Positions 1-47,386 of a stretch of 47,386 bases of DNA are shown piece after piece. The translations under genes were made by a program, and so were the position numbers. The DNA lies in IMG/VR virus record IMGVR_UViG_3300049218_000031, positions 1 to 47,386 of that record, one strand, 5' to 3'. Source of the stretch: a virus. Each line of letters begins with the position of its first letter. Position 1 is the first letter of the stretch. The notes below the pieces were generated by a model. The model did not search any database and was not told the origin of the DNA. It saw nothing but the letters and a program-made list of their open reading frames with translations.

Positions 1-368
1 AGCAAACGCTTCTGGTCTTCCGGGCTGTCGAGCGGGATGAGCAGCCAATCGCTCTTGACACGTGTGCCGTCTGTCAGGGGGAAGTTAAACTTGATGGTGC
101 TGTCGGTGAATTTGAAATCGGCGACGGGGCCTAGCCATGTCATGATGTCGGGCAGCACCGTCTGCCGGAGTTGCTGCAAAGTGTTACGGACGACGGCGAA
201 GCGGGTGGGGCGGTTGCCCTGCGCGTCCGGCGCCTGTTCGATCATGCGGCGGCTGATCTCCATCACCATGCCGGCGGTCTTGCCGGAGCCGAGCGGGCCG
301 ATGATCCACCGGGCGAATGACGGGTCGAGCATGAAATTCGAGATCGTCTCCGGCGCGGTGTAAATCAT
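1..368 (-). CDS. terL: Terminase large subunit, N-terminal part (cut by window edge)
   Basis: The motor ATPase of DNA packaging: it docks on the portal and drives DNA into the prohead. The leftward frame opens at an ATG (368-366) that overlaps the small-terminase stop as ATGA, and runs off base 1 after 122 codons. Translation shows a Walker A P-loop, GPLGSGKT, near residue 24-31. It is followed by a segment reading RFAVVRNTLQQLRQTVLPD, the usual terminase stretch with an R-N-T motif after the first beta strand. The Walker B motif and the nuclease domain lie outside the window. It is transcribed away from the portal gene, an unusual arrangement. P-loop, position and coupling to the upstream gene make the call firm, although only about a quarter of a normal TerL is visible. 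Confidence 0.88.
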   Translation of the reverse strand, partial: MIYTAPETISNFMLDPSFARWIIGPLGSGKTAGMVMEISRRMIEQAPDAQGNRPTRFAVVRNTLQQLRQTVLPDIMTWLGPVADFKFTDSTIKFNFPLTDGTRVKSDWLLIPLDSPEDQKRL

Positions 369-856
369 GCTGGAGCGACTTCGATGGTCGGCGGTCCGGC
401 GGGTGTGATGGTGATTGGCTCTTTGCTGGCGCCGCCGACGTTGATGGTGAGGGACCACCCCGAACCAACGCTGCCGCTCACCGGCTCAGGCTTGTCCATG
501 CCGGCCAGCTTGATGATGGTCTTCAGCGCCTCGGTGCGGGACGCCAGGGTGATTTCGGGGTTGTTCATGTCGGTGTGGAAGCGCAGCAAGCTCATCTCGA
601 CCGAAGCCAAAGCCTTGAAGCGTATGCGTTTTTCGACGTTGCCGGCGCTCTGCCAGGTGACGATCGCGTCCTGGAGCATCGCGTCGAAAGTCGGGTTGCG
701 CATGAGCACGCCCCAGGCGTCGTCCGTGTAGCCGTAGAGCTTCTTGATGTCCTCGATGGGCAGTATATCCATCGCGATTTCATTGGCAATCTGGGGTAGC
801 ATACCGCCCATTGTTTGGGCGGGGGCGGCAAAGGCGCTCTGCATGGCGTCGCTCAA
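365..856 (-). CDS. Putative terminase small subunit / DNA-packaging protein
   Basis: A 163-residue protein directly upstream of, and ATGA-coupled to, the large terminase, so the small (DNA-recognition) subunit is the natural reading. The middle is mostly helical, with a segment around residues 28-60 (IEDIKKLYGYTDDAWGVLMR) that could be a helix-turn-helix. The C-terminus is a Gly/Ser/Pro-rich tail of low complexity. The start shown is a TTG at 856. An ATG at 844 would shorten it by four residues, and neither has a clear ribosome binding site. I do not recognise a specific family; the role is inferred mainly from position and size. It diverges from the portal gene across 34 bp. Confidence 0.6.
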   Translation of the reverse strand: MSDAMQSAFAAPAQTMGGMLPQIANEIAMDILPIEDIKKLYGYTDDAWGVLMRNPTFDAMLQDAIVTWQSAGNVEKRIRFKALASVEMSLLRFHTDMNNPEITLASRTEALKTIIKLAGMDKPEPVSGSVGSGWSLTINVGGASKEPITITPAGPPTIEVAPA

Positions 857-890
857 TATGTTGTGGTAATGTGTCCATGACTTAGCTTAT
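857..890. promoter_or_regulatory. Divergent intergenic gap between the packaging and morphogenesis blocks
   Basis: This 34-bp AT-richer gap separates the leftward terminase genes from the rightward structural block. Any promoters for both directions must sit here or inside the flanking coding ends. I see no convincing -35/-10 pair with normal spacing and no good Shine-Dalgarno for either gene, so transcription start sites cannot be placed from sequence alone. Confidence 0.3.
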
Positions 891-3035
891 ATGGTGGGCA
901 TGGGCCAAACTGTTTCTTCGCCGGTGCACGGCCAAGGGCTACTTCGGGTTGTCACCGCCAGCGACACCGAGGCCCAGCTTGCGGCCACCAGGGCGTCGCA
1001 GAACGAGACGCCGCAGCTTGACGGCATGCAGCTTCAGGGGCTGGCGGCGTATATCACCCGCCAGTATTGGGTGTTCCGGCGCCACCGCGACACCGTTCAG
1101 GGCTGGAACGACCGGATGCTGAAGGCGCTGAGAGTTTTCAACGGCCAGTACGACCCGGAGAAATTGTCGGCGATCAAGACGTTCCAGGGGTCGGATGTCT
1201 ACGCGCGTATCATCTCGGTGAAATGCCGGGGTGTCAGCAGCCTGTTGCGGGACGTGTATCTGGGGTCCGATCGCCCCTGGGGAATCAGCCCGACGCCCAC
1301 CCCCTCGGTGCCGGACACCGATGACGCACAGATACAGGCTCAGGTGAAGACCGAGATCAATGCGGCGATGCAGCAGGGTGCCAGGCCCCAGATCGCCGAC
1401 GTGCAGGACCGGCTGCAGGAGCTACGGATGACTGCCCTTGGCAAAGCCGAGGAGCAGGCCCGCCAGGCTGCCAAGCTGGCCGAGGAGCGGATTGATACCA
1501 TTCTCGATGAGGGTGGCTTCTACCAGGCGCTGGCTGAGTTCCTGGTCGACCTGCCGGTGTTTCCCTTCGCGGTGATGAAGGGACCGGTTGTCCGCATGGT
1601 GGACGACATCAAGTGGAAAAACGGCAAGCTCACCCAGATGCGGTTCCCGCGGATGTTCTGGGAGCGGGTCAGCCCGTTCGATTTTTACTTCACGCCGGGG
1701 GTCAGCCGGATCGAAGATGCCGACGTTATCCAGCGGATGCGGCTGACTCGGAAAGATTTGAATAACCTCATCGGACTGCCTGGGTTTGACGACGACGCCA
1801 TAAAACTAGCGCTGGCCCAGCACGGTCGGGGCGGTTTAGTGGATTGGATCGACACTACGGACTCCGAGCGCGCCGTGTCGGAACGGCGCGAAGACAGCCA
1901 GATGAACGAGTCTGGAATGATCGACTGCCTGGAGTGGAATGGCAACGTGATGGGGCAGATGCTGCTCGATCGCGGCTTCACCACCGAGCAGGTCAAAGAC
2001 CCGGAGCTTGATGTCTATGTGCAAGCCTGGATCATAGGCCAGCACATCATTAAGTGCCAGATTGTTCCGAACCCGCGCAAAAGGCACCCGTTTTATGTCA
2101 CCAGCTTTGAAAAAGTGCCCGGCGCCATCGTCGGCAACGCGCTTCCCGATATTCTCGCTGACGTTCAGGAGGTTTGTAATTCGACCCTACGCAGTCTGGT
2201 CAATAACCTTTCGATTGCGTCTGGGCCGCAAGTCGTCGTCAACGACAGCCGGCTAAGCAACACCGAGGACGGCAATAGCCTGTACCCGTGGAAACGCTGG
2301 CACGTGCAGGATGACCCCACCGGGTCAAACACCCAGCAACCAGCAATAAGTTTCTTCAACCCGCAGGATAATTCCGAGAAGCTGATGGCCGTTTACCAAG
2401 CGTTCAGCACCTTGGCGGACGACCTCTCCGGCATCCCGAAATACATCACCGGCAACAGCCTGTCCGGTGGCGCCGGGCGCACGGCGTCGGGCTTGTCAAT
2501 GCTTATGACCCAGGCCAACAAAGTATTGCAGACCGTGGCGGGTAACATCGACCGCGATATTCTGGAGGGGCTGCTCAATTCGCTCTATGACCTGATCATG
2601 ATGACCGACACTACCGGGCTGCTGCGCGGTGACGAGGATGTGCGGATCATGGGTGTGCAGGTCGCGGTGCAACGCGAAACGCAGCGCCAGCGCCAGATCG
2701 AATTTCTGCAGGCGACCGCCAACCCGATCGACGCGCCGATCATGGGGGCCGAAGGGCGGGCGAATGTGCTGCGCGCGGTCGCCGCCACCATCGGCCTCGA
2801 CGGCGAGCAGATCGTCCCCAGCGAGGCGCAGATCAAGGTGAAGATGGCAGCCGCGGCGAACATGCCGCCGACGCAGCCAGCGCCTGGCCAGCCGGGTCCG
2901 CCCGGCCAACCCCCTTCACCCGGCGCGCAGGCCCAAGGTATGCAGCCGGCACAGAACCCCAACCCGCAGCCGCAAGGCACCAACATTGTCAGTCCCAACG
3001 CGGGTGGGACAGCCCAAAACGCAGGAGTTGGTTAA
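891..3035 (+). CDS. Portal protein (podovirus type)
   Basis: The dodecameric channel at the capsid vertex, which receives the terminase and later the tail. At 714 residues it matches the long portals of short-tailed phages. The N-terminal region has the helical ITRQYWVFRRHRDTVQGW segment and a conserved RIISVKCRGVSSLLRDVY helix. The core includes a PFDFYFTPGVSRIEDADVI stretch. The region PKYITGNSLSGGAGRTASGL (about residues 515-535) is typical of portal stem/crown regions. The C-terminus (from about 650) is a Pro/Gln/Gly-rich tail. It heads the rightward virion operon, and its end carries the AGGAG for the next gene. The start could be ATG 891 or ATG 900; neither has a strong ribosome site. 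Confidence 0.88.
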   Translation: MVGMGQTVSSPVHGQGLLRVVTASDTEAQLAATRASQNETPQLDGMQLQGLAAYITRQYWVFRRHRDTVQGWNDRMLKALRVFNGQYDPEKLSAIKTFQGSDVYARIISVKCRGVSSLLRDVYLGSDRPWGISPTPTPSVPDTDDAQIQAQVKTEINAAMQQGARPQIADVQDRLQELRMTALGKAEEQARQAAKLAEERIDTILDEGGFYQALAEFLVDLPVFPFAVMKGPVVRMVDDIKWKNGKLTQMRFPRMFWERVSPFDFYFTPGVSRIEDADVIQRMRLTRKDLNNLIGLPGFDDDAIKLALAQHGRGGLVDWIDTTDSERAVSERREDSQMNESGMIDCLEWNGNVMGQMLLDRGFTTEQVKDPELDVYVQAWIIGQHIIKCQIVPNPRKRHPFYVTSFEKVPGAIVGNALPDILADVQEVCNSTLRSLVNNLSIASGPQVVVNDSRLSNTEDGNSLYPWKRWHVQDDPTGSNTQQPAISFFNPQDNSEKLMAVYQAFSTLADDLSGIPKYITGNSLSGGAGRTASGLSMLMTQANKVLQTVAGNIDRDILEGLLNSLYDLIMMTDTTGLLRGDEDVRIMGVQVAVQRETQRQRQIEFLQATANPIDAPIMGAEGRANVLRAVAATIGLDGEQIVPSEAQIKVKMAAAANMPPTQPAPGQPGPPGQPPSPGAQAQGMQPAQNPNPQPQGTNIVSPNAGGTAQNAGVG

Positions 3036-3254
3036 ATGGCGAAGATGCAGACGTTCGACAACAAGTCGGAAGGCGAGTCCGACATGGCCATGATCAAGGG
3101 TGGCACGAAGCCGGTCGGCCCTTCCATGGTGGAACACAACGGCGCCGCGATGAGCAGCCGCTCTTATCCGAAATCGGGCAATGGCCTGCCGGCGAAAGCC
3201 GGGATGTCCGGGCTGCCGGATGACGTGCGCGGCGACACCCTGAAGCCGTTCTGA
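3036..3254 (+). CDS. Small hypothetical structural-operon protein (72 aa)
   Basis: Starts directly after the portal stop, with an AGGAG in the last portal codons, and its own stop overlaps the next start as TGATG, so it is translated within the operon. The sequence is hydrophilic, Gly/Ser/Lys-rich and looks disordered, with no membrane segment. It carries a SYPKSGNG motif. Related YPK-S/T-G/E motifs occur in the small proteins at 3556 and 15194, suggesting a small family. Function unknown; it could be a minor head protein or an assembly factor. Confidence 0.65.
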   Translation: MAKMQTFDNKSEGESDMAMIKGGTKPVGPSMVEHNGAAMSSRSYPKSGNGLPAKAGMSGLPDDVRGDTLKPF

Positions 3255-3556
3255 TGCAGCTTCTCAACGTTACCACTGCTTCGGCCCAGACTGGCGCTTC
3301 CGTCCGCTACGAGGATGTCGCCAGCCTTTGGGACGATGGCACGCGCACGCTGTACGTGGACGGCACGTTCGGCGGCGCAACGGTGGTGGTCGAGTGCTCG
3401 CCCGACCCAACCACCCTCGCTGATGCCTCCAGCCGGTGGCACACCATCGGCACCTACACGGCGGCGGCGATGGTCAATGTCAACAACAAATACGCCAAGG
3501 TGCGCGCCCGTGTTTCCGTGGGCGGCACCGGCACCCTTATCGTGGAGATGAAGTGA
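3254..3556 (+). CDS. Small beta-rich hypothetical protein (100 aa)
   Basis: Start overlaps the previous stop (TGATG) and its stop overlaps the next start in the same way. The composition is Thr/Val/Ala-rich with alternating hydrophobic residues (GGATVVVECSPDP, KVRARVSVGGTGTLIVEMK), which points to a beta-sandwich. Small proteins of this kind between portal and coat genes are often head-decoration or fibre-like proteins, but I cannot assign a family. No cysteine cluster, signal peptide or membrane segment is seen. Confidence 0.65.
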   Translation: MQLLNVTTASAQTGASVRYEDVASLWDDGTRTLYVDGTFGGATVVVECSPDPTTLADASSRWHTIGTYTAAAMVNVNNKYAKVRARVSVGGTGTLIVEMK

Positions 3557-3831
3557 TGCCTGGAAGCGCGACCAAATACCCCAAAACCGGGAGCACGTTT
3601 CCCGAAAAGCACATCGCTATTGCCGGCAAGGGCAGCACCCAGGAGGTGCTGAACTACGAGGGTAATCCGATGGCCAAGATGACTGGCGGCAGCCAGGAGG
3701 CGCGCGTTCGGAACATCTACGCGAAAAATGGCGCACCGCCGATTCGCCCCACCGTGGCCGAGATCACGCCGCTGGCCGACCCAAGCGGGCCGGGGATCGA
3801 CAGCAGCCAGCCGAACATCGTGCCTGTCTAA
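3556..3831 (+). CDS. Small hypothetical protein with YPKTG motif (91 aa)
   Basis: The frame is open further upstream, but the start chosen is ATG 3556 because it overlaps the preceding stop as TGATG, the pattern used throughout this operon. The protein is basic at its N-terminus, Gly/Pro-rich and probably extended. It begins with a KYPKTGSTFPEKH stretch resembling the YPK motif of the genes at 3036 and 15194. The next gene begins with GTG directly after its TAA. Function unknown; a minor virion protein is plausible. Confidence 0.6.
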   Translation: MPGSATKYPKTGSTFPEKHIAIAGKGSTQEVLNYEGNPMAKMTGGSQEARVRNIYAKNGAPPIRPTVAEITPLADPSGPGIDSSQPNIVPV

Positions 3832-4041
3832 GTGAGCGTCGCTGACAGCAAACTGCTGGAGGCCGGCAAGCGCCTCCACTTTGTCGCCGGCGAGCAGTGG
3901 AAGGACTTTTTAACCGCTTTGAAGGCAGTGGAGCACGAAGCGGCGGAAGCCCTCGTTCGTGCCCCGCAGGAGCATCTGATCAAGGCACAAGGCCGTGCTC
4001 AGATGGTTCGTGACATCTACGTCACGCTTGAAAAAGCCTAA
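3832..4041 (+). CDS. Small helical hypothetical protein (69 aa)
   Basis: GTG start immediately after the preceding TAA; 15 bp separate it from the putative scaffold gene. The sequence is a predicted pair of amphipathic helices, rich in Ala, Glu and Lys (EQWKDFLTALKAVEHEAAEA), with no membrane segment. Position between portal and scaffold suggests a head-assembly accessory, but there is no recognisable family. Confidence 0.6.
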   Translation: MSVADSKLLEAGKRLHFVAGEQWKDFLTALKAVEHEAAEALVRAPQEHLIKAQGRAQMVRDIYVTLEKA

Positions 4042-4056
4042 CCGGAGACGCCTGAC

Positions 4057-5121
4057 ATGTCGCAATACGCCGCTGGCACCGAAGCCTCGTTGCCCCCCGT
4101 TGTGATCGAGCACCGCGAACCCGCTGCCGTTCGCAAGGCACGCGCGGATGTCGCCAAACACTTCGCGGATCAGGCAGCGGCCAATGCGCCGCCAGCCCAT
4201 TTGGATGTGAAACCTGCGGTCGATGGTGCGCCGGCAGGTGAGAACCAAACGCCGGAAGTTATTGCCCAGCCCGCGGTTGAGCAGCCGGCGCCGGTTACTC
4301 CGCAGAGTAACGAGCCACCGCTCTCGGCTGAAGACCTGGAACACCGTTACAGGTCGGCGCGTGGGCGTGAAGCGGCAGCGCTTCGGCGCGCCGAGGCCGC
4401 GGAGGCGCAGGCGCAGAGCCTCGCGGAGCGTCTAACGTTGCTTGAAAACCAGGTGCGCAACCCCGTGCCCGCAGCGCCCGGCCCGTTGCCGGACTTGACA
4501 CCCGATGAGATCGAGGCGCTTGGGCCTGACCTTGTGAACATGGTCAACAAACGTGCCGCGATCATTGCGCGCCAGGAGACAGCGCGCTTGGCTGCCGAGC
4601 TAGAAGCGTTCAAGGCGGGGCAGAACGCCACCGCCGAGCAGCGCCAGGCAGCGGCGAAAGAGATGTTTTTCGCCGACCTGGATGCGGCGATGCCGGACTG
4701 GCGGGTCATCAACACCGACGACAAGTTCATTTCCTGGTGCAACGAGCCGGACCTGCTCAGCGGCCAAACCCGCCGAGACCTGCTGATTGGTGCGTTCAAT
4801 AAGAACGACACACAACGGGTAGTTGCTTTTTTCAAATTATTCACTAATAGTGGTGGTGTACCAGGTTCCAGAGCAGGTACGCCGCAAGCTCAGGGCGCTG
4901 ATCAGCCCCCTCGACTGCCGCTAGAAGCTCTCGCTGCCCCAGGCCGGGGCGGTTCAGGCACGGCGCCCGTGGCGCCTCCGAAGAACGTTTGGTCCGCTCA
5001 AGATATAACCCGTTTCTACGACGATGTGCGCCGCGGCAGGTTTGTCGGGCGTGAAGCCGAGCAGCGGGCTTACGAGGCGGACCTCATGTTGGCGCAAGCC
5101 GAAGGCCGCGTTTCCTCTTAA
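4057..5121 (+). CDS. Putative capsid scaffolding protein
   Basis: A 354-residue hydrophilic protein just before the major capsid gene, the normal place for a scaffold. Residues 1-90 are Pro/Ala/Glu-rich and disordered. Residues about 90-135 form a strong coiled coil (HRYRSARGREAAALRRAEAA). The middle is acidic and helical (LTPDEIEALGPDLVNMVNKR). A C-terminal helical block (ITRFYDDVRRGRFVGREAEQ) could bind coat protein. GGAG lies about 10 bases before the ATG. The disordered part contains an in-frame copy of the dispersed palindrome (4295-4310), read as VTPQSN. The role is inferred from position, composition and length, not from a recognised domain. Confidence 0.7.
   Translation: MSQYAAGTEASLPPVVIEHREPAAVRKARADVAKHFADQAAANAPPAHLDVKPAVDGAPAGENQTPEVIAQPAVEQPAPVTPQSNEPPLSAEDLEHRYRSARGREAAALRRAEAAEAQAQSLAERLTLLENQVRNPVPAAPGPLPDLTPDEIEALGPDLVNMVNKRAAIIARQETARLAAELEAFKAGQNATAEQRQAAAKEMFFADLDAAMPDWRVINTDDKFISWCNEPDLLSGQTRRDLLIGAFNKNDTQRVVAFFKLFTNSGGVPGSRAGTPQAQGADQPPRLPLEALAAPGRGGSGTAPVAPPKNVWSAQDITRFYDDVRRGRFVGREAEQRAYEADLMLAQAEGRVSS
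4295..4310. repeat. Palindrome TTACTC-CGCA-GAGTAA, copy 1
   Basis: Perfect 6-bp arms around a 4-base spacer, inside the disordered N-terminal part of the scaffold gene. The flanks (GCCGG before, CGAG after) also match the copy at 23170, giving about 30 bp of near-identity. It is read in frame as V-T-P-Q-S-N. Confidence 0.85.
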
Positions 5122-5142
5122 ACCCGCAGGAGAACCGTGACG

Positions 5143-5162
5143 GCTCCTGCTATGACAGGAGC
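5143..5162 (+). promoter_or_regulatory. Hairpin enclosing the coat-gene ribosome site
   Basis: GCTCCTG (5143-5149) and CAGGAGC (5156-5162) form a 7-bp stem with a 6-base loop. The right arm contains the AGGAG Shine-Dalgarno of the major capsid gene, whose ATG lies 6 bases downstream. In the mRNA the ribosome site would be paired, so capsid translation may depend on unfolding, or the stem may protect a processed transcript end. Confidence 0.6.
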
Positions 5163-5167
5163 TTCTT

Positions 5168-6133
5168 ATGGCGTATCCCGTAGGCACCGCGTATTCCGGG
5201 ACCAACCCCTCGGTTGCGTATTCCGGCACATTTATCCCGCAGATTTGGTCGGGCAAGCTGATCGAGAAGTTCTATAACGCGACCGTTCTGGCCGCGATCA
5301 GCAACACCGACTACGAAGGCGAGATCAAGAACCAGGGCGATACGGTTAACATCCGTGTCAAACCGACCATCACCATCAATGCCTATTCCGCGGATATGGC
5401 GCTGACCGTTCAGCGCCCGTCCAGCAACATCGTGGTGCTCTCGATTTCCAACGGCTACTACTTCAACCTGGTCGAAGACGACGTGTTCGCGGTGCAGTCC
5501 GACATCAACATGCTAAGCATGTGGGCGGATGACGCGGCGCAGCAGTTGAAGATCACGATCGACACGCAGGTGCTTTCCACCCTCTACGCCTCGGTGGCAT
5601 CGGCTAACACCGGCTCCGGCGCTGGCAAGATCACCGGCGCTTTCAACCTCGGTGCGCCAAACGCCAACCCGGCCAACGCTGGCACCCCGGTTGTCGTGGA
5701 TAACACGAACATCCTCAACTACATTATCGACCTTGGGACGGTGCTCGACGAGCAGAATATCCCCGAACAGGGCCGCTGGTTGGTCATCCCATCCTGGATC
5801 GCCGGCTTCATCAAGAAGTCCGATCTCCGCCAGGTTTCGATTTCTGGCGACGGCGTGTCGATCCTGCGCAACGGGCTGCTGGGGATGATCGACCGGTTCA
5901 CGGTCTATGCCTCCAACCTGCTGCCGACCTCCTCCGTGGATAATGCCTGGTACATTTTTGCTGGGCACAGCCACGGCCTGACCTTCGCATCCCAGATCAG
6001 CAAGATCGAGACGCTGCGCTCCGAACAGACCTTCGGCACGCTGCTCCGCGGCCTGCAGATTTACGGCTCGAAGGTGGTGGACGGCACCGCGCTCGCCTGC
6101 CTCTACGCCACGCCGAACACAGGCGCGCTCTGA
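5168..6133 (+). CDS. Major capsid protein
   Basis: Forms the icosahedral shell. At 321 residues, following the putative scaffold, it is the expected coat gene. Features include an N-terminal arm (SGTFIPQIWSGKLIEKFYNA), a region about residues 40-110 with GEIKNQGDTVNIRVKPTITI resembling the E-loop/P-domain strands of HK97-fold coats, and a long helix (LSMWADDAAQQLKITIDTQV). The C-terminal half contains GRWLVIPSWIAGFIKKSDL and ends in a strand-rich A-domain-like part. This resembles the coat proteins of short-tailed phages whose coats are not cleaved by a protease. The ATG follows a strong AGGAG enclosed in a hairpin. Confidence 0.88.
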   Translation: MAYPVGTAYSGTNPSVAYSGTFIPQIWSGKLIEKFYNATVLAAISNTDYEGEIKNQGDTVNIRVKPTITINAYSADMALTVQRPSSNIVVLSISNGYYFNLVEDDVFAVQSDINMLSMWADDAAQQLKITIDTQVLSTLYASVASANTGSGAGKITGAFNLGAPNANPANAGTPVVVDNTNILNYIIDLGTVLDEQNIPEQGRWLVIPSWIAGFIKKSDLRQVSISGDGVSILRNGLLGMIDRFTVYASNLLPTSSVDNAWYIFAGHSHGLTFASQISKIETLRSEQTFGTLLRGLQIYGSKVVDGTALACLYATPNTGAL

Positions 6134-6196
6134 CACTAGCGGCTAACCACCCGGCGGGGATGATCCCCGCCGGCTTCGCTAGAAAGGACGACCCGC
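6134..6196 (+). terminator. Possible terminator-like stem after the coat gene
   Basis: The gap after the coat stop contains CCGGCGGGGATGATCCCCGCCGG: CCGGCGGGGAT pairs with its downstream complement ATCCCCGCCGG (around 6151-6173) to give a strong GC-rich stem with almost no loop. No T-run follows, so a rho-independent terminator is doubtful. It may instead be an mRNA-processing or stability element that raises coat expression relative to downstream genes. Confidence 0.45.
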
Positions 6197-6565
6197 GTGT
6201 CCGGCTCCCAGGCTGCACTGACCTATGGACAGTTGCTGACCCAGGTTCGCACCATCGTGCAGGACCAGGTGCAACCGTACCGCTATCAGGACAGCGAGCT
6301 TTATTTCGCGCTGACCGAAGCGATGGCGGACGCGCGCCGGCTCCGGCCCGACTTGTTTCTGGCGCAAGGGCTGGACGCGCCGCCGATGCTCATAACCGCG
6401 GCGCAGGCGGCCGCACCATTCCCGATCGCTTGGCAGTATGTGCCAGCGTTTATCGACTACGTCATTGGCCGCGCCGAAAGCCGGGACGACACCTACACCG
6501 ATGACAGCCGGGCGGTGACATTCATGACCCGCTTCGCGCAGCGCCTGACGGGGGCTTCGTCGTGA
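6197..6565 (+). CDS. Head-tail adaptor-like protein (122 aa)
   Basis: GTG start with an AAAGGA about 10 bases upstream. The sequence has the helical pattern of small phage neck/adaptor proteins: LTYGQLLTQVRTIVQDQ, then YRYQDSELYFALTEAMADAR, and a last helix with YVIGRAESRDDTYTDDSRAV. The hydrophobic helix PIAWQYVPAFIDYVIGRA is typical of connector proteins placed after the coat gene. Its stop overlaps the next start (GTGA). Most likely a ring protein binding beneath the portal; the assignment rests on position and helical pattern. Confidence 0.6.
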   Translation: MSGSQAALTYGQLLTQVRTIVQDQVQPYRYQDSELYFALTEAMADARRLRPDLFLAQGLDAPPMLITAAQAAAPFPIAWQYVPAFIDYVIGRAESRDDTYTDDSRAVTFMTRFAQRLTGASS

Positions 6566-7272
6566 GCGAAGCGATCAGTACCGCCAGCCTGTTTGCGCAG
6601 CCTTTCGGGCCAGTGCTGCAGCAAATGTTCAACACCATCCGCATCCGGGCGATGGGCGTCACCGACGAGCAGGTGCAGCTTGAATTTGTGCAGGCGGCTG
6701 ATTTGTTCTTCAGCGAGAGCAATGTCTGGCAGACCGATGGCACCATCACCATAAGTGAGCCGACCGCCATCATTGGCCTTCAGGGGTGGCTAAGCGGCGC
6801 TGAAGTGGTGTTCCCGTTCAAGGTGAAATGGAACGACGTTCCGCTCCAGCCGGTGGCTGACGTTGCTGCCTGGGTGGCGGCGCAAAACACCACGCCGCAG
6901 GTCTTCATGTTCAACGCGCAGAAGAACATGACCCTGGCCCCGATGCCGGATGCGAATGGCGGTGTGCTTCACATCTACACCGTGCTGCGGCCCATGCTGA
7001 CGGCGCCGATGATCCCCGACCAGTTGATCGCTGAATGGTTCGACGGGCTGCTGGACACGGTGCTGGGGCGCCTCTACCTTCAGCCGGGCAAGCCGTTCAG
7101 CAATTTAAATCTCGGTATGCTGCACTCGCGCAAAAGCCGGGCGTGGATCAGCAAAGCGCGCGACGTGGCCAACCGTGGCTTTGCCGGTGGCAACGCGCCT
7201 TGGACCTTCCCCTATTTTGCCAACGGCTCCGGCTCTCAGCTTTGGGGCTGGGGCAAAGGAGTCTGGGCATGA
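6562..7272 (+). CDS. Tail/neck structural protein (adaptor or tail-tube-A-like)
   Basis: GTG start overlaps the previous stop; the TGA overlaps the ATG of the adhesin gene. At 236 residues it begins with helices (FGPVLQQMFNTIRIRAM), has a beta-rich middle, and ends with an arginine- and glycine-rich region (LHSRKSRAWISKARDVANRGF). The C-terminal helix pattern LIAEWFDGLLDTVLGRLYLQ followed by PGKPFSN is found in podovirus neck/tail proteins encoded next to the adaptor. With the nozzle-like protein at 15383 it would make the short tail. Confidence 0.6.
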   Translation: MSEAISTASLFAQPFGPVLQQMFNTIRIRAMGVTDEQVQLEFVQAADLFFSESNVWQTDGTITISEPTAIIGLQGWLSGAEVVFPFKVKWNDVPLQPVADVAAWVAAQNTTPQVFMFNAQKNMTLAPMPDANGGVLHIYTVLRPMLTAPMIPDQLIAEWFDGLLDTVLGRLYLQPGKPFSNLNLGMLHSRKSRAWISKARDVANRGFAGGNAPWTFPYFANGSGSQLWGWGKGVWA

Positions 7273-10200
7273 GCGGCGGGCTGACAATCCAGGTCTCGAT
7301 CGACCCGGCGGAGATGACGAGCCTGACGGCGTTCGCCACGGTCGGGTATGTGCAGTCACAGATCGCAGCACTCACGCTCACGATCGACGCGGCGATAGCC
7401 GGCGTCGAGACCAGCAACTACGCCGCCGCCGCGCTGGAAAACCTCCCCACGACGGCGAGCATGACGCTGACCGACAGCATTGTCGCGATCATCGGCGGCC
7501 AGGCCACGCTGATAAACGCCGAAAATTTTCTGCAGGATTTGGGCACCAGCGTGCAAAGCCTGTCGCTGTCCACCAACGCGGTCGCCGGGCCAGATTCATT
7601 TGTGTCGGTGCAAAACGGCAACGTTGTGCTGCAGCAAGCGTCTGCCATATCGAACTACGTACTGTCGCAGCTTCCCTACAGCACCAAGCAAGTGGTCGAG
7701 CTTACCACCAGCACTGCGCTCGATAGCTCGATCCACAACAACAAAATTCTGGTGTGCTCGGCGCCGATCGAAATCCTCATCGGTCTTACCTGGGTCGGCT
7801 CCGGCATGACCGCAAAAATTGTGAACATATCAACCGGCAACGTAACGTTTTCTTCGGGCTTCCGTCTGTCTTCGGGCAACTCAAACCTTCAGCCGGGCGA
7901 AACTGCCGATTTGACCACGTTCACTTACTCCGGCGGCAATGTATACTTCGTTTCGATAAATGGCGGTTCGCCCACGCTGACCAGCACGGGTGTCACGATC
8001 TCCGTGCCAACCAACTACGCCGTATTGGACCAGGCATTGGCGGTGAGCGGCCAGGTCTACCCATCCGCGAGCGGTGTGCAGGTAGCGCTTTCCACGAACG
8101 CTACCACGATGCCGACTTCAGGATGGGTGAATGCTGCGGTTTCAGGCACGTCGTACAGCGCGACGCTGACACCAACCGTTGCGAACACGTATTATGTTTG
8201 GGCGCGGCTCACGGCGAACAATGCCGTGTTCGCGGTGTCCTCCGCGGTCATCGTGGCTCCCAACACGATCAGCATTACGACAGCCGGGTACAACATAGAG
8301 AACAGCCAGACATTCAACGTTGTCGGCGCTGTGGAGCCAAGTGGCACCGCGGTCATTGTTGGCACCTCGATCTCTAATTCGGCACCACCATTTTCTTGGC
8401 AGAACGCAACGGTAAATGGGACGACCTGGAGTGCTTCTCTTACCTGGCCAGGCTACACCCAGACATTCTATGTCTGGGCTGCGCAACAAGAAGACACCGG
8501 CGTGTACGCTGTCTCAAGCGCGTTCACTGATGTTGCCGTGAGCGCGGCGATCGAAATAACCCAGGCAAACAACGAGGCCCTGGTCAGCGGAAGTGCTACG
8601 GTCACGATCATTGGCACGGTCGTAGACTCTGGCTCCTATATTTCGGTTGGTCTTTCATCGTCGAGCACACAACCGCCGACAAGTTATGTAAGCGCATCGG
8701 TTTCTGGCGACCAGTTTACTGGCCAAGTTACGGTTTCAGCCGCCGGCATTTATTATGCGTGGGCAAAAGAAACCGCTCCGCGAACGGCGTCAACCGTTTA
8801 CAGCAGGACTGTCGAAGTGCTTGGGCCAGTCAGCGGTCTTTCAATAACATCTTTCCCCACCTCGCAGCTTGCCGGTACGACGTTGGCCATACAGGGCACT
8901 GTGACGGACACGAACCCTACGGTCCAGATCGGCTTGTCTACGTCCAACACAACGCCGCCAACTAATTTTCAAAACGCAACGGTTGTTGGTGGGGTGTGGT
9001 CAATACAAACTTATGAGTCAGTGTTCTTACTGCCTGGAACTTATTATATCTGGGCGCAAGAAACTACGCCAAACGTAGGTGTCGCTATATCCTCGACACC
9101 AGTTACGTTGACCAATCCGCCGACTGGCATTAACTTTGTTCCAATTCCGAGCAGCGGCAATTCAAACTCGGATATGCAGTTCCAAGGTGTGCTGAACATT
9201 CCCAGCAATGTTGTGCAGCCTATCAGCGAAAACGGAAATGGCGTTGTCTACATCGCGTTGTCTACATCGAACACGACGATGCCCGCGCTGACTGTGTTTT
9301 CTTCCACCAATGGAACTGTGGTTGTTAGTGAGTCCAATGATGGACTGACAAATTTTAACGGGTACGTGGTGCTTCCGTCTGCTGGCACCTATTACCTTTG
9401 GGGCATTTATGTTGACGGATCAACAAGCAACCCCAACACCGGGGCGCTAAATTCCGCAGGCGTAATCTACTCGACGGTTGCAAGCCCTGCGGTTGTGGTG
9501 AGTGCCGCGATTGGGTCGGTCGCGATAACGACGTTGCCGGCCAACGTGGCGAACGGTGGCTCGATCGCGGTGGCCGGCACGGTGGGTGATAGTGGAGGGT
9601 CGGTCCAGGTCGGTCTTTCGACATCGGCCTCCACGCCGCCTTCGACCTTTGTCGCCGCGACCGTATCGGGCAACACCTGGTCACACACATTCACCAACTA
9701 CACGACCGCTGGCACGTTCTATTTGTGGGCGGAAGAAACTTCACCGAGCGTCGCGACTGCTATATCCTCGACAACCGTTACGGTCGCTGCACCGATCACG
9801 CCGGTGGTCATCACGACGTTCACGACGCCAGTTTCGGCCGGCGCCAATACGACTGTCTCCGGGACATGCGAGAGCGGCGCCAGCATAACAGTTGGTCTAT
9901 CCGCGTCCACCACCACGGCGCCGACCAGCACCGTCTCAGCCACCGTGACGGGCACAAGCTGGACCACTTCGGTCCCCACCAGTGCGTCCGGCACGTTCTA
10001 CATTTGGGCCATCGAGAGCACGCCGAACGCTCAACACACCACGTCAAGCACGACGCTAAGTGTCACCGCCTCGATCACGTACTCGCTCGTTAGCGGGTCG
10101 GGGAATGGCTCGCTGACCACCCAGTCGATGACCACAACCGCGATCGGCCAGGCTGTTGATGCTGTCAACTGGCAGAACCCGTTGACGCATGGTTCTTCCT

Positions 10201-10454
10201 TTACACCAAACGTAGTCGTCGGGACGGCGCCAAGCTCCGCCTACACGATGGTCTTTTACATGGACACGAACAACACCGCGACGCTGCCGAGCAGCGGGGG
10301 CACCACGGACAACTATGTCGTGTACAACCAGTATTATGAGTTTCCACCCGTCACCGCGCCGAGTGCCGGAACCTATTATGGCAAGTACGCGATTTACAAC
10401 TCGTCCAGCACGCTGCTGGGTGTGTTCGTCACGAACGCAATTACGGTGTCGTGA
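7269..10454 (+). CDS. Large adhesin / tail fibre with tandem Ig-like modules
   Basis: The start is ATG 7269 (ATGA overlap with the preceding stop), giving 1061 residues although the frame is open further upstream. The first 240 residues include a virion-attachment-like, helix-then-strand region. From about 240 to 930 there are seven repeats of 85-125 residues. Each has a core VGLSTSxTTPP, then ATVxGxxWS, then GTFYxWAxETxP, then SSTxVTV, the look of bacterial Ig-like beta-sandwiches. A different beta-rich domain closes the protein. Such repeats usually extend a fibre and vary by recombination. The copies differ clearly at DNA level, so they are old. It is followed by esterase-like and collar-like tail genes. 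It probably binds the host surface. Confidence 0.75.
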   Translation: MSGGLTIQVSIDPAEMTSLTAFATVGYVQSQIAALTLTIDAAIAGVETSNYAAAALENLPTTASMTLTDSIVAIIGGQATLINAENFLQDLGTSVQSLSLSTNAVAGPDSFVSVQNGNVVLQQASAISNYVLSQLPYSTKQVVELTTSTALDSSIHNNKILVCSAPIEILIGLTWVGSGMTAKIVNISTGNVTFSSGFRLSSGNSNLQPGETADLTTFTYSGGNVYFVSINGGSPTLTSTGVTISVPTNYAVLDQALAVSGQVYPSASGVQVALSTNATTMPTSGWVNAAVSGTSYSATLTPTVANTYYVWARLTANNAVFAVSSAVIVAPNTISITTAGYNIENSQTFNVVGAVEPSGTAVIVGTSISNSAPPFSWQNATVNGTTWSASLTWPGYTQTFYVWAAQQEDTGVYAVSSAFTDVAVSAAIEITQANNEALVSGSATVTIIGTVVDSGSYISVGLSSSSTQPPTSYVSASVSGDQFTGQVTVSAAGIYYAWAKETAPRTASTVYSRTVEVLGPVSGLSITSFPTSQLAGTTLAIQGTVTDTNPTVQIGLSTSNTTPPTNFQNATVVGGVWSIQTYESVFLLPGTYYIWAQETTPNVGVAISSTPVTLTNPPTGINFVPIPSSGNSNSDMQFQGVLNIPSNVVQPISENGNGVVYIALSTSNTTMPALTVFSSTNGTVVVSESNDGLTNFNGYVVLPSAGTYYLWGIYVDGSTSNPNTGALNSAGVIYSTVASPAVVVSAAIGSVAITTLPANVANGGSIAVAGTVGDSGGSVQVGLSTSASTPPSTFVAATVSGNTWSHTFTNYTTAGTFYLWAEETSPSVATAISSTTVTVAAPITPVVITTFTTPVSAGANTTVSGTCESGASITVGLSASTTTAPTSTVSATVTGTSWTTSVPTSASGTFYIWAIESTPNAQHTTSSTTLSVTASITYSLVSGSGNGSLTTQSMTTTAIGQAVDAVNWQNPLTHGSSFTPNVVVGTAPSSAYTMVFYMDTNNTATLPSSGGTTDNYVVYNQYYEFPPVTAPSAGTYYGKYAIYNSSSTLLGVFVTNAITVS

Positions 10455-11956
10455 TGACGGCGCAAGGTTTTGTCAACGCGGGGGGCTACCCACTCATCGT
10501 CGGCGGCTCACCGCTTTTGCTGCTTTCAGGCGGCGAGGTCATAAGCTCCGGTGGCACGATGAGCAGCGGGACCGGCAGCAGCGGTGGCGGGTCGAGCAGC
10601 ACGAGCAGCGGTGGCGGGTCGAGCAGCACGAGCAGCGGTGGTGGTGGAGGAGGGACCTTGCCGCCGAGCGGCCTGGTGAACATCACACTTTTCGGCCACG
10701 GCCAGAGCAATGCCAACTTCGCATGCCTGTACGACGGCGCGTTGCTCATGCTGGCCCAGGCCGCGTCCTATTGGCTGCAAGGCACCGGTACGCCGGCGGA
10801 GATTGCCACGGGGAATAGCTGCGTCGGGGGCACCGGCGTCTACTGCGGCATCGGTGGCTTTGGCAGCTTCTTGAATTACGGTGGCACCACCGTGACAGCC
10901 GCGTCGGCGGCCACCTACAACAGCACCGGCCAGGCGATGATCTCGTCCATCACTGCCGAGTCCGCGACCGTGCGTAGCGAGACGCAGGCGATTGTCATCT
11001 ATTGGGGCGAGACAGACAGTGATTTTGCCGGAGGTGGGAACTTCAACAATAATGGCAGCTTCGGGTACACTGACAAGCCGTCCTACAAAGCCGCGCTCCT
11101 GAACGACATCGGGCAAATCCGAACGGCTTTCAACAAGACCGCGGCCCAGCTTCCGGTCTTTTGCTTTGGGCCGCCGTTCGGAACGGCGCAGGGCTACGCG
11201 ATGGTGCGTGAGGCATGGGATGAGCTTGAGGCCGACACCACCAACAACTTCCTGTGGGGCGTCCGCATGACGGATGACTGCATCACCCGCGGCGACAACT
11301 GGAACTCAGCAACCGGTGTCGAAACCGCTGGCCAGCCGATCGGTGGCCACGTCGCGGCGGCGGATAACCAGAACATTTTTGTGCGTGGTGGTGTGGCGTT
11401 GGCCCTCCAGATCGAGAAGTCGCAAGGACTTAACGGCCCGGTCCCAGCGGCGCTAGGGACCGGGCGCGGACCACAGATCACCGCGGCGTCTCTATCGGGC
11501 ACCACCCTGACGGTCACGATCGCGCACGATGCCGGCAACGACCTTGAATTACCGCTGCTGGCGGCCCAGGGTGTGGGCTGGTATTTGATGGATGGCGGCT
11601 CTGTCGGCTCACCTGGCAACATAATCGGCGCCACGGCCTGCACCCGCGTGGACGCGACGCATCTGTCCGTCACCCTGGCATCGGCGCCGGTCAATACACA
11701 CAACTCCTGCCGGTTGTTCTACCCCTGGTACGGCGAGGTGTCGTCCTATCAGTCTAACGCGGGCGCCTACATGAGTTCGATCGTGCGCGGCAATGCCGTG
11801 ACCGATAATTACGCCACCGTTTTGGCGTCGCTGGGCGTCAATAGTGGAGTCGTGATACCGCAGTTCGGCGCGAACATGCCATTGTGCACGCCAGTCACGC
11901 GGACAGGCTCCGGCGCCAGCGCGTCTACCACGTTCGGCATCGCCTTGAGCGGGTAG
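10454..11956 (+). CDS. Tail protein with SGNH-hydrolase/sialate-O-acetylesterase-like domain
   Basis: The start chosen is ATG 10454, which overlaps the adhesin stop as TGATG (GTG 10451 is possible). Residues 1-30 are hydrophobic. Residues 31-68 are a Ser/Gly linker encoded by repeated AGCAGCGGTGGCGGGTCG-like units. Then comes GHGQSN (Ser85 is the likely nucleophile) and a second block, WGETDSD (about 184-190), resembling the GQSN and HQGESD blocks of carbohydrate esterases. A possible Asp/His region lies near GGHVAAADN (about 297-305). The C-terminal 180 residues are beta-rich. It probably removes acetyl groups from surface polysaccharide during adsorption. The fold call is good; substrate unknown. 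Confidence 0.72.
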   Translation: MTAQGFVNAGGYPLIVGGSPLLLLSGGEVISSGGTMSSGTGSSGGGSSSTSSGGGSSSTSSGGGGGGTLPPSGLVNITLFGHGQSNANFACLYDGALLMLAQAASYWLQGTGTPAEIATGNSCVGGTGVYCGIGGFGSFLNYGGTTVTAASAATYNSTGQAMISSITAESATVRSETQAIVIYWGETDSDFAGGGNFNNNGSFGYTDKPSYKAALLNDIGQIRTAFNKTAAQLPVFCFGPPFGTAQGYAMVREAWDELEADTTNNFLWGVRMTDDCITRGDNWNSATGVETAGQPIGGHVAAADNQNIFVRGGVALALQIEKSQGLNGPVPAALGTGRGPQITAASLSGTTLTVTIAHDAGNDLELPLLAAQGVGWYLMDGGSVGSPGNIIGATACTRVDATHLSVTLASAPVNTHNSCRLFYPWYGEVSSYQSNAGAYMSSIVRGNAVTDNYATVLASLGVNSGVVIPQFGANMPLCTPVTRTGSGASASTTFGIALSG

Positions 11957-11965
11957 GGGAAAGCA

Positions 11966-12967
11966 ATGGGCTACCAGCTTCTTTTTGCGAACAATGCGGT
12001 AGGCGTGCTGGCGGTTTCCTGCACGGCCAATGCCAGCACGTTGCAGCTTTCCGCAGCCCAGGCGGCCCTGTTCCCCGTGCCGGCGCAGGGGCAGGCGTTT
12101 TATGTCCAGCTTCAGAATGGCGCGGCGTTCGAGAGCGTGCTGGTCACGAACAATTCAGGCGGCGTGTTCACGGTGCTCCGCGGCCAGGAAGGCACGGTGG
12201 CGCAGCCTTTCGCTGCTGGCACAGTGGTCACTTTGAGAGTGACCGCCGCGGTGCTGGGGGCTTTTTTGCAGGCCAGCAGTTCGGCCTTCGCCGCGTTGTT
12301 TGGCAACGCCAACCAGACGTTCGATGTCGCCCAGGCGACCGGGCCAAACAATGCGGTGCCGCTCTCGCAGGCCCAAACGCTGTTCGCCAACATCACCCAG
12401 CTTCCTTCGGCCGGGCAGATCGCGCAGCCGGGCGACATCAAATACAGCGCGGTGAACACCGTGCCGTCGGGATGGCTGCGCGCCGATGGCTCGCTGGTCA
12501 GCCGCACCACCTATGCGGCGCTGTTCACGGCGATCGGCACAACTTACGGCGCTGGCGACGGCGCCACCACATTCGCGCTGCCCGATTGCCGAGGCGTGTT
12601 CCTGCGCGGGTTCGACAGTGGCCGCGGGCTTGATCCGTCCCGCACCTTTGGCAGCTACCAGGCTGATAGGTTCGCGGCACACAGTCATGCCAACACGCTT
12701 GGCGACGGGGGCCACTCGCATGGCGTGACCGACCCGACACATTTTCACACGGAAGGCGGCACCGTTCTCAACGGACGCAACGGCACTGCCGGTGCGTCCG
12801 TTGGCGGCGGCGGAATATCCACCACCAACAGCACCACGACCTATCCATCGAGCACGGGCATTACGATAAACACCGCCGTCACGGGCATCACGATCTCGAA
12901 TGCCGCCACGGGTGGGAGTGAAACAGCGCCGAAAAACATAGCTTTTATTTGTCTGATCAAAACATAG
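11966..12967 (+). CDS. Phage tail-collar domain protein
   Basis: 333 residues, GGGGAAA upstream of the ATG. The N-terminal 100 residues are beta-rich. Residues 150-220 match the tail-collar fold: QPGDIKYSAVNTVPSGWLRA, then SRTTYAALFTAIGTTYG, then TTFALPDCRGVFLRGFD. A His-rich region follows (AAHSHANT, GGHSHGVTDPTHFHTEGG), and histidines in such positions can bind metal ions in fibre tips. The end, GGSETAPKNIAFICLIKT, is the classical closing strand of this family. It acts at the tail tip or fibre and probably complements the adhesin and esterase encoded upstream. Confidence 0.88.
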   Translation: MGYQLLFANNAVGVLAVSCTANASTLQLSAAQAALFPVPAQGQAFYVQLQNGAAFESVLVTNNSGGVFTVLRGQEGTVAQPFAAGTVVTLRVTAAVLGAFLQASSSAFAALFGNANQTFDVAQATGPNNAVPLSQAQTLFANITQLPSAGQIAQPGDIKYSAVNTVPSGWLRADGSLVSRTTYAALFTAIGTTYGAGDGATTFALPDCRGVFLRGFDSGRGLDPSRTFGSYQADRFAAHSHANTLGDGGHSHGVTDPTHFHTEGGTVLNGRNGTAGASVGGGGISTTNSTTTYPSSTGITINTAVTGITISNAATGGSETAPKNIAFICLIKT

Positions 12968-12979
12968 TTGGGCATAATT

Positions 12980-13372
12980 ATGGACACGCTGTCATCGAAA
13001 GGGTCTTCGCTTGGTGTGCTAAAATGGCGTCTCGATGCGGTCGAGCAGCGGCTTGACCGGCACGAGAACGCTGTTAGCGCCTCACTCGATAAGTTCGGTC
13101 ACATGTTGGAGAACATGGCCGCAGACTCCAAAACGAACCACAACCAGCTTGCCGCGAAGATCGACGGCATCGAGTCGAAGCTGGATCACGAAGAAGGCGC
13201 GCGGGCACAGATGGCCGCTGACCGTGATATTGCTGAACACGAAAAGGAGCGACGCGAGGCCAGATTTTTTAGCCGGCAGAGCCTAAGAATTTTGTGGGCG
13301 GGCGTGGCGGTGTCGTTGTTTGCCGCGGCTGTCGGCGCTTTTACAAGCAGCCACATCCGTTTGTTCAACTAA
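12980..13372 (+). CDS. Tail-anchored coiled-coil membrane protein (possible lysis/holin accessory)
   Basis: 130 residues from ATG 12980 (a TTG at 12968, right after the collar stop, is possible; no clear ribosome site). Residues 20-90 are a long charged coiled coil. A single hydrophobic segment near the C-terminus (ILWAGVAVSLFAAAVGAFTS, about 107-126) leaves a very short tail. This topology, next to holin and endolysin genes, fits a lysis-timing or envelope-disrupting accessory protein. It could instead be a membrane-bound virion factor. No family recognised. Confidence 0.6.
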   Translation: MDTLSSKGSSLGVLKWRLDAVEQRLDRHENAVSASLDKFGHMLENMAADSKTNHNQLAAKIDGIESKLDHEEGARAQMAADRDIAEHEKERREARFFSRQSLRILWAGVAVSLFAAAVGAFTSSHIRLFN

Positions 13373-13385
13373 GTAGGAGGTTGTT

Positions 13386-13514
13386 GTGTCAAAGAAAGTT
13401 AGCGGCTTCGCCGCCAAGGCGAAAAAAGATTTCATGAAGCAGGATGAAAAGGCCGACAAAAAGCTCATGAGCAAAATAATCAAAAAGGATATGCCGCAGG
13501 GCAAGAAAAAATGA
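13386..13514 (+). CDS. Lysine-rich micro-protein (42 aa)
   Basis: A short reading frame with a GTG start and a strong AGGAGG 5-6 bases upstream (13375-13380). Its TGA overlaps the ATG of the holin-like gene as ATGA. The product has 15 lysines in 42 residues, a net charge near +10 and no hydrophobic helix, ending in GKKK. The good ribosome site and coupling make it a real gene. It could bind nucleic acid or membranes, or serve only to couple translation to the lysis gene. Confidence 0.7.
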   Translation: MSKKVSGFAAKAKKDFMKQDEKADKKLMSKIIKKDMPQGKKK

Positions 13515-14128
13515 GCGGACTGCTGGCCGGCGTGGCGGAAGGCGCGATTGCTGGCGCGGCAGGCGGACCGATCGGCATGGGCATTGGCGCGATCGGCGCG
13601 CTGGTGCCCAGCATTGCGCATCTGTTTTTCGGCAACTCGAAGGGTGTGACCGCTGCGGCGGCCGCGATCCAGTCCGCCGTAGGGTCAACACAAACTGACA
13701 CGGTGGCAAGCTGGATGGCAGCGAACCCCGCGCAGGCGGTGCAACTGCAAACTCAACTTGCGACGATCGCCGCGCAGACCCAGAAAGACCTGGCCGACGA
13801 TCAGCTTGCCGCGTTCCAGGCGCAGCTAAAGGACGTCGACTCGGCCCGGCAGCAAACGGTGGCGCTCGCGAACGCGCACTCGTTGATGGCGTGGGGCGCT
13901 GGGTTGATAAGCGCCTTGGTGGTTATCGGCTTCGCCGTCGTGTGCTTTGTCGCTTTCACGCAGCCAATCCCCGCTGGCAGCGCGGATATTGTGTACACGG
14001 CGCTCGGCACGCTGGGGGCCGCGTTCATGAACGTTGTCGGCTACTGGGTCGGGTCTTCCGCCAGTAGCTCGACCAAGGATGTCGCCGTGCAAGGCGCGCA
14101 GATCGCTGCGCAGTCCAAGGCGAACTGA
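13511..14128 (+). CDS. Holin-like membrane protein
   Basis: 205 residues. The N-terminus is a Gly/Ala-rich amphipathic or hydrophobic stretch (about 1-40). The middle (50-120) is a helical Ala/Gln-rich region ending in LKDVDSARQQTVALANAHSL. Two clear membrane segments follow (about 127-150 and 160-183), with GYWVGSSASSSTKD after the second. The D-x-x-x-A-R segment before the first membrane helix and the GYWVGSS ending resemble three-helix holins found in phages and gene-transfer agents of alphaproteobacteria. It sits directly upstream of the endolysin. A pore-forming holin is the best reading, from topology and position. Confidence 0.7.
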   Translation: MSGLLAGVAEGAIAGAAGGPIGMGIGAIGALVPSIAHLFFGNSKGVTAAAAAIQSAVGSTQTDTVASWMAANPAQAVQLQTQLATIAAQTQKDLADDQLAAFQAQLKDVDSARQQTVALANAHSLMAWGAGLISALVVIGFAVVCFVAFTQPIPAGSADIVYTALGTLGAAFMNVVGYWVGSSASSSTKDVAVQGAQIAAQSKAN

Positions 14129-14222
14129 ACCCGGAGGGTGGTCTCCGGTGGCCTTGCAGGCCGGGGCGGTGGTGTCTTTCCCTGGGCACCGCCGCCCTAA
14201 AATTATTCGGAAAGGTGTGTAC
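14129..14222 (+). other. Short gap before endolysin with inverted repeats
   Basis: The 94-bp gap holds GGCGGTG paired with CACCGCC (about 14165-14192) across a 15-base loop, followed by an A/T-rich run but no clean T-tract, so a terminator is not convincing. GGAAAGG about 8-14 bases before ATG 14223 is the endolysin ribosome site. Confidence 0.4.
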
Positions 14223-14756
14223 ATGCCTGATTATTTTGCACAGTGCTTTGCTTTCACGGTGGGCGAGGAAGGCGGCTTTACCGATAACCCCGACGATCCA
14301 GGAAACTGGACCGGCGGCGCCGTCAACGCAGGCACTCTGCGAGGGACCAAGTTCGGGATCAGCGCCGCGCAACACCCTCTACTAGACATCCCCAACCTCA
14401 CGATCGACCAGGCGCAGGCGATCTACCAGCGCGACTATTGGGTGCCGGTGCACGGGCCGGACCTCGCCGCGCCGATCGCCCTGGTGGCGTTCGACGCGGC
14501 GGTGAACGTCGGGGTCGGTACATCGGTTCGTTTTCTCCAAGAGGCGGCCGGCGTGACCGCTGATGGAAAGTTCGGGCCGGGCACGGAAGCAGCCTTGAAT
14601 GCTGGCGACCCGGTTGCCCTGGCGACCGAAGCCCTGGTCCGGCGGATTGATTTTTACACCACGCTGCCCCCCTGGAAGGACTTTGGGTTGGGCTGGACGC
14701 GCCGTGTCCTGGCCTTGGCCGTCAAGCTAAATACGCCGCCATCTTCGTGGACTTGA
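14223..14756 (+). CDS. Endolysin, glycoside-hydrolase family 108 muramidase
   Basis: Cuts peptidoglycan at the end of infection. The start chosen is ATG 14223, preceded by GGAAAGG, giving 177 residues; the frame is open upstream but that part overlaps the holin-like gene in another frame. The family signature EEGGFTDNPDDPGNWT lies at residues 15-30, with Glu16 the expected catalytic acid. It is followed by GTKFGISAAQHP, the helical core YQRDYWVPVHGPDLAAPIAL, and a C-terminal region resembling the associated peptidoglycan-binding helices (GVTADGKFGPGTEAALN). There is no signal peptide, so export depends on the holin. Confidence 0.88.
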   Translation: MPDYFAQCFAFTVGEEGGFTDNPDDPGNWTGGAVNAGTLRGTKFGISAAQHPLLDIPNLTIDQAQAIYQRDYWVPVHGPDLAAPIALVAFDAAVNVGVGTSVRFLQEAAGVTADGKFGPGTEAALNAGDPVALATEALVRRIDFYTTLPPWKDFGLGWTRRVLALAVKLNTPPSSWT

Positions 14757-14822
14757 CACCACATATAGTGTATCAAGCCGCCATGCTTTGACCCCCCGCG
14801 TTGCGAAAAGGAACCTGCAGCC

Positions 14823-15155
14823 ATGTCGTCTTTGCCGAAAACTTCGACCAACACCCGGCCGTATGAGGCGTTTGCGATCGCGGCGGGGTTCACCCTGACG
14901 CTGCCGCCGAACACCGAAATCTGCTACCTCTCGTCGTCCGCTGCCGTTGCCGGCACGAATGTCATCAACCTGCCGTTGCAGGCGGTGGATGGGGATACCG
15001 TGTCGATCGTGGCAAGCCATGCGGTGTCGGGCATCACGGTTGCCCCATCCGGCTCGGCCACGATCCTCGCTGGCCCCAGCGCCGTCACCGCGCTGACCGC
15101 CGGCACGGCGGTCAAATACATGAACGTGCTGGGCAACTGGCTGCGTATCGGTTGA
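14823..15155 (+). CDS. Small beta-rich hypothetical protein (110 aa)
   Basis: ATG with AAAAGGAA about 10 bases upstream. The product is Ala/Val/Thr/Ser-rich with alternating hydrophobic residues and no membrane helix, consistent with a compact beta domain such as a minor tail or decoration protein. It lies between the endolysin and a small gene preceding the nozzle-like gene. A near-palindromic copy of the dispersed repeat begins on the base after its stop codon. No family recognised. Confidence 0.6.
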   Translation: MSSLPKTSTNTRPYEAFAIAAGFTLTLPPNTEICYLSSSAAVAGTNVINLPLQAVDGDTVSIVASHAVSGITVAPSGSATILAGPSAVTALTAGTAVKYMNVLGNWLRIG

Positions 15156-15171
15156 TTACTCTGTGAAGTAA
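15156..15171. repeat. Palindrome TTACTC-TGTG-AAGTAA, copy with one arm mismatch
   Basis: Five of six arm positions pair. Unlike most copies it is intergenic: it starts on the base after the 14823-15155 stop and ends 10 bases before the AAGGAG of the next gene, a position suited to an operator or to RNA structure near a ribosome site. Confidence 0.7.
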
Positions 15172-15193
15172 CTTTTCGAGCAAGGAGCGCATT

Positions 15194-15373
15194 ATGGCCA
15201 AAGGAACATCCGACCCGTCGAGCAACTATCGCGGCAGCCCGACTGAGTACCCGAAAAGCGAGAGCGACAAAACGATGCCCGGCAAGGGGATCAAGGTGGC
15301 CGATGTCGATCTCTCGGCCAAAAATTTGAGTGAGGGTGTCACCGTATCGAGCACGCCGCGTAAGCGGCTATGA
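15194..15373 (+). CDS. Small hypothetical protein with YPKSE motif (59 aa)
   Basis: Short frame with a strong AAGGAG (15182-15187) 6-7 bases before the ATG, so very likely translated. The product is hydrophilic and apparently disordered, with EYPKSESDKTMPGKG near the middle, echoing YPK motifs in the small proteins at 3036 and 3556. Ends just before the nozzle-like gene. Function unknown. Confidence 0.65.
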   Translation: MAKGTSDPSSNYRGSPTEYPKSESDKTMPGKGIKVADVDLSAKNLSEGVTVSSTPRKRL

Positions 15374-15382
15374 TGTTGCCAC

Positions 15383-18300
15383 ATGGCGTCGATCCGCACT
15401 GAAAACTTCGGGGGCATGACGCCGGCCATTAACAGCCGGTCTCTGCCCCCGAACGCCGCGGTCGATGTCGTCAACGCCCGCGTGCACGAAGGCAAGATCA
15501 CGCCTCTCCAGCAGCTTACCGAACAGTTTCAGTTCCCGAACGGGAGCGGTTTTAGCTCTGCGGTGCGCATCCCCGACCCCTTGAACAACACCGGGTACAC
15601 ATGGCTGGGCGGCACCAGCCAGACGTTCAGCTTTTCGCGGCCCGCCATCAACGACGATGAATACGAGCGGTACACGTACTGCAACGGCAGCTACAAAAAC
15701 CCTGTCCTGCCGCGCTACAACACCCTTGCGAACATCAGGAACGGCGTCGCGGATTATCAGCTAGGCGTCGTCCAGCCCACGTTCATTCCGGTAGTTAGTG
15801 TTTCTGGTGGCGCCGTGCCGAGCGCATCCAGCGCGACGGTTTACGCGACCGGGCTGCTGGCCGGGTCCGGCTATGCGGTGGGTGACACGATCACTTTGGC
15901 GGGCGGCGTGCACACCGAAGCAATGGTGCTGTCGGTCGACGAGGTGGACACCACGGCTCACGGCGCCGTCGTCAGCGTCACGATCGTGACGGGCGGCAAC
16001 TACACGACAACCCCCTCCAGCCCAGTGCTCCAGGGCAGCACCAGTGGCAAAGGGTCGGGCGCCGGGTTTACCATAACATTCGGCGGCCAGGGCGCGAATG
16101 CCGCGGCGGTCGCCGATGCCGGCACGAACTACGCGGTGGGTGACACCATAACAGTCGCCGGCGGCACCTTCACAGAGCAGTGCGTCGTCGAGGTGGGCAC
16201 GCTGGCCAATGCCGCCAACCTGGACGCCAACGGCAACGCGCCGTCCACCGGCCCGATCGCCACTGCGTTCATCAGCGTGCCGGGCATCTACACGACGATC
16301 CCCACCAGCCCGACCGCACAAAGCTCGACGTCGGGCGAGGGCACAGGCGCCGAGTTCTATCTGACGTTCACCGGCCAGCAGGGGTTGACCGCGACCGTTT
16401 ACAGCACTGGACCCGTGGGCGGCACCGGCTACCAGGTCAACGACACGATCACTTTGGCGGGCGGCACCTTGACCAGCGCCGCGACGCCAACGGTGCTCAC
16501 GGTGGCGTCGGTCGGCTTAAGCGGCACGGTGACGGGGGTGTATGTCAGCACGCCTGGCGCCTACACCACGCTTCCCACCAACCCGGTCGGGCAGGCCAGC
16601 ACGAGCGGCCAAGGAACGGGTGCTGAGTTCGTGGTGGTGTGGGAGATCGAAGGCGCGGCTCAAGCGATCCCCACCAATGCCGGTTCAGGCTACGAGGTCG
16701 GGGACGTGCTTACCGTCGTCGGCGGCATCAGCACTGAGCCGGCCAAGCTGACGGTGGCCACGCTGACCGGCACCGCGATCGCCACGGTGACGATTACGTC
16801 GCCTGGCGAGTACACGGTCTACCCGACCAGCCCCGCGTCCGTGACCGGCGGTGCGGGCACGGGTGCCACGTTCAACATTTCCTGGGCGGGCGCCAACCCC
16901 ACCGAGACACGCGCCTATGTCTGTACCTACGTGGATGTCTACGGGCAGGAGAGCGCGCCTTCGGACGGCGGGACGGGGACTGGAGAGTCGGACGGGACGT
17001 GGTTGATCAGCGGCTTCGGGGCGCCGCCCAGCAACCCAGGTGCTCCCCTGGCGGCGATCAATATCTATCGGACCATCACTGAAAGTTCCACGACGGCCGC
17101 TTATTATTTCGTTGCGGCGGTGCCGTTCGCCGGCGCGCAATCGGGAACAGTGGTGACGGCCGGCTCTGGCTATCAGGTGGGCGACACGATCACGGTGGCC
17201 GGGGGTGTCTACACCACGCCAGCGGTGTTGCTGGTGACTGCGGTGTCCGAGACCGGAGGGCTTGTCTCCTTCGAGGTCACGGTCACGGGGTACTATCAGG
17301 CATTTCCTTCCAGCGTGTCAGTGGGGGCCAGCACATCCGGCAATGGTTCGGGGGCGGAGTTTTCGCTGGTATTTTTGGACGGCGAAACGTCCTACCTGGA
17401 CACATCGACTGACGAAGACATCTCGCTTGAGGCGGTGCAACTCCAGACACAAGGTTGGCTTCCGCCGATCGCGATGGAGGGTTTCATCTCGGTCGCCAAC
17501 GGGTTTCTATGCGGCTGGGCTGGCAACCAGATTTATTTTTCCCAGCCGAGCGCGCCTTGGGCATGGCCGGTCGAGTATCAAACATCGGTGGACAGCCAGA
17601 TCGTCGGCATGGGTTATCTGGATGGGTCTATCGTTGTCCTCACTACGTCGTCGCCGTATCAGCTAACCGGCACGTCGCCGGCCGCGATCACGAACGTGAA
17701 GGTCAGCACCATCAGCCCATGCACCTCGCGCGGAAGCATCGCGCAGGCGATCGACGGCATTGACTATGCCGCGCCGAACGGCATAATGAACGCATCGCCC
17801 TACGGCTTCGTCAGCGTAAGCGACAAAGTGATCAGCGAGGAAGTGTGGCGAGACACATATTTCAGTAACGTAATAGCCGGCGTGAGGTATGAGGACACCT
17901 ACATGGGGCTGCTTGCCCCAGGCGAAGGATACATACTGGCGCTGCAAGGTTATGAAGGCGGCTATTTCATGAACCCGCAGAACGTGCGGATCGCGCTTTC
18001 AAGGTTCTTGCTTGAGCAAAACGTAACGAATATGTTTCAAGACCCGTTTTCCAACAAGATATTTATGATGGCGCAAGACACCGTGTACCTGTGGGACGAC
18101 CCCTCGGCCGGGACAATGGTGTGCCGCTGGAAAAGCAAAGAGTTCGCGTCGGCCGAACCAGTGAACTTCGCAGCGTTCATAGTGGCTGCCGATGATGTGA
18201 CTTACGGCCCGCAAAATAGCGACGATCTAAGTGCGTACAGCCCGAACCAAGTTGTTTTCAATACAGCAACAAATGCTTTTTTCCCGGAGACCGACCCGTC

Positions 18301-18820
18301 CGGGTCAAACTCAGCCAATGAGACGATTACCGGCGGGTCGTCGTCGACAGTTACAGGCGCATCGTCCGTGGACTACCCAGACTTCAACGGCTTCATCGGG
18401 ATGCTGTCCGAGACCGCAATCGTCGGCTTTGACTTGGTAGGTGCGTTCACGCTCGGCTCGTGCGTAGGCGCTGGCACCACGGCGCCGGATGCGAACGGCG
18501 ACCCGAACGCCATGCAGTTCCCCTACTGGCCAGGCTTGCTGTTTTCAACCGGCCCAGCGGTCACGACGGGCGCTGGTCCCGGCGGGAGTGCTGACCCAGA
18601 TTGGGGCGCGATGCCGGCTCTGGTTCCAGGCACCGATCTCTACGTCGAGGTCTATGCCAACCGGTTCACAGTGTTCTCAGGTCCGGTCAACAACAATATT
18701 CAGACCCGGCTGCCGTCCGGGTTCAAGGCAAACCTATGGCAGTATTCGATCACATCGAACCTGCCGGTTTGGAGCATGACAATGGCAACGTCCGCGAAGG
18801 AGCTTCGCAATGCCAAGTAA
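15383..18820 (+). CDS. Large tail nozzle / tail-tube-B-like protein with inserted GYxVGDTI repeats
   Basis: 1145 residues. The first 80 (IRTENFGGMTPAINSRSLP, then VNARVHEGKITPLQQL) match the opening of short-tail nozzle or stabilisation proteins. The C-terminal half has the propeller-like strands of that family (MEGFISVANGFLCGWAGNQI, YLDGSIVVLTTSSPYQLTG). Into this are inserted five copies of a 75-90-residue module beginning GSGYxVGDTITxAGG and ending near TSGxGTGAEF. Four are in tandem at about residues 155-505 and one is isolated at about 590-665. Such modules probably decorate the tail surface. The next gene starts 11 bp before its stop. Confidence 0.72.
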   Translation: MASIRTENFGGMTPAINSRSLPPNAAVDVVNARVHEGKITPLQQLTEQFQFPNGSGFSSAVRIPDPLNNTGYTWLGGTSQTFSFSRPAINDDEYERYTYCNGSYKNPVLPRYNTLANIRNGVADYQLGVVQPTFIPVVSVSGGAVPSASSATVYATGLLAGSGYAVGDTITLAGGVHTEAMVLSVDEVDTTAHGAVVSVTIVTGGNYTTTPSSPVLQGSTSGKGSGAGFTITFGGQGANAAAVADAGTNYAVGDTITVAGGTFTEQCVVEVGTLANAANLDANGNAPSTGPIATAFISVPGIYTTIPTSPTAQSSTSGEGTGAEFYLTFTGQQGLTATVYSTGPVGGTGYQVNDTITLAGGTLTSAATPTVLTVASVGLSGTVTGVYVSTPGAYTTLPTNPVGQASTSGQGTGAEFVVVWEIEGAAQAIPTNAGSGYEVGDVLTVVGGISTEPAKLTVATLTGTAIATVTITSPGEYTVYPTSPASVTGGAGTGATFNISWAGANPTETRAYVCTYVDVYGQESAPSDGGTGTGESDGTWLISGFGAPPSNPGAPLAAINIYRTITESSTTAAYYFVAAVPFAGAQSGTVVTAGSGYQVGDTITVAGGVYTTPAVLLVTAVSETGGLVSFEVTVTGYYQAFPSSVSVGASTSGNGSGAEFSLVFLDGETSYLDTSTDEDISLEAVQLQTQGWLPPIAMEGFISVANGFLCGWAGNQIYFSQPSAPWAWPVEYQTSVDSQIVGMGYLDGSIVVLTTSSPYQLTGTSPAAITNVKVSTISPCTSRGSIAQAIDGIDYAAPNGIMNASPYGFVSVSDKVISEEVWRDTYFSNVIAGVRYEDTYMGLLAPGEGYILALQGYEGGYFMNPQNVRIALSRFLLEQNVTNMFQDPFSNKIFMMAQDTVYLWDDPSAGTMVCRWKSKEFASAEPVNFAAFIVAADDVTYGPQNSDDLSAYSPNQVVFNTATNAFFPETDPSGSNSANETITGGSSSTVTGASSVDYPDFNGFIGMLSETAIVGFDLVGAFTLGSCVGAGTTAPDANGDPNAMQFPYWPGLLFSTGPAVTTGAGPGGSADPDWGAMPALVPGTDLYVEVYANRFTVFSGPVNNNIQTRLPSGFKANLWQYSITSNLPVWSMTMATSAKELRNAK

Positions 18821-19043
18821 CACGAACCAAACGTCTTCCGAGTTCGCCGGCATCCCCGCGCCGCGGGCCGATCTAAATTCGCTGGTGGCGACGGCCAAGG
18901 CGACCCAGCAATGTGTCGAGGTGCTGAATGGTGCGCGGGGGTCCGGCGCCAGCAAGGCTGCGACCGCAGCAGACGTCGCCAAGCTGCAGACGCAAATTAC
19001 AACTCTGCAGGCACAGATCGCCGCGCTTCAGAGTCAATCATGA
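18810..19043 (+). CDS. Small coiled-coil protein (77 aa)
   Basis: ATG 18810 has GGAG 7 bases upstream within the end of the nozzle gene, and its TGA overlaps the next ATG. The first half is polar; the second half (about 45-77) is a regular heptad helix (VAKLQTQITTLQAQIAALQS), so it probably oligomerises. A minor tail protein or assembly chaperone is plausible. No family recognised. Confidence 0.65.
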   Translation: MPSNTNQTSSEFAGIPAPRADLNSLVATAKATQQCVEVLNGARGSGASKAATAADVAKLQTQITTLQAQIAALQSQS

Positions 19044-19474
19044 TTGAGTTCGGCAACGAGGGCCACGGGCATGAGATTATGGAAAGCTGCCATAGCCGGT
19101 TCGCCCCCCAGCTTCACACGGTAATTTCTCGCAGTGTGGGCGGTGTGCTTCTGGGCGGCGTTGTTTTCACCGACCATAATGAGCGGTCATGCCAGATGCA
19201 CCAGTGGGGCCGCACCAAACACTGGGGCTGCCCGGACATGCTTTGGGTGTGCTTCCACTACCCGCTCGTTCAGCTTGGCTATGATTGCGTGCTTGGGACG
19301 GTCCGTGAGGGAGACGGCAGCACGTACCGGATCAACCTGAAGTACGGGTTCGTTGAGGTCGCCAGGATCAAATCGGCCTGCCCTAGCGGCGCGCTGATTA
19401 TTATGCAAATGATGAAAGAGGATTGTCGCTGGCTTAGCCTCAAGCCTCGCCATATCCAGTACGGAGGGGTTTGA
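19040..19474 (+). CDS. GNAT-like acetyltransferase-fold protein of the virion cassette
   Basis: The start chosen is ATG 19040 (ATGA overlap), 144 residues. The order of elements resembles the GNAT fold: a strand pair with GGVVFTDHNE, a helix region with MLWVCFHYPLVQLGYDCVLG, then YRINLKYGFVEVARIKSACP, where GF-x-E-x-x-R is the usual acetyltransferase strand after the acetyl-CoA helix. The clear R/Q-x-x-G-x-G/A loop is not seen, so catalytic activity is uncertain. The end LIIMQMMKEDCRWL is shared by phage proteins encoded next to internal virion genes (the position of T7 gene 13). It may be a structural chaperone rather than an enzyme. Confidence 0.62.
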   Translation: MIEFGNEGHGHEIMESCHSRFAPQLHTVISRSVGGVLLGGVVFTDHNERSCQMHQWGRTKHWGCPDMLWVCFHYPLVQLGYDCVLGTVREGDGSTYRINLKYGFVEVARIKSACPSGALIIMQMMKEDCRWLSLKPRHIQYGGV

Positions 19475-19475
19475 T

Positions 19476-21167
19476 ATGGGTGGGTCTTCAGCGCCGGCGG
19501 CGCCGAATTATACGCCGATCGCCAACGCCGACGAGGCAGCAGCAAAGCTCCAGCAGCAGACGGCCAACCAGCAGCTTGGTTGGGCGCAGCAGCAGTTCGC
19601 CATCAACCAGAACGAAATACAGCCACTCATCAGTTCCGAGACACAGGCCGCGCAGACGCAGAACCAGAACGCGCAGGCTTCGTACAATCGGTACATCAAC
19701 ACCGAAGTACCTTTGCAGAACCAGTATCTTTCGGAAGCGAACCAGTATTCCAATCCAGCCTACGCAGCCCAGCAGGCGGGCACGGCGATCGCAAACACGG
19801 ACAGCGCCTACACCGGTGCGCGCAACCAGGAACAGCAGCAGCTAAATATGTACGGCGCCGATGCGGGTACTGCGCGGGCCGGCGCCATCAATTCAAACCT
19901 TGGCTCGCAGGAAGCGGCGGCAAAGGCGGCAGCGGGCACAAGCTCGGCGCAGAACACGCGGCTGACCGGCCTCAATTTGCAAGCCAATGCCGAAAACATG
20001 ATGTCGGGTTTGGCGGGGCAGTCCACCAGTGAGTACGGGGGCGCGAACTCCGCTGGCTCGACGGCATCGGGCAACGCGCTGGGGCTGACATCTTCCGGTG
20101 CTTCAACCGAAGGTACGTCCACCGAGTATTCGGGCCTCGCCGCCAACAGCCTTAACAATTGGGGCAACACGCTCTCGTCAGCGTACAATGCGCAGCTTGG
20201 TCAGTTCCAGGCCAACCAGCAGGCAAGCTCTGGCTTCGGCTCGGTGCTCGGCACGATCGGCGGCCTCGGCGCGGGCTTGTTCGAGGGTGCCGGCTACGCG
20301 CGTGGCGGCGGGGTGCTCCCCACCGGTTACGCGCATGGTGGCATGGCCATCCCGGACAATGTGTCTTATGCCCGCGGTGGCCCGATCACCCCGAAGGGCG
20401 CTGGCCGCGTGCCAACTTTCCACGTTTCAACCAACCAAGTCAAAGTGTTCCGTCCGCATCTGATGAAAGACAGCCACCCCCACACCTCGTCGGGGGTCGG
20501 CGCCGGTGGCACGCCGCGGATGAGCGCCAGCTTGAACGTGCGGGGGCTGGGCGGCGGTGCGGCGGGTGCCGCGCACGGCTCGAAAGGGCCAGGCGCGATG
20601 CCGATGAACATCGACAACAAGAACGGCGGCTTGCCCGGCGGTGGCACGATGGGAGGCGGCTATGGCGGCGGTGGCCCCTCGATGGCGCTGGCCGAAGGTG
20701 GGGCGATCCCGTCCAGCCAGACGGACCCCTACGGCCGCGCCGATAACATCCCGGTCTCGGCCAAGGCAGGCTCGTATGTCGTACCCAAGAGCGTGGTGGA
20801 CAAGCTGGGCACGCACCACCTGGATAAGATCGTGGCCAAAGAAGGTTCGCCAGAAGACCGCAAGGCGGCGCATCTGCGGTTGCAGGGGCTGGCGCATGGC
20901 GGCGGCGTCGGTGGTGGGCACACGCACATCTTGATGTCGGCGGGCGAGTACATGGTGCCCAAGAGCGTGGTGGACAAATTGGGCACGCATCACTTTGATA
21001 AACTCGTGGCCCAGCACGGCGACACCACCGACCGCCAGGCGGCGGAAGCGCGGCTTGCCGGCCAGCCTTCGGGTGCCGGCAACGGGCCGCCCATCCCCGC
21101 CAATCAACTCGCCGCTGCCGCGCCTGCGCGCGTGAAGCTCGGCGCCATACCGATGGGAGCCGGGTGA
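19476..21167 (+). CDS. Internal virion / ejection protein (T7 gp14-position)
   Basis: 563 residues, GGAGG before the ATG. Residues 1-250 are Gln/Asn/Ala-rich helix (QQLGWAQQQFAINQNEIQPL), typical of proteins injected with the DNA. Residues about 255-270 (GLGAGLFEGAGYARGGG) could touch membranes. The C-terminal 300 residues are Gly-rich and contain a duplicated unit: SYVVPKSVVDKLGTHHLDKI near residue 430 and EYMVPKSVVDKLGTHHFDKL near residue 490. It is first of three large genes in the order of the T7 core proteins. Role inferred from order and composition. Confidence 0.66.
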   Translation: MGGSSAPAAPNYTPIANADEAAAKLQQQTANQQLGWAQQQFAINQNEIQPLISSETQAAQTQNQNAQASYNRYINTEVPLQNQYLSEANQYSNPAYAAQQAGTAIANTDSAYTGARNQEQQQLNMYGADAGTARAGAINSNLGSQEAAAKAAAGTSSAQNTRLTGLNLQANAENMMSGLAGQSTSEYGGANSAGSTASGNALGLTSSGASTEGTSTEYSGLAANSLNNWGNTLSSAYNAQLGQFQANQQASSGFGSVLGTIGGLGAGLFEGAGYARGGGVLPTGYAHGGMAIPDNVSYARGGPITPKGAGRVPTFHVSTNQVKVFRPHLMKDSHPHTSSGVGAGGTPRMSASLNVRGLGGGAAGAAHGSKGPGAMPMNIDNKNGGLPGGGTMGGGYGGGGPSMALAEGGAIPSSQTDPYGRADNIPVSAKAGSYVVPKSVVDKLGTHHLDKIVAKEGSPEDRKAAHLRLQGLAHGGGVGGGHTHILMSAGEYMVPKSVVDKLGTHHFDKLVAQHGDTTDRQAAEARLAGQPSGAGNGPPIPANQLAAAAPARVKLGAIPMGAG

Positions 21168-21168
21168 T

Positions 21169-23094
21169 ATGTCGCTATCAGCAGACCTCCAGCAGTTCAG
21201 CGCGAATTTTCAGGGCGGGTACAACTCTGGCTCGGCGGCGAAGTATCGTGCCAGCATCGAGCAGATGCGGGCGGCGCTGGCGGCGCAAGGAAAAAGCGCT
21301 GCCACTGACGACCAGAACCTTACCTATGCCCGCTTCAGCGGCGCCGCCGAAGCGGGTAAAATACAGCCGGGCATGACAATCCCGGCGGGTGCCAACTATT
21401 GGGCCTCGCAGAACCTGCCACCCAACCAGTACCAGGCGATGCTAAAGGGTGAACAGACCGCTGGTTACACCCCGGCGCAGATTGCAGTGGGCAACCAGCA
21501 GGGCGTCGTCCCGATGCCGGCACCGGGCACGCAGCCGGCGGCTGACCCAGACGCGATGGGCACCAACATGACCGACTATCAGATGAGCCAGCCGCCGGGG
21601 CAGGCTAAGGGCGGCGTCGTGCCGATGCGGCGCTATGCGTCCGGTGGCCCGATTGACCCGGACGTGGCGGCAGCGGTTGCGCAATCCAACGGCCAGCCGA
21701 ATGCACCCAGCCCCGGCGGGGCCGCGGCGCCATCCCAGGGCGTGCTGCCGACAGCCCCGGCGCCTGCTCAAGCCGCTTCCGCGATGGCGCCCGCCGACAT
21801 CAAGATGGCGCCCGCCGACATCTTGATGTCGGCGCCGGCGCCCCCAGCACCACCAGCTCAGGCCGCCACCGCGGCACCTCCAGGCGGCATGGCGCCGATG
21901 CACCCGGCTGGCCTTCAGCCCCCAGCGAACATCGACAAACCACTGCCGGTCCCTGCCGGTGCCGTGCAGGCGGGCACGCCAGCCGCTTCCGCGATGGCGC
22001 ACGCCCGCATCGCGATGGGTCTACACCCGGCGCAGAACCCAGGTGCTAACCCGCAACAGTCCGCGGCGAATTACACCGAGCTTCAGCATGGCGCCGGGGC
22101 GGCATCGAACCAGCAGGTGCATGATTTTCGCACGGCGGTGGCCGGGCCGAACGCTTCGAGCGAGCCGCTGGGCATCCAGAATGCCAGCCTGCTCAACAAC
22201 CTCTACAACTACGATCTCGAATTTCACGGCCCGCAGCAGGCGGCAGCCGATGCGTTTGGCGTGCTTCAGAACTACCGTATCAACATGCAGATGTACGGCG
22301 GCGCGGCGCTGTCGGCGTTCCAGTCCGGCAACCTAAAAGCTGCCGCCGACTACATGAAGATGGGCTATGCGTTTTTCCCTGACGGCAATGATGTCAATGT
22401 CACGCCGGGACCAAAGAACAGTTTGATCGCCACGCGCATCGGTCCAGATGGCAAGGTACTGGACACCAGCACGTTCACCAGCCCGTCCGATTTGAAAAAC
22501 TTCTTGCTCGCGTCAACGAGCTTCGAGGGCTACAACACCATGCTGGCGCAGGAGCAAGACACCGCGATCAAAGGCGCGGTGGCCGGTGCGCACATCAACC
22601 TGGAGAATACCGAGGCCAGCGATAACAGCGCGCGGACTGGTGCCTATGTCGCCGACACCAGTGACGAGATCAGCGACCGCGACCAGACAACCGCCGATGA
22701 TAACAAGCGCACGGCCTACACCACAAGTGATAAGGGTCCAAAGGCGCCGACCGCGGAGCAGTTTGCCAGCTATCAGGCCGCGCTCACCACGCAGCTTAAC
22801 GGCAACCTCGGCACCTCGATCGGGTTTGATCGCGCGCCGCCGGCGGCGCAAACCAGGCTTGTGTCACTTGCGACGAGCATCGGCTTGGCGAACAATCTCG
22901 ACCCGTCAACCTCCGCGCAGATCGGCGGCTATGTCATGCAGAACCCCGGCATCGTGAAGAACGGCACGGTCACGCTGCGCGGTCAGACCTTCCAGATCGG
23001 TAACATCGGGACGCAAATGCTGGCGCCCCCGCAAGGTAAAGCGACCGGCGGCGCGGTGTCGCCGGCGGCGCGGGCGATGGCGGACCTGCCCTGA
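21169..23094 (+). CDS. Internal virion / ejection protein (T7 gp15-position)
   Basis: 641 residues starting one base after the previous stop. Residues 1-90 are helical; about 100-300 are a Pro/Ala/Met-rich linker encoded by repetitive DNA, including a 15-bp inverted repeat (21792-21834). The C-terminal 340 residues are mixed helix and strand (LLNNLYNYDLEFHGPQQAAA, YRINMQMYGGAALSAFQSGN) and end in short repeats of S/T-rich segments. The start of the giant gene overlaps its stop (TGATG). Position between gp14-like and gp16-like genes suggests a core or channel protein. No known domain is visible. Confidence 0.62.
   Translation: MSLSADLQQFSANFQGGYNSGSAAKYRASIEQMRAALAAQGKSAATDDQNLTYARFSGAAEAGKIQPGMTIPAGANYWASQNLPPNQYQAMLKGEQTAGYTPAQIAVGNQQGVVPMPAPGTQPAADPDAMGTNMTDYQMSQPPGQAKGGVVPMRRYASGGPIDPDVAAAVAQSNGQPNAPSPGGAAAPSQGVLPTAPAPAQAASAMAPADIKMAPADILMSAPAPPAPPAQAATAAPPGGMAPMHPAGLQPPANIDKPLPVPAGAVQAGTPAASAMAHARIAMGLHPAQNPGANPQQSAANYTELQHGAGAASNQQVHDFRTAVAGPNASSEPLGIQNASLLNNLYNYDLEFHGPQQAAADAFGVLQNYRINMQMYGGAALSAFQSGNLKAAADYMKMGYAFFPDGNDVNVTPGPKNSLIATRIGPDGKVLDTSTFTSPSDLKNFLLASTSFEGYNTMLAQEQDTAIKGAVAGAHINLENTEASDNSARTGAYVADTSDEISDRDQTTADDNKRTAYTTSDKGPKAPTAEQFASYQAALTTQLNGNLGTSIGFDRAPPAAQTRLVSLATSIGLANNLDPSTSAQIGGYVMQNPGIVKNGTVTLRGQTFQIGNIGTQMLAPPQGKATGGAVSPAARAMADLP
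21792..21834. repeat. 15-bp perfect inverted repeat in the gp15-position gene
   Basis: CGCCGACATCAAGAT (21792-21806) and its reverse complement ATCTTGATGTCGGCG (21820-21834) are separated by 13 bases that themselves repeat GCGCCCGCCGAC. The right-arm sequence occurs again near 20928 in the preceding gene. The coding result is the repeated peptide MAPADIK-MAPADIL. Confidence 0.85.
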
Positions 23095-26000
23095 TGCCCC
23101 CGGACGGGAGCACCAGCGGCTGGTCGGGCTTCAACACGATCTACGACACCGCGCCGCCGACCCAGCCGGTTACTCCGCAGAGTAACGAGGCACCAGGCGG
23201 CTGGTCGGGCTTCAGCACGATCTACGACACCGCGCCGCCGGCCCAGCCGGTTACTCCGCAGAGTAAGCCAGCCGGTCAGGGCATCCTGCAGACCGCGCAT
23301 GACCTCGCCTATGGTATGGCCGCTAATGGCGTGGACCTCGGCAAGACAGGCGTGGGGCTGCTCCAGCTTGTCGCCCGGCCAGATACCAACGCACCAGCCG
23401 TCCCGGCGCGGGCTAAACCAACCGGCTTGCCGGTCAACACACCCGACTTCACGCCGCCGCCGGAGCCGGTGAACCCACTCGGCACGACGCCCCAGCAGAT
23501 CGCCGCCGGCCAGCAAACAAAAGCGCAAGAAGCTGCCAGCTTGTTGGGGTTGCAGCAGCGGTTGTCGAACACCGAGCAGGGGCTGACCAACCAGATCAGC
23601 CCGGAGGGCCAGGCCGAGCTTAACTCGTCGCTCAACCCGCTCGCCAAAGACAGCGCCTACACCCACCCCTTGGTGCAGACCGCGCTCCTCAAAGCCGGAA
23701 GCCAACTGCCGACGTTGCTGGCGGCCCTCATTCCCGGCACTTTCGCCGCCAAGATCGCGGCGCGCGGCATCGAGGCCGCGGCAGCCACGGGGGCTGCGAC
23801 CAACGCGGGCTTGAGCGCCGGGTCGGTGATGAGTGCTGCGTCTGACGTGGTGAACCAAACAACCGATGCCGATATGCGCAACCCGCGGAGCGCGCTCTAC
23901 AACCCGACCTATGCCGCGTTGCGCGCCAAGGGCACGCCGGTGGGCCAGGCCAAGGCAGCCCTGGTGGACAAGATCACCGGCGTGCTGCCGCTCGTCGCCG
24001 GCGCCGTGGGCGCGATGGCGGGGAACATCAGCGGTGGCACTGTCGCCCGGCTGGTGGGTAAGGGCGCGACCGACACGCTGCTACGACGCGCCGCCAGCGA
24101 GGGCCTGGCGAACGCCGCCGGCGGCGCGGCCATGATGGGGTCGACGACGGCAGCCGCCGATCAGTCCGCCGCCAACATCAACGGCAGCAGGGCCGACTGG
24201 CATGACGTGCTGATGCAGTCGGCCAAAGGCGCGTTCCTCGGCATGTCAATGGGTAGCCTGGTGGGCGCGCTATCACGGCACGCGCCGGAGGTGCTGGCCA
24301 AGGGCAGCGCCGAGCACGTCGCGACACCGGAGGGTGCGGCGGTGAACGCGGCCACCCATGCGGATATGGGGACGACGCCGGGTGCAGCACCCGCACCGCC
24401 GCCCAACATGGACGAGGAAGTGCCAGAGGATTACTACGATCATCACGGAGACGAGGATGAGGAACCAGCGCCGGCCAAGCCCCAGCAACCAAACGCCGCG
24501 CAAGCCGACGATCAAAAGCCAGCGACACCAGCAGGAGTTGATGAGGCTCAGGCTTCAGCAATCCGGGCAGCCACGGAACCAGCGGAAACGAAACTCGTTA
24601 CCCCTGCCGAAGCAACGGTTGCCCCAGCCGCCGTTGAAAAAATAGCCGCGCTCGCGCCGGCTCCCTCGGCGCCGAAGCCGTACATCATGCCCTTCGAGGG
24701 GTTGCATGACCCGGTGCCGGTGGCCAAGCCGGCGGATGTCGAAGCTGCCACCAAGCTGATCACGAGCCGGGCGGCGCGGATGCTGCGGGCGATGCCGGGC
24801 GTGTCATCTTCCGAGGAAGGCGCTGTCTCGCATATCGTAAACAACCTGGTCGCCCAGGCGCACGCGGAGTTGCCGTACCATGACGGCCCACCGGTGGAGA
24901 TGGTGAAACAGTTCGCCGCCACGAAGCCCCTGCAAGACCGCATCGGCGCGGCACTGTCGGACTATCGGAACCAGCGTGACGAGGCGGTGCGTGCGCCTGA
25001 TGCCGAGCCGGAAGCCTATGGTCCGGCAGCCGTGGACACCAGCGAGGCGGCGGCGCAGTCGCGCGTGCGCAGTCAAGACCTCTACAAGCCAGGCAACGAG
25101 GGCGAGCTTCTAAGCCGGATCAACGACAACGAAAGCAACACCACCACCTATGCCCGCGCCAAGGCGATGGTGGCGGAGCGCGGCGGCGCGGCGCACCCGG
25201 TCTACCAGGACGTTCTGGACCTGAACAAAGGCCGCGGCGGGGATAACAGGTTCAAGCAAATCCGGCTCGACCGCGCCCGCGGCGCCGAGCGCGCCTATCT
25301 GAAGGCCGAGGCCGAGCGCCACGACAACGAGCGGCCGCCAGCGGAGCATGAACTGCTTCAGCAGGAGCCGCCGCCGCTTGGCCGCGAGCGTGATGATGCG
25401 TTCTGGGCGCGGGTGCAGCGCGCCGTGAGGCGCGGCGAGGATGCTGGCACACCGATGCCGAGGGGGAGTTTTCTCTATCGAGCGGCCAAGGCGCTGGATG
25501 GTGTGCGTGCTGATCGCGGCCCTGATGCGCTGCCGGATAAAGTGCTCACGGCAAAAATGCGCAACGATGAGTTTCTGGCGCGCGCCAACGAGCCAGGGCT
25601 GGCGAACAACAAAGACATCGACACGCTTGGCCACGTCTCGCTCTCAGGCAGAGACGCGGCGCATGAAGACGATGACGAACCCACGGAGCTATACAAGCGC
25701 GACGGCGCCGCGCCCGAACCCTTGAACGTGAAAAGCACCAACGCCCGCAATGACCCCAGCCGCGTCAAGCGCGGCGCCGAGGCGATGACCGGGCGGCTGC
25801 GGTTGCAGCAGGGGCTGAACAAAGATGCCGGCATCCACTCCGATGACATCCGCGATGTTGAAGACTTCCTGCACTTCCTTGGGCCGCATCTGACCAAGGA
25901 TACCGGGCTGTCCGTGCGGGCGAACGCGGGCGAGGGTGTGCACGGCATGTTTGACCCGAAGACGCGCATCGTGAACATATACAAAAAAACGATTGCCGAT

Positions 26001-29000
26001 GGTGAGCTTACCCGCACTGCCGTGCACGAGCTTTGGCATAGTGTGGAGACCGCGCTGACGCTTCGCGACAAGATTGCTTTGCGTAAGGAGTACGCCAAGC
26101 AATATGCCAAATTCATAACCAAAAAACCCTGGATGGAAAACTTTGGCGCGGCACAGAAAGACGGCACGCGCGGGTTGAACGATGTGCTGACTGGCAAGAA
26201 CGCGCAGGATTTTGTTGCGCGTTACGGCGGCAATGAATCAATCATGGACCAAGTGCGTGTGACCGGCGCGTATGATAAACCAGTTGTCTCGCTGATCCCC
26301 ACCACCGAGAATTATCGTTTCTTTAACTGGCATGAATACTTTGCCGAGACGATGAGCGATAAGTATTTCAAGATGCGAGACCTGGAAGACGAGCGGGTGC
26401 GCTCGATCGTGGGGCACTTGCGCAGCTTCATACAGGTAATCAAGAGCCGCATCGCGCGGCTGTTCGGCGGCGACGTGAGCGGACGCATCTATGAGGGCTT
26501 CGCCAACAAACAATTCTCGCACCGGCAAGAAGCACTGCAAGCCTACGACGCGATCCAGTTTGCGCGCCAGCTACGCAACAACCCGAAAAATATCATCCAG
26601 GGGGTGCAACCTTCGTTGTACGATCCGGTGGCGAAAGCCATCCGCGATGCGTTCAACTCCAACACGACGCCGATGAACATGGTGCGCAGCGGGCTGGCTC
26701 ATCTGGCCAGCGGGCAAGACCTGGCCCGCGCCGGCGAGAAGCTGTTCGATTGGACGCCGACGACGCGCACCGGCACCGAAAGCACCGAGCCGCCGAGCCA
26801 CACATTTCAGAACGCGCTCAACCACATGGCGACCCACGCCCAGCATTTTGCGGACAAATATGCAGGCGTGCAGCACACGCTGCTCCGCTACATGGCAAAG
26901 GCGAAGCCAGACGATGCCGCCAACTTCTCGGAAGTGATGGCGCACTCGACCCACTACAACTACGACCCGGCGCGGGCGCCCAACAGCAAAGCCAAACCAA
27001 AAACGGCGACTGCCGTGCAGCGGCTTGAGCGGCACCGAGAGGGGCACGCCAATTTCAAAAAGCTAAGCCCCGAAGCGCAACACACGTTAAAGCTGGTGCG
27101 CGACGCGCTGCACAAGGCGCGCTACGAGGTGGCCGAGGAAGCCGTGCGTGCGACGATCACCGAAGCGCACCAGGGCAAGATGCGCGAGGCGCTGGCCGGC
27201 AACACGCTGGTGCATCCCGGCACGACCTTGCGGATCGACCGCGGCGAGATCGAGCGCCAGACACAACGGTATATGAACCGTGCCGAGACCGATGCGGACA
27301 AAGATTTCTTTGGTGGTGCGGTCCATAAAATCCTGAACACCCAACGGCGTGCGCCGTTCCAGCATGAAAATTATTTTCCAGAACGCCGCTACGGCACACA
27401 TGCTGTAGAGTATTGGGACCAACGGCCAGAAGAACACTCGTTCAGTAACGAGCAGGACATGCTCGACTTCGCGAAGAACACCGACCTCTACATTAAAGGA
27501 AGCTCGACCAAGCATTTTGATGCCGCCGGCAACGAGATTGACAAAGACGATCCGGCGGCACCGCCGATTGCGCGTTCCGAGTACGTGGCGCGGACCCAGA
27601 ACCACGGCCTGGAATTTTTTGACACCCCGGCCAAGGCGAAGGCCCGTGTTGCGGAGCTACGCAACCACCCGGCAAACAAATACAAAGTGCACGACGCGGC
27701 GCACACCAACCGCAGCTTGCAGTCCGCGAACAATATCAGCCCCGCCATGTTGGGGGTTTTGAAGTCCGCGCTGGGCAAAACCGCCCAGGATGGCAATGAC
27801 ATGGCCGCGATCGACCATGCGCTGAACGAGGCCATCGTCAATTTGCTGCCGCCAAACTCGGTGCGGTATGGTGCGCTGCGCCGGCGCAATGTCATGGGCG
27901 CGTCCAAGGACACGCTGCGCGTGGTGCATGATTATTTCCTGGGCGCAGCCAACACCGTGGGCCGACTGAAATATGGCGGCGAGGCGGACAACGCGCTCCT
28001 CGCGATGCACGAGCACACCGAAGCGATGAAGGACGCCAATGACGGCATGACGCATGTGCGGCAGGAATTGGTGAAGGCAGCCGACTTGCGCCGCAAAGTA
28101 AGCCCGCTCGACATCGGCACCAGTTCAAAAGCTCTAAACTTTATCCGCGTGGCCCAGCAATACGCCTTCGTTAACTACATGACGACCGCCGCGTTTAATA
28201 TGGTGCAGTTGGCCCAGCCGTGGATGACCGGGATGCCGTATCTGGGGGCACGTTATGGCATCGTGGCGGCGAACCGAGAGATGGGCAAAGCTCTGGCGCG
28301 GCTTGGCTTCGGCGGCGGCGTCATCAAGGAAGGCGCGATGCAGGAGTACAACGCGATCCGCAACGCGGTCAGCAAAGACTTCAAGACGAACGGGGATTAT
28401 GTCAGCATCATCAAGGCGCGGCTGGCCCGGATAGCCAGCACGCCGGCGGAGAAGGCACTGGCGGCGGAGCATAGCGCGATGCTGGACAAGCTCTCCAACG
28501 ACAGCGCCCTGGGTCACAGTGGTGCCGGGCTGCAGGTCCGCCAGATGCTGACGATGCCGGGCAAGTCCGTGGCGTCACGCGCCCTGCACGCCGCCGAGGA
28601 GGCCACCCGCGCGATGCCGACCGCGATCGAGGTGGCCAACCGGGCCATGCTGGGCATCGCCACCTACGAACTCCACAAGGCCAAGACCGGCGACAAAGAC
28701 CTGGCCTACCAGGAAGCGCGCAAGGCGATCAAGGAAACGCAGGCAGATTACGGCGCTCCGAACGCGCCGCTGATCATGCAGGGCAGCCGCCACCCGTACC
28801 TGTCGCCATTCTTCACGTTCAAAAAATATGCCCAGATGATCTACAGCCTCATCGGCACCCACCTGTACCAGTGGTTCGCTGGCGAGGATAAAGAGACCCG
28901 CCGGATCGCCCGTCGCACGATGGCCAACACGCTGTTCATGCACGCGATGGTGACGGGGATGCACGGCTTGCCGATCGGTGTGGTGCTGACCACCGCCGCG

Positions 29001-29783
29001 GTTGTCTCGCTGCTTCTGGGTGAGGATAAGAGTTTCAACTATGACCAGTGGCTGCACGAGATGGGCGGCAAGCTAGGGCTGACACCCAAAGAGATCGACG
29101 TGTTCGCCAACGGCCTGCCGACGATGGCTGGCGTAAACGCCACGGGCCGCATGGGCTTGTCATCGCTGGTGCTGGACGACGCGCCGACCGAAAACGATTG
29201 GGGTGGCTGGACGCAATGGGTGGGCGACCAGTTGCTTGGTGCGCCCGGCCAGGTGCTAGGAGAAATACCGCAGGCCATGTCGAACATCCGCCACGGAAAT
29301 TTCGACAAGGCTGCGATCAACCTAATGCCAGCGGCCATCCGGGACAAGCTGCGCGCTATCAACTACGCAGAGCACGGTATCGTTAATAACGAAGGCGACC
29401 AGCTTGCGCCGCCGCTGCCGTGGAACCAGGTGCTCGGCCAGGCGTTGGGCTGGGAGCCAGACACCGTGGAGGAAACCTACGCCGCCCGCGATGCCGGCCT
29501 TGCCGCCAAGGACACCTACCGCCAGGGACGGGCGACGGTGCTCGAGCAATTCAGCGCGCAGTACGCGGCGGGGGACTATGCCGGCGCGCAGCAGACGCTT
29601 TCTGCCTACAACGCGACGGTCCCAGGCAGCGTGAAAATAAATTTCTCGACGGCGCTGAAGTACATGCGCACGACTGACAAGGCGGTGAGGTCCGGCCTCA
29701 TCGGCAGCATGGGCTTCACGAAGAAAGAGGGCTACCTCGCGACGCCGATGGGCAACTACAACCTGCCGCAGCAAGCCCCGTAA
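23094..29783 (+). CDS. Giant ejection protein with HExxH metallopeptidase-like domain (gp16-position)
   Basis: 2229 residues, TGATG-coupled to the previous gene, the last and largest of the internal virion set. Residues 8-62 are a tandem 27-residue repeat. About 200-400 contain Gly/Ala-rich membrane-prone helices (QLPTLLAALIPGTFAAKIAA, ITGVLPLVAGAVGAMAGNIS). Residues 978-982 are HELWH, followed by NWHEYFAETM (Glu1081 and Glu1085), the arrangement of a gluzincin-type zinc protease. A long helical region follows. Near the C-terminus YLSPFFTFKKYAQMIYSLIG and MHGLPIGVVLTTAAVVSLLL are hydrophobic. It is probably injected to form an envelope channel. The protease could cut host or virion proteins; activity is unproven. 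Confidence 0.72.
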   Translation: MPPDGSTSGWSGFNTIYDTAPPTQPVTPQSNEAPGGWSGFSTIYDTAPPAQPVTPQSKPAGQGILQTAHDLAYGMAANGVDLGKTGVGLLQLVARPDTNAPAVPARAKPTGLPVNTPDFTPPPEPVNPLGTTPQQIAAGQQTKAQEAASLLGLQQRLSNTEQGLTNQISPEGQAELNSSLNPLAKDSAYTHPLVQTALLKAGSQLPTLLAALIPGTFAAKIAARGIEAAAATGAATNAGLSAGSVMSAASDVVNQTTDADMRNPRSALYNPTYAALRAKGTPVGQAKAALVDKITGVLPLVAGAVGAMAGNISGGTVARLVGKGATDTLLRRAASEGLANAAGGAAMMGSTTAAADQSAANINGSRADWHDVLMQSAKGAFLGMSMGSLVGALSRHAPEVLAKGSAEHVATPEGAAVNAATHADMGTTPGAAPAPPPNMDEEVPEDYYDHHGDEDEEPAPAKPQQPNAAQADDQKPATPAGVDEAQASAIRAATEPAETKLVTPAEATVAPAAVEKIAALAPAPSAPKPYIMPFEGLHDPVPVAKPADVEAATKLITSRAARMLRAMPGVSSSEEGAVSHIVNNLVAQAHAELPYHDGPPVEMVKQFAATKPLQDRIGAALSDYRNQRDEAVRAPDAEPEAYGPAAVDTSEAAAQSRVRSQDLYKPGNEGELLSRINDNESNTTTYARAKAMVAERGGAAHPVYQDVLDLNKGRGGDNRFKQIRLDRARGAERAYLKAEAERHDNERPPAEHELLQQEPPPLGRERDDAFWARVQRAVRRGEDAGTPMPRGSFLYRAAKALDGVRADRGPDALPDKVLTAKMRNDEFLARANEPGLANNKDIDTLGHVSLSGRDAAHEDDDEPTELYKRDGAAPEPLNVKSTNARNDPSRVKRGAEAMTGRLRLQQGLNKDAGIHSDDIRDVEDFLHFLGPHLTKDTGLSVRANAGEGVHGMFDPKTRIVNIYKKTIADGELTRTAVHELWHSVETALTLRDKIALRKEYAKQYAKFITKKPWMENFGAAQKDGTRGLNDVLTGKNAQDFVARYGGNESIMDQVRVTGAYDKPVVSLIPTTENYRFFNWHEYFAETMSDKYFKMRDLEDERVRSIVGHLRSFIQVIKSRIARLFGGDVSGRIYEGFANKQFSHRQEALQAYDAIQFARQLRNNPKNIIQGVQPSLYDPVAKAIRDAFNSNTTPMNMVRSGLAHLASGQDLARAGEKLFDWTPTTRTGTESTEPPSHTFQNALNHMATHAQHFADKYAGVQHTLLRYMAKAKPDDAANFSEVMAHSTHYNYDPARAPNSKAKPKTATAVQRLERHREGHANFKKLSPEAQHTLKLVRDALHKARYEVAEEAVRATITEAHQGKMREALAGNTLVHPGTTLRIDRGEIERQTQRYMNRAETDADKDFFGGAVHKILNTQRRAPFQHENYFPERRYGTHAVEYWDQRPEEHSFSNEQDMLDFAKNTDLYIKGSSTKHFDAAGNEIDKDDPAAPPIARSEYVARTQNHGLEFFDTPAKAKARVAELRNHPANKYKVHDAAHTNRSLQSANNISPAMLGVLKSALGKTAQDGNDMAAIDHALNEAIVNLLPPNSVRYGALRRRNVMGASKDTLRVVHDYFLGAANTVGRLKYGGEADNALLAMHEHTEAMKDANDGMTHVRQELVKAADLRRKVSPLDIGTSSKALNFIRVAQQYAFVNYMTTAAFNMVQLAQPWMTGMPYLGARYGIVAANREMGKALARLGFGGGVIKEGAMQEYNAIRNAVSKDFKTNGDYVSIIKARLARIASTPAEKALAAEHSAMLDKLSNDSALGHSGAGLQVRQMLTMPGKSVASRALHAAEEATRAMPTAIEVANRAMLGIATYELHKAKTGDKDLAYQEARKAIKETQADYGAPNAPLIMQGSRHPYLSPFFTFKKYAQMIYSLIGTHLYQWFAGEDKETRRIARRTMANTLFMHAMVTGMHGLPIGVVLTTAAVVSLLLGEDKSFNYDQWLHEMGGKLGLTPKEIDVFANGLPTMAGVNATGRMGLSSLVLDDAPTENDWGGWTQWVGDQLLGAPGQVLGEIPQAMSNIRHGNFDKAAINLMPAAIRDKLRAINYAEHGIVNNEGDQLAPPLPWNQVLGQALGWEPDTVEETYAARDAGLAAKDTYRQGRATVLEQFSAQYAAGDYAGAQQTLSAYNATVPGSVKINFSTALKYMRTTDKAVRSGLIGSMGFTKKEGYLATPMGNYNLPQQAP
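23170..23185. repeat. Palindrome TTACTC-CGCA-GAGTAA, copy 2
   Basis: Perfect arms; in frame as V-T-P-Q-S-N. Flanks match the copy in the scaffold gene at 4295. Confidence 0.85.
23251..23266. repeat. Palindrome TTACTC-CGCA-GAGTAA, copy 3
   Basis: Perfect arms; in frame as V-T-P-Q-S-K, in the second unit of the 81-bp tandem repeat. Right flank AAGCC matches the copy near 37285. Confidence 0.85.
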
Positions 29784-29785
29784 AC

Positions 29786-32650
29786 CTAAATTGTGCCGGT
29801 CAGCGACTTGATCGGGATCGTGACCGCGCTGACCTTGCCGCGTGTCGAGTGCGACGTGCCGGCGCCCATGACGACGCGCTGCTCGGCGGCACCGATGTTG
29901 AGGCGCAACCCCTCCAGCACGCTCTTGCGCTGCAGCCCGCGCGAGCGCAGCCAGTCATAGAATGTGTCAGTCCGCAGATGGATCAGGCCCGCGGCATTGT
30001 CGACATGCACGTCGAGCGCGCGCAGCCGCTCGGCACCTGGCTCGATCTGGACGGGGAAGCCTTGCTTGCCGGGTGATGTTTCCAGAGTACGATCATATTT
30101 CGTTTCGGCTAGATACGCGCCCAGCATCTCCGCGATCCGCAGCGGGCTGTCAGCGCCGATTGAAGGTGTGGTCGAGCGATCAAGCCGCAACGACGTTAAC
30201 GTATCGACACAAAACATCTTAAGTTGTTGTAATGAGAAATCCACCAGGTTTAGCTTTCTTGCAATCGCTGCGCCTGCTAGTAGAACAGCCATGCTTGCGA
30301 TCCAGAACCGCTCATCGGGTACGGCGTTGCACTCTTTGTTGAGCATGTCGTTCAGTGTGGCCACTATATGTTGTGCCTGCACATGATTTTTCCCCAACCA
30401 CTCGGCGTAGACCCGTCCCGCCTGGCCGTAGTTGCTGAGTGCCGCGGCGGCGATCCGCGACGCCTCGGACGAGGTGATGACCTGTGGGGCCGGGGGCACG
30501 CGCCACTCGAACACCCGGACGCCACCAGCATCGGACCCTCTCGTGGCTTCGCGGGCAATCTCCAGGATGCTCTGGTTGGACGCCGTTACCATCATGGTCT
30601 GCCATTTGCCAGACACCTGCATGGTGGTGTTGGCGTTGAGCCGGGTGCGCTCGCGTCCAGTCGTGAGCGCGAATATCAAAGTAGCCAGCTTGTCGGTCTT
30701 GTCCTGGCTGGACAGCCGCACCTCATCCCAGAAAAAGGGCAGCGAATGGATGGCGCCCAGGCGCTTGAGCGACGACAGCGGGGTGTCGTCAAGCGCCTGG
30801 GCGCTGTCCGTGGGGTGCCCCCAGACAGCGGCGGCGATGCTCATGGCGGTGGTCTTGCCGATGCCCGTCTCCGGGCTGTAGGCCGAACCGAGCAACCCGC
30901 GGTGCCCGGTGAATTTGACCAACGGCCCGGCAAAAGACGCAGCAAGAATAGCGTCGAGCGCGGGGCGCTGCTGGTCAATAATAAACTTGGCAGTCTCTTT
31001 CCATTTGTCCAGGCTGCCCACCGGCTGCCAGGCCGAGAGCATGGCAGTGTCCGATCGCGACGCACGCTCCGGGCCGTTGGGGGTGAAGGTCACATTGTCA
31101 TAGGCGAAGCCTTTTGGCATATCGCCATCGCCGACCCAACCGAGCGCCGGCGTGATGACGCCGTTGCCACTGGCATTTTGAAGCTGTTTGATCCACGACA
31201 TCACGAACCCCATAAACGGTTTGACCTCGGTAGGGTCGAGAAACATATCCTGCCGCGCCATGAGCGGCGAAATCGTTTGTGCCGTAACCTTGTCCGCCGG
31301 TACAACGGCGTTGCCGGCGGGCTTACCACCCAAAAAAAATTTGAAGTTCAACTGCGCCGATCCCTCCGGGGACTTGTCCAACCAAGGGTCGGCGACCTCG
31401 TAGGCGCAGACACTGACATTCCTTTGTACTTTCTGGCCGTCTTTGCCCTCAACCTCGTAGTTGAACCGCACGCCGCCACCGTTTTGGTAAAAAGCTGGTG
31501 GCAAGCTGACCGACTGTGGCGATGTCGCGTCAGTGAAATGAAACGGTGTCTTACCCGCCTGCCGATGCGGGCATGTGTTGCAGGCGCCGCTCGGAAACGC
31601 ATTGTGCAAGGTGGCGCAGCTAGGCCAGCCGATCGCGTCGTTGCTGGCTTTGCGCGCCGCCACTTTCTCATCGAACTTGGCGTCCGTTGCCGCTGGCGTG
31701 TACTCAGGGTGCCCGCGCGAAAGCTCATGCGCCCAGGCCCTTCCGTCCTCCACGAAGGTGGACATCAATATGACCAAAGGCCAGATGCCGCCGCCGGAGT
31801 GGTAGGCACCGTGGTCCGCCAGCGTGGTGGCGATCATCGGGCAGGCTGCCGCCAGCGCGTCCATCTCGACCGGCTTGCTCTGCAGAGTAATGCCGGCGCT
31901 GAACTCCGATTGTTTTGACAGTGGCGCCCTGCTCTCAAACTGCACGACGTTGCTCGGCAGGATGTCAGCCAGGGACTCCTTGAAGGCTACCTCCGGCACG
32001 TCATGCGCGTTGATTTTTCCGAGCGTGTGGCAGAGCGTCATGGGTGAGTATTTGGAATTGAACGTACCGGGAATGCGCAGCAGCCGCGTGATGTCGGTGG
32101 CGACGTTGGCATCGTGTGCCAGCCCGGCCTGACTGGCAGCGGTGGCGAGCGAGCGCGCGATGACCTGCCACTCGGCTGGCTGAAAGAACTTCTCCATGAC
32201 CCAGATGACATGGATGCCGCCGCCGCCCGACGCGGTGATGGTCGTAGGCTTCGGCAGGTTGCGGCTGGTGACAAAAACGCTTAGTGCGCGGAGCGCATCA
32301 GCGGTTGTGGGGTAGGCGTTTGGCTTGACATCAATGTCCAGGTAAAAACATTTGGAGCCGAGCGTGCTCGCCTTGCTTCGCTTGGCGCCAGGCAGGGGGG
32401 TGTACCCGTTTATAGTTTGCTTGCGGTCATGCGCTGCAGTCTGCAGGCTCATGCAGACGAACACGTCGATGAATTTTTTTGATTGGTAGCTGACGGAGTT
32501 TAGGGCTTCCTCGATCGTCCGGCACGCTTGGCCTGACATGTCTGATGAACCGTCCGCCTTGGGCGGTCTTTTGGAATGGATGTTCCTGTAGGCGTGCGGA
32601 TACTCCGACCACGGCAGCACACGTTCAAGAAATGCTTGTGTCTGATCCAC
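29786..32650 (-). CDS. Primase-helicase: AEP-like primase N-terminus with superfamily-3/DUF927-like helicase
   Basis: 954 residues, GTG start with AGAGG upstream. The N-terminal half fits an archaeo-eukaryotic-type primase: YLDIDV (Asp105, Asp107) as the metal motif, GGGGIHVIW (His147), and DITRLLRIPGTFN (186-198). A Cys345/Cys357/Cys360/His362 cluster (CNTCPHR) may bind zinc. The C-terminal half has Walker A ETGIGKTT (GK598-599) and Walker B FFWDE (Asp642, Glu643), as in DUF927-type helicases. Such fusions start and drive phage replication forks. It is last in the leftward block, and a terminator-like hairpin lies before it. Residues ITLQSKP correspond to a degenerate palindrome copy. Confidence 0.8.
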   Translation of the reverse strand: MDQTQAFLERVLPWSEYPHAYRNIHSKRPPKADGSSDMSGQACRTIEEALNSVSYQSKKFIDVFVCMSLQTAAHDRKQTINGYTPLPGAKRSKASTLGSKCFYLDIDVKPNAYPTTADALRALSVFVTSRNLPKPTTITASGGGGIHVIWVMEKFFQPAEWQVIARSLATAASQAGLAHDANVATDITRLLRIPGTFNSKYSPMTLCHTLGKINAHDVPEVAFKESLADILPSNVVQFESRAPLSKQSEFSAGITLQSKPVEMDALAAACPMIATTLADHGAYHSGGGIWPLVILMSTFVEDGRAWAHELSRGHPEYTPAATDAKFDEKVAARKASNDAIGWPSCATLHNAFPSGACNTCPHRQAGKTPFHFTDATSPQSVSLPPAFYQNGGGVRFNYEVEGKDGQKVQRNVSVCAYEVADPWLDKSPEGSAQLNFKFFLGGKPAGNAVVPADKVTAQTISPLMARQDMFLDPTEVKPFMGFVMSWIKQLQNASGNGVITPALGWVGDGDMPKGFAYDNVTFTPNGPERASRSDTAMLSAWQPVGSLDKWKETAKFIIDQQRPALDAILAASFAGPLVKFTGHRGLLGSAYSPETGIGKTTAMSIAAAVWGHPTDSAQALDDTPLSSLKRLGAIHSLPFFWDEVRLSSQDKTDKLATLIFALTTGRERTRLNANTTMQVSGKWQTMMVTASNQSILEIAREATRGSDAGGVRVFEWRVPPAPQVITSSEASRIAAAALSNYGQAGRVYAEWLGKNHVQAQHIVATLNDMLNKECNAVPDERFWIASMAVLLAGAAIARKLNLVDFSLQQLKMFCVDTLTSLRLDRSTTPSIGADSPLRIAEMLGAYLAETKYDRTLETSPGKQGFPVQIEPGAERLRALDVHVDNAAGLIHLRTDTFYDWLRSRGLQRKSVLEGLRLNIGAAEQRVVMGAGTSHSTRGKVSAVTIPIKSLTGTI
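31875..31890. repeat. Palindrome TTGCTC-TGCA-GAGTAA, copy with one mismatch
   Basis: Five of six arm pairs. On the coding (minus) strand it is read as T-L-Q-S-K, the same frame as the VTPQS copies, inside a linker between the primase and zinc-cluster parts of the primase-helicase. Confidence 0.6.
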
Positions 32651-32670
32651 TGAACCGAAACCTCTGGATG

Positions 32671-32702
32671 AAAACCCCCTCCACCCGGTAGAGCGAAGGG
32701 GG
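32671..32702 (-). terminator. Terminator-like hairpin between ssb-like gene and primase-helicase
   Basis: On the minus strand CCCCCT (32702-32697) pairs with AGGGGG (32680-32675) across a 16-base loop, part of which can extend the stem with T-G and C-G pairs. TTTT (32674-32671) follows. This looks like a weak intrinsic terminator or attenuator that would lower primase transcription relative to the upstream gene. Confidence 0.55.
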
Positions 32703-32724
32703 AATTAGTCACACGCGATCTGCT

Positions 32725-33816
32725 CTACGCAGGCAGCAAGTCGTCCAGTAGGCTGTCAAGGTCTTCGGTCGCCGGCACCACCGGCGTCTTGGCAGCGGCC
32801 GGCGCCGGGGTGGGCGCCGGCGCCGCAGCGAACCCGCCACCAAACCCGCCTGTCGCGGTGAGGGCCGCGGGTGCCGCTTGTGTCTCTGCCGCTGCCACGG
32901 GTGCGCCACCGAACCCTGTCGCCGCCGGCGCGGGCGCGGGCGCGGGGGGTGTCGCCTTCGGCTTCGGCGCGGGCTTCGGCGCCGCGGGTGCGGGTGCGGG
33001 TGCGGGCGCTGCGGCCTGCGTGACCGGCGCAGCGGGCGGCTGCTCAAACACCTGCTCCGGCGCGGCGGGCACACTGGCATCGTCACTGTCCAGGATACGC
33101 GCCACCAGCGGGCTGTCGCGCAGGGCCAGCACCTTCTGCGCCTCGTCTTCGGTTAGCGGCCGGATCGCGCTGTAAATCAGCTTCTGGTACTCGCTGTTGA
33201 TGTCGAAGCTGATGCGCACCCCGATCGCGAACAGGGGGTAGCCCATCGCGCGCATCTTGGCATCGAACGACGCCAACTCGCCCAGACTCGCCGGCGGCAC
33301 ACGCAGGAGCATCGGCCCACCGAAGCTCTCATTGTCGATGTCGCCCAGTGGCACGATCGCCAGGCGGCGGCTGTCACGGCAGGCTTTTGCTTTCTTGCCG
33401 GCCTCCGTCACCGCCGACCCCCAGGCGTTCTTGGGGCAGGCAGCGCAGGTGGTGGCCTGCCGCTTGGCGGCTTCCGGCGCAGGTGTGATGCCGTTGCTGG
33501 ACCAGCAGTCTGGCGGGCTGTCGTCGCCTTTTACGAAGCCACCCTCGTAGAAGATTTTCGAGATATTCGCCGATCCCTTGACCAGCACCACCTCGATGCT
33601 GAGCGCCTGCTCGGTGGCTGTCCGCATCACCACGGTTTCATTGCCGTGGTATTTGATGCGCCACACCTTGCCAGCGATCGACACGACGCCGAACCCGCCG
33701 GTGACACCGGTGGAGAACTCGCTCTGCGCTGCCGGCAGCGACGCCGCTAGCGCTGCCATCGACGGGGCGAGCGGGCCAAAAGTGGACATATCAATCGTTG
33801 CGACTTGGTTGCTCAT
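32725..33816 (-). CDS. Putative single-stranded-DNA-binding protein with zinc cluster and acidic tail
   Basis: 363 residues; AGGAG 10 bases before the ATG. Residues 35-230 form a globular domain with a Cys104, Cys124-x2-Cys127, Cys146 cluster (TTCAACPKNAWGS, ACRDSRRLAIVP). This pattern is shared by phage proteins usually annotated as ssDNA-binding or hypothetical. Residues 245-345 are a Pro/Ala-rich linker made of short repeats, and the last 12 residues (DLDSLLDDLLPA) are the acidic tip typical of SSB proteins, which recruits partner enzymes. Neighbours are helicase, nucleases and primase. Call made from architecture and context. Confidence 0.68.
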   Translation of the reverse strand: MSNQVATIDMSTFGPLAPSMAALAASLPAAQSEFSTGVTGGFGVVSIAGKVWRIKYHGNETVVMRTATEQALSIEVVLVKGSANISKIFYEGGFVKGDDSPPDCWSSNGITPAPEAAKRQATTCAACPKNAWGSAVTEAGKKAKACRDSRRLAIVPLGDIDNESFGGPMLLRVPPASLGELASFDAKMRAMGYPLFAIGVRISFDINSEYQKLIYSAIRPLTEDEAQKVLALRDSPLVARILDSDDASVPAAPEQVFEQPPAAPVTQAAAPAPAPAPAAPKPAPKPKATPPAPAPAPAATGFGGAPVAAAETQAAPAALTATGGFGGGFAAAPAPTPAPAAAKTPVVPATEDLDSLLDDLLPA

Positions 33817-33833
33817 AGTCTTTGTTCTCCTGG

Positions 33834-34232
33834 TTAATCAGTGCTGCCGGAGCGCCGGACATTCACTTTGATGTGGGTGGAATAATTCACGCCGGGAGGC
33901 GCTGCGCCGGAGCTATCAACAAGCGCCGCCACGGCGGTCTTGTTAGCGCGCCAATCAAGTAGCTCCCATGCTTGACTGCCGATAACGTATCTCTGAAATT
34001 CCGCGGCGTCCGCAATCGTGGCTGATCCGTGCACGGCTTTGTAGAAAGTGCCAGCGGATGTTTTAATGCTATCAGCGTTCGAGCCGTCAAGGGCCTGAAG
34101 AAAAATTCCTTCGAGTTTTTCTTTGGCCAGCTTGTACGGCTTCAAAATAATGGCGTGCTGGTCTTCCAACTCTTTAATTTTGTCACGCAGCGCGATGTAC
34201 TGCGCCGTGCGCTTTTCAAGGTCTTCGTTCAT
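33834..34232 (-). CDS. Conserved phage protein with N-terminal coiled coil (132 aa)
   Basis: AAGGAG 7 bases before the ATG. Residues 1-50 form a coiled coil (LRDKIKELEDQHAIILKPYK), then IKTSAGTFYKAVHGSATIAD, then QAWELLDWRANKTAVAALVD, and it ends PPGVNYSTHIKVNVRR. Proteins with this order of elements are widespread in phage replication/recombination clusters but have no established function. It lies between the SNF2 helicase and the ssDNA-binding-like gene, so a role in DNA metabolism is likely. Confidence 0.7.
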   Translation of the reverse strand: MNEDLEKRTAQYIALRDKIKELEDQHAIILKPYKLAKEKLEGIFLQALDGSNADSIKTSAGTFYKAVHGSATIADAAEFQRYVIGSQAWELLDWRANKTAVAALVDSSGAAPPGVNYSTHIKVNVRRSGSTD

Positions 34233-34276
34233 GTTGGTGCTCCTTGTGGTTGTATAACGCTGTTGTTAGCCCAACG

Positions 34277-35836
34277 TCAAGTGGTTTTTGTGCTGGTTTC
34301 AAACATATCCAGCAGTGCCCCCTGCATCTTTTGTTTCGATTGCAGACGTTTGTAGGCGACAGCTTCCGCCTTCGTGCCGCAAAGCATGATCACCTGTTGT
34401 TTGTGCTTTTGACCGACGCGGCGGAACCGCGCATTGGCCTGGTCAAATATCTCCAGATCATAGGTTGGTCCGTACCAGACGATCGTGTCAGCCGCAGTGA
34501 GTGTCAGCCCGTGTGCCATACAGACCGGATGCGCCAAGAGCATGCGTGGGCCGAGTGGGTTATCCTGAAACTCATTGAATATCTCTGAACGTTCTTTGTG
34601 CGGAGTATCGCCGGTGACAACCCGGTGGGCGGTGCCGTCGCTGGTAAGCTGCTCGGAGATCATTTCGATAGCGTGCTTATAGTTGGCGAATACAATTATT
34701 TTATTATTCGTGTCGTTGATGATTTGCGCGAGTGCCGCCAGCCGCGCCGCGCAGTCCAGCCGCACCGCGCCCTTTGACGAGTACACCGCGCCGCACGAAA
34801 CCTGCAGCAGCTTGGTGATCTTGGCAGCTTCGTTGATCGCCTCGACCCGGCCTTGGTTCACATCAGCAACCATGCGCTTGCATAGTTCTTTGTATATATC
34901 CTCTTGTTGCTTGGATTGCGTGACCTGCACGACGCGCTCGACCAACTCAGGCAACTCCATGATGTCATCGAGCGTGTAGCGCACAGACGGCACCATCGCC
35001 GCGAAGGCTTCCTGGGTGGCGTTAGGCTTGGGCGCCCAGGTAAAATTTCCGAAGTGCATCATGGTGCGATCTTTCCACGCGCGCTGCGTGGCCGGCACGG
35101 TCCAGGGTGTAACAAGACGGCACTGCGCCCACACATCGGTGGGATCATTCGGCATCGGTGCACCGGTCAAGCCCCACACCCATTTCTCCGGCGTGCATAG
35201 CTTACCCATGTTCTTGGTTCGGATGGCGCTGCCGTTGCGATAGACCGCAAGCTCATCAATGATGATCAGGTTGATGTCTTTGCGGGCGCGTAGCTGGTTC
35301 AGCACCGTCGCTACGCCGTCATGATTGATGATATAGATGTCAACATCTTTTTTGAGCGCGTTGTAGCGTTGCTCTTTCGTGCCATACACAACGCTGATCG
35401 TCCGGCCCGGCACTGTCCGAAACGCCTCGCGCGCCCAGGTGGATTGCAACGTGGAGAGCGGCGCCACGACCAGGGCTTTTTTGATCAGGCCCTCGCGCAT
35501 GAGAAAGTCCGCGGCCCACAACGAGGTCTTAGTCTTGCCGGTGCCGAATGAGTTTAACAAATAAGCGCGTTGCTGCGTTGTCAGCATAGCGGCGCTTGAC
35601 ACCTGAATGTCGAACGGCGTGCCACCGCACCAGTCGTAGTGCATCTCGATCGGCGTTTTGAGCGTGACTCCTTGCTCGCGGAACACGCGGTGGCTGAACG
35701 CATTATGCGGCACCACCAGCCGCCGCGTTCCCTGATAATTTATTTCGGTGGCGACGCCCATGAACACCGACGCCATCTCGTCCGTGAATGGCACGATGAG
35801 CGCCTTGTGTTTGGTGGATATGATTGGCTCAAGCAT
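34277..35836 (-). CDS. SNF2-type DEAD/DEAH helicase
   Basis: 519 residues. Walker A is SFGTGKTKT (GK 100-101), motif Ia LVVAPLSTLQSTW, Walker B IIIDELA (Asp194, Glu195), motif III GLTGAPMPND. The C-terminal RecA domain has NNKIIVFANYKHAIE, then HGLTLTAADTIVWYGPTYD, and motif VI FDQANARFRRVGQKHKQQVI. This is the compact phage SNF2 family seen in replication or recombination modules, thought to remodel DNA-protein complexes. Its ATG overlaps the upstream stop (TAATG), so it belongs to the nuclease operon. ATPase assignment is firm; the biological substrate is unknown. Confidence 0.88.
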   Translation of the reverse strand: MLEPIISTKHKALIVPFTDEMASVFMGVATEINYQGTRRLVVPHNAFSHRVFREQGVTLKTPIEMHYDWCGGTPFDIQVSSAAMLTTQQRAYLLNSFGTGKTKTSLWAADFLMREGLIKKALVVAPLSTLQSTWAREAFRTVPGRTISVVYGTKEQRYNALKKDVDIYIINHDGVATVLNQLRARKDINLIIIDELAVYRNGSAIRTKNMGKLCTPEKWVWGLTGAPMPNDPTDVWAQCRLVTPWTVPATQRAWKDRTMMHFGNFTWAPKPNATQEAFAAMVPSVRYTLDDIMELPELVERVVQVTQSKQQEDIYKELCKRMVADVNQGRVEAINEAAKITKLLQVSCGAVYSSKGAVRLDCAARLAALAQIINDTNNKIIVFANYKHAIEMISEQLTSDGTAHRVVTGDTPHKERSEIFNEFQDNPLGPRMLLAHPVCMAHGLTLTAADTIVWYGPTYDLEIFDQANARFRRVGQKHKQQVIMLCGTKAEAVAYKRLQSKQKMQGALLDMFETSTKTT

Positions 35837-36093
35837 TAGTGCTGTCCCAACGCGCCAGAGAAGCTAACCCGCCAGTCTTTGCCAGCGCAGCACCAAAAGC
35901 TGGGGAGCGCCTCCGGCAACTCAGCCAGCGCCATCAGCAATCTGCCACGCGCGCTGCCTTCCAGGCGTCCGGCGAACTTGGTGAGTATCTGCATCAACTG
36001 ACCGCGCGTGGCGATCTTGGCGGAGATAACCTTCTCACCCGCGGTGACCACCAACGTGAACGGCGGCACCGCGATTTCAGAGGGATGGGGCAT
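35836..36093 (-). CDS. Hypothetical protein (85 aa) before the SNF2 helicase
   Basis: The frame is open to 36150. I chose ATG 36093, which overlaps the upstream zinc-protein gene by only 17 bp; starts at 36111, 36117 or 36150 are possible and no ribosome site settles it. The product has a beta-rich first half (IAVPPFTLVVTAGEKVISAK) and a helical second half with RGQLMQILTKFAGRLEGSAR. The stop overlaps the helicase ATG. No family recognised; coupling suggests a helicase or nuclease partner. Confidence 0.55.
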   Translation of the reverse strand: MPHPSEIAVPPFTLVVTAGEKVISAKIATRGQLMQILTKFAGRLEGSARGRLLMALAELPEALPSFWCCAGKDWRVSFSGALGQH

Positions 36094-36337
36094 GTTGTCC
36101 GCACCAATCATCTTCATGGCCGAAGGGAAAAAACGAACTGACGCTGACATCGCCGCCGAGTTTCGGCACGACCAGGGCGACCGGCGGGTTAAGCCGGCAG
36201 ACGCCGATGCGCAGAACGGTGGCTGGTGGGTTGGCGAGATCGGCCTCGTTCCATTCGCCGTTCGGTGTACGATAGCCGCGCTTCCAGTACGCGCAGTTAG
36301 AGCAGGTTTTCACTGCTGTACGTTTTGTTGTAGCCAT
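36077..36337 (-). CDS. Small zinc-binding phage protein (86 aa)
   Basis: Start ATG 36337, with GAGGAG 8 bases upstream inside the end of the VRR-NUC gene. Cys12-x2-Cys15 (TCSNCAYWKRG), Cys47 (GVCRLNPP) and Cys79/His82 (DDWCGQH) make a likely single zinc site. The C-x2-C-x-Y/W...C-R-x-N-P-P...W-C-G pattern is common in small phage proteins. Probable nucleic-acid or protein-binding adaptor; the specific function is unknown. Confidence 0.7.
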   Translation of the reverse strand: MATTKRTAVKTCSNCAYWKRGYRTPNGEWNEADLANPPATVLRIGVCRLNPPVALVVPKLGGDVSVSSFFPFGHEDDWCGQHAPSL

Positions 36338-36621
36338 AACTCTAACTCCTCTGTGTTGCCGTCGATCACGAACACTGCCGCACCAGCTTTGCGCAGCCGT
36401 TCGATTGTTGCCTCTTGCTGCGCAGTGGGTTTCTTCCCCGGCGCTTTCGTCTCGACCACTATGAACAGTCCGCGGCCACATGAAACGCACGGCGCACAAG
36501 CATTATAGTCTAGGTTTGGTTGCCCGAAGCCAGAGGGGACCGGCATGTAGTACCAGACACGTTTCAGCGCCTTGAAAATCCCGCTTACCTTCCGTTTCAC
36601 ATAGCCTTCTGGGGTCGCCAT
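36310..36621 (-). CDS. VRR-NUC family nuclease
   Basis: Start ATG 36621, two bases after the upstream stop; an in-frame ATG at 36672 would overlap the upstream gene. 103 residues: TPEGYVKRKVSGIFKALKRV, an acidic Asp39, then GLFIVVETKAPGKKPTAQQ with Glu57-Thr-Lys59 as the E-x-K core, then a closing helix-strand (ERLRKAGAAVFVIDG). This is the minimal VRR-NUC/Holliday-junction-resolvase-like PD-(D/E)XK fold often found with phage SNF2 helicases. Three extra cysteines (CAPCVSC, 42-48) between the Asp and the E-x-K are unusual and could bind metal. Confidence 0.82.
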   Translation of the reverse strand: MATPEGYVKRKVSGIFKALKRVWYYMPVPSGFGQPNLDYNACAPCVSCGRGLFIVVETKAPGKKPTAQQEATIERLRKAGAAVFVIDGNTEELELWLQQNVQQ

Positions 36622-36623
36622 TG

Positions 36624-37322
36624 TTACGTTCCGTGATGCGGGCAGACTTTGACAGGACACCAGCGCCGACAAAGCCCGCTCGGCGATGCCGGGAACACGC
36701 CATCAACCGTGGCTTGCTCCATCCTCGTGACCCGCGGCTGAAAGGCTTGGATCATCGGCATGATCCGGTCGCGATAGTACGTGTCACCGGTGCGCTCATG
36801 CGTCTTCAGCCAGCCGAACTCCGTGCGCACCGCCTGAAGTTTCGGGTAGTGGATGAACATCGCCAGGGCGGTAAGCAGCAACTGCGGGCTGTCCTCGACC
36901 CTCTTGCCGGTCTTCCAGTCGATCGCGAAGCCGACCGGCCCGTTTAGCACTGCCAGATCAACCACCACCCGCAGGTACGCATCCTTGCCGAACCAGGTGG
37001 TCTTCTGCATCGTCCGGGTGACGGCAAGCTGCTGCTCGACCAGCACCTCGGCGTCCGGCTTCGCCGCCAGGATGTCCAGGACACGCTGCGCGTCGGCGGC
37101 GTAGGGGAAGTCCGGCGGATAGGTGCCGGTAATGACCGCGCGCTCCATCTGTTTATGGACCGTTTGGCCCCAGGCCATCTCCTCGCTCTCCGGCTCTACG
37201 AAGTCCTTCAGAACCAGCGTGTGTAGGTATTTCTTCGGGCAACTCTCGAATGTCTTAAGCCGGCTGTACGAGTAGCTGAAGGGCTTACTCTGCGGAGTAA
37301 CCCGGCTTGGTGCATCACTCAT
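36624..37322 (-). CDS. Cas4/RecB-like PD-(D/E)XK exonuclease with Fe-S cysteines
   Basis: Start ATG 37322 (ATGA overlap with the Ntn-hydrolase stop), 232 residues. Motifs: SYSRLKTFESCPKKY with Cys28; GQTVHKQMER with His56; VVVDLAV (Asp122); GFAIDWKTGK (Asp135, Lys137); and a C-terminal Cys218-x3-Cys222-x4-Cys227 cluster. With Cys28 these four cysteines fit the Fe-S site of Cas4/AddB-type nucleases. It probably resects DNA ends during phage recombination. It is not a CRISPR gene here, as no other Cas gene or array is near. Residues VTPQSK (8-13) are encoded by a perfect palindrome copy. Confidence 0.82.
   Translation of the reverse strand: MSDAPSRVTPQSKPFSYSYSRLKTFESCPKKYLHTLVLKDFVEPESEEMAWGQTVHKQMERAVITGTYPPDFPYAADAQRVLDILAAKPDAEVLVEQQLAVTRTMQKTTWFGKDAYLRVVVDLAVLNGPVGFAIDWKTGKRVEDSPQLLLTALAMFIHYPKLQAVRTEFGWLKTHERTGDTYYRDRIMPMIQAFQPRVTRMEQATVDGVFPASPSGLCRRWCPVKVCPHHGT
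37285..37300. repeat. Palindrome TTACTC-CGCA-GAGTAA (minus strand), copy 5
   Basis: Perfect arms; the 16-mer on the minus strand is identical to the copies at 4295, 23170 and 23251. It lies at codons 8-13 of the Cas4-like nuclease and is again read V-T-P-Q-S-K, before the first conserved motif. Confidence 0.85.
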
Positions 37323-37783
37323 GGCTTGCAAAATTTCAGCACCCACTCCCAGGTGCGCGTGTCAAAAGCTGTGCACGTTCCGCCAGCCCAAACGCATTGC
37401 TTTATCGCCAGGTGCACGGCATTGATCGCCGATCCGCCTTGGGCCATGACACCCATGAGGAACCCGCATTCGGCGCCATCGACCACCGGGGTGCCGTACT
37501 GGCTGACATCGTAGAGCGCCATCGTCTCTCCGCACTTGAAGACACGACCATCGCGGTAGATAATAACGGCACCGAAGTTTTCACTCTTGGCCGGCCGGCG
37601 GAAATCACCGAACGCAACACCGGCCCACTCTTCAAATGCCGCCACCTCTGGCACCGCCCCGCAGGCCGACCAGCAAAACTCATCGTTGACCCTGATCTTG
37701 TTCTGGTGGCCGACGATAATGCCGGACATGAACGTTGCGGTGTCGGCTGCGAAAATGCCCTCTTTGAAAGCAATGACTGTCAC
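37319..37783 (-). CDS. Proteasome/HslV-like Ntn hydrolase
   Basis: The start is GTG 37783, with AAGGAG 6-8 bases upstream, giving 154 residues beginning M-T-V-I-A-F. After methionine removal Thr becomes the N-terminal nucleophile. The spacing Thr1 ... AADTAT (Asp13) ... NKI (Lys28) mirrors the Thr/Asp/Lys catalytic triad of HslV and proteasome beta subunits. The middle and end (MGVMAQGGSAINAVHLAIKQ, WAGGTCTAFDT) fit the family's helices and closing strands. No ATPase partner (HslU-like) is seen nearby. It may be an assembled protease, or use a host unfoldase. First gene after the att region and ATGA-coupled to the Cas4-like nuclease. Confidence 0.72.
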   Translation of the reverse strand: MTVIAFKEGIFAADTATFMSGIIVGHQNKIRVNDEFCWSACGAVPEVAAFEEWAGVAFGDFRRPAKSENFGAVIIYRDGRVFKCGETMALYDVSQYGTPVVDGAECGFLMGVMAQGGSAINAVHLAIKQCVWAGGTCTAFDTRTWEWVLKFCKP

Positions 37784-37894
37784 GTTAACTCTCCTTGAAA
37801 TAACTGGTTGCAAACAAACCACATTTCGATCAACCTAAAGTGGCTGACGGAAATGCTTGTTATATTTCAAGTGCTTGTGGGCGCTGCAAGTTAT
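37784..37894. promoter_or_regulatory. Control region between integrase and Ntn-hydrolase genes
   Basis: This gap contains TGCTTGT at 37854-37860 and again at 37872-37878 (18-bp spacing), with a related AGCTTGT at 37904-37910 inside the att core. These are candidate integrase arm sites. CCACATTT...CTAAAGTGG (about 37820-37842) is an imperfect inverted repeat. A promoter for the leftward nuclease block must lie here, but I see no convincing -35/-10 pair. Confidence 0.45.
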
Positions 37895-37939
37895 CTCTTA
37901 ATCAGCTTGTCGTAGGTTCGATCCCTACAGCACCCACCA
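37895..37939. other. Attachment site core (3' half of a tRNA-Lys(CTT)-like gene)
   Basis: The 45 bases read as the 3' half of a tRNA: anticodon loop CTCTTAA (CTT, Lys), anticodon-stem 3' strand TCAGC, variable loop, T-arm GTAGG-TTCGATC-CCTAC, acceptor strand AGCACCC, discriminator A and CCA. The bases to the left do not complete a cloverleaf, so this is not a whole tRNA gene. It lies 12 bp from the integrase stop. This is the standard form of an attP (or attL/attR) core for integration into the host tRNA gene. Confidence 0.82.
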
Positions 37940-37950
37940 AACCACCTGAA

Positions 37951-39084
37951 CTATAAGCCTTTTTTCTCCTTCGTGGGCACCGGCTCCGTCGTTCCGTCGC
38001 TGGTTCCGTCGTCCGTTTTTGGTCTGTTCCGGTAGCCGGCAGCCCGTTTGAATTGCTCCACGGACGGCTTGGCGTAGCGCCGGGCCATCGCCAAGGTCCG
38101 GTGGCCGGAGTGGGTGGCCATGTCGATCACATCTGCGCCGCCATCCTTCATCTCGGTCAGGGCGGTGGCGCGCAGGTCGCGGAACTGCAGGGCTGCCGGC
38201 ACTCCGGCCGCGTCGGCGACACGCCGAAAGTGGTGGCTGAACACCTCGGCCTGCCACTTGCCGTTGTTCAATTCGCACAACACGACATAGGGCTTCGTGC
38301 TCCCCAGCCGGACCTGCCGTGCCCGCTCCGCCGCCAGCGCCGCCGCCAACTCCGGGTAGCTTTCCACGTCCATCGGCAGCCTCGCGCCGGTCTTGGAGGT
38401 CCGGCGCGTGCTCGCATCCAGCATCGCCCAGGTCAGGCTCAGGATGTCGCCTTTGCGGTGCGCGAACGAGTAGGCCAGCCGGACGGCAATGGCGATCGAG
38501 TGGTAGCCAAGCTCCGTGGCTGCGGCGATCACCGCCTCCACCTGGCCTGCCGTCCACACCTGGTCGCGCTCCGGCAGCCCTTTCATGGACATGCCGGACC
38601 AGGGGTTGAGCATGTCGACGTGCTCCGCTCGGCCGGCCCACTTCCAGACGCGCCGCGCGAACCTGGCGCAATAATGCGCCGTGGCGTGGCCGCTCTCGGC
38701 GAAGATCGAGGCATAAATTAAATCGGCATGTCTCGGTCTGATTGATCTCGCATTGATCTGGCCCAGCGTGCGGGCGCCGATCGGCGCGCGGTTGAGGCGC
38801 TTCGCCAGCCATTGATAGTCCAGCCGGGTCGACGAGGCCAGCGTCAGGAACGTTTTGCTCCCGAAGAACTGCTCGAACACCCAGGCGACGGTGCCCGCCG
38901 GAGAGGTGCCAGGCGGCGCTGCCAGCATCTCAGCGGTCAGCTTGCGCGCCGCGGCCCAGGCGGCTTCCTGGTCCGTGCCAAGGGCATGGACATGCTGGCC
39001 GTGCGATTTACGGAACCGCAGAGGCGGCTCCCAAAACCAGCGGCCTTTGCGGCACTGCACATAGGGGGGTTTAACCGATGCCAA
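37951..39084 (-). CDS. int: Tyrosine-family site-specific integrase
   Basis: Integrates phage DNA at the adjacent tRNA-like att core. 377 residues from a TTG at 39084 that overlaps the end of the AlpA-like gene; no nearer ATG keeps the N-terminus. Residues 1-50 are an arm-type DNA-binding region; 60-165 look like the SAM-like core-binding domain. Catalytic residues: Arg210 (AHRKGDIL), Lys231 (SKTGARL), Arg302-Asp-Leu-Arg305 in place of the usual H-x-x-R, His328 (HSGH), and Tyr337 (ARRYAKPS). The FRDLR variant is frequent in alphaproteobacterial prophages. The last 25 residues are a charged tail. Confidence 0.92.
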   Translation of the reverse strand: MASVKPPYVQCRKGRWFWEPPLRFRKSHGQHVHALGTDQEAAWAAARKLTAEMLAAPPGTSPAGTVAWVFEQFFGSKTFLTLASSTRLDYQWLAKRLNRAPIGARTLGQINARSIRPRHADLIYASIFAESGHATAHYCARFARRVWKWAGRAEHVDMLNPWSGMSMKGLPERDQVWTAGQVEAVIAAATELGYHSIAIAVRLAYSFAHRKGDILSLTWAMLDASTRRTSKTGARLPMDVESYPELAAALAAERARQVRLGSTKPYVVLCELNNGKWQAEVFSHHFRRVADAAGVPAALQFRDLRATALTEMKDGGADVIDMATHSGHRTLAMARRYAKPSVEQFKRAAGYRNRPKTDDGTSDGTTEPVPTKEKKGL

Positions 39085-39319
39085 AGTGACGGTCCAATGC
39101 TGCTGTATCGGCTTCGATACTGTTGGGGATGGCGGACGCCCGATCGAGCGCCCGGTTCACAGCGCGGGCGTCCCACCGGGCTGCCTTGTCGGACGCCGCG
39201 ACGCCCCATAGGGGGCTTGGTAGTTGGCCCCGCTCCATCCGCGCGCACACCGCCGACCACGGCATGTTGCCGAGCATGGTCTGGAGCATAGCGCGGGTGA
39301 GGAGGCGGCTGTCAGGCAT
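39071..39319 (-). CDS. AlpA/excisionase-like small HTH protein
   Basis: 82 residues; GGAACT upstream gives a modest ribosome site. The sequence begins LLTRAMLQTMLGNMPWSAVC and continues RMERGQLPSPLWG, then AARWDARAVNRALDRAS. This is the order of a winged HTH of the AlpA/excisionase (MerR-like) kind, where W-D-A-x-x-V-x-x-A-L is the recognition end. Its 3' end overlaps the integrase start, the normal place for a recombination directionality factor. DNA binding is likely; control of excision is inferred. Confidence 0.72.
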   Translation of the reverse strand: MPDSRLLTRAMLQTMLGNMPWSAVCARMERGQLPSPLWGVAASDKAARWDARAVNRALDRASAIPNSIEADTAALDRHFGIG

Positions 39320-39336
39320 TACGAAGTCAGTTCCTT

Positions 39337-39738
39337 TTAGTTGACCCCCGGCGGCTGCTCTGGGGGTTGCTCAGGGGGTACACCCATCACCAATTTCTCC
39401 GGCACATCAGGGCAAGCCTCTGGGTTCGCCAGCACGTACCCCCGCAGGTTCTGGTAGGACGGATGGTTGCAGAGCGCCACGTTGAATTTCTTCACCATTG
39501 ACTGGTGCTCGCCCAGCACCTCGACGCCCAGCCGCACCGTTGTCACCACGAGCTTGCCGGGCATTGTCTGGTTGTCAAACGCGACATGAAATAGTCGGTT
39601 GTCAGCATCGTCTTGCGCATCCAGCCGGCGCAGCGCGTTGGCTATGCTCCGCAGTTTCATCGCAGCGCCGCCATCAAACTGTACGATCGAGGCGGCGCGC
39701 TGCTCCGCCCACTTGGCCAGGTCTTCGTTGGTGTGCAT
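39337..39738 (-). CDS. Hypothetical protein with PPEQPPEQ tail (133 aa)
   Basis: The start chosen is ATG 39738 (TGATG overlap with the upstream stop); the frame is open further. Residues 1-55 are helical (LAKWAEQRAASIVQFDGGAA). Residues 60-110 are strand-rich (TMPGKLVVTTVRLGVEVLGE), then CNHPSYQNLRGYVLANP, and a short proline/glutamate repeat ends it. There is no membrane segment and no recognised family. It is co-transcribed between polymerase and integrase genes. Confidence 0.6.
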   Translation of the reverse strand: MHTNEDLAKWAEQRAASIVQFDGGAAMKLRSIANALRRLDAQDDADNRLFHVAFDNQTMPGKLVVTTVRLGVEVLGEHQSMVKKFNVALCNHPSYQNLRGYVLANPEACPDVPEKLVMGVPPEQPPEQPPGVN

Positions 39739-39947
39739 CAGACGCCCCCCGTGATTACGGGCGCATTCTTGGACACGTTGATGCGGCACTCATTGCACAT
39801 GTCCTTGACCAGCCCGTCCGCCGGCGGAGCGACGGTGATTGTGAACGTGCCCTTGGCGGACACGGACACGCGATGCGTGCGCCCATCGTCGCCCGGTGCG
39901 AACTGTGCTTCGCATAAATCGCACACAATAATCGTTTTGGTGCTCAT
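39738..39947 (-). CDS. Small two-CxxC zinc-finger protein (69 aa)
   Basis: The start chosen is ATG 39947, with GGAAGG 7 bases upstream; longer starts are open but lack support. Cys9-x2-Cys12 (IIVCDLCEAQF) and Cys51-x2-Cys54 (MCNEC) form a four-cysteine zinc site around a short beta hairpin. Such mini zinc ribbons are common near phage polymerases and usually bind nucleic acid or a protein partner. Precise role unknown. Confidence 0.68.
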   Translation of the reverse strand: MSTKTIIVCDLCEAQFAPGDDGRTHRVSVSAKGTFTITVAPPADGLVKDMCNECRINVSKNAPVITGGV

Positions 39948-40072
39948 GAATTTACCTTCCGTAGTGAGTAGGGTCTGAACTCCTGCCATGCAAAGACACA
40001 CGACAGGTACGCGAGACGGCATAGCCGGTACGCGAAATAAAACTCCGCGGCCGTCTGCCATGCGTGGATCAT
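39944..40072 (-). CDS. Micro-protein between polymerase and zinc-finger genes (42 aa)
   Basis: A short frame whose ATG overlaps the polymerase stop (ATGA, 40072-40069) and whose TGA overlaps the next ATG (ATGA, 39947-39944). Exact coupling at both ends is strong evidence for translation. The product is aromatic-rich (five Tyr/Trp in the first half: AWQTAAEFYFAYRL) with a hydrophobic stretch containing two cysteines (CRLAYLSCVFAWQ). It could be a short membrane or amphipathic peptide. Function unknown. Confidence 0.65.
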   Translation of the reverse strand: MIHAWQTAAEFYFAYRLCRLAYLSCVFAWQEFRPYSLRKVNS

Positions 40073-41916
40073 TTCACTTCTCCGTAGTTATCACCGATGC
40101 CGCCCTCGGCAGCGAGTGGTAGGTCCGGCGCCCATGAAGGTGGTGTGCTTAGCTCTCGCACCACCACGTCCCTGAGCCACTTCGCCTGCTCCGCCGGCAC
40201 CACATACACCAACTCATCATGCACCTGGAGCTTGTAACTTATCTTGTACTGCCGCCTCACTCTTGTGCCGGCATCCGTCACGATAATTCGTGCGAGCGCC
40301 TGGCACTCATTCTCCATAACCTTGGCGCCGAACAAGCCTATTCCGTCGCCGTAGCGCCAGCCGGAAACTTGTTTGTCCTTGGTAGGATCAAGAACCTCGC
40401 TTCGTGCTACCTTTTCGTACCACAACTCTGGATAACGCAAACACAAGCCCGATGGCAAGTGGATTTTTTCTTTCGATGTGAAAATACTTTTGTGCGAAAC
40501 CATATTTCCATTGGCCATTGCTTCAATAAACCTGGATGAACTTTTCCAGTAATCAGTAATCGGTTTGGCAATACGGCGATAATCAGAAACATACTTGCGT
40601 GCTTCTTCTTCGGTGATGATCATGCCGCCCATCACCCGGCACATGCGCTGGAACACTTTCCATGATGCACCATATTGCAGGGACAAAATACTTTGCTTGC
40701 CGACGAACCGTTCCATCTTGTTCGCCTTCGTCACCGGGATGCCGAACAACATAGTGGCGTAGTTTGAATAGGGGTCTTGCGTCGGGTCACGAAACTGGTC
40801 CAGCAGCCATGTCCAATTCGCCAGCCACGCACCCAGCCGCGCCTCGATCTGCGAGGCGTCCACGGCCACCACCTTGTAGCCAGCCGGCGCCTTCAACGCG
40901 CGGCGCAGCGGGCTGCCCCGACCCAGGTTCTGCGTATTCATTTTCCAGTCACCACTGAACCGATGCGTGTGCGCGCCGGAGTATTTCAGCGGCATGACCA
41001 TGTAGCCAGAGCAAGCCGTCGCCACGTCGATGAACCGTTGGCTGCGGGTTTCTTCCTGCGTGGATTTGTGGCCAAGCCGCGCCGCCACCAGCGCCTGCAC
41101 CTTCGGGTTCTCGTGCTCGCTTAGCTCCGTCATCGCGAGGTCGGTCTTCGCGAACGCAAACGTTTCCTTGCCGGTTTTCTTAGATATTTTAAGCGGCGGC
41201 TCGACACCCAGCGCCTCCAGCGCGTCGGCGAATTTCTGGTTGCTCATCAACTCGACTGGCGTATCCATCTCTACCGCGGCCAGCAACTCCGCCTTGCGCG
41301 CCCGCACTTCCGCCATGTGCTGGTAAACGACCGGAAAGTCCAAGGTGAAATATGGCTCCGTCACCGCGCGAATTAGGGTGTCGATCACCAGGTATTCGTT
41401 CACCGGGAAAGACGGCGCCAGGGTGCGCTCGATCTTCCGGCAGAGGTCCATGTCCTGGACGGCGTAGGCTTTGCACTCGGCATGGAGGGCCGGGTTGGCG
41501 CGCAATGCCGCCTTGTTGTAGCCCTTCAGGCTTACCACCGTGTCGCCCTTGACACCCAACTCAAGGTGCTCGCTGACGGCCTTCAGGCTGAACCGTTTCA
41601 GCACACCGTTGAGCACACCGCGCGACATCCCCAGCGTGTCGCCCCATAGCGTGGGGTTCACCTTGAAGTGCCAAGCCATGATGACGGCATCGAACAATGC
41701 GTTGTGCGAAAAGATGATCGTGGGTTCGTCCATCGTGGAGGTGAGCCACGCCGCCAGCGCCTCGTCCTCCAGCCACACACTTGGCTCGTCGTTATACGCG
41801 ACCGCGGCACCCAACTCCTCGAAGCGCTGGTCCAGCACGTACTCCGCCGGCGTCATGCGGGAGAGCGAATACTCCGTAGAGTAATAGGTCTCGAAGTCCA
41901 CATAGGCGTGTCTCAT
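40069..41916 (-). CDS. DNA polymerase A (family A) with 3'-5' exonuclease
   Basis: Phage replicative polymerase, 615 residues, similar in plan to T7 DNA polymerase. Exonuclease: VDFET (Asp7, Glu9), SHNALFDAVI (His71 to Asp76), YAVQDMDL (Asp155/157). Polymerase: motif A VVAVDASQIEARL (Asp353), motif B GKQSILSLQYGASW (Lys407 region), motif C LQVHDELVYVV (His566, Asp567, Glu568). All catalytic residues are present, so it should be active. The start ATG overlaps the upstream membrane-protein stop. A degenerate palindrome copy (41869-41884) lies in its first codons. Confidence 0.95.
   Translation of the reverse strand: MRHAYVDFETYYSTEYSLSRMTPAEYVLDQRFEELGAAVAYNDEPSVWLEDEALAAWLTSTMDEPTIIFSHNALFDAVIMAWHFKVNPTLWGDTLGMSRGVLNGVLKRFSLKAVSEHLELGVKGDTVVSLKGYNKAALRANPALHAECKAYAVQDMDLCRKIERTLAPSFPVNEYLVIDTLIRAVTEPYFTLDFPVVYQHMAEVRARKAELLAAVEMDTPVELMSNQKFADALEALGVEPPLKISKKTGKETFAFAKTDLAMTELSEHENPKVQALVAARLGHKSTQEETRSQRFIDVATACSGYMVMPLKYSGAHTHRFSGDWKMNTQNLGRGSPLRRALKAPAGYKVVAVDASQIEARLGAWLANWTWLLDQFRDPTQDPYSNYATMLFGIPVTKANKMERFVGKQSILSLQYGASWKVFQRMCRVMGGMIITEEEARKYVSDYRRIAKPITDYWKSSSRFIEAMANGNMVSHKSIFTSKEKIHLPSGLCLRYPELWYEKVARSEVLDPTKDKQVSGWRYGDGIGLFGAKVMENECQALARIIVTDAGTRVRRQYKISYKLQVHDELVYVVPAEQAKWLRDVVVRELSTPPSWAPDLPLAAEGGIGDNYGEVK
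41869..41884. repeat. Palindrome ATACTC-CGTA-GAGTAA, degenerate copy
   Basis: Five of six arm pairs (the outer base differs). It lies near the start of the polymerase gene, but in a different reading frame from the VTPQS copies (it encodes Y-Y-S-T-E-Y), so DNA-level conservation rather than peptide conservation is suggested here. Confidence 0.6.
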
Positions 41917-42101
41917 TCATTGGCTACCTTGTAAAATAAACAGAACATCCCCGCATCTAGCAGCCAGCCGGAACCTCCCGCTACGCCCAATAGCCTGACG
42001 GGTACTGCGTGAACGAGCAAACCACTGGATAATAGAAACGACGCCAGAAAGAACGAAGCATACGCCGCGAACAAATATAGGTTTTTCATCGTGTTTTTCA
42101 T
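41913..42101 (-). CDS. Small two-helix membrane protein (62 aa)
   Basis: The start chosen is ATG 42101, with AGGGA about 9 bases upstream (ATG 42089 is possible). Two hydrophobic segments are separated by a short glycine loop: FAAYASFFLASFLLSSGLLV and LLDAGMFCLFYKVA. Its TGA overlaps the polymerase ATG. It could be an early inner-membrane protein, a superinfection-exclusion factor, or a holin/antiholin, but nothing decides between these. Confidence 0.62.
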   Translation of the reverse strand: MKNTMKNLYLFAAYASFFLASFLLSSGLLVHAVPVRLLGVAGGSGWLLDAGMFCLFYKVANE

Positions 42102-42170
42102 CGTGATTTTCCCTATTCTGCATCCCGTTGACACATTGGCTGCGCGCCTGTCAAGCGTATTCAGGCGCTT

Positions 42171-43061
42171 TCAACCCATAAAACTAACCCGTATTTTCCA
42201 TTCGCTCATAGGCCGCCCGCCGTGATCGTACCATCCACGTTCGCCCCAGCGATCGACAGCAGGTTTGGGGTCCAGTCTGTCTTTGTTGATCGATTCCACC
42301 AGCATCGCCCGTGTGATGATTGACATGATCACCCGCTTGTATGCCGGCCAGTTGTCACCCAATAGTTCCGAAAGCCTGCGCTCCTCGCCAGGGTTAATCT
42401 TAAATTTACTCGCCCATTTATTTTCTTTGGTTTTGCGGAAGTAGTCATATTGCTCGCGGTCATCGGGTATGTGTTGAATGATCTCCGGGAACATGTGCGC
42501 GATCACCCGCACACATGATGCGTTCTCGAACAGCGCTTGCAGCCTCACCATCGCCATGAGGAACACCTCAGCTTCCCGCGCGCAACGAACGACATGCCGG
42601 CCATAAATCTCGTGCAGGCGCTTCACATCTGGGGACAGGTTGGTCTTCGCGAGGTCTTCCAGGGGCATGAAGCATAAGTCGCTCGATAGATCATCGCCGA
42701 TCACCGGCAGGTGTGGTTTGTAATAATTGTTGCTGCCGTCGCCGCCCAGACGGAGGGTGAGCGCCTGTTTGTCCAGATCGGCATGCGGCACCACGAAAGC
42801 GTTCAGCCCGTTGTTGATCCTGGCGTTCTCAGCCAGCACGAAGTTAGCGCCGTAATAGTGGTGGCTGGCGAGGTAGTGGCTCTTGGCTTCCGGCGTGTAA
42901 ACCAGATCGAGATAATCCAGGAACGGAATGTCTTCATGGGTGGCGCAGACCAGTCTACGACGACAGTGCAGAAAGTCTTTCAGGCACGTCCACTGGCTGT
43001 CCTTGAGGCCGCGGACTTTTGCACCGCCGGGTGCGCAGCGGCTCTTGGTGTATATTCTCAT
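42171..43061 (-). CDS. Hypothetical phage protein (296 aa)
   Basis: AGGAG 7 bases before the ATG, so the start is secure. The protein is globular, with mixed charge and no membrane helix. Visible features are SHHYYGANFVLAENARINNG and a possible Cys/His-poor core with LPVIGDDLSSDLCFMPLEDL, then helical regions (VRCAREAEVFLMAMVRLQAL) and a C-terminal WKIRVSFMG. I recognise no family. It lies in the leftward early block near the Gly-X repeat gene and DNA polymerase, so it may serve replication or host takeover. Confidence 0.6.
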   Translation of the reverse strand: MRIYTKSRCAPGGAKVRGLKDSQWTCLKDFLHCRRRLVCATHEDIPFLDYLDLVYTPEAKSHYLASHHYYGANFVLAENARINNGLNAFVVPHADLDKQALTLRLGGDGSNNYYKPHLPVIGDDLSSDLCFMPLEDLAKTNLSPDVKRLHEIYGRHVVRCAREAEVFLMAMVRLQALFENASCVRVIAHMFPEIIQHIPDDREQYDYFRKTKENKWASKFKINPGEERRLSELLGDNWPAYKRVIMSIITRAMLVESINKDRLDPKPAVDRWGERGWYDHGGRPMSEWKIRVSFMG

Positions 43062-43076
43062 GTTGGTTCTCCTGTG

Positions 43077-43342
43077 TTATTTTATGATGTTGCTGAAGAC
43101 AGCACCTTTGGTGACTTCCACCTTAACGATCCGCGCATCCTGCACGTTGAATGCGTTTAGCTTGGCACGCGCCGTGATTAGCGCGGCTTCGTCGTTCGCC
43201 GCGCTGACATAAAAATTATAGTGCAACAAGCCGTCTTCGAGCGTGTCGTGCAGGTTGTTGCGGGTGCACCACCGCAGGTGCTTTTTGCGGGTAGTGAACA
43301 GTACGAAGTAGGCGTATAAGTCAGGGGTTGAAGATTTCGTTA

Positions 43343-43346
<4 letters not shown>
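43077..43346 (-). CDS. Small phage protein of a shared short family (89 aa)
   Basis: The start chosen is ATG 43346, which overlaps the Gly-X gene stop as ATGA. After a short N-terminus it reads DLYAYFVLFTTRKKHLRW, then YNFYVSAANDEAALITARAK, then ARIVKVEVTKG: strand, strand, helix, strand. The ANDEAALITAR helix resembles [14 protein letters not shown] at 43800 and EADDKASAMIMFKM at 45046, so these small proteins may be related. No known domain; perhaps regulators that bind host proteins. Confidence 0.6.
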
Positions 43347-43799
<453 letters not shown>

Positions 43800-43828
<29 letters not shown>

Positions 43829-44045
43829 CTGGCGCCTCCTCGATCTGGTCCGCGGCAAAGGCGATGCGCGCTGTGCGAACGCCGTGCGCGATAACCATTT
43901 TTATGTCCGCAGCGCTGCCATCTTGTGCCAACCACACACGGGCTTTGAACGCGGCGTCCTCGTCGTTCTTAGCGGTAAAAGATCGCATCACACGCTGGCC
44001 ATCAGATTTTACCATGATGACGGCGTGGGTTGGTTGTTTGTCCAT
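43800..44045 (-). CDS. Small phage protein, AxxDEDAA-type helix (81 aa)
   Basis: The start chosen is ATG 44045, preceded by a GGGGG about 13 bases upstream (weak). It reads [20 protein letters not shown], then [17 protein letters not shown], then [18 protein letters not shown]: a strand-helix-strand plan like the proteins at 43077 and 45046. Its end overlaps the Gly-X gene start by 29 bp. No known family. Confidence 0.6.
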
Positions 44046-44100
44046 AATAATAATAACCCCCTTGCGCTGCCAGGCTGAAACAGTATTCAGCGACCTATAT

Positions 44101-45024
44101 TCAGTACCCCATTCCAGCGAGAATAGATGCCGCCTTAGCTCTTGCTGCGTCACGCCGCTCCCGCGACCCGCGCAAGCTCTCAGGATTGAGGTCGCTTGCA
44201 AGCTCGACAACCTCGTTGACATGGCGCGTTGTCCCTTCATCATTCAAAACATTCAGTGACGGCAGCAGTTGCGCCAAATCGGTGATATTAGTCACCGTGG
44301 TGTCGCGGAACACACCCTGCAAATCTCGCTGCCCTTCGGTCTTCTCGCGGCTCTCGCGCTCATCGAACGCATCCAACCGCTCGACCAGATGCTGCAACGG
44401 TTTGACCATCCGCTCCTGGATTTCGCCGAGTGCCGTCTCATAGGCCGTCTGCGCGCGGTTCTGCATGTGCTGCGCCAGCTTGCCGGTGATGGCGGGCGGC
44501 AGGTTTTTCAGCGCCTTGGTGTCGGGGATGGACCCGAACTCCAGCTTCACCTCGTAGGCGTTGGACAACTCCTCGACCGTGGGCAACGCGATCTCCAGCG
44601 CCAAGTCGCCGAGGTTGCGCTTGGCAGCCTCGATGATCTCCGGCGCCTTGGCGCGGTACTCCTCGATGCAGAGCGCGATCTCGCGCTGCAGCGGCGCCAT
44701 GATGCCGGCCAGCTTGAGGAAGCTGGTGTTCGGCAGCAGTCGCCACCCGCCGGCGCCGTCCCAGGGAAGCGTGTGCGCCTCGTAGATTTTGCGCATGTTG
44801 TTCTGCAAGCCGACCAGCTTGCGGTGATACGCATCGGCATCGGCCAGCCGGTTCACCCGCACCGTTGCCGCGTTTGTCGTGGCGCCGTGCTGCGCCGTGA
44901 CCTGGGTGCTGGCAGTTTTGTGGGTGCGGCTCAGCCCCAGCGCGCGGGTGCGCAAGCCGCACAACATGGCAGTGTCCTGCAACGCGGCAATCAGATCAGT
45001 CTTGGTGTCGGTATCATCGAGCAT
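44101..45024 (-). CDS. Hypothetical partner of the VWA module (307 aa)
   Basis: ATG 45024 with GGAG 7 bases upstream, inside the palindrome copy at 45026-45041. The product is largely helical: a DNA-free N-terminus (DDTDTKTDLIAALQDTAMLC), then VRVNRLADADAYHRKLVGLQ, MRKIYEAHTLPWDG, and a long helix region with ERMVKPLQHLVERLDAFDER. It resembles DUF3150-type proteins, which commonly occur beside MoxR ATPase and VWA proteins in phages. The VWA gene at 45500 fits that context. Function is unknown; an adaptor or substrate of the VWA/ATPase machine is plausible. Confidence 0.6.
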   Translation of the reverse strand: MLDDTDTKTDLIAALQDTAMLCGLRTRALGLSRTHKTASTQVTAQHGATTNAATVRVNRLADADAYHRKLVGLQNNMRKIYEAHTLPWDGAGGWRLLPNTSFLKLAGIMAPLQREIALCIEEYRAKAPEIIEAAKRNLGDLALEIALPTVEELSNAYEVKLEFGSIPDTKALKNLPPAITGKLAQHMQNRAQTAYETALGEIQERMVKPLQHLVERLDAFDERESREKTEGQRDLQGVFRDTTVTNITDLAQLLPSLNVLNDEGTTRHVNEVVELASDLNPESLRGSRERRDAARAKAASILAGMGY

Positions 45025-45025
45025 G

Positions 45026-45041
45026 TTACTCTCCAGAGTAA
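45026..45041. repeat. Palindrome TTACTC-TCCA-GAGTAA, ribosome-site copy
   Basis: Perfect arms with a different spacer. It is intergenic, 2 bases from the ATG of the 307-residue gene. On the minus strand its centre (TGGAGAG) supplies the Shine-Dalgarno, so a protein bound here, or the hairpin in the mRNA, could block translation. Confidence 0.8.
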
Positions 45042-45045
45042 AGGG

Positions 45046-45285
45046 TTAAGTTAGCTTTTTGGTTTTAGCCAAGTCAGTGTTCGGGTTGTCACTCCCGAAA
45101 CGGTTGCCGAACACCTCGACCACCTCGATCACGTCGCAATCGGGCGACGCCATCTTGAACATGATCATGGCCGAGGCTTTGTCATCGGCTTCGATCTCGC
45201 GCGCCATCGTGGTGCCATCGGCCACGTGGCGGATGTTGCGCGCCTTGAAGCGAATCTCCCAGCGCGGTTTTTGGGGGGTGATCAT
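45046..45285 (-). CDS. Small phage protein (79 aa)
   Basis: The start chosen is ATG 45285, which overlaps the upstream stop as ATGA. The sequence RWEIRFKARNIRHVADGTTM, then IEADDKASAMIMFKMASPDC, then DVIEVVEVFGN has the same strand-helix-strand feel as its neighbours at 43077 and 43800. It lies between the VWA-side small gene and the 307-residue gene. No family recognised. Confidence 0.6.
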   Translation of the reverse strand: MITPQKPRWEIRFKARNIRHVADGTTMAREIEADDKASAMIMFKMASPDCDVIEVVEVFGNRFGSDNPNTDLAKTKKLT

Positions 45286-45500
45286 TCTGGCCACCCTTCA
45301 GTGTCTTCAAAAACCACCTCCCATCTTGTCGTAGCCCAAGACCACACGCTCAGCTTCAGCAGCTTGTCGTGCCACGTGTTTTTGTCGCGTACTTTTATGA
45401 GCGCGTCAGCGAAGTCTTCCGCGATCACGTTCATGCCATCGTAGGCATGAACACCGCCGTGAAAACGCGGATGGTACACGGTGTCGATATTGCTTGCCAT
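45282..45500 (-). CDS. Small phage protein (72 aa)
   Basis: The start chosen is ATG 45500, which overlaps the VWA gene stop as TGATG. It has VYHPRFHGGVHAYDGMNVIA, then EDFADALIKVRDKNTWHDKL, then LSVWSWATTRWEVVFED, again helix flanked by strands. Tight coupling ties its production to the VWA protein. Function unknown. Confidence 0.6.
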   Translation of the reverse strand: MASNIDTVYHPRFHGGVHAYDGMNVIAEDFADALIKVRDKNTWHDKLLKLSVWSWATTRWEVVFEDTEGWPE

Positions 45501-46804
45501 CACACTTCCACCTTCACCACTTCACCCCACGGGCAGGAGTTTCGACCGCCCGGAATGATTGCCCAGATGACCGGATAGGCCGGCGGGTGGTCGGGGAACG
45601 AGCCATAGCCGTCCGTGAGATAGACCAGACAGTCCGGCACGATACCCAACTCGTCCAGCTTCCTGAACGCCGGCTCGAAGCACGTGCCACCACCGCCGAC
45701 CGCGCGCCTGCAGGCTTCCGCCGCGTCTATATCGGTGGGGTTATCCAACTCGATAACCTGATGCACCTTGGCGTCGCAGTCGATCACGAAGGCCCGCTCC
45801 GGCATCGCCTGCTCGAAGACGCCGGCCATGCAGCCGCCCATGATGTTCATCTCACGCTGGCCCACTGACCCGGAGGTGTCACGCACCAGCACCGCCGTGC
45901 CCACGCCTCGGCCGGCGCGGCGCGGCGTGTAAACCGGATCGTTGAAGATGAGCATGACCGGGTCGGGAGATTTCCAGTCATGGTCCCCGCCGCCGATGTT
46001 GCGCACCACCAGCGCCGCCATCCGGTCCTTCCAGTCCACCTTCGGCTCGATAAGCTCGCTCACCAGCCGCTTGAGCGCGTCCGGCACGGTGCCACGCGCC
46101 TTCGCCACGGCAAGCGCCTGGTTGATCGCCTGCTGCATCTCAGCCTGCTGCTCCTTGGCTTGCGCGACGGCCTGCTGGGGTGTCTGGCCATCACCGGCGC
46201 CGGGGGGCAGGTGATGGTCGAAGCCGCCGGGGTTGTTGCCCGGTTGGGTGCCGCGCTGGCCACCACCTTGCCCCTGGCCGGGCGGCTGCTGGCCAGCGCC
46301 GTTTCGACCGCCGCCCTGCTGGTTCTGTTTCCGCCGCGCGTACTCCTCGGCATACACACCCACCCAGCTTTCACCGCCTTTGATCCGCGGGTTGAAGTGG
46401 CCCTCCGGCGGGTGCTTACCGATGCCGCACTCGTCCAAGAAGGAATTGATCACCCAATCCTGGACCTCGTTGACCAGTTGATGATCGACCGGCAGCACGC
46501 CGGTCGGCCCGAAGATACCGTCGCGCATGATATAGCCCTGCTGACAGTGCTCCCACATCACGTGGCACACTTCATGGCACAACACGTAGAGGCGCTGCTG
46601 CAAGGTCCATTTCGCGAATTGCTCGGGGTTTAGCCAGATGTTCTTGCCATCCGTCGCGGCGAAGGGCACGTCGCGTGTCGGCGTGAGCGTGCACTGGTCC
46701 AAGAGCAAGTGGCTGAAGAAAGGCTGCGCCCACATGATGCCGGCGCGCAATTCAGTCAGCGCACTGGCTTCGTCTTTGGTAAGGTCGGTTGCTTTTGCGA
46801 ACAT
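45500..46804 (-). CDS. HExxH metallopeptidase-like plus VWA domain protein
   Basis: 434 residues; GGAG 6 bases before the ATG. N-terminal part: YVLCHEVCHVMWEH with His77, Glu78 and His81 as a zinc-binding HExxH. A Gly/Gln-rich linker spans residues 160-205. C-terminal part: a VWA-like domain with a complete MIDAS, DTSGS (Asp309, Ser311, Ser313), Thr374 (GGGGTCF) and Asp398 (YLTDGYG). This is the DUF2201 architecture that normally works with a MoxR-type AAA ATPase, which would lie upstream, outside the window. It may remodel or cut a host target. Domain calls are firm; biological role is open. Confidence 0.82.
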   Translation of the reverse strand: MFAKATDLTKDEASALTELRAGIMWAQPFFSHLLLDQCTLTPTRDVPFAATDGKNIWLNPEQFAKWTLQQRLYVLCHEVCHVMWEHCQQGYIMRDGIFGPTGVLPVDHQLVNEVQDWVINSFLDECGIGKHPPEGHFNPRIKGGESWVGVYAEEYARRKQNQQGGGRNGAGQQPPGQGQGGGQRGTQPGNNPGGFDHHLPPGAGDGQTPQQAVAQAKEQQAEMQQAINQALAVAKARGTVPDALKRLVSELIEPKVDWKDRMAALVVRNIGGGDHDWKSPDPVMLIFNDPVYTPRRAGRGVGTAVLVRDTSGSVGQREMNIMGGCMAGVFEQAMPERAFVIDCDAKVHQVIELDNPTDIDAAEACRRAVGGGGTCFEPAFRKLDELGIVPDCLVYLTDGYGSFPDHPPAYPVIWAIIPGGRNSCPWGEVVKVEV

Positions 46805-46813
46805 GTCATTCTC

Positions 46814-47065
46814 CTACACATTGATCAGTTCGTGGTCGGACACGCTGATGTAGAAGTCCTCACCTGCGCCGAATTTGTCCTGGACAGCTTCGGTGAGTTC
46901 TTCCATCCCGGCTTCAAAGTCGGTGGCCGCGCCCAGGTCCACGTCGTCGCGCATCAGGTTTAATACGCTCAATGCTTCGCGCTGCGCGATCTCCTCCGTT
47001 GCGCATATTTTTACCATTAAGCCTGGTACGCTCCAGTGCTCGGCTTCAATAAGATGTACTGCCAT
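46814..47065 (-). CDS. Small phage protein (83 aa)
   Basis: AGGAG 7 bases before the ATG, so the start is good. LMVKICATEEIAQREALSVL is strand then helix, followed by an acidic helical half (FEAGMEELTEAVQDKFGAGE) and DFYISVSDHELINV. It resembles the other small proteins of this block in size and plan. It is encoded just before the VWA gene in the direction of transcription. Function unknown. Confidence 0.65.
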   Translation of the reverse strand: MAVHLIEAEHWSVPGLMVKICATEEIAQREALSVLNLMRDDVDLGAATDFEAGMEELTEAVQDKFGAGEDFYISVSDHELINV

Positions 47066-47077
47066 ATCAATCTCCTG

Positions 47078-47209
47078 TTAGAGTTTTTCAAACAATCCGC
47101 CGATCAACCACATGGCGATCAGCCATATCCAGCCTTGGGTGTTGCCGAACAAAAAGCCAGCCCATAGCAGGCAGAACCAAAAAATGTTTTCGGCATCGTC
47201 CATGTCCAT
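47078..47209 (-). CDS. Small membrane protein (43 aa)
   Basis: Short frame, AGGAG 6 bases before ATG 47209, located between the Gly-X gene copy 2 and the gene at 46814. The sequence has a short acidic N-terminus (MDMDDAEN) and two hydrophobic stretches (IFWFCLLWAGFLFG and WIWLIAMWLIGGLF) joined by NTQG, consistent with a hairpin in the membrane. It has five tryptophans. It could be a toxin-like, holin-like or anchoring peptide; nothing identifies a target. Confidence 0.66.
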   Translation of the reverse strand: MDMDDAENIFWFCLLWAGFLFGNTQGWIWLIAMWLIGGLFEKL

Positions 47210-47210
47210 A

Positions 47211-47386
47211 TTATTCTCCTTCCACTGATTTCAGCATCGCGTATTTCAGCCGGAGCCACGCGGTCTTTTCAGCCATGTACGGCGTGGTGCAGGATGCTTC
47301 GTCGGGCGGGCTGTAGCCTCCGTATACGTCTCCGGCTCCGTCTCCGACTCCGGCTCCGCGTCCGTATCCGGCTCCGTCTCCGACTC
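47211..47386 (-). CDS. Gly-X repeat protein, second copy (cut by window edge)
   Basis: The frame enters from the right edge as Gly-X pairs (V, D, A, Y, R) and ends with the same domain as the 43343 gene: PPDEASCTTPYMAEKTAWLR, then LKYAMLKSV followed by EGE instead of GAAA. The stop TAA overlaps the ribosome site of the small membrane-protein gene. Its start and most of its repeat are missing. A second gene with nearly identical C-terminal DNA points to a recent duplication, or to a repeat used twice by the phage. Confidence 0.75.
   Translation of the reverse strand, partial: VGDGAGYGRGAGVGDGAGDVYGGYSPPDEASCTTPYMAEKTAWLRLKYAMLKSVEGE
47224..47309. repeat. 86-bp direct repeat, right copy
   Basis: Identical to 43359-43444 and in the same orientation, 3865 bp apart. 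The hexanucleotide array resumes beyond about 47320 and continues to the window edge. Confidence 0.88.

Follow-up and report, generated by a model that had tools for sequence, protein, structure and literature searches.

Zincin Domains in Giant Phage Proteins

Among the domains of polyvalent proteins, zincin metallopeptidases (MPTases) are the most widespread, with 12 clades; in phages, polyvalent proteins are encoded near virion genes, and their MPTases were proposed to serve either in self-processing or in host targeting (Iyer et al. 2017, PMC5512222). The giant RNA polymerase ejected by phage N4 contains a HExxH zincin-like domain, C1 (PMC12633501), and mass spectrometry of the virion detected gp69 of phage JC1, annotated as a DarB-like giant (PMC9144972).

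The window analysed here is an entire virus record of 47,386 bases. Reading of the open frame confirms the 2229-residue ORF that the initial annotation had placed at 23094..29783 (+), and matches of its C-terminal part, together with a relative of 61% identity (L014), point to a giant virion (ejection/polyvalent) protein gene. A zincin domain in an injected phage giant is an already known type, of which the window protein is a good new example. With the polyvalent MPTases (Iyer et al. 2017, PMC5512222) it shares the HExxH helix and a second helix with the ligand Glu, both predicted, as well as the position of the giant gene beside virion genes and a putative LPD domain after the zincin. It differs in that HExxH and the predicted ligand Glu lie about 100 residues apart, in having no Pfam MPTase-PolyVal match, and in containing few other recognised domains. 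The C1 domain of the N4 virion RNA polymerase is likewise a HExxH zincin-like domain within an ejected podoviral giant (PMC12633501, PMC5512222), but an RNA polymerase domain as in N4 finds no match in the window protein (Pfam, PHROGs). The likeness to JC1 gp69 is drawn via the DarB-like annotation, and the virion evidence belongs to JC1 gp69.

The DarB-like podovirus giants of PEp14, LASTA, POI1126, Atu_ph08 and PBC5 share with the window protein a homologous C-terminal stretch of 600–700 residues, LPD39 (divergent in the window protein) upstream of it, and a zincin (or a JAMM domain) in the same slot. DarB-like giants are mostly 3000–5000 aa long and contain a methylase-helicase dyad, which is absent from the window protein (Pfam), and several carry an N-terminal peptidoglycan hydrolase, which the window protein apparently lacks. 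The giants of RHph_TM29 (Rhizobium) and Rollin (Pseudomonas) resemble it in size (2184–2328 aa) and in the order of zincin and C-terminal region, but differ in their motifs (HEATH...EEFVAE in TM29, which also has an InPase domain, and HEMGH...EEVLAD in Rollin) and are only about 25% identical. By position, the window protein is comparable to T7 gp16: in both cases the largest of the internal protein genes comes last. The initial annotation had assigned the ejection protein to the position of T7 gp16, and this stands for gene position only; no homology to T7 gp16 is detectable in the window protein (Pfam, PHROGs).

Gene Neighbourhood and Architecture of the Giant Protein

The window encodes a podoviral head-tail adaptor/portal (phrog_332), a major head protein (phrog_267) and an internal virion protein (phrog_511), as well as a GH108 endolysin, an integrase, a DNA polymerase and a primase/helicase. 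Judged by this gene content, the virus is a temperate podovirus. A rightward late block ends with the giant gene, and the next gene lies on the opposite strand. The giant gene is preceded by the gene for a virion structural protein of phrog_8003 (19476..21167, +; PHROGs) and then by the gene for a 641-aa protein without a family match (21169..23094, +), placed by its position; these would be the first and second members of a putative ejection-protein trio. The ATG start of the giant ORF shares one base with the stop codon of the upstream gene (TGATG), and its translation is therefore probably coupled to that of the upstream gene. L014 shows the same gene order, with genes of 716, 738 and 2232 aa, the one in place of the 641-aa protein being of similar size. 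In RHph_TM29, an N-acyltransferase gene and two further genes annotated without a function lie upstream of the giant gene, as in the window. This synteny supports the labelling of the giant protein, by gene position, as an internal or ejection protein, and the location beside virion genes that is typical of phage polyvalent proteins is present. The acyl-CoA N-acyltransferase of the window (phrog_4470; 18911-19474, +) is encoded within the late operon, and RHph_TM29 and Atu_ph08 likewise have N-acyltransferase genes close to their giant genes.

Only the zincin, LPD39 and a C-terminal region are recognised in the giant protein, whereas its relatives carry many more domains. LPD39 is the sole Pfam match of the whole ORF: the divergent domain at residues 1239–1364 (26808..27185, +) matches PF18858 with E=4.5e-4 and 20.4 bits, under the curated cut-off of 27. 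This match is weak in L014 too, and strong in most other relatives, where it lies upstream of the C-terminal region. The C-terminal region common to the giants (residues 1459–2200; 27468..29693, +) matches phrog_37402 with E=1.3e-67 (PHROGs) and the giant DarB-like protein of TM29 with E=6e-41. Further matches are found in giants of Rhizobium, Agrobacterium, Ochrobactrum, Pseudomonas, Klebsiella, Erwinia and Vibrio phages, several of them annotated as 'DarB-like antirestriction' or 'PLxRFG'. Towards the N-terminus, a Gly/Ala-rich region (residues 200–400; 23691..24293, +) is 75–83% identical to L014, with a dN of 0.14 compared with 0.34 for the whole protein, and is thus conserved to the same degree as the block that contains the HELWH motif. 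It includes a hydrophobic segment at residues 294–312 (hydropathy) and is possibly a membrane-active part of the protein.

The HELWH Motif and Its Probable Zinc Ligands

The initial annotation had pointed to HELWH at residues 978–982 and to WHEYFAE about 100 residues later, and both are present in the translation, at 26025..26039 (+) and, as residues 1079–1085, at 26328-26348 (+). HELWH, which is aligned in relatives and kept in L014, contains two putative zinc-ligand His residues and the putative catalytic Glu979. No other HExxH occurs in the giant protein, and a shuffled copy would be expected to contain 0.11; by itself, this single occurrence is suggestive only, and the comparison with relatives decides. 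Among 89 related phage giants in which LPD39 could be mapped, HExxH is found within the 400 aa upstream of LPD39 in 50, where shuffles expect 0.8 and the remainder of the same proteins contains 0.014 per 400 aa, although many of these giants are closely related to each other and the counts are not independent events. Several distinct motif types occur across well-separated branches of the tree built from the C-terminal region. Because of the excess in the slot before LPD39 (50 versus 0.8), HELWH in the giant protein is, on this comparison, not a chance occurrence.

An unguided MAFFT alignment, for which sequences were chosen solely by having HExxH, places Glu opposite Glu1081 (codon 26334..26336, +) in 43 of 46 relatives and opposite Glu1085 (codon 26346..26348, +) in seven. 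Of these two residues, between which the initial annotation had left the third ligand open, Glu1081 is for this reason the likely one, while Glu1085 was rejected for its poor conservation. His1080 was rejected as a ligand as well, being Asn in L014. In alignment A7 (34 sequences), the sole invariant positions are H978, E979, H982, E1081 and A1084, although identity in the slot is 11–18% outside L014. L014 itself retains both HELWH and EYFAE, and residues 900–1000 are about 80% identical between the two proteins and among their most conserved parts. With a dN of 0.15 compared with 0.34 overall, this block is, by sequence comparison, under purifying selection. Conservation of HELWH in relatives, on which the proposed zinc-protease centre depended, was thus checked and found.

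A profile scan of viral contigs with an alignment of the giants revealed 80 further loci, and a scan with the alignment of window and TM29 proteins revealed L014. A single-protein scan for relatives of the giant protein found none. Since two genome-contig scans found no relative either, the nearest group is rare and consists of the window protein and L014 only; in the C-terminal tree, TM29 groups with these two. Jumbo phages such as BRkr, indicated as relatives of the domain by weak tblastn matches, were rejected because the matched protein has no HExxH.

Predicted Fold of the Domain

The zincin (gluzincin-type) metallopeptidase domain was delimited to about residues 905–1115 (25806..26438, +) by alignment A7, an AlphaFold2 model and Foldseek. 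The model, calculated on A7 for residues 885–1175, is of moderate confidence (mean pLDDT 71, core 79–91, pTM 0.59). It consists of a helix, three strands, a HExxH helix (88–103 in segment numbering) and a Glu helix (195–212), and HELWH and Glu1081 are located on these two predicted helices, respectively. The first four PDB matches in Foldseek are all minigluzincins (selecase, abylysin, jannalysin), with probabilities of 0.96–0.98 for the two best, E-values of 0.12–0.2 and an rmsd of 2.9 Å over about 70 residues, while IrrE, Wss1 and CapP rank lower. Minigluzincins differ from the window domain in being small stand-alone archaeal proteins, the E-values are weak, and the similarity is one of predicted fold. 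Among viral models, the best matches are phage giants without names (E down to 7e-7); SprT-like and polyvalent-protein entries are found further down. The support for a gluzincin-type zincin fold in this model is good but not decisive. The gluzincin-like zinc protease centre of the initial annotation is thus supported by conservation and by a predicted fold that, at moderate confidence, is of the zincin type and does not refute it. In Pfam, neither MPTase-PolyVal (PF18818) nor any other peptidase family matches the window protein, and PF18818 is matched by one of 34 relatives (E=0.073). The best PDB sequence matches of the domain profile, mTOR FRB chains, were rejected as chance similarity.

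Exchange of Metalloprotease Motifs Upstream of LPD39

In a slot of 460 aa before LPD39, the 89 relatives contain HExxH (53 proteins), HNHPx5SxxD (28), HExxxH (five) or neither (three). The HNHPx5SxxD motif belongs to a predicted JAMM/MPN-fold domain, which replaces the zincin in L018 (4035-4739, +) and in 27 other relatives. This domain is not recognised by Pfam; its AlphaFold2 model is confident (pLDDT 91), and the PDB entry that matches the model best is PfJAMM1, a JAMM deubiquitinase homologue (probability 0.97, E 0.055). Deaminases, whose wider fold is the same, are also among the matches. RadC/JAB (JAMM) domains were described only in polyvalent proteins of conjugative elements and not in those of phages, with a leaning towards nucleic-acid substrates (Iyer et al. 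2017, PMC5512222). HExxxH forms (HELGGH, HEAIGH) occupy the slot in L045, L054, L062, L090 and Vibrio phage douglas 12A4 (L009), and zincins with a comparable four-residue spacing are included in the same survey (Iyer et al. 2017, PMC5512222).

Relatives without HExxH are found mainly in one clade of the C-terminal tree, with at least four state changes in all, a count that was made before the HExxxH forms were recognised. As two unrelated metalloprotease folds exchange in one position, this hints that activity, rather than fold, is selected in the slot. It is tentatively conceivable, though doubtful, that the slot serves as a dedicated socket for metalloproteases, where the zincin forms HExxH and HExxxH and the JAMM form HNHPx5SxxD replace each other. 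If this were true, the phage would need the peptidase or isopeptidase activity itself on entry, and the targets would perhaps belong to bacterial antiphage pathways with protease or ubiquitin-like steps.

Possible Function of the Domain

The motif, its conservation and position, and the predicted zincin fold are the established part. The giant protein would be a compact member of the phage polyvalent (DarB-like) virion proteins that is expressed late, presumably packaged into the head and delivered by ejection together with the DNA. In its zincin, at residues ~905–1115, His978, His982 and Glu1081 would bind one zinc, and Glu979 would activate a water molecule, allowing a peptide bond to be cut. 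In the newly infected cell, the domain may then cleave a host protein, and we can only guess at a defence, envelope or regulatory protein, for example, as the substrate. A delivered zinc endopeptidase that acts in the infected cell, most likely on a host protein, is the preferred reading, with a probability of roughly 0.55.

A serious but less probable alternative is that the zincin cuts its own polypeptide or neighbouring proteins, in the head or just after ejection, and so releases the N-terminal, LPD39 and C-terminal portions as separate working units. The initial annotation had suggested that envelope or host proteins are cut, rather than or besides peptidoglycan, and self-processing has equal standing in the literature. 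It was proposed as a main role of the MPTases, and processing of P1 DdrB precedes its packaging (Iyer et al. 2017, PMC5512222); the mid-protein position of the window domain, which separates the N-terminal half from LPD39 and the C-terminal region, would suit such a role. However, the same study also lists host targeting, and the N4 virion RNA polymerase, ArdC and TraC1 carry domains of this kind and are delivered unprocessed (PMC5512222). Because neither the window protein nor L014 contains another recognised effector domain that self-cleavage could release (Pfam), a host target is somewhat likelier; the evidence leans only slightly in this direction, as the two options are not separable from sequence, and releasable domains could be hidden in residues 1–900.

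An improbable alternative is a role in envelope crossing, by which the domain would cut peptidoglycan cross-links or a periplasmic protein and replace the missing transglycosylase. The initial annotation had noted that no transglycosylase signature is obvious, and this is borne out by Pfam on the whole giant ORF: no lytic transglycosylase or SLT domain is found in the giant protein (Pfam, PHROGs), and no muralytic domain in the two upstream virion genes (Pfam), whereas the giants of LASTA and PEp14 (SLT) and of POI1126 (Hydrolase_2 and M15_3) have N-terminal peptidoglycan hydrolases. These three proteins, however, combine a separate muralytic N-terminal domain with a zincin, and because both domains coexist there, the zincin is, judged by domain content, not a replacement for a muralytic enzyme in these phages. 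The fold matches are also to zincins that act on proteins or in regulation. It is very improbable that the zincin fold is catalytically inactive or serves a structural role only. The moderate model confidence, the occurrence of HExxH-like strings in non-proteases and the mTOR FRB matches of the profile might point that way, but all four catalytic and ligand residues are kept in a slot of otherwise so little identity, and the motif recurs there alongside several other types of motif.

The window protein offers a small representative of the widespread zincins of injected phage giants, for which no biochemistry was found in the literature. Its 2229 aa and few recognised domains make it a cleaner test case than giants of 4000–5000 aa for the question of whether the carrier or the host is cleaved, and the exchange of zincin and JAMM domains in relatives provides a comparative handle on the same question.

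Other Genes in the Window

A second predicted metallopeptidase gene is located at 45500-46804 (-). Its product combines DUF2201_N with a VWA-like DUF2201 and contains a HEVCH motif, and its family is labelled as HNH endonuclease in PHROGs. A protein of the HslV-like peptidase family (phrog_1040) is encoded at 37319-37822 (-). A long Arg-Leu repeat frame at ~43345-44259, a low-complexity DNA repeat, adjoins genes without assigned function.
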